A stretch of DNA of 64,000 nucleotides from positions 125,417-189,416 of the forward strand of contig JADDTR010000027.1 of NCBI GenBank assembly GCA_015345905.1. Reading direction: 5' to 3'. The number at the start of each line of letters is the position of its first letter. Positions within the stretch are counted from its first letter, which is position 1. A model generated the notes under the pieces. The model was not told the origin of the DNA and searched no databases. It was given only the letters and a program-made list of their open reading frames with translations. Shown here one piece after another: positions 1 through 64,000 of this stretch. Origin of the DNA: Aotearoamyces nothofagi. Lineage: Eukaryota > Ascomycota > Leotiomycetes > Leotiales > Tympanidaceae. The translations under genes were made by a program, and so were the position numbers.

Positions 1-101
1 AGTCGGTATCGTATCGGAGACACAGTCTCGAGTAAGTCATGCCTATCGACTTAGGTGCAACCTACCCTGCGTACCTTATATCCACCATTGTGGTAGGACA
101 T

Positions 102-1346
102 TCATGAAGAATACTGCAGCTCCAATCCCAAAGTCCTGAACGGCTGATCCCTCCTCCTCATATCAAACGTTGATCCAAGGCTAAACAACAAGTCCTTGAG
201 TCTTCCCTCCCAAAGAACACTGATCTTATACTTCCCATCAATCCTTGCCTTCAAGACGCCCGCGATCTCTTCTGGCTCTTCTACTTTCTTCCCATCCTCA
301 TCATCTAACTTCCATGCTAGTTTGGCAGCCATACTCCTCACTTTTGGTATATCAAGCCTTCTTTTCTTCCTCCAGAGTTCGCAGCCCAGTATGAGATCGC
401 TTTCGTAGCTATATGCGTTGAACTCGAATCTGGAGCACAGAGACAGATCATCTCCAGCCTTAACTGCATATGTCGCGCTAAAACTTCCCATCAGAGGATT
501 CAAGGTTAACGTTGCCGTCAATGGTATACCTCTATACGCAGGTAAGGTCGCGAATCGTCCACCAACACTCATCCCTCCAGACTTATTTAGCGTTCCGTAA
601 TACACCTCTGTGCCCGCGCTGAAACGTCCATAGAAGCGATCATCCGCCCTCTGTAGAACAGTTTGTGCAGCTTCTTTCCTCGGATCCGGTCCAAAGTTGT
701 ATAGTCCCTTTATTCCTAGTAGGCCGCCATCCGTCGAGTACAATGCCTCTGTACTGTACTTCCCGACATCGAATTGATGCAATGCCAACAAAGTACCACC
801 ATTCCGTAGTCGGCTATCGCTTACAGCAGAAAGCTTTATTTGCGTCGTTGGGCTCATGCGTCTCATATATAGACCCTCAAGCGTGCTTCGGGGTAGATAC
901 AGCCTGCCATAAAGGAGGGTATCGCGCTTGTCGACCCGTTTTCCTCCGTGCCACTCCTCCCATGTCCATGCCTCTTCAGGCTTTGGCAACTCTTGTAATT
1001 GCCTATAGCCGCGAATGACATCATGTAGATTTATCTCTACGCTCTTTGAGGTCGTGAGGATGGGGAGTGATGAGTAGAGATAGGAGAGTGAGCCATCGAC
1101 AAGCCCGACGCTACCAAGCGCATATGACGTCGCAAAATTAGGTGACGAGAGAGAGGAGAGGTTTAGTCGTAGCCCGTGAGGTGTGGGAAAATCGAGGAGA
1201 GCTACAAAGAGGTCAGCGTACGAAAGAAAGACCTGGCGTGTTTACAGACCTCGAGATGTAGCGGTCAAATTAGAATACGAATTCTCGTAATTCCATCGAG
1301 ATGCATTATAAAACGAGTGCTGGACATAATCCATAAACTCCAACAT
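102..1346 (-). CDS. MDM10: Mdm10, mitochondrial outer-membrane beta-barrel of the ERMES complex
   Basis: Two exons: 1346-1250 and 1201-102, joined by a 48-nt GT-AG intron; 398 aa. The start gives [13 protein letters not shown], the usual Mdm10 N-terminus, and the join restores [22 protein letters not shown]. Further family blocks are [26 protein letters not shown] and the C-terminal LGLELQYSS, a beta-signal-like end of an outer-membrane barrel. Mdm10 is known to be part of the ER-mitochondria tether (ERMES, with Mmm1, Mdm12 and Mdm34) and to assist the SAM complex in late Tom40 and beta-barrel assembly. It is transcribed divergently from MRT4. The length is a little below that of many Aspergillus orthologues (inserts vary), and nothing looks broken. 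Confidence 0.96.
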
Positions 1347-1608
1347 CTCCAGACCACAAGCCCGTGTGACAGCGTACTCTTTCTTTTATATATCCTTACT
1401 CTTTACAAATTAAGCTGTCCCGAAGCCTGAATCCCTGGCTGAGATTCGGTGTCAAGGTGCCAAATACGGTCTAGCGCATACTCACCGCCGATTCTGCCGC
1501 CCCGACGAACCTTTTTTTGAATTTGCGAAAGATAAATCTAATCGCACACAGGTACTACCTCTACACCACGACCCGTCTAGTACTTCATCACCACCCACTC
1601 CCCTCACC
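1347..1608. promoter_or_regulatory. Bidirectional promoter between MDM10 and MRT4
   Basis: The 262 bp between the two divergent start codons must hold both 5' UTRs and both core promoters. It has AT-rich stretches (for example ctttatatatcc near 1384) but no motif I would name with confidence. Confidence 0.6.
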
Positions 1609-2435
1609 ATGCCTAAATCAAAGCGCGCCAAGGTCGTCCACCTGACGCAAGTTGACAAGAAAGGTAAAGAGCTCACCCTCAAGCTCTTTGCCAACGTGCA
1701 AGAATGCCTCGACAAGTACCAGTACTGCTTTGTTTTCTCTGTCGAGAACATGCGTAATACATATTTAAAGGAAGTGCGCGCCGAGTTCTCTGACAGCCGG
1801 TTAGTCCTACCCATGTCACCTACTGGTAGTGAAGTGTCATACTGATATAAATAACAGTCTATTTTTTGGTAAAACAAAAGTCATGGCAAAAGCCCTTGGC
1901 ACCACCCCCGAATCCTCGTATCAAACCAACACCCATCTCCTCTCCAAGCACCTTGCTGGCAATGTCGGCTTGTTCTTTACAGACCGTGAGCCGTCAACTA
2001 TAATCGACCATTTCAGCAGCGAGTCGAAGATTGATTTTGCGCGAGCAGGAACTCCTGCTTCGCGCTCTTTTACTGTCCCGGCTGGGACCGTCTATTCGAT
2101 GGGTGGTGAGATTGCAGCTGAGGATGATGTCCCGATGGCACACAGTATGGAGCCAGAGCTGAGAAAGCTCAATATGCCGACGAGCTTAGTAAGGGGAAAG
2201 ATCACACTACAGAACGAGTATCAAATTTGCAAGGAGGGACAGGTCTTGGATAGTCGGCAGACGAGACTTCTGAAGTTATTCGGTGTTGCTACAGCTGAGT
2301 TCAGGGTTCAACTTGTCGCGTAAGTCCTTCAAAAAATATCCCCGTATAGTCGACAAAATACTAACAAGATATAGATATTGGAGTGCAGCTACAAATGAAG
2401 TCACTGAAGTTGAACAGAGTGAAATGGAGGAATAG
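1609..2435 (+). CDS. MRT4: mRNA turnover protein 4 (Mrt4), P0-like ribosome assembly factor
   Basis: Three exons: 1609-1799, 1858-2319 and 2375-2435; 237 aa. The N-terminus [14 protein letters not shown], the block [14 protein letters not shown] and the join [16 protein letters not shown] are diagnostic of Mrt4. Family knowledge: Mrt4 is a nucleolar paralogue of ribosomal stalk protein P0. It holds the P0 site on pre-60S particles and is exchanged for P0 late in assembly. The last intron has a clear branch site (ctaac at 2361) and the final exon encodes an acidic tail ending in EMEE. There is no C-terminal P1/P2-binding stalk peptide, as expected for Mrt4 and unlike true P0. Confidence 0.95.
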
Positions 2436-2977
2436 GACCTAATCTAGGGTTGCTTGCTTTTGTTATATATCATACAGCTGTCAGACAAGGACACCATGGC
2501 CGGCGTTGTCAGGCGTTATCACAAAATTAAAGAAATCATACCAATTGATCTTGCCATCTTACCACCCAATGTAACAGGAAGTGAGCACTAATTAATCTGA
2601 TAATACAAGCCAAGGCCGTGAAGTCAAGACACTAGCCAGTCAAATGGCCAGATGTCTGTTTTTCTTACCTCTAGCCTTACCTCTCCTCCCAATACTCACC
2701 AAGAGCCAAAAGAACTAGTGCGATACGATTTAAAAGAGCAAATCCAACCAATTCCAGCCATGCAATACCCAGCTAATTCAAATATTCCGTTTTCGGGAAA
2801 GGGTCGGGTTACCATGATGTAGATGCGAAACTGCTGGAGGTGAAGAAGGGAGACTTTGTCAGAACAATGGCGTACTACCTTGGTGAGGCTGCATCGAAGA
2901 ACCGCTTACTCCTGTTGATAAAGAGAGGAAAGACTGAATACTCGAGAAACCCACCACAAGCTATTGTCATTGCTTGT
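2436..2977. other. Convergent intergenic spacer, no gene seen
   Basis: This is the 3' spacer between MRT4 (+) and the U1-70K gene (-). It is moderately AT-rich, contains no supported ORF, and presumably holds both 3' UTRs and polyadenylation signals. Confidence 0.5.
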
Positions 2978-4650
2978 CTAGTATCTTCGAAGCTTACGAG
3001 GGTCTTCTTGGTAACCATTGCTGCCATCATCATACGCTCTCTTCCTCGGTGGCTCCTCGTCGCGTGGTGGTCGTTGACTATATCCTCCATCTCTGTCCCT
3101 ATCCCGGTATCCGCTGCTCTCTCTGGGTCTTACCGGCTCCATATTGCTTCCGCTACCAGCACGAGGGTCACGAGGATCTCCACCACGGTCTCCATATCCA
3201 CGACTGCTGCTGGCACGATAACTGCCGGACCTATCATCATATGAGCGACCGCTACGCGAGTCATACCCACCTCCAGCTGACGCTGAGACTGCAATTGGTG
3301 CTGATCCATTACGGTCTGGAGAGCCAGAACCACCGTATCCACCCCGACTATACCCGCCGGGAGCATAGCCGCCACGTGACCCGCCAGGGCCAGCAGGGGC
3401 ATTTGGAGGTGCGCCGTAGCCTCTATCTCCTCCAGAGCTACTGCGGTCTCCACGATCTCCACCATAACCGCCTCTTGGTGCAAAACCTCCACCACTCTGG
3501 TATCCGATCCCTCCTCTTCCGCCACCATAGCCACCACGATCTTGGAATCCTCCTCGGAAGCCACCTCGGCCACGGCCGCCATCGAAGCCGCCACGGAATC
3601 CGCCGCGTAGTCCTGGTCCGCCAGGGGGTCCGTTGAATCCACCGGGGCCCATTGGTCGTGGAGGAGCGGCCTTGGTATAGCCACGTCCTCCAAGTCCGCC
3701 TCCATAGCGACGAGGCTTCCAGCCTTTGACAGTCCGTCCACGTTCGACATCTACCTTAATACGGCGATCTTTGATACGTATACCATCACATCCTTCTAGA
3801 GCAGCTGTTCACGCGCGAGCAAAGCGCAGGTGTCAGTCATGTTACCTATACTTAATATACCTTCAACTAGGTGATTGACAAGCAAATGAAAAAGAAGAAG
3901 GCAGCTTGAGGGCCATAACTTCACAAATAAAACAAAACAATCTCAGGATCCCTCGAACTAGGTACGGGCGCAAAAGGGGAGTTATGGTCGGGTTACCTCT
4001 CATATCTTTCTCTCGTTCATAGACCACGAATGCATAGCCACGATGCTTCTTCTTCTTTTTGTTTGACTTTTCATCTTGGTGAGTGTCAACAACAATCCGA
4101 ATCTGTTTGATTCGACAGTTAGCCTGATCCTAATAAAACCCGTGAAAATAACTTACGCGCTCAATAGGTCCAAATCGTCCAAACTCTCTCTCTAGGTCCT
4201 GCTCCGTAGCATCGTAACTTAACCGTGCGACAATGAGTGTCTTGAATGCATCACCACGAATATTAGGATCTTCTTGAGGCTTGTCTGCAATAATAGAAGT
4301 AGTTAGTATACGATTTCGACAAGCAGATGTCTGATAATTCGGACAATAGAAAATAAAAGGGAATGGAAACAGGTAGGGTGGAACTCACACGACAGTGGTC
4401 CCTCTGTGAGTAGCTGCTCTTGCTTCTGTTTCTTTTCTAGCTGTATGCGATCCTTTCGCTGCAGCCAACTCTCAGTGGGTTCGTATACATCCGTCTCTTT
4501 GTAATCCTGTAGTGCAGGCAAAAATGAGGCAAGGCCACCGATCGCAGCAGTTTTGCGCTCTGCAGGGGCATGGTCAGATGGAGGGACCCAGCGTAGAGGA
4601 GGACGAGGCGCAAAGAGCGCAAGGAGGTTTGGCGGGAGTTTGTCCGTCAT
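2978..4650 (-). CDS. SNP1: U1 snRNP 70 kDa protein (U1-70K/Snp1)
   Basis: Four exons: 4650-4389, 4284-4157, 4102-3997 and 3804-2978; 440 aa, close to human U1-70K. Exon 1 encodes the U1snRNP70 N-terminal segment ([40 protein letters not shown]). Exons 2-4 encode one RRM: the RNP2-like [10 protein letters not shown] and the RNP1 [11 protein letters not shown] Lys-rich insert ([11 protein letters not shown]) lies within the RRM. The tail, from about residue 210, is an RGG/GYGG low-complexity domain ending in KLRRY. Family role: it binds U1 stem-loop I and supports 5' splice-site recognition. It is divergent from mrpl51 across 213 bp. The RG-rich tail produces long open frames on the other strand, which are shadows. 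Confidence 0.94.
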
Positions 4651-4863
4651 CGCGTTGATGAAGAGCGTGGAGGTGAGGAGAGTTGTTGATGTCGCTCCGT
4701 GAGCTGTTGATGAAATTGAAGCTCCAAGGGTAGGTTGTGCTACTTTAGGATAGTCGCGTTTACGAGCCGACAAAAAGTTTCAGTGTCACGTGACATGCTC
4801 TCTTCGACCTCGAACGAGCTCGGTCGGAGTGGCATTGCATCGAATTGACTAGCAACCATCATC
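4651..4863. promoter_or_regulatory. Bidirectional promoter of U1-70K and mrpl51
   Basis: There are 213 bp between divergent start codons. Near the middle, 4785-4794 is the perfect 10-bp palindrome GTCACGTGAC, which contains the core CACGTG. That is the consensus bound by Cbf1/CPF1-type bHLH factors in fungi; binding here is inferred. Confidence 0.6.
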
Positions 4864-5388
4864 ATGGCCATAAAGGGGCTGAAACAATTAACAGTTAGCC
4901 AGGTATGTTAAAATATCCCATAAATATGCACAAAGGCAGCTATAATGACAGTGGTCCTAGAATGGCGTCGGCGCCTTCATCCTTCAATGCAAACGACTCG
5001 ATTTCCATTATTGCGATTGGGCCGGTAGCTCCAAAGGCATGAAGTGAGTGCTATGCTATCTATTATATGTCGTACGAAGTATACTGACAAGACTAGTTCC
5101 TTCCTCCGCAACACCCTCCCACGGTTTGCTGCGGCCAATCCTCAAATCGAGATCACCGTTTCACCCCGACCTCGGAAACACCCAGTCATAAAAGGCACAT
5201 ACGTCAATGGACGAGAGAAAGCGATATGCGTAAAGAATCTGGAGAAGGATCAGATCTTGAATAAGGCGATCCTGTTGCGAGACGCTTCGGGAGAAAAGCT
5301 GAGAAAGGAGACGAAACCTGTCAAGAGCATCAATGACAGTGTAAGAGGCGTCTGGAGTCCTTATCACAGTGGAGGGATTACTGTTTGA
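4864..5388 (+). CDS. MRPL51: Mitochondrial large-subunit ribosomal protein L51/S25/CI-B8 family (mL43-like)
   Basis: Three exons: 4864-4902, 4961-5043 and 5097-5388; 137 aa. The N-terminus is MAIKGLKQLTVSQ, then NGVGAFILQCKRLDFHYCDW and NSFLRNTLPRFAAANPQIEITVSPRPRKHP. This is the thioredoxin-like L51/S25/CI-B8 fold shared by mitochondrial ribosomal proteins and complex I subunit B8. The basic, short architecture and the HPVIKGTYVNGREK block match fungal Mrpl51. The first exon is only 39 nt, so ab initio predictors may miss the start. Confidence 0.92.
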
Positions 5389-5838
5389 ATGGACGTAAGA
5401 AAGATTGTATATTGATATAGCATTGGTGGCGTTTGGGAAGATAATAGCATGTATATCTAGGGACACTTTGTACAGTTGTCAGACTTAAATGAATAAGCTC
5501 CATGATCATGATCTATATTACAGCTCAACATTTTCGAGCCAAGTCTAGAAGATCCTGATCTTCGATTTCGCATTTGTACAATCTCTCGTTGGTAATAATC
5601 ATCTTTGCGGAGGTTTATGAGATAATAGTTCATGGCACAGGAGGTAGAGAAATATCTTTGTTACATCAGATTCATTGGCATGGTCACTAATGATTACACA
5701 ACCGTAAATTTATATTGCATTTCTGCTCGGCTATGAAAGCTTTCGTACAGATTTTCTTAGACATGAATCTCTTAGCCCTTCGAAAGTGCCTTCATCAAGA
5801 ACTCTTATCTACATAATCCGTAGCTAGCATTCACGGCT
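5389..5838. other. Convergent intergenic spacer, no gene seen
   Basis: This is the 3' spacer between mrpl51 (+) and TPI (-). It is AT-rich and holds no supported ORF. Confidence 0.5.
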
Positions 5839-6882
5839 CTATAGGTTGCTGTTGATGATATCGACGACTGCAATGAACAATTAGCCCAGTTACTTTGACA
5901 TATAAGAACAGCGAAAACTTACAAGCTGGCTTCAAGCTGGCACCTCCAACCAAGAATCCATCAATATCCTTCTGCTTTGCGAGTTCCTTGCAGTTCTTCT
6001 CGGTGACACTTCCACCATAAAGGATTCTGACTGACTCAGCAGTAGCCTCACCAACAGCCTTCTTCAACCATGCGCGGATTGCAGCGTGGACCTCTTGAGC
6101 CTGCTCAGTTGAGGCGACCTTTCCAGTGCCAATAGCCCAGATGGGCTCGTAGGCAATAACAACCTTCTGCCAGTACTCTGGCTTGCCTTCCAAGGCTTTG
6201 GCAACAGCTCCCAATTGGGATGTCACAACTGCGATTGTCTCGCCCTTCTCGCGCTGCTCAAGGGACTCTCCACAGCATAGGATGACGCTAATTCCACCGT
6301 CAAGGGCGGTCTTGGTCTTTGAGGCAACGAAAGCATCATTTTCTTGGAGGATGACACGACGCTCAGAGTGACCGACAAGAGTCCAGGTAACCTTGGAGTC
6401 TTTAAGTTGCTCGACTGAGGTTTCTCCAGTGAAGGCACCGTTGGGCTTGTCGAAGACGTTTTGAGCGCTGACCTCGATCCCCTTTCTCAACTGCTCGCGG
6501 GCGAGGTTTAGGTAGAGAGTAGGTGGGGCAATGACAACCTCTAAAATGAATAACGAATATTAGTTACATGTATACATTATTTGAAGCAGTTGTATAAGCT
6601 GTGGATGATTGTCTGGAGCCCTGAAGCAGCCAAAGAGGGTGCGGAGAGCGAGAATTAAAACGAAGGGGATCGACAATAGAACGTACCGACTTTGGGGTCA
6701 AGCTTTGCTTTGTTTAGATCTCCAATAATCTGCTTGATGGTCTCAGATGAGCCATTCCTGTAGCCTCATGTATCAGTCTTGTGTCTTCTTCTTGCTAGCA
6801 CAAACTGAAGCTACCCCTCATTTGGCCATAGAATAGAAACTTACATCTTGAAGTTACCACCGACGAAGAATTGACGAGCCAT
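5839..6882 (-). CDS. TPI1: Triosephosphate isomerase
   Basis: Four exons: 6882-6845, 6757-6687, 6540-5923 and 5867-5839; 251 aa, the standard length. It interconverts dihydroxyacetone phosphate and glyceraldehyde 3-phosphate in cytosolic glycolysis. Catalytic signatures are visible. FVGGNFKMNG carries the Asn and Lys and is split by intron 1 inside the Met codon. GHSERR carries the catalytic His, AYEPIWAIGTG the catalytic Glu, and ILYGGSV plus DGFLVGGASL the phosphate-binding loops. The last exon is only 29 nt and encodes VDIINSNL plus stop. Without it, read-through of the intron gives a false tail. Confidence 0.98.
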
Positions 6883-7825
6883 GATTACGATTAATCTTGA
6901 TTGATAACTGTTGATGTGTGTGTGTTGTAGGTATGAATGTAGGTGAACGAGGAGGAGTCAGGGTCGTGGAAAAGTTATCTGGGCTGATATAGGTGGCATG
7001 GTGGGGTTAGAACTTTGACTTTCACTGTCTGGCGTTTATGCTCCGAGAATGGGCCGATGCATTCTTCAACAAGTCTTGAAGAACTTTTCAGGCAGTCAGG
7101 CCACGAAAGATCCACGTGAGAGAAAGCTTTGATCACACAATAACATTCAGCTCAACAGCTCACCTACACACCTTTTATGATTGTATGTCAAAGAAAACCC
7201 CAAGCGATGCACCGGATCGGCTTCCATCCAGGGTAATGGTGATAACGTTCCACCTTATGAGTTACTTTTCATCTGCTATTGTAGCCCGGAAATACTTCGG
7301 CTACTTCTCTTCCCGAGTTGCCCGTGATTTGGCACCAGGTCCTAGTTCTTGATGGAGCCAGGCCTCAACACAGCACGCTGTTAACAACGTCGTATCAATA
7401 CAATAGGGTGAAGTACTTGTGATACTACGCCCGCAGTGGTTTACATGTGGCCATATGTTCTGTTGATAAAAGAAAAGACTATTATTTTTTATTAATTCTT
7501 TCGCTATCATACTGTTTTTGCTACGCTAAGCTGATTTTTTTGGTCTATAAAGCCTGACCAGAGGCTTAGACAAAGGAAACTCGTGACGCCATTAATCTTT
7601 CTCCTAGGAATACAATAATTAATCAAAGGAGAAAGCTCGATCGTTAAGGAGAGCCATACTGTATGTGCCCGCACAAACCAAGAAAGTCCACCAAACATAA
7701 AAGACAAAAGCTAACCGAATGACAGTTTTTAGGTAGTACAGACTCAAATTGACACATGAAAGAAAAGTACAAAAATGACAAAGGCTCCTCATCCGGTTTT
7801 AGCCACCGATGGACTAGTTGCTCCC
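6883..7825. other. TPI upstream region and intergenic spacer, no gene seen
   Basis: 943 bp upstream of TPI and downstream of the next gene. Small open frames occur on both strands, but none has a recognisable domain or convincing splice structure. The part near 6883 presumably carries the TPI promoter. Confidence 0.45.
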
Positions 7826-9844
7826 TCAGTGGTAAACTGTGTTACGTGGTGCGAAAGGGTTTGGATTTCGTTGATGGTCATACCGAGATTCGTCCAACGG
7901 TGAATGTGGCATTAGACCTCTATGTGAGTAAGTGAATCTATCTCGGCGTGGCGAGGGCAAACGCTCTTCACGTTCTTCGCGCATCATCATGTCTTCCAAA
8001 TCCATTCGACGTGGCGAGGGCAGACGTTCTCCACGCATCGCATCTTCGAAGTCCACTCTTCGTGACTGCGGACGTTGTCCACGAATCATCGCGTCTTCCA
8101 AGTCTACTCTTCGTAGCTGCGGACGCTCTCCACGCATCATCATATCTTCCACCTCTACTGACCGTGACAGCAAAGGATCTCGGCGCATCCTGTTATCAAG
8201 GTCTTGTCGTCGTGATGCTGAAGCATCCTGACGTATCCAACCCTCTGCATTCATATACTTCCGTTCTTCAAGGTGGCGGAGGTCCTCATCCAGTGCCCGC
8301 TCAGGATATGAGATGACAGTCTTTGATGACACTGGCGACACTGGCGACACTGGCGACACTGGTGGCATGATTGCAGCCATGCGAGTTGCAGCAATGCGAG
8401 TGGCAGCGGCAACACCAGCAGCAAATGCATCAGTAGTGCTCTGGTCAGTGCCGAGTTCAGATGTTCTTTCAAAAGAATGAGCTCGCGGGGCCCCACTACC
8501 TCGTGGGGCATCAGGAGCATAAGTGAGTTGTCTTGGTCGACGAGGGTTCTCGACCAATACGTACTCTTCTTCATGTCGACGATGTGGGTGGTTTCTGTTG
8601 TGGCTGTACTCTTTCTGCCTGTTCTCTTTCTGTCTGTATTCTTTCTGTTTTTCTTTGGGACGGGTAGACGATATGGAAGATGGAGTTGTATCACTTTCAT
8701 ACAACGAGTCGCTGTCGCTGTCGCTACCACTAGAACTAACACTCGAGCTACCACTCGAGCTAGTGCTATTGTGGCGACGTTGTGGTTTACCGTGACCTCC
8801 CATTTTTCTACCTCTCTCTGCACTTTTAACAGGATACATTTTCGCTTGTCGATTGCCATTATTGTTCATCCCTTCAATCATCGGCGGTAGTTTTATCTGT
8901 CCTCCAGGCATTCCGTTTGGTGGGAACCTCCCGGGCATTGGCCCGTTATTCATTGGTGGGGGTCTTTGCTGCCCATTAAATTGACCAGGCATTGGCCCGT
9001 TATTCATTGGTGGGGGCCTTTGCTGCCCATTGAATTGACCATGGAGTTGGCCATTAAACTGGCCATTGTTTGGTGGAAATTGCTGATGGACTTGAGGCTG
9101 AGGTTGAAGTTGAAGTTGAGGCTGAAGTTGAGGCTGAGGCTGTGGACGCGGTGCTTGGGTTCTGGATCGGTACATGTTGATGACATTGACCTCTACACGG
9201 GGTGAACGCTTTAGGTAGAGCGTGATCGACGACGTCTCTTTCCTTCCAGCATTGATGATTTCTTGTCGCTTAAGCTGAGACAGGGTCCATTCATATTGCG
9301 TATGGTCCACCTCTTCGGCTATCTTCTCGTCGAGGAGCTTTGTCACCTGTGATCTTTGGTTCGGAAAGAGCCTTTCGGTCTTTTCGGTTATAGTGCTGCT
9401 AGTCCTATCCAATTTCCTGATTTCTTTGATGATGTCTTCCTTTTCGAACGAGTGCTGAGTAATAGTCACTCTCTGCCATGTCGTTTTGGGTTTCTTCGAC
9501 AATTTAAGCTCTCTGGAACCTGTCCAGCTCCTGCGCGTCTCGATATAATCTTCCGATCCGGCTATCTCTTGTTTCTGCAACGTATACACCTCATATGAGG
9601 TTAGTTGATGACGGCAGAAGTCTTCGGAGAGAGCTTTCTGAGGTGTGATATCCGAGATCCGAGTCCTATAGATGGCAGTAGTTGGGGGACACTGCACATT
9701 TGGTCGTGGAGGAGGTCCCTGGTGCATGTAAGTAGCTTGTGGGGCCTGGCGGGGCATCTCGCTCTCGAGATGTATCATGCCGGGCGGCGCAGGCCTGCCG
9801 AAGATTGGTGGTGGGGGCGGAGGCCCTCGATTGTTGTTAGCCAT
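7826..9844 (-). CDS. Hypothetical low-complexity protein, 672 aa, single exon
   Basis: One uninterrupted ORF starting MANNNRGPPPPPP. I do not recognise the family. It has a Pro-rich N-terminus. Residues of about 55-220 form the only ordered-looking part, rich in charged helices (for example LSEDFCRHQLTSYEVYTLQ, and VTKLLDEKIAEEVDHTQYEW). A PQ/LQ repeat follows at about 230-260. Then come tandem copies of GQFNGQQRPPPMNNGPMP, a Ser/Asp tract, an SPV repeat at about 500, and a C-terminal series of RRVDLEDAM-type units containing RGQRPQSRR or RGERLPSPRR. It may be an RNA-granule or scaffold-like disordered protein, but that is only a guess from composition. Consistent codon structure and one long frame support a real gene. 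Confidence 0.75.
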   Translation of the reverse strand: MANNNRGPPPPPPIFGRPAPPGMIHLESEMPRQAPQATYMHQGPPPRPNVQCPPTTAIYRTRISDITPQKALSEDFCRHQLTSYEVYTLQKQEIAGSEDYIETRRSWTGSRELKLSKKPKTTWQRVTITQHSFEKEDIIKEIRKLDRTSSTITEKTERLFPNQRSQVTKLLDEKIAEEVDHTQYEWTLSQLKRQEIINAGRKETSSITLYLKRSPRVEVNVINMYRSRTQAPRPQPQPQLQPQLQLQPQPQVHQQFPPNNGQFNGQLHGQFNGQQRPPPMNNGPMPGQFNGQQRPPPMNNGPMPGRFPPNGMPGGQIKLPPMIEGMNNNGNRQAKMYPVKSAERGRKMGGHGKPQRRHNSTSSSGSSSVSSSGSDSDSDSLYESDTTPSSISSTRPKEKQKEYRQKENRQKEYSHNRNHPHRRHEEEYVLVENPRRPRQLTYAPDAPRGSGAPRAHSFERTSELGTDQSTTDAFAAGVAAATRIAATRMAAIMPPVSPVSPVSPVSSKTVISYPERALDEDLRHLEERKYMNAEGWIRQDASASRRQDLDNRMRRDPLLSRSVEVEDMMMRGERPQLRRVDLEDAMIRGQRPQSRRVDFEDAMRGERLPSPRRMDLEDMMMREEREERLPSPRRDRFTYSHRGLMPHSPLDESRYDHQRNPNPFAPRNTVYH

Positions 9845-10457
9845 GTTAATTGTGGTAATTCTGGATGACTGTGGTTATCTGAACTCGAAGGTGAGTCACT
9901 AGCTCTTCACCGATCCAAGGCACCGATCAAAGTTTGAGGCTGTGAAATTTTGGGATGTATAGGAGGAACTAAGTGGTGTCGAGGTTGATCAGGGGCGTGT
10001 ATCTCTACTTAAGCTAAGCGTCCAGGCGTAGGACAGAGCCTCCAGAGTTTAGTATGGGTATGTCAATGAGCGTTTTACAAAAGTGAGGCTTGCGAAGGAG
10101 GGAAGGAGGGAAGGACGGGAAGATGGCATTATATGGAGTGCTGACAATGTGGTGGCTATAACAGGCACTGGGGTATACAGGTGCCTTCTGATCAACGAAG
10201 GGCTTCAACACGACGCGGCGGGCACGGCGGTGGGGTTAGGGGCCTGTCCGGGATGCTGGCCTACGATGTGAATCAATATGCGCCACGAAACAAATCCCGA
10301 GTAGGATCCTGTTTGATAGAAGCAAAACAGACGTCTTTATCTGGCAACATGAAAGACCCAGAAATGCTTTCACGCCATGCTGTGTTGCATGAAATCGGGG
10401 GCGGATGGATCAACGCGCCCCATCCAAGTGGGTGTGGATGCTACTGTGCTGCTGGCT

Positions 10458-10523
10458 GGCCGTGATGGCCGTGATGGCCGTGATGCTGGATGCTGGATGC
10501 TGGATGCTGGATGCTGGATGCTG
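10458..10523. repeat. Tandem repeats (GGCCGTGAT)n and (ATGCTGG)n
   Basis: Three 9-bp units run directly into about six 7-bp units, nearly perfect, followed by two CTTCACG units. This looks like replication-slippage expansion. Confidence 0.85.
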
Positions 10524-12383
10524 GACGCTTCACGCTTCACGCTGTGGATTCTGCACGCTGGATGCTGCATTGCATTGCGTGCGGGCTGCGAGCCCCAGGA
10601 TCGCCCAGGCTTCTGGCAACTACTACAATAGCACACCAACTAAGGCTGACTGGGGGACAGCATGCGTGGCTTGGCTTATGCACGCCGGCCGCGCACCTAT
10701 TCGACACTGCTCGGCTCGAGTCAGCAGGCAGCAGCGGTTCTGGTGCGCGAGAGCCTCAGCTCCGGAGTGGGCGAGTGAGTGGGTGGGCGGCGTGCGAAGC
10801 GTGGGCAGCGTGGGCGGCGTGGGCGGCGTGGGCAGCGCAGCGTGGGCAGGCACAGAGGCAGGCCGTGGCAGCCCGTGGCAGGCCGTGGCAGGGTGGGCAG
10901 GCGCTGTAGGTACCTGACGGCAGTGGAGTGGAGGCAGGCCTGCAGCGAATAGCGGGGTGCGAGCCTGGGCATCTGCTCTCGGCCTCGGCCTCTGACTGCG
11001 ACTCGCATCATCAACCGCCGCTCTCGACCTCGCTCGCTCCCCACTGCCAGCAGCCAGCGAGCGGCCAGCAGCCCACGTCACGGTACCCGTACTGGTACTG
11101 GTACTGGTGCTGGTACTGCACATCCAGTCCTTGGTGATATCTTTATTTACTTATTTATTTGTTCCTTTCTTTATTTATTGTTCGCCGGCAAGTGGGTATA
11201 AATGCCGCTGTCGTGGAACTAGTAGATGGCCCTAACGCGCCCGTTTGCACTGCTTGTCCTGCTTGTCCTGCTTGTACCGCTTGTCCTGCATGCAATTCAA
11301 CTGCGAACAAATTCGACTACATGCAATTGCATACAATAGCATGCAGCCAGCGGAAGCCACCGTTCTGCAAGTCATCCCAAGTCGATCGGCGCCAGCATAA
11401 ACAACGATGAAAGTATATCTGGAGATGTGAAGATGTTGTGCACTGTCACCTGTGACTTGTCTTGCTCGCATTGCTCTGGCTGCAGCGCGGCAGGAGCGCA
11501 GGAGTGAGACGTCAAGTCCCAGCCTTGGCCTGGCTTGCCTCACCCTCCTTCGCTCCCTCATTGCACCCATCACGCCAGCGGACGGTGGTGATGCACAGCT
11601 GGGTTCACACCGGCTCCAGGTCATGTGATATGGAATAGGACCTCTCGTGTGTGTGTGCCGTCCTGGGCACTCGTACTGCGCTGCCACAAGGCCATCAAAG
11701 ACACAGCACACGGCGTAACAGACATGCAGTGATCAGCCACCACCGGCTACCAGCTACCAGCTACCAGCTATGACGCTGCTCCGAGGACTTCCCAGTGCGC
11801 CCGTCGATTCGGACAGCCGGAAGCCAGGTCGAGCTGCCAGACCAGATGCCCTCTGAGAGAGAGAGAGAGGGCGCTGCCAGCCTGCCCATGGATGATTGCG
11901 ACCCGTTTTCTGCCTTGCCAGTAAGCCAGTAGATCAGGCATCCCTATGTCACGGAGCAGAACGAGGCAACACTTGCTACTCGGCCGTGCCTCCTTGGTCT
12001 CTGGGTCTTTGGGAGGGCACGTACACATGGGGCATTTGACTGGACGGAAAGTGGCTGAGAGGATGGCATCCTACGACGCCCTCCACTGAGGTCTCTTGGC
12101 AATGATAGCATAAACAGCGCGCGCCGCACACAGACAAGCTGCTGGTCTTTCTTCGGTGCGCACAGCATTGTCAGCACAGTCGGGCGTCTGTCTCTCGACT
12201 TTTTCGGTAGACGTCAGAAGGCTGTATGTAGTCTGCTGTAGTCTGCCAATTCTTTCTCTCGCCCATCCCATGGCTAACCGGCAGGGCAAGCCAGGACTGC
12301 TGCCGATTGACACTCCACCCTCGCCACTCTCCGTCCTGTATCAAGTTCGCACGCCGTCTCCTGCCACATAGCCTCATAAGGCA

Positions 12384-12389
12384 GGCTGC

Positions 12390-12420
<31 letters not shown>

Positions 12421-12432
12421 ACTGTTACTCCT
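12384..12432. repeat. CTG/CTA trinucleotide microsatellite
   Basis: A run of eight uninterrupted GCT/CTG triplets continues with CTA-interrupted units. It is not inside any supported coding region. Confidence 0.8.
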
Positions 12433-13275
12433 GCTCCTCGGCGGCTGCGGGCGCCGATCGCCGCGTGCTTTCTCGTCGTACATTACATGAGGAGTTGGGG
12501 GATATGGAGGAGATTTCCGAGTTGCACCGTGTCTCTCACCCAAAGCGCACCTCTGCTCCAACCCCGGTAGCAGGAAGATTTCATGCCAGCTACTCCGGCG
12601 AGCTGCTGAGACGTCCCTCCTTCGTTGGCGACCTGGGTACCTGGACCGGCCCTGCCGGTTCTGTCAGACACTGCGTACGGTATGAGGGTTCGTGGCTATT
12701 GTGCTATTGTGCTATTATTACAGTACATGACAGGCACCGCTACTGTACCGCTGGCCCGCGTCTCGACTCCAGGTACTAGGCACAGGTACTGCGGAATCGA
12801 GAGGCTTCACGATGGAGTTGCAGAGGCTCGGCATGCTCTGCCCGGTGCATCATCTTATTGTGGCTCGACGCTCGGCAGTATTCGTGGACAAGCATACGAC
12901 GCCCAGCAGTACTACGGGTCGAGATGGATCCAGAGAGCAAACAGCGCGCTGACAGGTGTTTCCATCCCCATCTCCATCTTCACCACGGCGGAAGCACAGA
13001 TACACGCACAGGCACAGGCACCATCGTGATTGCTGTGTCCGAGGGCTACTCGGCGAGCCCACGGCGGGGCCAATCCCAGCCTTACACCGCACACATATCC
13101 AGGGCGTACGGAGGCGCACGAGGACCAGCGACAGACAGCCAATAGCCACCCCCTCCGCCCCCACTCCTCGCCCCTTCCGAAGTGAGAGTCGGTGGGCACG
13201 CCGCACTCTGACTGGCTGGCCACTCGGTCACAGAAACGCCCGGCCCTGCCTGTGACGGTGTGCGGGCCAGGCTGG

Positions 13276-13411
13276 CAGGCTCCCAGGCTCCCAGGCTCCC
13301 AGGCTCCCAGGCTCCCAGGCACATTTCCAGGCTTCAACTCTGGCTTCCAGGCTTCCCGGCCCTCAGGCTTCCAGGCTTCCAGGCTTCCAGGCTTCCTGAC
13401 CTCAGGCTTCC
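13276..13411. repeat. 8-bp minisatellite (CAGGCTCC then CAGGCTTC units)
   Basis: Five near-perfect CAGGCTCC units are followed by a degenerate block of CAGGCTTC units. The single C-to-T change separates two sub-arrays, so they expanded separately. Confidence 0.85.
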
Positions 13412-13600
13412 AGGCTCTCTCGCGGTCTCGCTGACGATTCAACCACCGTCCTATGTTACAACCTCTGCACTGGCCGTGACAGAGATGCTTTCCGCCCTCC
13501 CCTTGATCCTGCATCGCTGCTGTCAAAGACAGATGTACCAGGCCATTCTCAGTCATCTTCTACCATGCTCGATCGGTATATCCACCGACTAAGGTAGGTA

Positions 13601-16365
13601 CCTACCTGGACGTTCATATGTTTCACACGGGCTCCACCAGACTTCCCCAACCAAGCTCATTTGCCGTCGTCACTGATTGTAAGTAACATCGCCAGCTTCC
13701 TATTATGTTTCTTGTCGCATAATTCTATCCTGCTCAATATTATATCGGGTTGACATTCGCCCAAAGAATAAGTAAGGCCTAGACACATATCTAGCCTTGT
13801 CGCATATGCGCATTTCCCCAATTTTCCCTTTTGTCGAGGAACGTCAATCACATCGTCACACGGAGAAATTCTGACAGCCCATCCTAATGCATGGATGCTG
13901 CCGATTCATCTGCACAGGGCCAGGCACTAATCGGCCTTGCAAGGACTGATTTCAAGTCTAAATTCATATTTCCTTCCGAGTGCCTGTACCATGACCAAAA
14001 CAATTTCTTGTTTCACGTTAGCTGTTATTATGTACTCTCTAAGCGCTAGCAGAGCTCCTGGGAGGCGTCGCTTCTGGTGCTTAAGCATGCCAATTTCCTC
14101 TGCATATGATATTTTATACCAATCAATGGTTCATATATGGCTTCAAAATATTTGGCATGGCTGCCAATGCTGGTGTCCAACATTAGGGCTAGACCCTCCT
14201 ACGATGGATGTTCGTGTACCGCGACAGCTCAGGAAAATCAGGCGAACGTCTAGAGTCAAATCAGGGAACACCTACCCCTGCCCCTTGCTCTCTATACTAC
14301 CACACATGCTATTCCCGGGATCTCGAAAACGCCTCGAAATGCATCACGGCCTGACTCTTCTCTTCACCACCAGTTGCAGCTGTCGATCTCAACATCGAAA
14401 CACGGCGACGCGCAATAGCTCAGGATACATCCGAGAAGCCGTTCTCGTTACTACCATGTGTATCGTGATCTGGCATGAGTTGCCGTCACGTAATACTTTC
14501 CGATTCCGCTGATATATTCATGAAGGCCCTGCCCTGTCATCGAGCTATTGACGGTGCGTATGTCTTATTTCAACGACATGCCATCTATGACGGTACGTCG
14601 CCTATGGTGCATCTGGTGCTACATCGCGGAACGCGGGCCTTCGAGAACGTAATGTTCGCGTCGGCCATGTCCTCTTCGAAGTTGCTGTAATGCAACATGT
14701 CATCTCTCACTACCCCCACGCGCGGGTTTGAGGCCCAAGGTCCGAAATCTAGACTTTCGACGACCCCAAGAGTGTGAGCTATAGTTAGCTTACCGCTTTT
14801 CCGGATTTGGAAGGCCCAGAATATACAATAGGTTTCCTACAGATGATTACTCCGGATGTGCCCCGATTTGATAATACCCTTGATATCTCCAGATTTATGG
14901 GTGGCGTGGTGGGTCTAGAGTCTATGGTTAGACTTGAACGACAGCGCATCCTATATGGTGAGGTAAGCTGATATTCCAGCCCAAGTGCAACACCGGGGGG
15001 TGCGGATCTAGAAAGATATGTATCTTTTACTCACCTGTCTAACATGTCATGCTACGAATGAGGGTAATCGACAGATTCTGGGAGTGATTTGGTTGTGAAG
15101 TGTATCCCACTCTGCAGCTCCACCGCCTTTTGGCTCATGTTCGAGGAGTATCAGCAGCGAAGGTTTGCAAAGCACTTGGAGAGGATTGCTATAGTTTCTA
15201 GAGGGGGTATGATTCGGCTCTTTGGCTCTTTGGCTCTGTAGCTCACACGGAACGCATTTTCTCTACTTATGAGTTTCGAAAAGGACTATTAATGTCTATA
15301 GGATCTTAGATAGCTAGACAGGAAACAAATTTCACCTAAAAAGACTCTTCAAGTTGACTACCATGCCCACCCCGTCCTAAAAACCCACCGTCCCAAAAAA
15401 CCAGCAGCCAGACCAAAACCCAGACCTAAACCAAGAAGCAAGAATAAGTATGCTACTCGGACACCTCCCCTCCCCGAACCTGCTCACAGAGAAAACACGC
15501 AGCAGAACCACAGCACATTCGCATCCGAGCTCTCTTCACGCTTCCCAAGCTCGTCTCACGCACCCCGACCTCCCAGCTCCCTTCTCTCTCTCTGTCTCTC
15601 TCTCTCTCCCTCTCTCTCCTTGACGTGCGTCTCGCCCAGGCGGCAGAGAGCAGAGAGCAGAGGAGGACAAGAGCAGGAGAGGAGCCAAGCTCGTCGACTG
15701 TCGTTAGAGGAAGAGGGGTAGTATCTCGTCTACGGTATCTCGTCTACCGTATGCGAAGTTACCGTATGTGAAGCGTGCATGCAGGTCGTTCGAGCGGAGA
15801 CGGAGACTCGACATGTTGGACTCGAACTCGACATACTGACTGTCTTGACCAGTCCAGACGACGATATGAAACGTCCCACGCGTTACCTACCTAGCCGGTC
15901 CTGTATCGAGCTGGAGAGCGGGGGGGGGGGGGTTCCGGGGGCGCGCTTTGTTTGTTGGTTTAGTCGCTCGCATGTTTTGTTGTAGAAGATGGGGGAGAGA
16001 TGCTGGGAGAGGGATGCTGGGAGAGAGATGCTGGGAGAGAGAGGTCATAGGCTTGTAAGCTGGAGATAGAGATGGAGATGGAAAGAACGGCACCGTCTCG
16101 TCTCTCTTCGGTTATGGACGGCGCGAGCACAAGGGCAGCGTTTTGGGTCAGCCGGATTACATCGGACGGAGAGAGCGTGCGTGCACGACGAGGCGGGGAG
16201 GATCGAGAATCGAGGATCGAGAATAGAGAATAGAAAATAGAAATTTGATTTGGGGGTATCATGTTTAATCGCCACGTATGTTATTTAAGCCACAGCTGAA
16301 TCTCCGTCCCATCCCAACTGCCGGAAAGAAAAAAACGCCATTCCAGTCCCCTCACACTTCATCGC
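13601..16365. other. Gene-poor stretch, nothing supported except simple repeats
   Basis: 2.8 kb of more balanced base composition. Open frames up to 191 codons occur at 13937-14512, but I recognise no domain and see no coherent splice pattern. There is a CT tract at 15581-15622, a G run at about 15920-15932, GATGCTGGGAGAGA units at 15997-16045, and GAGAATA/GAGGATC units at 16195-16245. The 3' end presumably contains the NSE2 terminator region. Confidence 0.45.
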
Positions 16366-17932
16366 TCAGTCCATCTCAATATCCTCGACTCCGCTCGCAT
16401 CGTCCTCGTCATCAGTAGCAACAGGTGCGGTACTCGCGCGCTCGTGCTTGACGCGGCGGAGTTCCTCTGCTCGGGCTTCTTGCTGTCGACGTCCGGCTCG
16501 TTGTGATGTCTGCGTATGAATTGGGCTTTCATCCTCGTCTACGTCAGGCTCATCCAGCTGATCCTCTTCTAATTCTGCGGCTGCTTGTGCTGCGGCGCGT
16601 TTGACTTGGCGGATGATCATTTGGTCGTCGTAGAAGTCTTTGAGTTCGAGCATCTAGATTCTAGTCAGTACGGTGTTTTTATTCTGGGGGGATGAAAGGA
16701 AGCTTACAGCATCACAGCCCTGCTCCGGACATTTCAACTGCTTCGGTCCCTCCGGCACACCTCTCGGTCTTCTACCGCCATGTCTCGGATCTAGATATGC
16801 AACAGCACTTCTTTTGTGCATATCCAATATCGCAGATTTCTCAAACGTATGTTTGCATACATGGTTGCTGTAAGGTTCTCTGAATGTCTGGAGAGTCAGC
16901 GGACATTTGAGACTCGATACAGCGCCAGCGAATACGATCTCGTTGTCGTCATCTTCAGAGCCATTATTTGTGTTATCCGTTGATGCGTCGACACGGCGTC
17001 GCCGACGTGTGGACGGGGTGTTAGCGAAGCTCGGGTCATCTGGGAACCAGGTTGAGGCATTTGGAACAGGAGGAGCATCCTGGCCGGGGTGGAGAGCGTC
17101 GTGGATGACACGCTTGAAGCCTTTGTAGTCGTTGTGGTCTGCGTATCTGTGGATTATGTCGTTAGCTAACATTCTAACCGCATAGTGGCATTCTCTCTTA
17201 CCTTGCTCTCATAGTTTTGGTTGTATATTCTTTCTCGTAATCGTCTTTGGCTTTCTTGAGTAGCTCTGTCGCGCTCAGAATCTCTACCTGTGACGCCGCA
17301 ATGTCTTCTTCCTCGTCAATATATGTATCCTCTCCAAGGTCCTCCTCGTCGTCATCGACATCACCCCGCGGTCTCCTCCTTCCCTGCCTACCGGCACCTC
17401 TGCGCGAGGCTGGGGCAGGATCCGTAGTGGCACCTGCCATCTGTGTAACATCTCTCAAAATTCCATCCTGCATAGCTAACTCATCGCCATAATCAATTAA
17501 TTGTCTTAACGCCTTCTCCGCCTCCACCGTTAATGCCTCCACCTTGCCCTCCAAGTTCTGAGCTCTCAGTTCAGCACGTTCCTCTACTTCGCTCTTCTCC
17601 TTATCATCATCGGCAGCCTCTCTTTTAGCCGCGAGTCTCTTTGCAGTACTTTTAGCTGCGTACAAACGGTCGTTGCTCTCAGCGGCAGAGTTTGTGATGG
17701 TCTTCACAGCTACTTCGAGATGCTTTTTGTACTTTTTATAGTCATGGTTTAGAGGTATCTCGGCGAGTGCTCGCTTTGCGCTTGCAGTGAGCGGACATGC
17801 CGGTGCTTCGTATGGTGGGAGTGGACTAGGTTGGTGTGCAGAAACTCCGGATTGACGAGGTCTTCGTGGCGAGGAGTCTGCTTCCGCGGCGGTCCTTGAA
17901 GGGCGAGATACTAGATGTCGCCGACCTGACAT
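16366..17932 (-). CDS. NSE2: Nse2/Mms21-like SUMO E3 ligase of the Smc5/6 complex
   Basis: Three exons: 17932-17202, 17146-16708 and 16653-16366; 485 aa. The C-terminal half has an SP-RING/zf-Nse domain: SLKCPLTLQTFREPYSNHVCKHTFEKSAI, then KCPEQGCDA, with the Cys/His zinc ligands in place. The N-terminal half is charged and helical (ELRAQNLEGKVEALTVEAEKAL), as expected for the part that docks on Smc5. Family role: SUMO ligation in recombinational repair and at stalled forks. An upstream in-frame ATG at 18055 would add 41 residues. I prefer MSGRRHLVSRPSR at 17932 because it looks like the usual fungal start. The tail is very acidic (VATDDEDDASGVEDIEMD). Confidence 0.87.
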
Positions 17933-18406
17933 TATGTTTCTGAGGAGTCCCACCTGCTTGGCTGATTTTTGAGGCGAAAATGCTGTCGTGAGACTTTTAG
18001 AGACGCGACTGGGAGACGCGATCTTAATCTGTTGCATATATCGCTTGACTGGCATAAATTATGCTCTAGATTTGTGCACCTTAATGCTGCTATTCAACTG
18101 AGCCGTTCAATTACGATTATCATCTACAGCGTGTTCAAGATACCTGGCAAAGACACCATCTATGCTGGGTCTTGGCAATATATGATTTATTGGCCGTCAC
18201 AGACTACATATACGTTAACTATGACTCCAGTATTGCTTGCTTTCCCACCTGCACCACGTGACCCATTGCTACACTCAGGCACGGTCCAAGCCTCACGGCT
18301 AGACTCCGTACGGTATTAACCAGCACTCCAAGAGAGTATCCGAAATGATTAGAAACTTCATCGCTGTATGTATTGCCATCATCCTGAGAAGTGGCATATA
18401 AACTAA
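17933..18406. other. Spacer between NSE2 and the LOV gene
   Basis: Holds the NSE2 promoter (or a 41-codon N-terminal extension up to 18055) and the LOV gene 3' end. A CACGTG core lies near 18253-18258. Confidence 0.45.
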
Positions 18407-19042
18407 TCAACCAAAGCTCTGACCCATATCCGCCTGAAACCCCACGATGTACTGTATCTCGCCAGAGTCCCATCTGATCGGTATGGTGGTAAGGATATTA
18501 GTAAAAAGACGGCCGTTCTTCTTAAAGTTGATAATCGTGGTCTGTAATTCATCCAGCGCCAAGATGCTTCTCTTCAACTCAAATAATTTTGCGTTATCAC
18601 AAAAAGATCGTTTCATTCCTGGCTGAACATTTCCATCCGGAGACTGTAGGAATCTGCAGTTCTTCCCCATTATCTCTGCACTGGTGTATCCAGTCAAGGC
18701 CTCAAAAGGCTCGGAGCAGTATACGATGGGCATGTCGGGCGCGTTGATATCGCAGAGGGTCAAGGCGCATGAAGAGTCTATAGCCCCGATATCAATCTTG
18801 GGATTTGGTCGAGTTGCAGCGCGGACCTATCAAAGGCTTGGTCACTGGCTCTACCACGAGAAAGAGGGCCTCAGTAGGTGTATGTTTATTCTCACCAGAA
18901 TGTTCATCATATCATAACCACTGGGCGAGTATAATCCGGGGTAGATGAGCGGGTCTCCAACATGGCCGGCCTTGGCTTTCTCGAGTCTATCGTTGGTGTT
19001 GTTGATGCCACTGGCGCCCTGAAAGCCATCACCGTGATGCAA
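18407..19042 (-). CDS. VIVID/ENVOY-type LOV blue-light photoreceptor (5' end unresolved)
   Basis: Two exons are secure: one ending at 18896 and 18826-18407. The 69-nt intron joins SPSGYDMMNIL to VRAATRPNPKIDIG. The LOV core contains SCALTLCDINAPDMPIVYCSE and the flavin-adduct motif GKNCRFLQSPDG, whose Cys is the photo-reactive residue. It also has INFKKNGRLF and the C-terminal IQYIVGFQADMG. The cap segment DPLIYPGLYSPSGYD is the one that lies before the LOV domain in Neurospora VVD and Trichoderma ENV1. Family role: a short LOV protein that dampens white-collar-complex light signalling. The in-frame opening begins at 19042 without an ATG, so a short first exon probably lies upstream, and I could not fix it. 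Confidence 0.88.
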
Positions 19043-20069
19043 GCTGGTCGTCCACTGATTCGCCTGTACGGACCGTCGAAGCTATTATCATGGTGAGTAA
19101 CTCTCTCCCAACCAGCGAAGCACAGAAGAAGGAAGAGAACACGGCGACAAACTTGAGACAACCTCTCCATCTGTTCTCTCTGGCCGTGGTCCATTTCGAT
19201 GGCAACTCACAAACACGCAGACACACTCGCTGTCATGTATGCCGGCACGATCAACCATCAATGTTGTGCTGAGAAGCAGATGGAGATGGAGATGAAGCTG
19301 GAGATGGAGCACCGCCCTACCTATGTGACGCCCCCCCCGCGCATATCTATCAACTCAAACTCGCCATGTCAGCGACCCAGAGACTGCGACTAGCTAGTGC
19401 TTCGCAGTCTCATGTTGCGATGGTTAAGCACACTGGGAGTATGGCGAATCGTGAAGCCGCGATCTACGGGCCATTCTCGGTAGCGTCCACAGATCTTGGT
19501 CTCAGATTGCTGTTTGTCTCGATGCTCACGTGACTCTGCACGATAGATAGGCCAGGACTGACATAAGGTTTGCCCTAGTGCAGGCAGTAATATCGAGGGG
19601 GGGCTTAGCGACGAGCTGGACGTTGACAGCTGGACGCAAAAGCGGCTGGATTGCTACATCTGCCCCCCCCTTTGTCTCGCCTTGTCCTTGGACACGCGCC
19701 GACCGAGTCACGGGCCACCGGTCACGAGCCACGCCAGACACGGATACGGGACGGGCCCCGTCATATTCAAGATTCTCGCTTGAAGCTCCCTCGAATATCA
19801 GAAGCATTGCCCATTGCGCGGGGATGATGACACTCCTACGGTTGTCTTGTCACCTGGGGTAGCAATGAAGTAGAATCCTATCTCGATAAGTTCTATATTT
19901 ACCTCCTTGTTATCTACAATTTGGAATTTACCCTTCTTACGTCTCCGAGGTTCTGTAAACGCTCGTCTCAAGGATATTAATTATAATATCGGTTGCCTGT
20001 ATTTTTTTTGTTCTCTGCCCAAAACGGGTTCCTCCCACTAACGATTTCATATAGTGTAGGATGAACAGC
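19043..20069. other. Upstream region of the LOV gene, no other gene seen
   Basis: About 1 kb holding the LOV gene's missing 5' exon and promoter, and the GH28 3' flank. It contains short GATGGAGATG-type repeats at about 19280-19305 and runs of C or G at 19330-19337 and 19598-19604. No other ORF is supported. Confidence 0.4.
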
Positions 20070-21831
20070 TTAGAAAGATCCCCAGTAGTGCTTGTCATAA
20101 TCTCCCTTCGGCTTCCATAGCGGCGCGGGCGTATATACAGGGACTGGGGATGCGGCTGATTCAATCCATGTTAGCAAACAATCCCTCACCTGACGACTAC
20201 TGTCACTAGTCTAAAAAAAGAAATCAGAAGTCGAAACTTACTTCCGTACCCTGTACTCCCGACTGCCCAGACAGGGTCCGCTGGGATGCCAGCAAAGCCC
20301 GTCGGTGCCGCCGTTACTGTAACAGTGGTCGTGTAAGACGTCGGTGTAGCTCCCAACGCCAACGTTCTGATGCCGTCATTTGGGCCATAATTGCCTTCGC
20401 CTACGCCGAAGAAATTTGCGATCTTGTTTATGACGTACGTTCCTGTTTCAGTCCAGAGCGTGAAACTTTCGATGTGGACGTTCACCGCATCGGTCAGATT
20501 GCTGGCGAGAAGAGTTAGAGGACCGCGGAGGGAACCCTCAGCTACAGTTCCTAAAGGGGTGTTAGCTGGTTCAGATTTGATGGGGCCAAAACAAGGGGAA
20601 AACCTGTGAAATTTCGGAAAATTAGATTGCTGAGTGCTACGCTGCCGGTGTTGGGTGTTGTTGTGCCTTGCCAGTATTGGTCGACATCAAGTCCGTAAAG
20701 ATTTCCCTTTGATCTGAAATTCTCGAATGTCACGTTTGTCACATAGCCTGAGCCGCCTGGGTATGTCTTGATGAAAGCCACATTATTGGCGTAGATTACA
20801 GAGATATTGGTCACATGCTGTCACGGTCAGCTTATGTCACAGAATGATTCGCTCAAAAACGACGTACGATGTTGGATATCTCGGCGGAGACGTTAAGACT
20901 TCCGATTGAGACTCCAGAACCGACTCGGTTGCAGACATTACTAGAAACAAGGGCATAATGGGAGGGACTCTTGACGGAGACGCATTCGTCACGGTTGGTA
21001 ACTTCATTATCATGAACCCAATAGTTGGTACCGATAGCATCGATTCCGTCAAAACTTCCGAGATTTGCACCACGGATTGTGAGGTGGTAGACTTCGACGT
21101 TGATACCGAAGTCGAATACAAAATGGAATTTTGGACTGTCAATAAGAAGTAAGTCGTGGATGGCGGCATTGATTGGTGAAATCAGCCTGACGAGCCTGGG
21201 TCTCTGAGTGCTGAGAGAGGATTAGCAAAACCCAGATTCAGCAAAAAGCAGCTACGAACTTATTTGCGTTTCGATACAAATATCCTTGTCCTTGAATAGC
21301 GCCAAGCCCAGTTGAAGAGTAGAACTCGAAATCGACAGCTGTAATACGTCAGTGGAGTTCAGTAAACAGCAGGGCTTTCTAACCATTGACGATAACAAGG
21401 ACATTCAGCAGAAACAACTTATCTCCTTCTCCATTAATTGTCGAGTTAAGTGCTTCAACTCCAGCAGACCCTTGGAGTATCAGACTCCGGTCAACGGCCC
21501 ATGTGCTGTTCCCATATTCTGCCGTGATGAGACCATCCAACTGAAATGCCCAATTACTTGCATTGCTAAGGACGACAGGTTGTTTCAACAGATAATTCCC
21601 CTTGGGAATTACAAGACGACTCCCTCGGGTTGGTCGAACACAGCGTTCGAATGCTAAGTTGATCGCATGGGCTACATCAGTTTTGTTGTCCGGAACAGCG
21701 CCATACTGGAGGATGTTGCACTCATGTGTCTTTCTGTTCAAGGGAGTGGTAGGGCCAACGGGCCCTATAAGCTGACCCCGCGCCTCGTGGACGGCGAACA
21801 GAAGAGTACATAGCAAAGCAAATATCTTCAT
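20070..21831 (-). CDS. Secreted GH28 glycosidase, rhamnogalacturonase-like
   Basis: Six exons: 21831-21384, 21338-21260, 21201-20868, 20817-20604, 20550-20242 and 20155-20070; 489 aa. The signal peptide is MKIFALLCTLLFAVHEARG. The mature start CNILQYGAVPDNKTDVAHAIN is the right-handed beta-helix opening of GH28. The active-site region has SFDGIDAIGTNYWVHDNEVT, then RDECVSVKSP (the Asp pair of GH28) and CNRVGSGVSIGSL. Polygalacturonases have Gly-His-Gly here, and the absence of that His is usual in the rhamnogalacturonase branch. Several NxS/T sites occur. It is predicted to cut the rhamnose-galacturonic acid backbone of pectin, outside the cell. The last exon supplies the tail YTPAPLWKPKGDYDKHYWGSF. 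Confidence 0.9.
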
Positions 21832-22635
21832 GATGGGAAGGCTCCGGCGAGAAATGCTTGGATGGTTACCTTCCAGTTCGTGGGAGGAGCTCTCTTATAT
21901 AGATCATCAAGGCCACGCATTATTTCCGGAGAAACATGCCGTCTGTATAACATGGCAAGAAATCCAATATATCTCACCGATATTTAGCAGATGCTTTCTG
22001 CTAAGTTACCGCCAGGTACAGCAAGATACTCCGAAGCAACCCTGACGAGGCACGGAATTTTAGAGTGTCCTCTAGGATCACTGCAGATCCCGGGGGCTGG
22101 CAATCAGTTACCATCGAAGGCATTGGAGCTCAAAGTGGGCACGACGATGATGCAATCTGATGCAATGTGAGAGAGGTTCTTCACTGCAGCAGTACGGCAT
22201 CCACTAGTTGTGCCTAAGGTACACTATCAGGCACATTATACACTTATGCTTTTCGCTTGCCAGAGCTCACGACCCGGGAATCGGAAGATTTCAGGGTCCG
22301 ATAGGGGATGCTTGACGGCATTCAGCGCCTTATGGCGTCTTTTCCACTACCACCATTACTGAATTACTGCGTTTTACCGTCCGCCGCGTCCGTTTCGCTG
22401 TAAAGTATTTCCGGCGGTACCTGCATGATGGCTGCGTGCCACGCTATCCGCACCTCCGCTATCTAATGCCTCGCCACAACGCTGCATCATCTCGGACCTG
22501 CGTGCCCAGATAGAGAGATATACTCATAAGTGGGTCCAGAAATGCCATTTCTCTTTGATCCCTTCAAGCAGTCTGGTAAGTGGAAATGGTTATATTTCTT
22601 TTCTGCTATAACAGCTATCTCGTCATTCACATCTC
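21832..22635. other. GH28 upstream region, no gene seen
   Basis: 804 bp between the GH28 start and the TauD stop. No supported ORF. It presumably carries the GH28 promoter. Confidence 0.45.
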
Positions 22636-23961
22636 CTACCCGTGGAATACATCTGGAATATTTGTTGAGCCCTTGCCGTTGACTGCCCTGATCCTTTCCT
22701 CCTGTTTTGCCAGGCCCTTGCTTTTCAGCAGGGAGGCTGGGTCAAAATAAGGTGTCTCAGCTTGAGGTGCAACTCTGAGTCCATGTCGAAGATGTGGAGC
22801 TGTGAGTTTGTCAGCCATGTTATTATCACGTGACGATATTCAGAACGTTCACATACAATAGTCAGATATACCGGTGTGGAATGTCGACCTGTTGTCCCAG
22901 ATCGCAACAGCGTTCTTGGTCCACTTCCACCGTACTTGATACTCATACGCTTCGGCAATAGTTCGGTGCAGACTATCCAGAAGAACGCCGCTGATTCTCT
23001 TTTCAAGACCGACGAGCTCTTTCGTGAAATTCTCATTGATATAAAGAGTCTTCCAGCCTGTTACAGGATGCGTGCGAACCACAGGATGCTAATTTATTAG
23101 TTAGTAGGTATCTCTCCATAGAGATGCAAGTGTACTTACTACTGTCTCGATAGGATCACGGCGAAGACATCCACTAGTGGCAATGGCTTTCTGGGCTTGT
23201 TCTAAGCCGCTGTGTTTGGCCTGGAGCGTTTCGAGGAAAGCCCTCAACTTTGGACTCAGAGCTTATTATGTCAGCATACAAAATTATTTCCTGACTATCC
23301 AGCACATACATTCATAGATATCATAGCCACTTGCCCAAATCGTGTCTCCACCAACCTCTTGTGAGGCATCTGGTCCAGCATGCGGCAAGGTATCCATCTT
23401 CAGAAGAGTCAATCCAGGTGGCTGAATCTCATAACTTACATCCGAATGCCAGATCTGGTGAGATCGAACATTGGCAGAATTCTCATCCTTGTGTATCGGG
23501 TGGACCCAAGGTAGGTCTGGAATGATACCTGCCATTTGATGTATATGCAAATCTCCATAGTAGGCACCAAATTCTATTTGTTGATGGACATCAAGGTCCT
23601 GATCACGCAGAAAAACCACACCTCGTTCTGCCACCAGTCTCGCGAGCTCATTCTTCTGGGTAGACGTGAGTTCTGCCAATTGAAGACCAACAAGCTCCGT
23701 TCCAATCGTGGGTGTCAAGTGTATGACTTTTGAAGCTGCTCTCAGCAGTGCTGATTTGGTGACATCTGAACCTATTCCTCTGTCGGTGAATTCCTTCTCG
23801 ACAAGATTTGGAAGTTTGAAAGGTGTATAATTCGGGTACTGCAAGCCAGCTTCCGTCACAGATTCAAGCGGCGAAACTCCTCTTGGAGTATGATATTCCG
23901 GATGAGGAAGGCCCACAGGTTTCTCTGGAAGCTTGACATCCGAGTAGGTACCGAAAGCCAT
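22636..23961 (-). CDS. TauD/TfdA-type Fe(II)/2-oxoglutarate dioxygenase
   Basis: Four exons: 23961-23310, 23261-23140, 23088-22857 and 22799-22636; 389 aa. The metal-binding HxD is in QIWHSDVSYE. The distal His and 2-oxoglutarate-binding Arg fall in the C-terminal half (NRSTFHTGISDY, then PHLRHGLRVAP). The last intron splits the Ser codon of DYS-PHLRHGL. Such fungal enzymes open sulfonates such as taurine, or hydroxylate related small acids. The exact substrate cannot be read from sequence. It is divergent from the Gfo/Idh/MocA gene across 1.17 kb, so the two might share regulation. The last intron contains a CACGTG core. Confidence 0.92.
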
Positions 23962-25128
23962 GATTTTTGGTTCTTTGGTATGGTCACCGAAGACAAAAGA
24001 TTTAACGATGGAAATCTGGACAAGACCCTATGCAGGTGATAAGCAGGGTATATCTTATCTTATTCCTGTAATTTCTCCGAGGCTGTTGAGTTTCTCGTGG
24101 CTCCTGGTAATATTTAAGGTGTCATTACCGCCATGCTAACTTGCTGGTCATCGGGGTATATTGATATAGGCGGTAGAGGCGCGAAAGGGAAGATTTGTAT
24201 CCACAATTGCGACAGTGATCAAATTCCAAAGGCGTCATTGAAGCACGTTGTGACGAATTTCTGCGGTATAGGAGCTCCAAATAAACCACGGAGTCCTACG
24301 CTATCCCGCGCTGCCGCAGGACAAGATATCTGATAGCCCTGTACCTTGAGCCCCCGTACCCCTCTAGACCTACCTGCAATATGCTATGCATAGGCACTCC
24401 AGCACTATCATGGCATGTACGAGTAGTTTACCTATCAGATAACATTTAATGCTAATACTGAGACTTCATCCGAAGACATTTTTTCTCCACTCATATTAGA
24501 ATCCTCCCTAATCTTATATCTTTCAAGAGAAATTTGTCTCTGGAGGACACGTGAGGAGGCCGAATGAACCCTACTTAGGATCATAGTTCTATATGATTAC
24601 TTCAATAATGTACAATACAAGCTTCTCCTGTTGTTCCATGATTAGTTCGTAGCTTCCTTATCTTCTACTACGGTATGGCAAAGCTTATTTCGATAGCTTG
24701 GCTCGTGGCTCAATCCCATTTCATTACTGCATCTAACGTGTCTTATCATAATTTTTACTATAGATGGCCAGTAATATACCTTCGCTTGTTAATGTTAAGC
24801 AATCTTGGACTGGAATAATCATTCCACAGCCCCGGAAGCAAAAGACTTCTAACTTTTCAAGGACAAGACTGATAGTGGATTATCGTCAGTGCATACTCTC
24901 CCCCATGTTGCTGCCAAACAATAGGTGGGAAAATCGAAACGTTGGCTGGAGTTTCCATCGTGGAATTATGGGGTTCCTATGGCGTGCTTGCTTTGTCTGA
25001 TGGCGTTTCCTGATATGACCGTGGGAAAAGCACACCCTACAAGTCTACGACAACGATAATCACAACTTCCAATAAAATCAATCCAGACTCATCCATAAAT
25101 ATCACGGACATTCTTAGATCAAGACAAC
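23962..25128. promoter_or_regulatory. Intergenic region between divergent TauD and dehydrogenase genes
   Basis: About 1.17 kb between divergent start codons. It is AT-rich, with small open frames of no recognisable content. It holds both promoters; no specific site is called. Confidence 0.4.
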
Positions 25129-26411
25129 ATGTCACATGTTTACACTGTCAAGTGGGGCATTCTTGGTGAAACCCCTTCCCTAGTCATGTGACCTAAGCAC
25201 TTCTGACACCCCCTTTAGCTACTGGAGATAATGCAAAAAGTAATTATTTGATCCACGGATAAGACAAGCAATACAAATGCTTATCCAACCCACAGAGTTC
25301 ACCACTGATCTCCTCCTTCCCTCCTCAACTCGGGGCGTGACCGATATCCAGCACACGGTAGTTGCAGCCGGCTCCTCCCGCAGCGTCCAGCATGCACAGG
25401 ATTTCCTAAGATACTGTAAGGTACCTGCAAGCGCTGCCGCCTATGATTCGTACGCCCAACTTGCCGCTGATCCAGCGGTGGAAATAATTTATATTGCTAC
25501 GCCACATTCTCACCATTTCCAAAATGCCCTGCTATGTCTAAATGCCGGGAAGCATGTGTTACTTGAGAAAGCCTTCACAGTGAATGCTGCCCAGGCGCGA
25601 ATTCTAGTTGCTTTGGCTAAGGAGAAGGGCTTATTCCTAATGGAAGCGCTGTGGACTCGGTTCTTTCCCTTAACACTTGAAGTAAAACGGCTGTTAAAGG
25701 AGGGAAGGATCGGGATTGTGCAGAGAGTGGTTGCGGATAGGAGTTTGGGGAGGAACCTAGAGGCATTGTATGGGACAGAGCATAGATTAGTTAACGCGAA
25801 GTTGGCAGGTGGGGCATTACTTGATTGTGAGTTTCATCTCATACAATAAGACAAGAGGCGAAATACTGACAGCTGTGTCGATAGTAAGCATCTACCCCTT
25901 AACATGGGTCTTTCAAATCCTCTATTCCCTACAAGATCCCGCAACACGTGAAAAGCCACATGTCCTAGGCAAAACAATCACATATCCCCTGACAGGCGTC
26001 GACGAAAGCGTCTCGATGATCCTGACGTTCCCAAAATCTAGCACGCAAGGTATCGCGACAGCGAGCATCCGAGTTGCAGCTGCAACCCAGGGACCCGACG
26101 TGCGAATACTAGGCAGCAAGGGCGAGATGCAGATTTTTGGGCCAGCAGCCAGACCGTCGGGGTTTAGGATCGTTGATCGCGAGAAGCCGATTGAAGGTGG
26201 TGAACGCGATAACGAGGTTAGGAAGTTTGAGATTGTGGGAAATGGGTATGCGTGGGAGGCGGACGAGTGCGGAAGGTGCTTGAGGGATGGGAAGAAGGAG
26301 AGCGAAGTTATGACGCTGGAGGAGACGGTGTTGATTCTGGAGGTTATGGATGAGGTGAGGAGGCAGAATGGACTTGTGTATCCTGAGAACTTGGAGAGCT
26401 TGGCTCAGTGA
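25129..26411 (+). CDS. Gfo/Idh/MocA-family NAD(P)-dependent oxidoreductase (dihydrodiol dehydrogenase-like)
   Basis: Four exons: 25129-25165, 25219-25239, 25296-25826 and 25885-26411; 371 aa. The Rossmann start WGILATGDNAKKFTTDLL is only obtained by including the 21-nt microexon between introns 1 and 2. Then follow IIYIATPHSHHFQNALLCL and the LLEKAFTVN block, where the family has the catalytic Lys of the EKP motif. The C-terminal half has LLDLSIYPLTWVFQ, the family's LLDxGxYPL block. Members oxidise sugars or trans-dihydrodiols with NADP. It is divergent from the TauD gene and convergent with the predicted peptidase. Confidence 0.9.
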
Positions 26412-26647
26412 GAGGAGAAATATAACCTAGATGTCATCTAATAGTTGATAAACACCAATCTATCTGGTTTTCGCGTGAGATGGGTAGGAAGAGATTATGA
26501 TTCAACTTTATAGGACGGGGGTATACCAGCAAATGAGAAGCTCTCCTAAATCACTAATCTAATATAACGAAGACTATATACCTCATAAAACCACGGCCCT
26601 GATGGAAAAATGAAGCAAAGCCAGCCATCAATAAAACCCGCAATTCC

Positions 26648-27899
26648 TTACCTCCCTCCAGGAAAAGGAAGGGACCAATCCCAATCTGGGCCGCAAATAC
26701 ACCGATCCACGCCCTTCGTCCCATTCGCCCTCCGCACGCTTTTCGTGCCTATAACCTTGGGGATATCAAAGGCCCTGGCGCCCATCCTGGGCACGCACTG
26801 GCTCCAAAACTCCATCCTCATCACCCTCTCGACATACGAGACCGGGATGGCCCATCTGTAATGCGTGTTGTCGGGCGGTGGCACGCCGCGCATGTCGCGC
26901 TGGCGTGTTGGGTGATATACAGACCATTGCCAGGTGTCGCTTTGCTCGACCACGAGGCCCATGGGCGGGCGCCACTCGGGCCGCATGTCGTGGGGCATGT
27001 CGAAGATGATGCCGCCGAACATGGCCTTCTCCATAGACCAGCCGACCTCTTCCAGAGGCTCGTCGCCGAACACTATGCGCGTGAGCGGAAAGAGGGCGTC
27101 GGATGGGGGGCGCCTCAAGACATACCTGGTTCTGCGCTTGTGGGATCGCCCATCTCGATGGGGTACATGTCCCAGACGAGGGCGTGCTGGGCAGGTGATT
27201 CTTCAGCTCGATTCCTCATATGAGATTCCTAGCGACGGGACTTACGGTGAGTTCATGAAGGATCTGGATCAAGTCAGCACCCGCGCACTCCCTTCGGCCG
27301 ACGCGCACGCAGACACGGAGGACTTACGGTAGTAGCAATATAAAACTGGCCCATGAGCTTCTGCGATTCGCGGATGAGATTCGGGATGTCGAGCAGCGCC
27401 TCGAGGTTCTGCCACGCCAGCGTAATCACCGTGGCCTCCCCATCGTTCTGCGTGAGCCCGACGAAGCTTTCGGGGGCCGTCCAGCCCGTGACGGGGTTGG
27501 GCATCGTCACATCGCCCGTATCGATATTCCACTGCAGGTTCGGCGCCAGATCGCGCAGGCAATCGTCGAGGGACATTCTCGGCGTCGCGGGTAGCGGGGG
27601 GCCCAGCTTGGGGTATGCATCTGCGGGGGTGCCGCCGAGAGGGGTCTCGCTGGTCCATTCTCCGTTCAGGAACGTGTCCCACCTAGATAGCCGCTGGCTG
27701 TTTAGGATCTGGGTTCCGGATACCAAGATGTGCTACGCGGATCTCAGATCCGCGGTTTGGAAAAGGGGGGGGGGGGGGGGGGGGGGGGNNNNNNNNNNNN
27801 NNNNNNNNNNNNNNNNNNNNNNNNNNNNNNNNNNNNNNNNNNNNNNNNNNNNNNNNNNNNNNNNNNNNNNNNNNNNNNNNNNNNNNNNCCCCCCCCCCC

Positions 27900-27963
<64 letters not shown>

Positions 27964-28415
27964 ACGCACCATGGCCATAGTTCCGCATACTTGATAAACA
28001 TGCTTGCCAGTCTCAGCGACGGCAGCAGAGCATCCCAGACAACATCATCAGCCGCCGTCCAGGTATGCCCTGCGTAATGCGGGTGCGAAATAGGAACGCT
28101 CCCCGGAGCCCACCGCGTTCTTTGAAAGACGGGGTGGATTCTGCAATTCAGGTTGCACCCGGGCACGTTGGCCTTGTCGAGGATGGCGCCGCCCTGAAGA
28201 CCTGAGCCATTGAAGTCACTCAGTTGGTTTCTTTGGAATTTTGCTGCTCGGCCCGTCATGGGTCCATTTCCAACTGGTGTGAGCCCGCTCTTGCCGAGAC
28301 CTAAGAGGCTGCCGACTTGTCTGGTGCCATAGTGGTGGCCGTAGTATGTTGTTGCAGGAATGCCAGGCGGGATAAAAATAAATGCCGGGACTGGCACGGC
28401 AGCTTTGGGAGGCAT
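26648..28415 (-). CDS. Predicted HExxH zinc metallopeptidase-like protein, family unknown
   Basis: Best model has five exons: 28415-27991, 27697-27328, 27263-27246, 27186-27126 and 27072-26648; about 432 aa. It begins MPPKAAVPVPAFIFIPPG. After QFYIATT an 18-nt microexon encodes ILHELT, and the next exon begins HALVWDMYP, so the assembled protein has HELTHALVW, a zincin HExxH. About 20 residues on, EEVGWSMEKAMFGG offers a possible third ligand Glu. The two introns around the microexon both start GTAAGT. Intron 1 contains the assembly gap, so its 3' boundary (27698) is inferred from phase only. No signal peptide is evident. Peptidase activity is inferred from the motif; the substrate and family are unknown to me. 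Confidence 0.7.
27736..27754. repeat. 19-bp perfect inverted repeat beside the assembly gap
   Basis: CGCGGATCT and AGATCCGCG are separated by one base, 10 bp from the G run that leads into the gap. It lies inside the first intron of the predicted peptidase gene. Confidence 0.8.
27765..27963. other. Assembly gap: G run, 100 N, C run, inside an intron
   Basis: 24 G (27765-27788), exactly 100 N (27789-27888), then C to 27963 with one A at 27900. The 100 N is a conventional gap of unknown size. On the gene's coding strand this reads poly-G, N, poly-C and starts about 27 nt after the intron's donor. Open frames encoding poly-Pro or poly-Gly across it are artefacts. Confidence 0.95.
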
Positions 28416-28879
28416 GCTGGATGTAAGGTGCTCTTCTAAGGGAGAATGTGATAATGAAGAGACAATTAAGGGGGGAGAAGCTTGGGTTTTGATCGTAGGA
28501 AGGCTTTCCCATAGAAAGAGAGATAACGCACTCGACAGAGTTGCAAGCCATTGTAATCCAGTGTTTGAATATTTTATTCTAGTATCTCCAATAAGAGTTA
28601 TGCGCCATCTATGAATGCAGCAGTCGGAATGCTTTGCATTCGACGTGAGACATGGTCTCAGTTCGACGCCAACCTCCTCGAGTCCTCCATGAACAAAGAA
28701 CGTTACTGATGCAAGCAGACTTTTTCCATCCAAACAAGCTCGTACAACACTATCGACACGGCACTTTGATGTGAAAGAAATATCATTCTTTACACCAATA
28801 CAAACCTCCGGACTCCGTTAAACAGGGTATAACCACACAATCATAGCGAAATCTTATACTCCAAAATTCCAAACGAGAC
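28416..28879. other. Spacer between the predicted peptidase and the DUF2985 gene
   Basis: 464 bp holding the peptidase promoter and the 3' flank of the DUF2985 gene. No supported ORF. Confidence 0.45.
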
Positions 28880-31002
28880 TCAGTGGGAGAGCGAAGCAGG
28901 CTCAAGCATATTCCTAGATCCTGAAACTCCCAAGTCGACATTTCTCTCTCTTTCCTTTTCCATCTTCTTCTCCAACTTTCTCTTCGCCTCATCAGTTAAC
29001 TCTTGCCTAAACATCTTTTCTACAACATCTTTCTTCCTTGTCCTATGATCTCCCACCATAATCAAAACTCCAGCGGTGATATTGCACGTGATTGAACAGC
29101 ATAGGATAACCGTCGTCAATGCAAATGGGCGGGTGTGATAGTTTATCGCCCACGTGCATGAGCCAAGCGCGATCTGTAAGAACGAATGGCAATCCAGCAA
29201 CACCACAACAGCCACCAACAGTCGAAGTGGGAAGGCATAATGAGTTGTCGTCTCGTGCGGTTTATAAAACGTATGCGACTTGGAGAATTTGTTCTGGTGG
29301 TGCATCAGACGTCTTTGCTGCTTCAGAGTAAGGACACTAACTTCCACTTCGTCATCCTCTTTAGTTCCTTCCTCGATGTCCGGCACTCGAGTCAAGGGAA
29401 GGTCGTTACGGTCGTGTAATTTAGGCAGCGCTTTTTCGCGTCGAAGGCGCCAAGTGAGAAAGTGATAGTGCGCAATGAATATCATATGGTAGGTATCAAC
29501 AGCACGGAAAGGGGCGAGCCCGTCGCCCATGATTGCAAATAGAGCCACGAGGACGTTGTCAATTACGTTGATGACGTATAATTGTCGACCTCCAACATTA
29601 ATCCAGCCTGTCATAATAATTAGTGACTGACCTTGCACTGGTACGTGGTCTATTACATACCGATTAGGAAGAGGACCCAAGATAAGCCAAATAGAGTGAT
29701 CAAGGTTGCATAAAGAGTAACGCAGAAACCCAGAGCTATATACAGGTCAGTAATTAACATTTACCGCACTCTTCTGCAGCTACTTACGCTTCTGAACGTA
29801 TCGTCTGAAGCCTTTCATGGCACGCTTGAATTTTGATCGGCGTGAATGCAACATATGTCTGACATGATCATTGAGTTCTTGCTTATCCGCCTCAGACCAG
29901 CCTTTGAGAGACACGCCATGGGGTAAGACGGCATAATACGACGGATTGACCTGAGACGTGATGCTAGCACGAGTAGGGGCACGTTGAACTTCAATCGCTT
30001 CTTCCTCAATCTCCTGCTGAGTTGGTACATGTACTAGTCCTTCAGGAATGGAGACGGTAGAAATGGCAGAACCATGAGAGTGACGTCGCGAGGACGTTTG
30101 CGGAGAAGGCTGATATGATTGACGTTCCTCAGCGGGTGGCCTACGGTCTTGTGGCGATAGAACATATGTTGGTCTGCGATTGACCAGCCTTCCAAGATCA
30201 GGGACGAATAAAGAATTCTGGACATTCGTAAGGGTGGAGAGGGTTGATACTTCTGGATCTGCTCACGATTAGCTTCTGCCCAAAGTTTCTAGCTAGCCTG
30301 CAAATGCTACATACCAAGAAGGTCAAGAAGATCAATAACATCTGTTCCGTACTCAGGTTGCGGCGTCGTTGGTCTTGAACTACTGTTTGTCGAGGTACGA
30401 TTCAGACGGAGCGCTGATCCTGCAGCTATGCTCGCCCTTCGCAGCCTGCTAGGAGCATTTAACGGTGCCAGAAGCGCATTTTCGGGAACTTTTGGGGTTT
30501 GGTATACACGTTCCTCTACAATATTTGGCATATATGCCGAATTCCTTCGCGCTCCAGCAGGGCTTGGGTCAGGTCTGCCAAACTGTGGTCGTCGTGGCTC
30601 CGAGCTACTCCGTCGACGTCCGGGCTGTCCACTCTCGTTACTGCTTTGATTACTGCTCTGGGCATCAAGCCCCGACACATCTTTCAGCTGCGCGACGGAT
30701 CTCGTAGATAGCCGTTGTATTCGTATGCTCGGTCGAGTCGAATAATTATCGGGGCGTCCATCATCGCGAGACCCGCCAATATCGTCATTTCCATCGCCAG
30801 ATATCTTCAACTCGGGAATTGAGGTCGCTGGGGAGAGCCGCTGATTCGATATTCCTCGCCGCCGTGCTCGTGCTGGGGGTATATCGTCTTGGTGGTTTGG
30901 AGTCACTGGCCGCGCCGCCGACGATGCATCTGCCGTGGGCGGATGCAGTGGGTTCGGATCCGCATTGTGAACCAAATCGTCCTGATGTTCAGGGCGATCC
31001 AT
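28880..31002 (-). CDS. DUF2985 fungal membrane protein
   Basis: Four exons: 31002-30315, 30258-29788, 29735-29661 and 29607-28880; 653 aa. The first about 330 residues are disordered and Ser/Arg/Pro-rich (STRSVAQLKDVSG, RRRSSSEPRRPQFG). The conserved part starts at LPHGVSLKGWSEADKQELNDH and reaches RRYVQKPLGFCVTLYATLIT. Membrane segments follow at GLSWVLFLIGWINVGG, YVINVIDNVLVALFAIMG, LRLLVAVVVLLDCHSFLQIAL and LTTVILCCSITCNITAGVLIM. The arrangement matches DUF2985 proteins of ascomycetes, whose function is not established. The C-terminus is a charged helix (KRKLEKKMEKERER). It lies downstream of the ABC transporter on the same strand, with no evidence of a link. Confidence 0.88.
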
Positions 31003-31815
31003 GCGGGCCAGATGATGAGTATCTCATTGACGTCTCGGATGGCGGAGGGTTAGGTTAAGTAGTCGTGATAAACCGGCATTTTCGGGCTGCTTTGTTATCT
31101 TAATAATCATCAACCCAATAAAACGGCAAGCGGCTCTACGGACCATCCCCCCGAAGACATTCCCAAAAGGAATACAGATCAAATCCGTCTGTCCTTCCAT
31201 GAACTGGTAGCATCTCAAGGTTATCGAAATATTATCGGGTGTAGTATTTCCAAGAACTGGCCTGAGCTTGTAGTGTCGAGTTAATGCCACTCCCAGCGTA
31301 GTAGAGGCGCTTGCCTTGCCATTAAGCATAAACCAGTACCGCGCCACTCTCGGCTCGCCTCGCCCAAAAAGCTTATCTTCATCTCCTATTTTCATCCTTC
31401 ATAGTGTTGAAAACTTTCCAACTTCTCTGTATTATCATTTCCATAAGCGCGATGTAATTAAAAGGTTTATGAGTACGAGAACAGACCGCAAATCTTTGTA
31501 CTTTTCAAAACTTCTGAATTTTACCGATATTGGGCCCTTGCTGAAATAAATAAGAAATTATGATGTTAGCTGCATATTATAGAGTACAAAGTTGAATGAG
31601 GAGAAAATTAAGAGGCATAGAAGTCAGAAGCTTAGGACCGAGAGTTTTCTTTAAACTTTACTCTTTCAATGTGACAGTTTCTCTGGGACTTTATTAATGA
31701 TCTTGCTTTAATACATTTAGAAGGGAGTGTTATAAGTAGCCATATCTAAACAGTAGCTCCAGACATGTACAAGTACATTTAAGCCATACAAACGATGCAA
31801 TCATCGATTTCCTAA
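31003..31815. other. Spacer between the DUF2985 gene and the ABC transporter, no gene seen
   Basis: 813 bp, AT-rich in its lower half. A 123-codon open frame on the minus strand at 31024-31395 shows no domain and overlaps the probable 5' leader of the DUF2985 gene. Confidence 0.45.
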
Positions 31816-34800
31816 TTAGACCTTCTCCCTTGCTACCCGTTGCTCCTTTGCGCCCTTCCTTGCCTTCGAACTGAACGCCTTTCCGATCTTTTTTGTGCCC
31901 CCCAAGTAAAGCCAGCTGCACACAAATACAACCGTGAAGTTAAAGAAAACATATGCCCAGAATATTCCATAATCCCTCCAGATATGAGTATAAAAGACGT
32001 TAAAGGAGGCTGCAAATTCATCGCCGTTGGCATATTGACAGAATTCGCACATCCCATTGGCACCGGTCTGAACATACCCTCCAACCTGTGCAATGAACGG
32101 ATCTGTGTATGAAGAACACGTCTCACCTGGTGGAGGGCTAAATCGCGCCAACTCACTCTCTGCGCATACAACGGGGACCCCGTGGGTGACAGCGGCGAGT
32201 AGGCCTTCGAGAAAGTAATGGAACGGGGTGAGATAATACATCCATGATTTCCAGAAGTGGGGAAGTCCAGCATAAGGCACCACGACCCCACAGAAAGAAA
32301 CAACAAAGATGAAGAAGAATGGGACAAAGAGTGAGGCAAGGAGCTCATTGGGGGAGAAGGATGCGATGGCTTGGCCGAATCCGACATAGAAGAGCTCGAA
32401 AACGGATATCATTAGGAAGGCATATCCGGCCGTAAAGCCTGTCGGAAAGCCAACGCCCCAATACCTAGTTGACTGTCAGTATCTCATCGAGCAGAAGACA
32501 GGGAGGATCCTACCAGCAGTTGAAATAGACAGCACCTGCAACAAATGAGTACGGGATCTCAGGCAAAACTGTGCCAATGACAAATGGAAACCAGCCATAT
32601 ATCTTTGAATTTGATTCTCGGGACTTGTAAACCCGTCGAAAGTGGATATACCGGGGTTGGAGCTGCTGTATAAGTGGCGGCGAGATAGTAAGTGTCATAA
32701 ATATTGAGAACAGTCGAGATTGCATGTCAATGGACGAGTGTCCAATTTTCCAGAACGTGAAGGTGTTGAATAAACCTGTGACGATATGGAGGGCGTATTT
32801 CCCTGTGGTGCTGTTAGCATACATCTCTCAAGGAAAGCGGAGGTGGAGTACTTACCAATCATATACTCGGGGGTTCGCCAATAGGCTACGAAGCAGCGCT
32901 TGACCACCGCAAGAATCTGTGTACTAAGAGGCATAGCAAACTCGCGATCATCCTTAATAGCACTATTTTTACCTGTCGCCTTGCGTCGTTCCTCCAACAT
33001 TTTCTGAATCTCATCTGTTCTCTCCTTCGCATCCTTAGACTTCTCCCATATGTTGCCCCAATCAGCACCATTATAGTTTGGATCTCCGGCACCAATGCAT
33101 TCCAACATATATTCTGCTGGATTCATGACTTTTGGACACTTCTTGGCACCATTGTTCTCAAAATAGTTAATTAATTGGCGACTATCCTTGCCCAGAGGAC
33201 CGTGGAAAACAATGCGGCCGCCAGATTTGAGAAGTAGGAGCTCGTCAAATTCTTCAAATAGAACAGCAGAAGGTTGGTGTATCGTACAGAGAATTGCTTG
33301 GCCTGCATCAGCTAGCTTGCGAAGAAATCGGACGATGTTATAAGCAGCTTGACTATCAAGTCCAGAAGTCTAAGGGGAGCATCTATTAATTGCTGAAAAT
33401 TGTCTTTAGGGGAGATAGACACTTACTGGTTCATCTAAAAACAGTAGTAGCTCGGGCTTTGAGGACAACTCGACACCAATGGTAACTCGTTTCCTCTGCT
33501 CCTGATTAAGCCCACTACCAACAGATCCTATGGTGGCTCCTGCGATATCTTTCATTTCCAAAAGATTTATAATTCGCTCGACATATTCGTATTTTTCTTC
33601 AATGGGAACTTCCTTAGGCTGGCGTAGAAGAGCCGAAAACCTGAATGCCTCTCTTACAGTTGCCGTCGGCTCATGGATGTCCATTTGCTCTGAATAGCTT
33701 GTTAGTAATGGATAGGCTACTCCACGTTAAATTTAGCTGCTCACCTGCAAACCCAGTTGATCTCTGGAAGGACTTTGGCAACGGTTTGCCATCGACAAGA
33801 AAATCACCAGTAATAACACCAAAATTGACTCTCTGTGCCAGTGTATTCAACAGTGTCGTTTTTCCAGCTCCAGAAGCACCCATGAGTGCTGTCAGTTGAC
33901 CAGGCCTAACGTAACCATTGACGTCCTTCAGAAGCTGTCTCTGGCCACCTTGGTATGGGATGGTGTAATTAACATTCTGGAAGGTGAAAACTGTCTCGTT
34001 GGAAGCTACACCCTTGGTGGTTCCATCCTCGCTTTCCGATGCATTGACTTCATTCTCCTTGGTGATTGTAGTAGCGGTGCTAGCTTTGCCCTTGTTATTC
34101 TCTTCATCCTGAGGAATATCGCCAACCTCGATAGCCTCTGTGATTGCCTTGGGAGCCTGGCCCCGTTTGAACACAGTGACTGCACCGCCACCGGCGTTCG
34201 GCTTCTGAAATTCCATGCCAACCGCAGTAATAGCAACAAAAAAAAGCCAAAATCCTATGATAATGCCGACGTTACGCCAAAGATGTGCCCTAGTATAGGT
34301 GTATGCTGTCATGATGTAGTCCGCTCCAGACACTACTATCTGACCTGGCTGAGACCCTTGGATTGTACAGGACTGGTATTGAGCAGAGGCCCCTGACACG
34401 TCAGGAACAAGCATTGGGGGGACACATTCGATCTTGAGGTTATAGAACTCATTGGACATGAGAGCTTCAAACCCGTATTGGACCGGATTTATCCACCGGA
34501 GCCATGATAACCATGGATGCATCTTCTTTGGGGGAATCAGATAGCCAGTATAAGTGATTAGGGCTTGAATTGCAACACCGGTAAATCGAGTGGCTACGTC
34601 CAAGCTACCAGACCAAGCCCCGATAGCTCTAAAAAAGCTATACATTGACAGAGTAAGGATGAATAGTATGAGAAGCGAGATGAAGAATTGACTAGCTGTT
34701 CTTTGAAGATGCGACATCCAGTAGACAATGACATCGAAAATGAATACCTGGACGGCGACCAATGGTAAATCCGTAACGACTTGAGCAATGGCGTAGGCCG

Positions 34801-36817
34801 AGGGTCTATAGAAGGAGAAACTCTTGTGTTTGAGCAAGATTGGTCGAGAGGTAAATGCTGCTGTGAGCTCTGCTAGGGCAAGCAGTGCGTTGAACAATAG
34901 CATGAAAAAAAGTACGCCGCCCCTTTCAAAGACACCCGCAGAAGTCTGCGGCATATTGTAGAACAGAGATCCCACTACTAGCCCTTGAAATACCTAATTT
35001 GAGTCAGAATTAGCTTTACTAGAAGTTGAAAACCCTTTCTATGCTTACCATGCCACCCCATTTTCCATACAATGACTGCTTATCGCCAAGCATGACCAAA
35101 AATTGACGTTGGGTACAAGCGAGTACCTGTTGGTGAAACGATAAGGTGTAATTCTTCTTCTGCGTAGCCCCAGTAGTTGCCGCCTGTCTCTCTCGTATCT
35201 GCCCCTCAATATGTGTCTCAAAATCTGCAATATCGCGCCTGTTCTTTTCAGCAATCTCACTCTTATGATAAGCCGCCTCGAATTGCTCTGCTGATCGGGG
35301 AATTCTGTCCTCCCAGCCCTTCTTGACTCGGCGTTCGTGCTGATCGGTTACCGACGTCAGGAAATCGGCGGTAGTCCATCTGGGAGGGCGTTCGAACCCG
35401 AGACCTTCGAAGTAGGCAGCGGCATCATCTGATGAGCCATAGTAACAGCATCTTCCTTCTTCGATAACGATGACTTTGTCAAATGCCTTATATAAGCTTT
35501 CCCCGGCCTGGTAAAGTGCGACAGCGGTAGATATTTTTGCCATGTTTGTCAAACTGCGGATGCTGTTCACATATTCGAGGGCAGTAGAGGCATCGAGACC
35601 TTTTGTAGAGTTATCCCACATTTGCGTCGAAGCCTTGGTGATCATGGCTTCTGCGATGCTGACCCGCTTGCGTTCACCTCCAGAGACACCTCGAACATTT
35701 TCATCACCGACATAGGTCTTTAGGGTGTGGGATATCCAAAACAGTTGCGTCACAGTCTTGAGGAATTCTTGGACATATTGCTGTCGGGTCTCCCCTTCTA
35801 GTCTGGATTCTTTTCCCGGGGTTCTAGTCTTGAGAGCAAATTCAAGGGTCCTTTGAACACTCAGGGTTGCATAATGGAGATCATCTTCAGGATTGTAGAG
35901 AACTTCACCCCGAAATTCTTTTGCCATAGTCTGAGCAGTGGCACCACCGTAGGTGACCGTTCCATCAATACTTTTGAACCCAGCTCTTTGGTTACCGAGA
36001 ACCTTCAGGAAGGTTGAGCATCCAGATCCCGGACGACCGAGGACTAGAAGCATTTCTCCAGGACGGATAGCGCCAGTGAAGTCATTGATGATTGTTCGAA
36101 CTGGGGGCCCTCTGCCAAGTCTCTTATTCCTCCTAAACAGAGATCCAATCTTCCTGGGCAGACCCAAGAAAATATCACCAACTGTAGGTTGTAGCGCAGC
36201 CCCGAGACCAACACCTTTGACTGTAAGATTCTTGAAAATAACACCGACATGTCTAGTCTTCTCTTCTTCCGAGTTATTCTGTCTTCCTTGGCCAAACATC
36301 CGCGACATCAGACGCTCAATTTCGACTTGTTCTTCATCATACAGTGGATCAGAGGCTGCACTGGCATCTGTTCGGCGTTTTGAAAGTACTTTGAAGAGGT
36401 CTTCTTGGGTAATATGGCCCGTGGATGACCTCTTAGGCATGCCAGGTCTGTGGTGGCTGGATGATTCATGCGTTGCAATTGATGCGAATTGCCTCCTAGG
36501 CCCTTCTTCATCATCTTCTGTATCCTCGTTGCCATCACCGGCTAGTGGAGAGGAAGTGCTCGCTGCGGAATCATGTGCTTTCTCATGCAGGACTGACGCA
36601 GGAATAGTGGCCCCCGTTACGCTATCCTGAGAATCGCCTGGTGGCATGGTGTTCACCTGAGGTGTTTGTTGTGTATAGGATTGGCCTCTAGTCGGCTCTG
36701 CTGGAGTTTCTAGCCAGGCGCCTAGTAATGTCTGGTCAGTGCTATCTCTCTTACTTCTTGTACTCTTGCTTGTGTGGTACCTGGTGCTTTCTCAATGTCA
36801 GGCGTTGAGGACGCCAT
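31816..36817 (-). CDS. PDR-type (ABCG) full-size multidrug ABC transporter
   Basis: Seven exons: 36817-36781, 36721-35049, 34993-33745, 33689-33427, 33369-32856, 32802-32514 and 32464-31816; 1557 aa in NBD-TMD-NBD-TMD order. The start is a 37-nt first exon ([12 protein letters not shown]). NBD1 has Walker [10 protein letters not shown] (Cys for Lys, normal in this family), signature VSGGERKR and [14 protein letters not shown]2 has Walker [10 protein letters not shown], a degenerate signature LNQEQRKR, and LFLDEPTSGLDS split by an intron after DEP. PDR motifs YYLTPFHYF and [10 protein letters not shown] occur in the second TMD, and the extracellular loop before the last helix is Cys-rich. Predicted plasma-membrane efflux of drugs, azoles or plant compounds; the substrate is unknown. 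Confidence 0.96.
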
Positions 36818-38948
36818 GCTGGTACCGTTGCTGTCCAAAGGGATGTGGTTCGGGAGTCAAGGTGAAGGTGAAGGTGAAAGCGAAAGCATTTGACTGAGGT
36901 GAACTTATATCAATTGTGAAAGCTACGTAGGTACTGTACTACAGTAGGTAAGGCAAGGAATGCCTACCGGCCCTTATGGAGCACGGAAAGGATAAGTCCG
37001 ACTGCTCACTCAGCAGATATCGTGATGCTTCCTTTGTGAATACAGAAACGACGAGTCATGGCCAATCTCTGCCGCAAGCGGCATAGAGCTGTCAGCATAT
37101 TTCCCTCCACGATCCAGGCATTCGGGGCCAGCGGAGGCTGCAACAGCCAAACACAAGCAAACACCTCTTGGCTGCCTCTGCCTGCCTCTGCCTGCCTGTG
37201 GCTGTCTACGTCGCACGTATGTCATTGTGATTCATTCCACTAGCCGGTCCAGATTGTCCAATCAGCGCTCTCTCCCCGCGCCTGGCGACGGCAGGGGCAC
37301 CCCGAGATCTCGGGGTTTCGCGCTTCTCGTAAGTCCGGCGCGGCCTTACTTTCATGCCGGCCAGCTCGCACCTGCCCCGGCTTACGCGGTCCAGATTGTT
37401 CAGATTGGCCAGGTGGGCCAGATTGGCCAGATTGGCCCAGATGGCATTACATGTCTGGCCAGACCTTATCTCGCATCTGCATTCCGCCCGCGCCGCTCCG
37501 CGTGTCACTGCGCACGAGGCATCGGCGGACGAGCAGCAGTGTCACGTGCCTGCTGCAGCAGGCCAGGTCCATGTGTACGGCCCATGTGTACGGCCCATGT
37601 GCCAAATGAGTGAGCCATTGCATTATAGTAGAGAAGCTGGGCTCCATATCTGGCTTGTTGCCCATGATCTCGTGCCTGCCGATCTCCTGAAACTCGGGTA
37701 TGCTGCTAAGGCACATCCATCCGTGCTCTGAGTAAGACGCAACTCTTAATCTGATACTGTATTCGAGCAAGTGGGCATATCTGGACGCACGGTCCACCGA
37801 TCAACAAGCCAATAGCCACCTATATTAGTGAGAGCGGCGGCAGTAATAATATGTACAGCCAATCTTATATAACAGCGATGATTGTAGAAAACTCGTCTCC
37901 AAGAGATCCGAAGAATAGTCGCAGGTTGTGCTCGTGAAACAAAAGCTTGGTAGGTAGCAATCTACTAATCGATAAATCAAAAATGAAAAGCTGGGCAACG
38001 AAAGAACGGCGCAAAAAGCAAGGAAGAAAACGAGGGAAAAAATAGCAAAAGAACCACAAGCCTAGTACTTTGTACAGCTTGTGGGAAGAAACTCCTTCAG
38101 AGCAGGACGGTTGGGGGCTACCGACGTGCTACCGAGCTTGTTTACTTTTTCTTAGCCGAGGAAGGTTCAGGTTGGGGCTACCTTACTACTCTACCATCTG
38201 GCCGATGGAATAGTTTGGCTTATCACATTATATAAGGTATCGTGGCTTGCAGGAGTGAAGTGAATATAAGGGAAGCCGAGGCGGGCGGGCGAAGCAACCA
38301 CGCCTCGCTTAAGCACTTGGGAAAGTTGGGGACGACCTTATTTCTCTTTAAAACTCAAAACAGCCTTTAAATTTGAATATCTACTAGTGGAACATGGACT
38401 GGCGCAGTCTTCGTAACTTGATTGATATTAGGTGGAATAAATACACGATACATCAGGTGTCAGGTACCGCATTGTTGTCACTTGCCGTCGACATCGGCAA
38501 CGGCGGCTAAAATAACAGTACACTCAACATAATACGGAGATCCATCATGCAGTACAACAACTTGCGCAACCGCATAAAGGCTTCATGTGCCGTGTATTAA
38601 TGGAATTACCTTTCCCGGGGTGCACTGTGGTGCCAGCGCCCTTGAGTACTGCACTGAAGATTCTCCAGCAGCTTCAAGCAAGCCAGTGGGCAAACTTGGT
38701 CAATGGGAGAAGCGCATTAGATGCTGACCACGGTATGGCCACCCAGCCACTCACTGATCGATCTCTTTCCAGGTACCCAGGCGCTTTCAGCCCTAAGCGA
38801 TAAACAAGTTCCCAGACTTCTTGGTTCGTCTCGAGCTCATCTTATCCCGTCGGCTCTCTTCTATCTGTCGACATCCGACACGACTTGTGAATGCCCATAT
38901 CACAGATCGCTGCGTAAAGCCGGCCTAAGCCTCTGGCGGAGCTATGCC
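36818..38948. repeat. Intergenic region with a small GC-rich tandem-repeat island
   Basis: 2.1 kb between the divergent ABC transporter and P450 genes. 37100-37600 is GC-rich, with CTGCCTCTGC units near 37165-37200, CAGATTGG(CC) units at 37390-37445, and a doubled GTGTACGGCCCAT at 37573-37600. The flanks are AT-rich. No gene is supported. It contains both promoters. Confidence 0.55.
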
Positions 38949-40665
38949 ATGGCGCCGTCTCCTTTCGGCTGGGCTGTTATTCTGCTGGTCGCTTTCGTTT
39001 CCTACATCCAGTTTGTGTCGATTTTCCAGAAGCTCTTTTCAAGCACGCCCATTGCTAGTAATTCTTGGCTCGATATCATCGCCCGAAAACCGATCAGCAA
39101 CGCGCAACTCATCATCAATTCTTATAATACAGTAAGTTGGAATTTGAAGGCCTCTCCAAACTTTATATACTAAGGTCTACAGTACTCCAAGAGCTCTCGT
39201 GTCTTTCGGATAAGGCCCAACGAGTATGTCTTGCCTCCAGCTACGTTTGCAGAAGCGCGCAAACTCCCTTCCTCCATTCTCGACTCGACACCTGCAAACG
39301 AAGAGGTGAATCTGCCATCCCTCGTAAGATTACACATGAAATTACTTAGTTCTGCATATATATAGACTCTTATGCTTGAACCTTTTCTAGGTCACGACCA
39401 TTCGGATAACATAGACTTCGTTCGACAAGATCTTACCCGCTCTATTGGATCTTTCATACCCGCTCTTGTCGATGAGATTAGTCTTAGCTTCAAGCGGAAC
39501 TTTCCACCTCAAGATGCTTTATTCATACAAGAAGATGGCAAGAATTGGAATCCTACATTGATCCACCCTTCTACCTTGGTAGCTGTTGGCTGCATTATCA
39601 GTAGAGTGTTTGTAGGGAGGAAATATAGTACAGACGTTCGATGGACACAAAAAGCTTCAGAATTTTCCAGAGGGGTCATTATTCAAACCTTCGTACTTCG
39701 ATACATTCCCGGGTTTATAATACCCTTTGTTGCCAAGATGGCACCCACCACCAGGCGCATCAACTTCCTCAAGGAGATGATCAGGAGCAATGTGATTGGA
39801 TATATCGACAAGTCAGCCGGAGAACCGAAAGTCTATGAATTAGTCAACGAAATCGAGACGGAGCCCCTAATGTTACCCATGTTAGTCAAATACGTCCAAA
39901 GCAAGCCCGAATACGCTAGTGCAAGTAGCGAAAGGGTTCTTGAGGGAGTCAACCGCAGGTTGCTAGGATTGATCTTTGCATCTATTGATACAACATCCCT
40001 AACATACACTCAGGTTGTATATGACATTATCAGCCATCCAGAATACATTGATGAGATCAAAGGTGAGTTTCAGGAAGTTCTGAGACAAAACGGCGGAAAG
40101 TGGGACGTGAAAGCCCTGGGAGAACTAAAAAAGCTGGACAGTTTTATCAAGGAATCGCAAAGGCTGCATCCTATTGGTACTGTTCTGGCGGCACGAAAAG
40201 TCATTCCAATAGGTGGATTTACATTTAGTTCCTCCCCCGAATTCCCAGATTCGAAATCGATACATGTACCACAAGGCGCGGTGGTTCAGATGCCATTGTT
40301 TGGTATACATCGTGACCCAGAACTTTATCCACAGCCAAATGAATTCCAAGGATTTCGCTTTGCCGAAGATGCAGTTGCGTCAAGTCAGCCAAGCGATAAA
40401 TTTATGAGTTTTGGCCACGGCTAGTTCGCATTATTCAAATATGGAGCTGGGATACGTTAAAGCGTTAGTTTACTGACACGAATAAACAGGTCGGCATGCT
40501 TGTCCTGGGCGTCATCTGGCTTTGACACTGGTGAAGCTAATGGCTATCGAGTTCATAAGTAATTATGAATGGAGAGTGGCTGAGAGACCTAAGGATTGGA
40601 ATTTTAATACTGCCGGTCTTCCAGATATGAGTACCAAGATGACCATCAGACGAAAAGGAGAGTAG
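38949..40665 (+). CDS. Cytochrome P450 monooxygenase
   Basis: Four exons: 38949-39131, 39183-39305 (or to 39323), 39366-40419 and 40490-40665; 511 or 517 aa. An N-terminal membrane anchor is GWAVILLVAFVSYIQFV. The I-helix has FASIDTTS (normally A-G-x-D-T-T), the K-helix has KESQRLHP (ExxR), and the meander has FQGFRF. The heme loop FGHGRHACPGRHLAL is formed only by joining TTTGGCCACG to GTCGGCATGC across a 70-nt intron with a GC donor (GCTAGT) and a tactgac branch site. The uninterrupted reading frame meets TAG just after FGHG, which would look like a truncated P450. The exon 2 donor is ambiguous (GTGAAT or GTAAGA, same phase). The overall type resembles fungal secondary-metabolism or ent-kaurene-oxidase-like P450s; the substrate is unknown. 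Confidence 0.9.
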
Positions 40666-41839
40666 GAACAATGATCTCTCATGGGTTATTGAGGAATTAA
40701 CTATGGCATGATACAAGTACGCAGTAAGCCTATGATGGCATTCGTCAAGGTCTTTTCACACGTTTTCATCACACACACAGACGGTATCATCTCTTCGCCC
40801 GAGTCATTTCCGTTTATTTTTACACCACGTTTTTCACATGCGCATTTAAGTATACGGCGAAAAAGCCGATGCATAATGGTCTGTGACGGGCGATATCTCC
40901 CGTGAAATGTATGGTGGCTGTGAGAACGGATGCGGGGATCTCTCTAGATTGTGCTGATCTTCCATTCAACCCTTGTTAAAGCCGCTAGAAATGAGAAGTT
41001 CCTGTCATCTGGCAAGCCACTTCGCCTGCCCCCTTGCGGCTGTATATCCAAATCCAACGCTATCGCCGGTATCTAAACGGCCACGTGGTTATTCATATAC
41101 GGCGAATGCGGGGAAGACCTCGATAAGAATCGATATTTAAGCATTTAAGGATTTTAAGGATTTTAAAGATTTTAAAGATTGCTGTCGGGAGCCGGAGAGT
41201 TCTCACGGAGTCGTTTTCTGCGGCCGGAAGAACTACGTTCCCGCTGCCCCACTGCGGGGCAAACGGAGGCAGGTGCCAGAATTGGTAAGAGGCGTTGTTG
41301 TCTTTTTCACGAACGGCGCATCTTGAACCCTTTGCCCTTAAAGGCGCGTTTTACAGTTCAATGCAACCATCTCGTGTATCCTCGATTGCCTGTTTTGGCG
41401 CTCACCGCTTGTCAGTAGGTCTTTCTTAGTTTTCTTTTTCATTCCTTGGCTTGAGCACATGCTGTCGTAATATAGCGAGAGTTCTGTCAAAGATGCCGAG
41501 GAAGGTCAGGTAGGTACTCCGCATTTACTGTTGAGCATCTAGAGCAAGCAACTGTTTGAAACTATTATATAGAGCGTGATGAGTACTCGTACGGTAGGTG
41601 ACTCTTCTAAACATGCCACCACGCGAGGCCTGGCCAAGTAGCTACTTAGCGTACCAAATTCCACTCAACGGGTGCTTAATTAAGGCCACTTGACATTTTT
41701 ATAATTTTGTTGGGATTAGATATCACGGAGAGAAGTTATCTCCAGACTGGACTTGAGTAGACATATTTGTTTGCGAGTCCCCGAGGAACTTCTAATATAT
41801 TTCTATATAAGCGTTTTTGTTTCCAAGTCAAGAGTTATC
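40666..41839. other. Intergenic spacer, no gene seen
   Basis: 1.17 kb upstream of the carboxylesterase. It has 10-bp units GATTTTAAAG/GATTTTAAGG at 41148-41178. No supported ORF. Confidence 0.45.
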
Positions 41840-43537
41840 ATGCATCCCATCAGTCTTGTCATCAGTCTTGGCATCAGCTTCCTGCCGCTGGCACTTGCTG
41901 CACCAACAGTTGACAAGAGAAGCGCGACCCCAACAGTTGACCTCTCCTATGCCACAGTAGTTGGCTCTCGCTCCTTGGGTGTCGACTCGTTCAAGGGAAT
42001 TCCATACGCACAACCCCCTGTGGGAGAACTTCGACTGAAGCCACCGCAGTCCATCACATCGAGCTTAGGAACTATTAAAGCGACAGGAGTACCGAGAGCT
42101 TGCCCTCAATTTTATGTCGAGGCAGACACTTCGGCTCTTGGCGATGCCGCCCTTGGAGTGCTTTTGGACACTCCTCTTTTTCAAACTGTAACCGATGCTG
42201 GCGAAGATTGTTTGACTATCAACGTGCAGCGACCGGCAACGGCGACATCATCTTCAAAACTCCCAGTCCTATTTTGGATTTTCGGTGGTGGCTTCGAACT
42301 GGGATCCACGCAGTTCTATGATGGTAGCGAGTTGGTCCTTAAATCTATCACTCAGGGAAAAAGCATTATTTTCGTGGCTGTCAATTATCGGGTCGGGGGG
42401 TTTGGTTTCCTGCCCGGGAAAGAAATTCTTGCAGATGGATCCTCTAATTTGGGACTGCTAGATCAGAGATTGGGTCTTCAGTGGGTGGCTGACAACATCG
42501 AAGCTTTTGGGGGCGATCCCACCAAGGTAACAATCTGGGGGGAATCCGCTGGTGCAATTTCCGTTTTTGACCAAATGGCGCTATATGATGGAGACTACAC
42601 ATATAATGGTAGTCCTCTCTTCAGAGCCGCTATTATGGACAGCGGCAGTATTGCTCCAACCGATGCCGTGGACTGCGCGAAATCAGAAGTTGTGTATAAT
42701 ACCGTGGTCGAAAATGCTGGCTGCTCCGAAGCCAATGACACGCTGGCATGCCTCAGGACCGTTGACTATACAACCTATCTTAACGCCGCCAATTCCGTTC
42801 CAGCACTCCTTTCATATACTTCAGTAGCGTTATCCTATCTTCCACGACCAGACGGTACGGTCTTGACGGCCTCTCCCGAACTCCTTGTCGAGAATGGACT
42901 GTACGCCAAGGTACCCTTTATCATCGGTGACCAGGAAGACGAAGGGACTCTCTTATCACTCTTCCAAACAAACATTACAACTAGTGCCCTCCTAGTCGAG
43001 TACTTAAGTACCGTCTTCTTCAACGACGCAACAACAGCCCAGATCGAAGGCCTAGTCGCAACCTACTCCGATGTTGCATCTGCTGGCTCTCCTTTCCGCA
43101 CCGGCTCCCTCAACAACTTCTACCCAGAATTCAAGCGCCTCGCTGCCATTATCGGCGACCTAACCTTCACACTCACTCGCCGCCTTTTCTTGAATCTCGC
43201 CAACACCGCCAACCCCTCAGTGCCTAGCTGGTCCTACTTGAATTCCTTCAGCTACGGTACCCCTATTCTCGGCACGTTTCACGGCGAAAACATCCTGACT
43301 GATTTTGGCTACACCCTTGGCGTAACTCAAGCGTCGTACCAGGCTTACGTTCTCTCATTCGTGAATACCATGAATCCTAACACGGGCACGTCGATCTTGT
43401 TGCCGAAGTGGCCGCAATGGAGCACGGCCAAAAATCTGTTGTGGTTCGAGACATTGTCGAACTCGATCCTGGCAGATACGTTCAGGAGTACGAGCTATGA
43501 GTATCTTGCGGCGAATAGTGCGGATTTGCATATTTGA
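41840..43537 (+). CDS. Secreted type-B carboxylesterase/lipase (Candida rugosa lipase-like)
   Basis: Single exon, 565 aa. I start at [21 protein letters not shown], which is a clear signal peptide. A Lys-Arg (VDKR) just after it may be a Kex2 site. Family blocks are [30 protein letters not shown], the oxyanion-hole region [11 protein letters not shown], the nucleophile elbow [11 protein letters not shown] and the catalytic His in GTFHGENI. Expected disulfide cysteines are present (CPQF/CLTI and CAKS/CSEA). The length matches fungal CRL-type lipases and sterol esterases. An upstream in-frame extension to 41753 lacks an ATG and is not used. Confidence 0.94.
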
Positions 43538-43899
43538 GCTTGGCGGTGGTGGTGTATTAGGCGACGGGTGGGATTTGGTTGGCTCGGTGGGGCTCTCTTC
43601 GGTATACTCTTATCATAATTATAATAATAACAGTAGGCATAGTCATAGTGGTAGCCATAGTAATAGTCAATAGTTATAATAATTTTGATAATAATAATTC
43701 GCTAGCATTTCAGATATTATTTTTTGACATGCCATGCCAGTCCCTTTTTGTTAACGACAGCGATGACAGTGGACACTCGTTGCTAGAAAACCAGGCCAGT
43801 AGATAGTAATCTTTGACTCTTTGTAGATATGAATAATTAATTTCATCGATCATAAATTCTATCTATCATACATGTATGCACCCTCTAAGCGGCCGGCTC
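43538..43899. other. Convergent spacer with an AT-rich ATAATA/ATAGT tract
   Basis: 3' flanks of the carboxylesterase and kynureninase genes. 43612-43705 is a TAATAATA/CATAGT-rich simple sequence. No gene. Confidence 0.5.
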
Positions 43900-45494
43900 T
43901 CAAGCATCCAAAGCAGCAAGCGCACCCTTGAAGACCCGGACGAACCTCCAAACATCCGTATAAGTATTGTATAACGGCACAGGGGCGACCCTCATGACAT
44001 CGGGCTTTCTCTGATCGACGATGATGCCGGCGTCCTCCAACGTCCTGGCAACCGGGGCCAGCAGTCCGGGGTCCAGGAGCAGACAGAGCTGCGCGCCGCG
44101 CCACTGCGGGTCGCGCGGCGTGACGATGCGGAAGCGGGGGCGGGGGCGGGAGCTGGGGCCGGGGCCCTGCAGGAGCAGGTGCTCGAGGTAGGCGGTCAGG
44201 CCGAGCGACTTCTGCCGCATCGCGGCCATGGATGTCTGCGCGAAGAGGGAGAGCGCGGCGCTGAGCGAGGCGAGGTCGGCGACGGAGGGGTTGGAGACCT
44301 GGAAGCCGCCGGCGCCGGGGAGGGGTTTGAATTCTGGGGATCTTGTTAGCGGGTGGGGTGGGGTTCGGGAAGGGGGGAAGGGGGGACTTGCTGTTGTCCA
44401 TCTTGAATCTGGAGGTCGTGTCGCCACCGTACCAGCCCGTCAGGCGGGGCCTGAAAGACGGGGCGTCGGCTCCGCGGCTGTAATCGACCTTGCCGTGGCG
44501 CTCGTGGACGAAGAGGCCGGCGATGGAGCCGGGGCCGGCGTTGATGTACTTGTACGTGCACCAGGCGGCGAAGTCGACATTCCAGTCGTGCAGCTGCAGC
44601 GGCACGTTCCCGGCTGCGTGGGCGAGGTCCCAGCCGACGACCAGGCCCCTGGACTGGGCGTGCCTGGTGATGGTCTCGATGTCGAGCAGCTGGCCGCTGT
44701 AGTACTGGATGCCGGGGAGGAGGAGGAGGGCCGTCTCGTGGGCGTGGGCGTCGATGACGGAGAGGATCTTTGCCGTCGAGACGATGTACTCGCCGTCTTC
44801 CGGATCGATCAGGATCATGGAGTCTCTGGGATCGAGACCGTGCCACCGGACTTGCGATTCGATTGCGTACTGGCTTCGTTAGAGGCTGGGAAAAGGGTTT
44901 TGTTTCGCTGGGCAGCTTACATGATCACTTGGGAATGCCTTCCACTCTAGGATAATCTTGTGCTTGGTCGGCGTAGGCGTGTAGAAGCTGGCCAACAACA
45001 TGTGCAGATTCGAAGTCAGCGATCCCATGATGGCGATCTCTGAAGCAGATGCGCCGACGATATCCGTCGATTTCGCAGCTGCGTCTTCGGCCATGGACTG
45101 CCACTGGACCAGCGGCGAGTCTTCCAGATCCGTGAAGTGGCCATTGACAGCAATAGACGACCAAGTGTCGAGATGTACCTCGAGATACTTGGCAGTCACC
45201 TTCGGTTGCAGGCCCAAGCTGTTGCCACAGAGGTAGATGGAATCCTCAGATGATAATCCTATATGTCCTGTCAGTCATGCAAGCCCCTGAGAGGTCACGT
45301 GGACGGAAGGACAGACCGGGCTTGGCGAGCTTTCTCGACTTCAGGTTCGCCTTTGAGGGAATGATGAATTGGTCTCGGAAAGTGCGCAGGGGATCTTCAG
45401 AATCGAGAAGCTCTGCATACTCCTGCGTATCTGCTTCGGCTGGGAATTTCGTCTCGACTCCGCGCGGGCGGATAGGTGCTTCGATGGAGCCCAT
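43900..45494 (-). CDS. BNA5: Kynureninase
   Basis: Four exons: 45494-45317, 45258-44921, 44869-44392 and 44333-43900; 475 aa, normal for the family. It is a PLP enzyme that cleaves kynurenine or 3-hydroxykynurenine to (3-hydroxy)anthranilate and alanine. Visible blocks are [26 protein letters not shown], the PLP-Lys region [13 protein letters not shown] and GWYGGD. Exons 3 and 4 join as [21 protein letters not shown]. This needs a GC-AG intron (donor GCAAGT, acceptor CCCCAG). A forced GT donor puts the frame wrong and loses the conserved join. The 3' exon is strongly GC-rich. It is divergent from indoleamine 2,3-dioxygenase, an earlier step of the same pathway. Confidence 0.95.
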
Positions 45495-46033
45495 GGTGAG
45501 AATGTCTGGTAGTGAGGCCGGTGATGGGCGCGGGGAAGTGGTGTGGTAAGACGGAATGGCGTGTGGATAAATAGAAAACAGAACAGGATCCAGTATTCAA
45601 TAATGTGGGAGAATGAATTCCATCATTTCACTTTGTAGAATTGCATTCGCGCGGAGGAGCTGCTGGTGCTCCGTGATATCAAGCGGGCTTCCGTGTCTAG
45701 CCGGCTACAATGAATTGTTGGTGTTCCCCATTACCCATATCGCGCTCCGTCCCGTCCTCCGCTTCCGTGCCCACTCTATTAACATCTCCGCGCGCGTCCC
45801 GCTGACCACATACCGTGCTGATGGCGGGAGAGCAGTGAATGCCCGGGGTTAGATGATGTCTGGAGAGGAGGGAAACGGCGCGTGTGAGATATATTATGTT
45901 CAGCTGGCCGGTGTCGTTGATAACTTTAATTTACTCGTCTTTACACTTCACGCAGCCTCTCGCCACTGTTCTCAGAAAGTCCCATCTTATCACGATTGAT
46001 CCACTGCCGGAAGTCCTTGTCACTCCAAGTACA
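45495..46033. promoter_or_regulatory. Shared promoter region of kynureninase and indoleamine 2,3-dioxygenase
   Basis: 539 bp between divergent starts of two kynurenine-pathway genes, so co-regulation is likely (inference). An in-frame extension of the IDO frame reaches back to 45884 but begins without ATG and reads like leader sequence. No operator is called. Confidence 0.6.
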
Positions 46034-47405
46034 ATGGTTGCAAGCACCGCTCTTGTCCTGGAAGACTACAGTGTCTCTAGTAAGAACGGCTTCTTGCCTG
46101 CCGAGTTACCACTTCAGACATTACCAGATGCGTACTATGGCAGCTGGGAAGCCATCATGTCGCGGTTGCCCATGCTCCTCCGAGACGGCCATCTCAGAGG
46201 TGAGATAGATAAGTTACATGTACTTTCCACAGCAAGATTACAATCGGAGAGGGAATGGCAGCGAGCATACTCAATACTCGGATTCATGGCACATTCATAT
46301 ATCTGGGGAGGAGACAGGCCTTCGGAAGTGAGTCTAGAATCTCTATGGACAAGAGACAGCACTGACGCCCAGGAGACCTTGCCAGCTGCGGTATCAGTTC
46401 CGTTTCTGGAGATAGCTTCTCACTTGGATCTGCCACCAACGGCGACGTATGCGGGACTCAACTTGTGGAACTACGCCCCCATTTGCGCAGATGCGCCGCT
46501 GTCAACGCCAGATAATCTCCGATCACTGCACACCTTCACTGGCAGCAGGGATGAAGAATGGTTCTTCATCATATCGGTGGCCATGGAGGCGCGCTGTGCA
46601 GCGATCATCCCCATCATGCTCAAAGCCATGGACGCTGCAGGCATGAATGATTCCCAGAAGGTGCAAGAGTGCCTGCTGGCCTTTGCAGGGTGTGCTGTTG
46701 ATCTCGGGAACCTTCTGGAGAGGATGTACGAGGAGTGCGATCCGTACGTCTTCTACTACCACATCCGACCGTTCCTAGCCGGAAGCAAGAACATGTCTGT
46801 CGCCGGTCTCCCGAACGGCGTCTTCTACGACGAGGGGGACGGGGCGGGCCGGTGGCGGCAGTATAGCGGCGGCAGCAACGCGCAGAGCTCTCTCATACAG
46901 TTCCTAGACGCGGTGCTGGGCGTCGAACATGAAGCCACCGGGGACCAGAAAGATGCCAAGGGACCCAGAGCAAAGGGCGGGTTCCTCCACGTAAGCACCC
47001 CCCGTCACAGCCCCCGAATGCTCTCTCTCTCTCTCTCTAACACCACAGTAGGAGATGCGGAGCTACATGCCAGGCCCCCACAGCCGCTTCCTCCAGCACG
47101 TCAGCGCCGCCGCCAACATCCGCGGCTACGTCGCAAGCCACGCATGCGACCGCGACCTCCACGCCGCCTTCAACGGCGCCGTCGCCACGCTCGCTGGCTT
47201 CCGCGACAAGCACATCCGGCTCGTCACGAGATACGTCGTGCAGCCGGCGCGCGCGCCGCCGCCGCCGCAGCAGCAGCAGCAGAGGAGCGTGAATCTTGCC
47301 ACGCGGGCGCCCGGCCTGTACGGCACGGGCGGGACGCAGCTGATCCCCTTCCTGAGCCGGACGAGGGACGAGACGCGCGATGCGGCGGTCTCTCCCACGG
47401 GGTAG
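46034..47405 (+). CDS. BNA2: Indoleamine 2,3-dioxygenase
   Basis: Two exons: 46034-46990 and 47052-47405; 436 aa. It is a heme enzyme opening the indole ring of tryptophan to N-formylkynurenine. Blocks seen: YSILGFMAHSYIWGG, LPAAVSVPFLEIASHLDLPP, RDEEWFFIISVAMEAR, FYYHIRPFLAG and YSGGSNAQSSLIQFLDAVLGVEH. The proximal-His region is SYMPGPHSRFLQHV, at the start of exon 2. The tail is RGYVASHACDRDLHAAFNGAVATLAGFRDKHI. A PPPPQQQQQ insert lies near the C-terminus, a low-complexity loop. Intron 1 is 61 nt with a CT-repeat tract. Start MVASTALVLEDYSVS. Confidence 0.95.
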
Positions 47406-47885
47406 GCGTGGCCGTCCTGTCCTGGCGGGGTTCGGGATGCTGGATCGGGCGCGGGGCGTGGGAGCCTGAGCGTGGATATTGACCTCGATTGCTGCTTATT
47501 CTCGTAGAATAGAGTAGAGTAGGCTGGCTGGCTGGCCTAGAGTACGTTATAGAATCTATAATATCGTGCAGACGAGAGCTAGATGTATATTATAAGAGCA
47601 GGAGGAGAAAAGCTCCATGGGCACTGACGGACCGGGATCTAAACCTGCGAGAAACTTCGTTGCCATGGTACAGTACATTAGCGCGCAGGAGGATAGTCGA
47701 TATATGTGCTGTGAGATTAAATGCAGTTCTAGTAGTAAGGCTGTTGCAGCCCAGTTGTGCGATATTAATATTTACGATCTATACGTATATGTCGACCTCT
47801 AAAACCCAAGGCCGATTACCAATCCAATTCTACACGCCGGATCCCATCCCGATCAACGCACGGATATGGCACCCCCCTTTTATAA
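47406..47885. other. Convergent spacer between IDO and the alpha/beta hydrolase
   Basis: 480 bp of 3' flanks. No gene supported. Confidence 0.5.
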
Positions 47886-49166
47886 TTATACAGGCATCGA
47901 TTTACTCGCGCTCTCAATCGCGTCGACATCATGGCTCCTACGGCTGCTCTCCTCCAACGCATCATAGACATTGGTATCCTCAAACCTGTCGACATTGAAG
48001 CTGTGATCCAGCTGTCGTAGGCGCTCTATACTCTCCTTGCGTCCGAATATCGCGTTGAGCTCGGCGCAGGCTTCGGAATAGCAGCGGTCTGCCGCTTTGG
48101 GGAAGTGGATGGGATTGGGCTTCTTGTCAAAGGCGTGGGGGACGCCGTGGATTAGGCCGCCTTTCACGGTTTTGCCGATGGCGGGTGATTTGAGGCGCTC
48201 GCCGAATGCGACGCCTTCGGCATTGAGCATGTCGAGTTCGCAGGTGTAGAGGATGATGGTATCGGGGTATGACTCGCGAAGGGTAGCGTCCGGAGCGGCG
48301 GCGGGCGAGAGATAGGGATCTGAAAAGTCAAGAGGGCAGGTTGTCTTTCCTCTTGTTATGTACGCATTGTCAAAGAGGTTGGTCAATAATGTAGGGAGGT
48401 TCTTTTCGGGACGCGGATTCGTGGCTCGTTTGTCGGCGCGAGGTATGCGGAAGTCTGTCGGGGGATAGAAGGAGATGATGGCTGAGATTTTGAGGTCTGG
48501 TATTTCGTGGGCGATTTCGAGGATTGTCGGGGCCAATGGCTTTATGGGGAGATGGAGTGAACTTGTGCTTTTGGTGGGAGTTATGGCAGATAGATTCGTT
48601 CTGCTGCTCGTGCTCGTACTGCTTAAAGTCGGTCTAATCTTGTGGTGCTTGTCTGGTCGTAATGTCCGTCTTCCTGCTTCGGTCTGGAGGTCGTGCAGCA
48701 TTAAAGGCACTGTCAGTGCAAAGTTACCTCCTGCTGAAAAGCCACTCAGAGCAATCCGATGCGGATCGATGTGTAGTTCATCTGCGTGTGCAGCAATATA
48801 TATCACAGCGTCTGTGCCGTCTTCTACTCCGGTGCTAAACGGGTACTTGGGGGCAAGCCGATACTCGACACTGACGAGTATCGCATGAGCATTCTCCATG
48901 ACCGCCCTGGCCCAGCGCGCGTCGTCAGTGCCGGTACCCAGAGTGAAGCCTCCTCCATGGTAATTGATGACGACGGGGTACAGCTTGTCGTTGGACGCAT
49001 CAAAGTAGCCCTCGGGCACGTAAAAGACGAGCTTGAAATGGCCGCCGACGGTCGACAACCTTGAAGGCACCTTGACCGTGAAGGCTGGAGACGGAGGCTG
49101 GGGGGACGCAAAATGATGGATGCGCATCCCAATGGCCATCAGGCCACGCCATACAACCGCCTTCAT
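47886..49166 (-). CDS. Alpha/beta hydrolase, HSL/steryl-ester-hydrolase type; candidate ErdH
   Basis: One exon, 426 aa from the ATG at 49166 (MKAVVWRGLMAIGMRIHHF). The open frame continues 27 codons upstream without ATG, directly after a TTAG acceptor-like site, so an upstream exon is possible. The HSL signature INYHGGGFTLGTGTDD is followed by SVEYRLAPKYPF and the nucleophile GFSAGGNFAL. The acid is probably in TCELDML and the His in IHGVPHAFD. A Ser/Thr-rich insert (SSTSTSSRTNLS) separates core and cap. Family members hydrolyse small or steryl esters. The gene is the divergent neighbour of ErdS. Sterol-aspartate hydrolysis (ErdH role) is inferred from fold and position only. Confidence 0.82.
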   Translation of the reverse strand: MKAVVWRGLMAIGMRIHHFASPQPPSPAFTVKVPSRLSTVGGHFKLVFYVPEGYFDASNDKLYPVVINYHGGGFTLGTGTDDARWARAVMENAHAILVSVEYRLAPKYPFSTGVEDGTDAVIYIAAHADELHIDPHRIALSGFSAGGNFALTVPLMLHDLQTEAGRRTLRPDKHHKIRPTLSSTSTSSRTNLSAITPTKSTSSLHLPIKPLAPTILEIAHEIPDLKISAIISFYPPTDFRIPRADKRATNPRPEKNLPTLLTNLFDNAYITRGKTTCPLDFSDPYLSPAAAPDATLRESYPDTIILYTCELDMLNAEGVAFGERLKSPAIGKTVKGGLIHGVPHAFDKKPNPIHFPKAADRCYSEACAELNAIFGRKESIERLRQLDHSFNVDRFEDTNVYDALEESSRRSHDVDAIESASKSMPV

Positions 49167-51010
49167 CAGGCTGGAAGTGGTGTTGGTTGGATGCGGGGGA
49201 CAGTGGTGAGGTTCGTCGGGCAGAAGGGTTGAGGGTACAGCATCCACCTAACACGATGGAGAATAGTCATGATGCAAGAATGACGGCGCCTGAGGGCCAG
49301 GACACAGCGGCCCTAGGGGAGCAGCAAGGACTGACATAAGAACTGACATAAGAACTGACATAAGAACTGGCACCAGAACTGGCCGTGGCATGCCAAGAGA
49401 GAGCGCGGGTAGGGAGGGGAGATGGTACGACCGGCAGGGCTGAGCACGGTGCTTGGTGAGGGAGAGGGCGCGGAAAACGTGATCAGCATGAATTGGCGGA
49501 CGGCATGGCATCATGGGCAAAGGTGTGCGGCGCTGCTGCTACTATTGTCGCTATCACTGTCATGTTCACTGCCATGTTCACTGTACTGCATATCACTGCC
49601 ACTGCCACTGCCACTGCCACTGCACGGTCACCGCTGGCAGCTACTGTATCTATCTGTCTGCACTGCACTGCAGGCACTCGGGCGTCTGTGTTCTCTTATC
49701 TCCGTGAGGCATTGCGGGACCCACGGAAATGCCTAGAAGCTGCTCACTCACGCAGCATGATGCATGCTGCATCCTGTGATACGGCCGCTGCTCACTCCCG
49801 TCTATCCACGCAGAACTCGCAGCGCCAGACACGCTGTGGAGGATATGTCAGCAGCAGCAGCGAGCATGATGCCACGGCTGCCGGGCTGGGACTTGCGGGC
49901 TGACGTCATGGCGTGCTTGGATTCAGCAGGGCCAAGCATGCTGTAGTGGCCGGGGATGGAGGTGCTGGACCGGCTGGCTGTACAGATATACAGTCCAGGC
50001 ACTGTAGAGTCTCTGCGTGGCTGCTCGCCACAGCGTGAGTGCTCGGCCCCTCAGGCCCGCCCGGGTTGGTTTAAGCATTTGGCAGCGCTGGAGCAGCCGT
50101 CGCTAGGGCTGGCCTGGGCTGTAGAGTAGAGGGGCACCACGGGCGCACATGTGTAGCGACAGCGGGCTCGGGCCCGTGGGTTTGCAGGCCCGCAACTGCA
50201 CTGCTGCGTCTATAATATATCTATATTATCTATATTTTCTATATTATCTATATTTTCTATATTATCTATATGATCTATATCATATATTATCGTGCTCTCT
50301 ATATTATACCGTGTACAAGTTCTGTCAACTCCGGAAGAGCCTCCGCCCGGGCTCCGCGGCGTCGCCACGCTTGAGTCACTCGCCCTCCCCACCACGCGCC
50401 GCCTCCCTCCCGCAGGCTGCATCGCCACGGCATCTTCGGGCTTTCTCGTCTGTCTTCCCGCCACATAGCTCGTCCTGCTTACTGCAACAAGCAACAGACG
50501 CCTCCCAATTCACATAAGCTTCTGCAGCGTCTTCTAGTTCCCATGTGCCTTCTTGCTACGCCGCCGTGTACTGGCCCAGAGCCTACAGTGCGGCCAACCA
50601 GTCCCCCGGGTGTCCGGCAATCCAGCAATCGAGATGCAGGAGGACCCTGGGCGCCTCGGCCGGCCGTGTCAGGACCCTCCCAGCTCTTCCCAGCCCTCCC
50701 GATGACCTTGCCTGTTAAAAATCTTGCTAATTGTTGACATCATCCCTTAATAGGGAGCGTGGGAAGGCTCACCTCGTCCCCTCTGCACTCTCGCTGAGCT
50801 TTGAGCACTGTGCAGCTTTTTTGTAGCGTACCTCTTCAGCCGCTGTAGTGTCCTGCGTCGCCCGTCTGACAAGATTGTTGGCCGTGTAGGAGTCGTACAA
50901 GTACAGTCCGGACTGCTGTTCGAGTGCTGGCACCTTAAATGTGTGGCACCGGCGTCGACAAATCCCCAACTCCCGCCAACAACGACAAGCACAACAAGCG
51001 CATCAGCAAG
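49167..51010. repeat. Repeat-rich intergenic region between the hydrolase and ErdS
   Basis: 1.8 kb between divergent genes. It contains GACATAAGAACT units at 49330-49385, CACTGC/TGCCAC units at 49540-49625, a TCTATATTATCTATATTT array at 50214-50300, and GC-rich unique DNA elsewhere. Open frames here are low-complexity. Promoters of both genes must lie at the ends. The stretch 50939-51010 is in frame with ErdS and starts at an ATG (MCGTGVDK), a possible N-terminal extension. Confidence 0.6.
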
Positions 51011-54000
51011 ATGCCATTCAACATTCTCAAGAAGCCTTTCGAGAAGCTGAAGTATCCCATTAGTTCCTCCTCCTCACAATCAAGTCAGAGTACTGCCAAT
51101 GGTGACAGCAAGAGCAACCCTCTTTATCGGGACCCCGATGAGATTGCAGAGGAGCGGAGGAGGAAGAGTGAGGACAAACTGAGGAAGAGGGCCCATAGTA
51201 GGGACCGCTTGCATAAAGCAAAGAGGAAGGATGAGGAGTTTCTGGAAGTTGGTCCAGAGGAACTGACCAGCCTCTACAAGCCTCTCAGCATGAATATGAG
51301 CAAACGAAGAGAACACCCCGAAAGGCTCCTCTTCAAGGAAGTGGATTTGGAGGGTCAGTGCTCAATCCTACTGCATGGCAGACTATCGTCTAGCTGCTAA
51401 TTTTGTGATGCGCAGATATGGTTGATGAAATAGTTGAATTCAGAGCTCGGGTTCACACCCTTCGTCCTTTAAGCTCCAAGCTGGCCTTCCTTGTTCTGCG
51501 ACAACAAACCATCACGATACAGGCAGTCCTTCAAAGTAACTCTACAGAGAATGGAGAAGTGCCAGGTACGTAGTTGCTTGATGTGCCCCAGCATGGTTCA
51601 ATTTTGACTCAAACCCTCACTAGACACGACCATTCCACGGGACCCTCAAGCACCAATTGTGTCGGAATACATGGTACGGTCTGTGGAGCGTTACCCGGTA
51701 GAATCTGTCGTTTTGGTCAAGGGTAAAATTCGCAGACCTCCTCAGAAAATCAAGAATGCGACGGTTCATAATGCCGAGGTTGAAATTTTTGAGATACATC
51801 TTGTCTCTCATCTCACCGAACACGTCCCATTCAGCGTGTATGATGCCGAGAATATCGTCAGGTTAAAAAAGGAACGAGAAGATGAGGAGGAAGGAAAATC
51901 AGACGAAGAAGACTCCGTGCGTTCACCACGTTCATCAGTGGCTCTTGATCAGAACGGCAACAGCAGTAGCAGTCCTCCTAATAGCCGAAGTAAGCAATTC
52001 ATCTTCTAATGCAGCAACTGAGACATTAACAATCTTGCTAGAAAGTCTCCAAAGTAACAGAAACCCACGCACTCTCCCACAATCATACCGTCTAAACAAT
52101 CGGATCGTCGATCTTAGAACTGCAAGTTCACAGTCAATATTTCGCATCCAATCTGGTGTATGCAACATGTTTAGATCTTATCTAGATGATCGTGGCTTCA
52201 TTGAGATTCATACCCCAAAGCTACAGGGCGCCGCAACGGAATCTGGAGCATCGGTCTTTGAAGTCAAGTATTTCGGAAGACAGGCATTCCTTGCACAATC
52301 TCCTCAACTAGCCAAGCAAATGTGTATATCGGCCGACTTTGGCAGAGTCTACGAGATTGGAGCGGTATTTCGTGCCGAGGATAGCAATACCCCACGCCAT
52401 ATGACCGAATATACTGGTCTTGATATTGAAATGGCGATAGACGAGCATTATCATGAGGCGTTAGAGATGATCGATGGCATGTTCAAGAACCTCTGGAAGG
52501 GACTCTATGAACGCTATGGAAAAGAGATAGATATCATTTCTCAGTATTACCCTCATGAGAAGGTTCTATGGCTGGAGAAGACCCCAAGAATTCCGTTCTA
52601 CAAGGGAGTTGAATTGCTCATAGAAGATGGATGGAAAGACGACGAGGGTAATCCTCCGTCTCAGTTCGAAGATTTGGCAACAAGAGCAGAGATCAGACTG
52701 GGCCAGATTGTCAGGGAAAAGTATAAGACGGACTACTACATCTTGGATAAATTTCCGGCTTCAGCAAGGCCCTTCTACACAATGCCGGATCCGAATAACG
52801 ACAAATTCACGAATTCCTTTGACATCTTCATGAGAGGGCAGGAGATCTTATCCGGAGGTCAACGTATTCATGATGCAAAGTTCCTGGAGCAACGCATGAG
52901 AAAGGTTGGAGTCGATCCTGACAGCATGGAAGAATACATGGAAGGATTCCGATGGGGCGTACCGCCACACGCTGGTGCAGGTATTGGATTGGAACGGCTG
53001 GTTTACTTGTTCTTGAATCTTGGAAACATCCGTCTTGCATCCCTCTTCCCACGGGACCCGAAATCTCTGCCAGAGAAGCCTCCTACCTGCATTCTTCGAC
53101 ATCCTGAAGCTAGCACAACCAATCCTCCTTGGCATAGCAGAGACTTTGACGATTACGATCCCAACCGCAAAGAGCTACAACCTCTGACGAAACTGATCGC
53201 AAACTACGGTGATGCAGCCAACACATCCTGGCTCGACGACCGATACGAAGTATGGCGCCATGGCTCAACTGGTGCCGCTCAAGGCTTCGTAGCCTTCCAC
53301 GGCTTCGCTATTACCGTCGGTGAGCCTCTCTGCGCCAGATCCCAATATCCTCAAGTCATCTCCGCATACCTCGAGTACATCAAGGGCGAGCGCAAAGATC
53401 TCAAACCGATCTGGCTGATCTGCAACGCGGAGGTTGAAGAATACCTCGGCGAGAAATTTAACTGGCGCACGCTCTCCGTAGCCGCCGAAAACCGCGTCGA
53501 CCCCAAAAGCAACCCGGCATTCAAAGACCACGACGTGACTCGCAAGATCCGCCATGCGGAGAAAGAAGGCGTCAAGTTGATTGACATGCCAGCCGATGAA
53601 CCGATTCCAGAAGAATTCAAGAAACGCGTCGATGCGCGGATCCAAGATTGGCAGAAAAACCGAAAGGGTACCCAAGTCCATCTCACGGAGCTCAGGCCTT
53701 GGGTCGACGAAGAGCATCGTCGTTATTTCTACGCCGCACAAGACAATAAGGATGGCACCATCCACGCCATCTGTGTCCTTCACCAACTGAGTCGCGAACA
53801 CGGCTATCAAATGAAATTCACCCTCGAATTCCCCTCGGCGCCATCCGGCACCATCGAAGCACTATCCCTACACGCCATGACGGCCATGACGGTGATTGAT
53901 CCTGCATGTAAAAGTATAACCTTCGGTACCGGCGCGTCGCCAGAATTTGTGGGCGGGAGAAACCTCGGGAGACATAAGGTCATAGCACTGAAGAAGAGCT

Positions 54001-54167
54001 ACGAGACCATTAATCGCAGCTTGCGTCTGACAAACAAGAGCGAGTTTAGAGCGAAGCTGGGCGCGAGCAGCGAGAGGGCTTATGTGGCGTACCCGAGAGG
54101 CGGGCTTGGGGCACTCGGTATCAGAGCGATCTTGGGATTCTTGGAGCAAAATAATTCAGGGGCGTGA
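51011..54167 (+). CDS. ERDS: Ergosteryl-aspartate synthase: aspartyl-tRNA synthetase fused to DUF2156
   Basis: Four exons: 51011-51353, 51416-51565, 51624-51989 and 52042-54167; 994 aa. Residues of about 1-115 are a charged extension. About 120-270 are the OB-fold anticodon-binding domain (FRARVHTLRPLSSKLAFLVLRQQ). About 290-625 are the class IIb catalytic core: YRLNNRIVDLRT, motif 1 near IEIHTPKLQGAATESGAS, motif 2 FRAEDSNTPRHMTEY (about 395) and motif 3 GAGIGLERL (about 598). A normal AspRS ends soon after motif 3. This protein continues about 370 residues as a DUF2156 (GNAT-like aminoacyl-tRNA transferase) domain, with YEVWRHGSTGAAQGFVAFHG, RWKI-like NWRTLSVAAE, and GTIEALSLHAMTAM to FGTGASPEFVGGRN. 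That fusion is the published signature of ErdS, which makes Asp-tRNA and transfers Asp to the ergosterol 3-beta hydroxyl. Confidence 0.94.
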
Positions 54168-55448
54168 GATGGGAAGACAGAGAGTGGATGGAGTAAAGTC
54201 GAGATTCAATTTGGCAATTGGAGAACTGGGGATGAGTAAGCATGCACGAGGTGCTTTTTTTTTGGGGGGGGGGATGGAGAGGAGAGCTCTTAATACGATT
54301 TATTTTCCTGATACATTTTCTTCTTTTTGATACCCATAGCGGGGGTTTGACGAGATTTTTTATTTTTATATCTATATCTATATATTCACAGCTTGGAACT
54401 CGATGGGACTTTATTCTGCCCTGCTTTGCCCTGCTCTTGATTTATGGTATGGATGAGTGGGCGAGTGCACGGATGCGAAGGCATTCGGGGAACGGATTGG
54501 CGGGAAAGGAAAGTGCCTGTTTGTTGTATGTGAAAATGCCTGCAGTATGAAAATGCCTGCTGTATGAAAATGCCTGTTTATGAAGACGACTACAGTACAA
54601 GATGCCTGCAGTATGAAGATGCCTGTTGTATGAAAATGCCTGTTTATGAAGACGACTACAGTACAAGATGTCTACAGTACAAGATGTCTATTGTATGAAA
54701 ATGCCTGTTGTATGAAAATGCCTGTCGTATGAAGATGCCTATTGTATGAAAATGCCTGTCGTATGAAAATGACTACAGTACAAGATGTCTATTGTATGAA
54801 AATGCCTGTTGTATGAAAGTGCCTGTTTGTTGTTTATGAAAGTGCCTGTCGTACGAAAATGCCTGTTTATGAAGACGACTGCAGTACGGAAATGCCTGTT
54901 GTATGAAAATGCCTGTCGTATGAAAATGCCTGTTGTATGAAAATGCCTGTCGTATGAAAATGCCTGTTGTATGAAAATGTCTGCAGTACGAAGAGGACTA
55001 CAGTACAAGATGCCTATTTGTAAAATGCCTGTCGTACGAAAATGCCTGCAGTGGTACAGTACAGTACAGTGCATGAAAACGACCACCCACCTCGCCAGCC
55101 AGCCCAGCCAGCCCAGCCCAGCCTAGTGAATCGATCTGGCCTATTCTGTTCTGGCCTATTCCGTTCCGTTTCATTGGCTGGTGCTGGATGGGATGGGATG
55201 GGTTGGCAGTCGGGCAGGATGGGACGAGAGATATATATATCAACACAAAATCAACACAATTACGCATCTGGTACCAGATTCTGCTTTTCGGGGGGGAGAG
55301 AGAGAAAAATTTCCACATTCTCTTTTTTTTGTCTACCCAGACAGTATACTATACTACTATCCGAGATGGCTAAGTCTGGTTAGCGAGGATAGCTCTCTCT
55401 CCTCCTCCTTCACCTCCCTTCCCTCCCCTCCCCTCCCCTCCACCGCAA
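54168..55448. other. Convergent spacer between ErdS and acetoacetyl-CoA synthetase
   Basis: 1.28 kb with no supported gene. It holds a T9-G10 run near 54256-54274, the minisatellite listed separately, CCAGCCCAG units at 55095-55125, GGGATGGGAT units near 55187-55200, and CCCCTCCCCT units at about 55420-55440. Confidence 0.55.
54528..55060. repeat. 17-bp minisatellite (GTATGAAAATGCCTGTY) with higher-order units
   Basis: The core unit GTATGAAAATGCCTGTT alternates with the same unit ending in C. It is near-perfect at 54898-54990. Elsewhere it is interleaved with a longer unit containing GAAGACGACTACAGTACAAG. About 530 bp in total. The translated frames are periodic but not conserved proteins. 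Confidence 0.9.
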
Positions 55449-58478
<3,030 letters not shown>

Positions 58479-59159
58479 GTCTCCAGGAGTCCTCGGTGAC
58501 AGACTACGGTCTTATCTCAGTAATGACGCGGACGGATGCGGGATGCATACAGATGCTGATTAACAAGGGAGCAGATGATTGAAAGTCGACAATCGAGGTG
58601 GATGAAGTTACGTCAAGATAGAGAGATGAGGGAGCAGGGGGAGGGGGTCGCACGGAACAGGCGATCTGAAAGGGGTAAGAGGAGCGAAAAGGAGGGAAAA
58701 GGGCTGGGGCTCTCGGGTCGCTGGTCGTTCCGTTGACCAAGTGCCCTGTCCTGAGGCAACGAGTTATTGTTGGGGTACTCACGTGACGGCCGAGGCCAAG
58801 CAAGCAGAGGCCGCGGCCAAGGGGCTAAGGCGGAGGCCAAGCAAGGCCCATGCAAGGCACGGAGAAGCCGAGGCTGCGGAAGATGAGAAGGGGGCAAGAA
58901 GCAAGTAGACATGTACCTAATGCAATGCACGCCCGTGATTAGCTTTGGGGCGGGTCGATTAGATAGTGTAGATAGTTACTGGAGATAGGCCGACCGCCTT
59001 GCTGCAGCGGCATTGCTCGCGGATTGCAGCTGTCAGGCGCTTCTAGAAGGCTACGACCGCGGGACTTGGCCGACGATGACGAGGAGGACGGCGAGGACGG
59101 AGACGGGAGCGGGCACGGGGCGGCCAGACAAGTCGGCGACCGACGGGACCTGGCAGATG

Positions 59160-59420
59160 GTGACGTGTGGACGTCTGGGCGTGTTGATTTGTGGATGTGA
59201 AATAGATGTGTGGACGTGTGGACGTGTAGATGTGTAGATGTGCAAATAGGCGTGTGGATGTGTGGACGCGTAGATGTGTGGATATGTAGACATGTAGAAT
59301 CTGAATGGTCACGGAGGGCGTGTGGACGTGTGGACGTGTAGACGTGTAGATAGACGTTAGACGTGTAGACGTGTAGATAGACGTGGAGACATGTAGAACC
59401 CGAATGGTGACGGAGGACGT
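59160..59420. repeat. Minisatellite of GTGTGGAC / GTGTAGAT / GTAGAC units
   Basis: Degenerate 8-10 bp units rich in GTGTNGA, all in one orientation, with two longer copies sharing ACATGTAGAA-CCGAATGGTGACGG-like segments about 110 bp apart. That suggests a higher-order duplication. Confidence 0.8.
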
Positions 59421-62097
59421 GTGGTGATGAGAGGGCGCACCCGATGTTTCCTCCGGCTTGCCCTGGCCTGCTCTCCTATGCATACTACTACTTGCTGTAT
59501 AGTAACAGCATCGCTGGCTGTACTGTAGCATTGCTGTACGGTAGCAACAAGTCATTTACCTTGTTCTGCATTGTACCATTGTATTCCTGAACGAATGCTG
59601 CCGGATCCGGAGTGGTCAGTCAGTCAGTCAGTCAGTCAATGCCTATTTGATTGTTGACGTTGACGAGACCTGTGACCTGAGACCTGTGACCTGAGACCTG
59701 TGACCTGTGACCTGTCTGTCTGGACTCTGGAATGCCATGCGACGCAAACGGGATATGCTCGCCCACGATAGATACTGTATACAGTAAGTCTGTCGTCGTT
59801 GTGTTAATTTAGTTACTCCTATTCTGGTTCTTCCTCTCACTGTCTTGGCAGTATGCCATTGCTATATCACCATCGTCATCATCATTCTCCTTCCTACTGT
59901 CTTATCAGTTATGGTATAGTTATGTGTATTTGCTACATTATAGGGCCCATATGTCTGCGGCATCTCGCTCTTCTGGCCGTCCGTTCGTTCGTGGCAGAGC
60001 AGGCGTGTTTTGGGGCATTCGGGACACTGGGACACTGGGACACTGGGACATCGGGACATCGGGACCTCGGCGCGTCCCAAAGAGGAGGGAAAAGTGGAGG
60101 CTTTTGGGTGCGTAGGGCTGCCTGATGCTGCCTGAGCGATGCCACCTGCTAGCCGAGGGCGAAATTAATAATCCAGGACGGGCCGGCCGAGAAATGTGAA
60201 GCGGTCGCTCTCTGCCCGCTTTTCCGCCTTTCTCTTACCTATTTTTTCCCTTTTTTCTCTCTTTTCTCTCTTTTCTCTCTCTTCCCGTTTTCCCTCCTTC
60301 CTACGGAGCAGGTCAGGAGAGGAGAGGAGAGGAGAGGAGAGGAGAGGAGAGGAGAGGAGGTGTCTGGCGCCTTCTTTGCCCTGCAGCCAAGGTGCCTGAG
60401 GGAGGATGCGTGAGGATGCGCTGCGTTGCTGGCTGTGGAGGGTGGCTGGCTGTCTGGGCGTGTAGTGGCGGTGCAGCGTGGTTGCGGACAGTGGATGGCG
60501 CTGGGGAATGAAGGGACCTGAGCGCAGGAAGCACGTATTGTATAGTTACCAAGATAGGCTAGCTGTGTACATTACAGTACATACAGTACATACAGAATAG
60601 TATATACTGTATAGTATATACTATACATACACATACAGTACATAGAGGGCAGTACTACTTACTGTGCATACAGGACAGGACAGGACAGAGGCCACAGGGC
60701 AGCCAAGCCAGCAAGCAGGGCAGCAAGCAGGGCAGCAGCAGCAGCATCGCATGTTTCCGTCCCACCTGGCGCCCTCGCGATTAGTCCCGATTGGAGCCGA
60801 TTAGCAGCGATGGCAGTCGCGACAGCATTCCGCTGGCTGGCTGGCCTTAAGCTTAACTCGAACTGCTTTGGCCGCATCTTGCCCAGCCGGCACTCGCTCG
60901 TGCGTGACGTGACGCTGCAGCACCGTAGCACGCATAGCAGAGGATAGCATAGATTATAGCATAGCATAGTATAGCATAGTATAGTATAGTATAGCATATC
61001 ATAGTATAGTATATTATAGCACATCATAGCATAGCACAGCAGGCTCACCTCACCCACCGCCCACCGCCCATCTCCTGGCCTACGTACGAACGACTGATTG
61101 CAGTGCAGGCCTGACGGGCGCGCATCGCCTGATGTCCAGCCATCCGCCGCGCCTGAACCGCACACACGGTATCTATCTACGCACACCGCGAGCAGGGCGG
61201 GCAGGCAGGGCGTGGGCGAAAGGAAAGGAGCAGTCGGGGGGACGGGGACGGGGACGGGGACGGGGGTGCAGCAGGGATCGCCCGTCCTTCATAAAAGTAC
61301 AGCACAGTAGTTATACAGCGTACAAAAAGACATCTCGGCAGCGTCGGATGGCGTGGGAGCGGGCAGGGCGGCAGGCCTGGGGGGGGGCTTCCTGTATTAA
61401 TCAGCGTGGGAAGGCCAGCCAGCACTGTAGGGTCGGTAGGGTTGGTGGCAGGCAGAGCCAGGCAGGCAGGGTAGAAGCAGGGACAGTACCGACTGACACA
61501 CGGTGCTGCCCTGTAAGAAGCGGCACTGGCTGTGGTGTAGAGCCGTGCTGGCTGTACAGTGCTGGAGTGCAGGAGTGCAGCAAGGCCTGCTGGCTGCTGG
61601 CTGCTGGCTGCTCGTTAAGCCCTGTCGCAATTTCGTTTCTGCAGCGCGAGGGCCCTCTGGCCGCCCCTGTAGCGGCTGGTCCGGCGTCTGGACGGGGTCT
61701 GCCGCACCCGACCTGGGCCCGATGCAGCCTGGCCAGCCTGGCCAGCCTGGCCAGCCTGCGACACGGCGCCCCGAGCCCGCAACATCCGGTCATCCCGCGC
61801 CCCGTACGCTCTTGGCCGTGTGCATGGACGGTTGGCACTGTTGTTGTACCTGTGTTGTGCCTGTTGTGCCAGGCCGCGGGACAGGTACGGACGGACAGTG
61901 CAGGTACAGACAGTATAGGTACAGACAGTCTATATAGGTACAGACAGTCTATATAGGTACAGTACAGGTACTGGCACTGGTAGTGTCGCTCGCTGCCTAA
62001 CCTACCTACAGCGGCAGTGCCCACAGTGTCCACAGCGCCCACAGAACCCGCAGAACCCCTAAGCTGCCTGCCCGAGATACCTGAGCTGCCTACCTCT

Positions 62098-62137
62098 GCT
62101 CCCTAACGCTCCCTAACGCTCCCTAACGCTCCCTAAC
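62098..62137. repeat. 10-bp repeat containing the telomere-like word CCCTAA
   Basis: Three perfect CCCTAACGCT units and a fourth ending CCCTAACTCC. True fungal telomeres are CCCTAA hexamers without a spacer, so this is interstitial and only telomere-like. Confidence 0.8.
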
Positions 62138-63064
62138 TCCAGGGCTCGCTCTGCCCTGCGCTGCCTTGGCCACTTTCGCGTAGCCCGCATCGTGCGCTCG
62201 CCCCCCCGTAACCACCGAGCAGCCCGCTCGCGTACTTCCGTTTTCCGGGATCCTCTTCTGCTCATCCCTTCTTTTGCCTACCACTACTACCACTCCACTA
62301 CTACTGTACTACTGCTACTACGACTACGACTGCCTCTTCAACCCTCTGCTCTCCTCTCACCTTACCTTCCCTTCGTCGCGTTTACTCCTCAATCTCGATA
62401 TCCTCACTTCACCAGCTGCTTGTCCCTACCTGTGGGTACATTCTAGTTCCGGCCGTACGAGTAACGCGACGTTCGATCCCCCGTTCAGTCACCCTCCCCT
62501 ACTTAAACTCTCCCGAGGTAGCTGTCTCTCTGCCAACTTGCTTCCCGGCACAAGCAAGCAGCCGGAGCGCCGTCCCACCCCCCCAGACGTCGACAACTCT
62601 GGCCTGGGTTCTTCTAGTATGTTCAACCCCATCCCTCCTTATCTTTTCTCACCACACTCCATTCCCCTTTCTCTTACTCCACCCCTCCTCCGTGCATCCG
62701 GAGCTGTGGCATCACGGCCAACGCTCCAGAGCACGTAATCCAACCCTCTGTTGCTACGCCTTATCATCCCCTAAGCACCCACTCACGACCCATCACTTCA
62801 GTTTCTCGAGAGGCAGTCAACTCTCCCTGTTGGCATTGAATGCTGACGTTATCATTGCACCAGAAGGCCTACGCATACCAGATATCCCTCCAGCAATCAG
62901 GGCCTGGCCAACAAGCTGCACCTCGTCGATCTCGACACCCGTGGTGTGATAGATCTACTCTCGGCGGCCTTCGTCGACTTTGAGTATCGAGGCTCGATCA
63001 ATTGTCGTCATAGAGCACTCATAAATCTGCCGTCTACATCGTAGTCATTCGCTTTGTGGACATT

Positions 63065-64000
63065 ATGCCTCGACGCGGTCTACAAAATCCATTCGCGAGC
63101 ACTACGACGATTACGGCGGTAGCCATTCCTGCAACATCAGATCCACCTGGAAGCCGAAGAAATTCTGCTTCGAAGGCTACCAGATTGACACATTTCTTCT
63201 CGTCGTCACCCAAGACGAAGGATCAGCAGTCTGCGCAAGCTGCTCTTCTGGCAGCAGCCGCCGCTCAACAGCAATACCTGCTGAACAACCCATCACCACA
63301 AATCAGCGCTGCATCGCTTTCAGCACCTACTATCACTCTGTCAACTGCCAAGGCCGGTGAAGCCAACATGGACGAGCCGCCCACCACGCTGTTCCAGCCA
63401 CCTTCGGCCGCGGAAGCCAATCGCCAGGCACGGTTTGATGCCCAATTCGCACCTCTGGGTAGCCAGAGTCACAGATATGTTAGCAAGCATATGGGAGGCG
63501 ACCTCGAAGAGCCTATAATAGACGAGCCACCCTACTACTACCTCTTAACAACATACATCAGCTATCTCGTCCTCATCGTCTTTGGACACGTTAGAGATTT
63601 CTTTGGCAAGAAGTTTAGAGCCGAGCATTACAAGCACCTCAAAGCCGCGAACGGCTATGCTGCTCTCAACAGCGATTTCGACAACTTCTACGTGCGTAGA
63701 CTGAAGGTCCGAATCAACGACTGTTTCTCGAGACCAATCACTGGTGTCCCGGGCCGATATATTACGCTCATCGACCGAAAGACGGATGATTACAACGAGC
63801 ATTTCCAATTCACCGGCACATTCACCGAGACTCTCAACATGAGCTCGTACAATTATCTGGGCTTTGCCCAATCTGAAGGTCCTTGCGCTGATGCGGTCGA
63901 GGAGTCCGTTAGGAAATATGGTATTTCCTCTGCAAGCCCTAGAGCAGACGCTGGTACGTCTGACTTGTCCCTCGAGGTTGAAAAGGAAATTGCAAAGTTT
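63065..64000 (+). CDS. LCB2: Serine palmitoyltransferase subunit 2 (Lcb2), 5' part, cut by window end
   Basis: The open frame from ATG 63065 (MPRRGLQNPFASTTT) runs to the window edge, 312 codons so far, with no stop or obvious intron. Residues of about 1-125 are a low-complexity, Ala/Ser-rich cytosolic extension. A membrane segment YYYLLTTYISYLVLIVFGHV follows. Then come FFGKKFRAEHYKHL, DNFYVRRLKVRINDCFSRPI and GVPGRYITLIDR. The alpha-oxoamine synthase core starts with ETLNMSSYNYLGFAQ and RKYGISSASPRADAGTSDL. The PLP-binding Lys lies beyond the window. With Lcb1 it condenses serine and palmitoyl-CoA at the ER, the first step of sphingolipid synthesis. The sequence is incomplete, not broken. 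Confidence 0.95.
   Translation, partial: MPRRGLQNPFASTTTITAVAIPATSDPPGSRRNSASKATRLTHFFSSSPKTKDQQSAQAALLAAAAAQQQYLLNNPSPQISAASLSAPTITLSTAKAGEANMDEPPTTLFQPPSAAEANRQARFDAQFAPLGSQSHRYVSKHMGGDLEEPIIDEPPYYYLLTTYISYLVLIVFGHVRDFFGKKFRAEHYKHLKAANGYAALNSDFDNFYVRRLKVRINDCFSRPITGVPGRYITLIDRKTDDYNEHFQFTGTFTETLNMSSYNYLGFAQSEGPCADAVEESVRKYGISSASPRADAGTSDLSLEVEKEIAKF

Follow-up and report, generated by a model that had tools for sequence, protein, structure and literature searches.

tRNA-dependent lipid aminoacylation systems

Ergosteryl-3beta-O-L-aspartate synthase (ErdS) was reportedly described by Yakobov in 2020, and its counterpart ErdH is a hydrolase that takes the aspartate off ergosteryl-aspartate. 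ErdS joins an aspartyl-tRNA synthetase (AspRS) to a downstream DUF2156 within a single polypeptide. It charges tRNA-Asp and passes the aspartate to ergosterol (PMC9437257). ErgS, the ergosteryl-3beta-O-glycine synthase, is likewise a fungal sterol-acting aminoacyl-tRNA transferase, but it is unfused and takes glycine as Gly-tRNA from an independent synthetase, GlyRS (PMC10449517). Across the wider DUF2156/MprF family, both the lipid and the amino acid vary from member to member (PMC10580965). In eukaryotes, tRNA-dependent modification of lipids is still a young field of study.

Within the 64-kb window analyzed here (C27:125417-189416), the gene erdS at 51011-54167 on the plus strand has the same order of parts as ErdS, with both halves conserved. 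Nothing categorical sets it apart from ErdS; the differences are sequence divergence, a variable N-terminus and an acidic linker. The architecture found here was already reported in 2014 for an A. niger AsxRS (55404-mRNA) that has a DUF2156 at its C-terminus; the enzyme was treated there as a synthetase, and its extra domain as one of unknown function (PMC4301749). The mycobacterial LysRS-MprF fusion LysX, as outlined in PMC9437257, also joins a synthetase to a lipid aminoacyl-transferase, but it uses lysine and glycerolipids and has its synthetase part at the C-terminus (758-1096 of 1102 in the profile), whereas the synthetase comes first in the protein here. An identity with LysX was rejected, as the order is reversed and the profile PRK02983 scores 58.8 bits against a cut-off of 742, through the synthetase part only. 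ErgS was rejected as well, since it requires a free-standing DUF2156 and the domain here is fused to AspRS.

Judged from sequence comparison, the protein is orthologous to ErdS; the gene very probably encodes a bifunctional ErdS, combining AspRS with ergosterol aspartyl transfer, and its neighbor most likely encodes ErdH. The identification as ErdS had been made in a preliminary description of this DNA, and it is supported by the presence of both domains, by similarity over both halves to proteins named ErdS and by the solved chain 9w9f. In the proposed mechanism, the AspRS half would charge tRNA-Asp with aspartate; the DUF2156 half, a predicted aminoacyl-tRNA transferase of the MprF/aminoacyl-PG synthase fold, would transfer the aspartate to the 3beta-hydroxyl of ergosterol; and ErdH would remove it again, which would place the on and off steps at one locus. 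We infer the substrate, the product and the role of ErdH for this pair from the literature on orthologues. The ErdS family and its biology are already established, and the gene is an ordinary, well-kept member; the gain is therefore modest. Beyond the preliminary description, it comprises a separate AspRS, an intact transferase, solved relatives, a neighboring candidate ErdH and no ErgS detected in the genome searches.

Gene structure and domain organization

The gene model was derived by trying GT-AG intron combinations across the three gaps that separate open frames, and was compared with homologues. Four models remain open through to the stop codon ending at 54167. The model starting at 51011 has GT-AG introns of 62, 58 and 52 bases (51354-51415, 51566-51623 and 51990-52041), which leave coding exons at 51011-51353, 51416-51565, 51624-51989 and 52042-54167 and a protein of 994 amino acids; the 994-aa protein described earlier is thereby reproduced exactly. 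Intron 3 sits within a linker whose length varies across homologues. A longer version from an in-frame ATG at 50939 was set aside in favor of 51011 because many homologues begin likewise (e.g., MSFLKKP..KL), and a third intron of 25 bases was discarded, as this is too short for an intron.

The protein is predicted to contain three regions. The anticodon-binding OB-fold region (residues 121-218, 51433-51784) is split by intron 2; its PF01336 match (E 4e-4, 20.6 bits) is below the Pfam cut-off of 27, yet the region aligns with solved AspRS chains. The class II AspRS core (residues 301-625, 52083-53057) matches PF00152 (tRNA-synt_2) at E 8e-76 and is recovered at C27:177499-178473 when the genome is searched with that profile. 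PF09924, formerly DUF2156, matches residues 679-902 (53217-53888; E 8e-9, 35.4 bits against a cut-off of 27.5), and alignment to 9w9f extends the transferase-homologous region to residue 988. Pfam and the solved chains thus bear out the order of an AspRS followed by DUF2156 that had been proposed, with the AspRS core and DUF2156 above cut-off and DUF2156 lying, as had been claimed, in the C-terminal 370 residues. The fusion is no annotation accident, because core and transferase are encoded in the single open exon 52042-54167 and both domains are present in 119 of the 120 homologues listed (the other, P0062, has PF00152 only).

At its N-terminus (51011-51055), the protein has a short basic start that recurs in ErdS homologues and is missing from the stand-alone AspRS of this genome. 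The net charge of residues 2-15 is positive in all 22 ErdS proteins compared, and -3 in the stand-alone AspRS. A helical-moment test of the same residues gave a weak result: 9 of 22 ErdS proteins are above 95% of shuffles, and the ErdS of the window, at 0.067, is not. The set comprised 21 homologues and the window's own ErdS; P0058, whose N-terminus looks different, was left out. Membrane contact is a possible role for this basic start.

The neighboring candidate erdH

Head-to-head with erdS lies a single-exon gene for an alpha/beta hydrolase (47886-49166, minus strand; Abhydrolase_3, PF07859, E 3.5e-36). Its frame is open as far as 49247, with no ATG ahead of the one at 49166, which is the exact start in two of the eight hydrolase homologues printed; the others carry extensions. 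The 1844 bases between the divergent start codons (49167-51010) presumably hold both promoters. All 22 aligned sequences have HGGG as well as the Asp and the His of the final two motifs, and 21 have GFSAGG, the remaining one reading GFSAGA; we take these motifs to be of catalytic type, and they are intact in the candidate. No close second copy of the hydrolase was found in the genome, where the next place is 33% identical over residues 11-180.

This divergent neighbor most likely encodes ErdH, a role for which the support here comes from database names. Among the best 120 of 3613 matches (7998 candidates scored), eight have the automatic name "putative ergosteryl-3beta-O-L-aspartate hydrolase" (ErdH) as against 29 named acetyl esterase/lipase. 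On these names the neighbor might be a general esterase that is beside erdS by chance, but its apparent linkage to erdS in other fungi makes this unlikely. As a proxy for linkage, and a proxy only, the exact size of the longest contig was compared between 120 listed ErdS entries and 120 listed hydrolase entries. Twenty-five ErdS entries share their contig size with a hydrolase entry. Ten offset controls yielded between 0 and 3 matches apiece, with a single match above 8 kb across all ten; the two genes thus appear to be linked in related fungi. Eighteen of the 25 are on contigs of up to about 121 kb and seven on contigs of 0.95-5.7 Mb. The other 95 ErdS entries have no partner among the hydrolases listed; 46 of the 120 ErdS contigs are shorter than 8 kb, and 23 of the 74 longer ones are matched. 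In Chlorociboria aeruginascens, the two genes have consecutive tags, B7494_g7854 (ErdS) and B7494_g7855 (hydrolase), which also argues against a chance neighbor.

With the neighbor read as ErdH, the apparent linkage offers a way to tell the real ErdH from the many esterases that resemble it. A more speculative reading, rather less likely than not, is that erdS and erdH form a conserved cassette, divergent here over a shared 1.8 kb. The sterol aspartate might then be made and removed under common regulation, and the basic N-terminus of ErdS may keep the enzyme at the membrane that contains its sterol substrate. With a separate AspRS in the genome, this well-kept ErdS and its candidate ErdH make a compact pair for study.

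Homologues and structural relatives

The best named homologues of the C-terminal part, among those listed, come from leotiomycetes such as Diplocarpon, Chlorociboria and Clarireedia (about 60-66% identity), followed among the matches listed by Dothideomycetes, Orbilia and powdery mildews (54-57%). These identities point to a source fungus that is probably a leotiomycete or a near relative. Of the 120 homologues listed, only four are labeled ErdS, under the name ergosteryl-3beta-O-L-aspartate synthase; all four have both domains, with 54-69% identity over the transferase part. The likeness to ErdS is measured here against proteins so called by database name. The remaining named entries are mostly aspartyl-tRNA synthetases/ligases or hypothetical proteins. 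The expectation that routine annotation misses the lipid-modifying half therefore holds for most of these relatives and fails for the four.

The PDB chains 9w9e, 9w9f and 9w9g (862-947 aa) match residues 297-988 at 927-945 bits and align separately to the OB region. The chains ranked after them, yeast 1asy among these, cover the OB region and the synthetase core only. When the C-terminal 353 residues are searched alone, 9w9e, 9w9f and 9w9g are the sole PDB matches at E values up to 0.1. Because these chains match both halves, a solved structure of the fused architecture already exists. Their two-part architecture is that of ErdS here, while the name given by the depositors, "Aspartate--tRNA ligase, cytoplasmic", refers to the AspRS role only.

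A structure model has a mean pLDDT of 72 and a pTM of 0.48, with values below 50 at positions 51-130 of the modeled exon; as it is weak in parts, only two fold assignments were taken from it. A fold search with the model gives the transferase half a fold like that of the bacterial aminoacyl-PG synthases, L-PGS and MprF. The chains 9w9e, 9w9f and 9w9g were absent among the best 50 entries from each of the two programs used. MprF and the aminoacyl-PG synthases act on a glycerolipid acceptor and have no fused synthetase; L-PGS (4v36) and A-PGS (4v34/4v35) are 11-16% identical to the transferase half.

As members of the wider DUF2156/MprF family differ in their lipids and amino acids (PMC10580965), the protein could use Asp-tRNA to aspartylate chiefly some other sterol or lipid of this fungus rather than ergosterol. 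We regard this as very unlikely, since the protein closely resembles the ErdS group in both of its halves and a candidate ErdH adjoins erdS, two findings that favor ergosterol.

Conservation, and the search for other AspRS and DUF2156 genes in the genome

The 994-aa protein was aligned with 22 homologues. It keeps 151 of 153 near-invariant positions in the AspRS core and 97 of 98 in the transferase half, and is 60-81% identical to the homologues in the former half and 54-67% in the DUF2156 half. The transferase domain is therefore not degenerate, a point on which the ErdS identification had been made to depend. The OB region departs from the homologues at two positions that are invariant in all 22 (Asp in place of Gly at 118, Ala in place of Gly at 151).

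The genome searched comprises 25.5 Mb on 55 contigs. PF00152 matches 10 places in it, some of them exons of one gene. The closest relative of erdS is a separate AspRS on contig C26 (~206080-207903), which is 41% identical over residues 46-630 of the 994-aa protein; the in-frame stops in the matched stretch fit introns, and 16 ATG-to-stop models with two GT-AG introns are possible, encoding 546-574 aa. Its reading frame stops as soon as the AspRS C-terminus is complete. For the two largest pieces of this gene the best NCBIfam match is aspS_nondisc, which scores below cut-off because each piece was searched on its own. A profile search of the whole genome found PF09924 nowhere besides erdS, so the C26 AspRS is without a detectable transferase. 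The stand-alone AspRS for which the preliminary description had suggested a search is thus present, lacks DUF2156, and means that erdS is not the only AspRS gene of the genome.

It is highly improbable that erdS encodes just a cytosolic translation AspRS whose C-terminal extension is inert. In favor of that reading, conservation is higher in the AspRS half and the two NCBIfam matches above cut-off are both aspartate--tRNA(Asn) ligase models; against it, the 97 near-invariant positions kept in the transferase half are unexpected for an inert domain, and a separate AspRS is encoded on C26.

A second DUF2156 gene, such as one for ErgS, was not detected by the PF09924 search of the genome or with the 994-aa protein as query, which found no second transferase half; a gene that has diverged or is split by introns could have escaped these searches, and the absence is unproven.

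Other features of the window

A degenerate 17-base tandem array (54531-55048), with some 31 copies of the unit TGAAAATGCCTGTTGTA, lies about 360 bases beyond the stop codon of erdS. Further on, at 55732-56107, one N is followed by about 375 bases of C with a single G every ~31 bases, and runs of A and G adjoin; the stretch is probably an assembly or gap-closing artefact. A gene for an AMP-binding enzyme, in at least two pieces, lies beyond it at 56122-57980 on the minus strand, and its frame apparently runs up to a possible splice donor immediately ahead of the poly-C. Exactly 100 N occupy 27789-27888, where open frames are read on either strand; this is presumably a scaffold gap.

Adjoining the candidate erdH is a gene for indoleamine 2,3-dioxygenase (45857-47479, plus strand; E 6e-111). 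The window also contains a PDR/CDR-type ABC transporter gene in pieces (33674-36791, minus strand; ABC_tran, ABC2_membrane, PDR_CDR), a carboxylesterase frame (41720-43534, plus strand) and a partial cytochrome P450 match (39366-40421, plus strand). No tRNA genes were found within the 64 kb. Two ordinary housekeeping genes, for MDM10 (105-1241) and triosephosphate isomerase (5834-6559), are located near its beginning, both on the minus strand.
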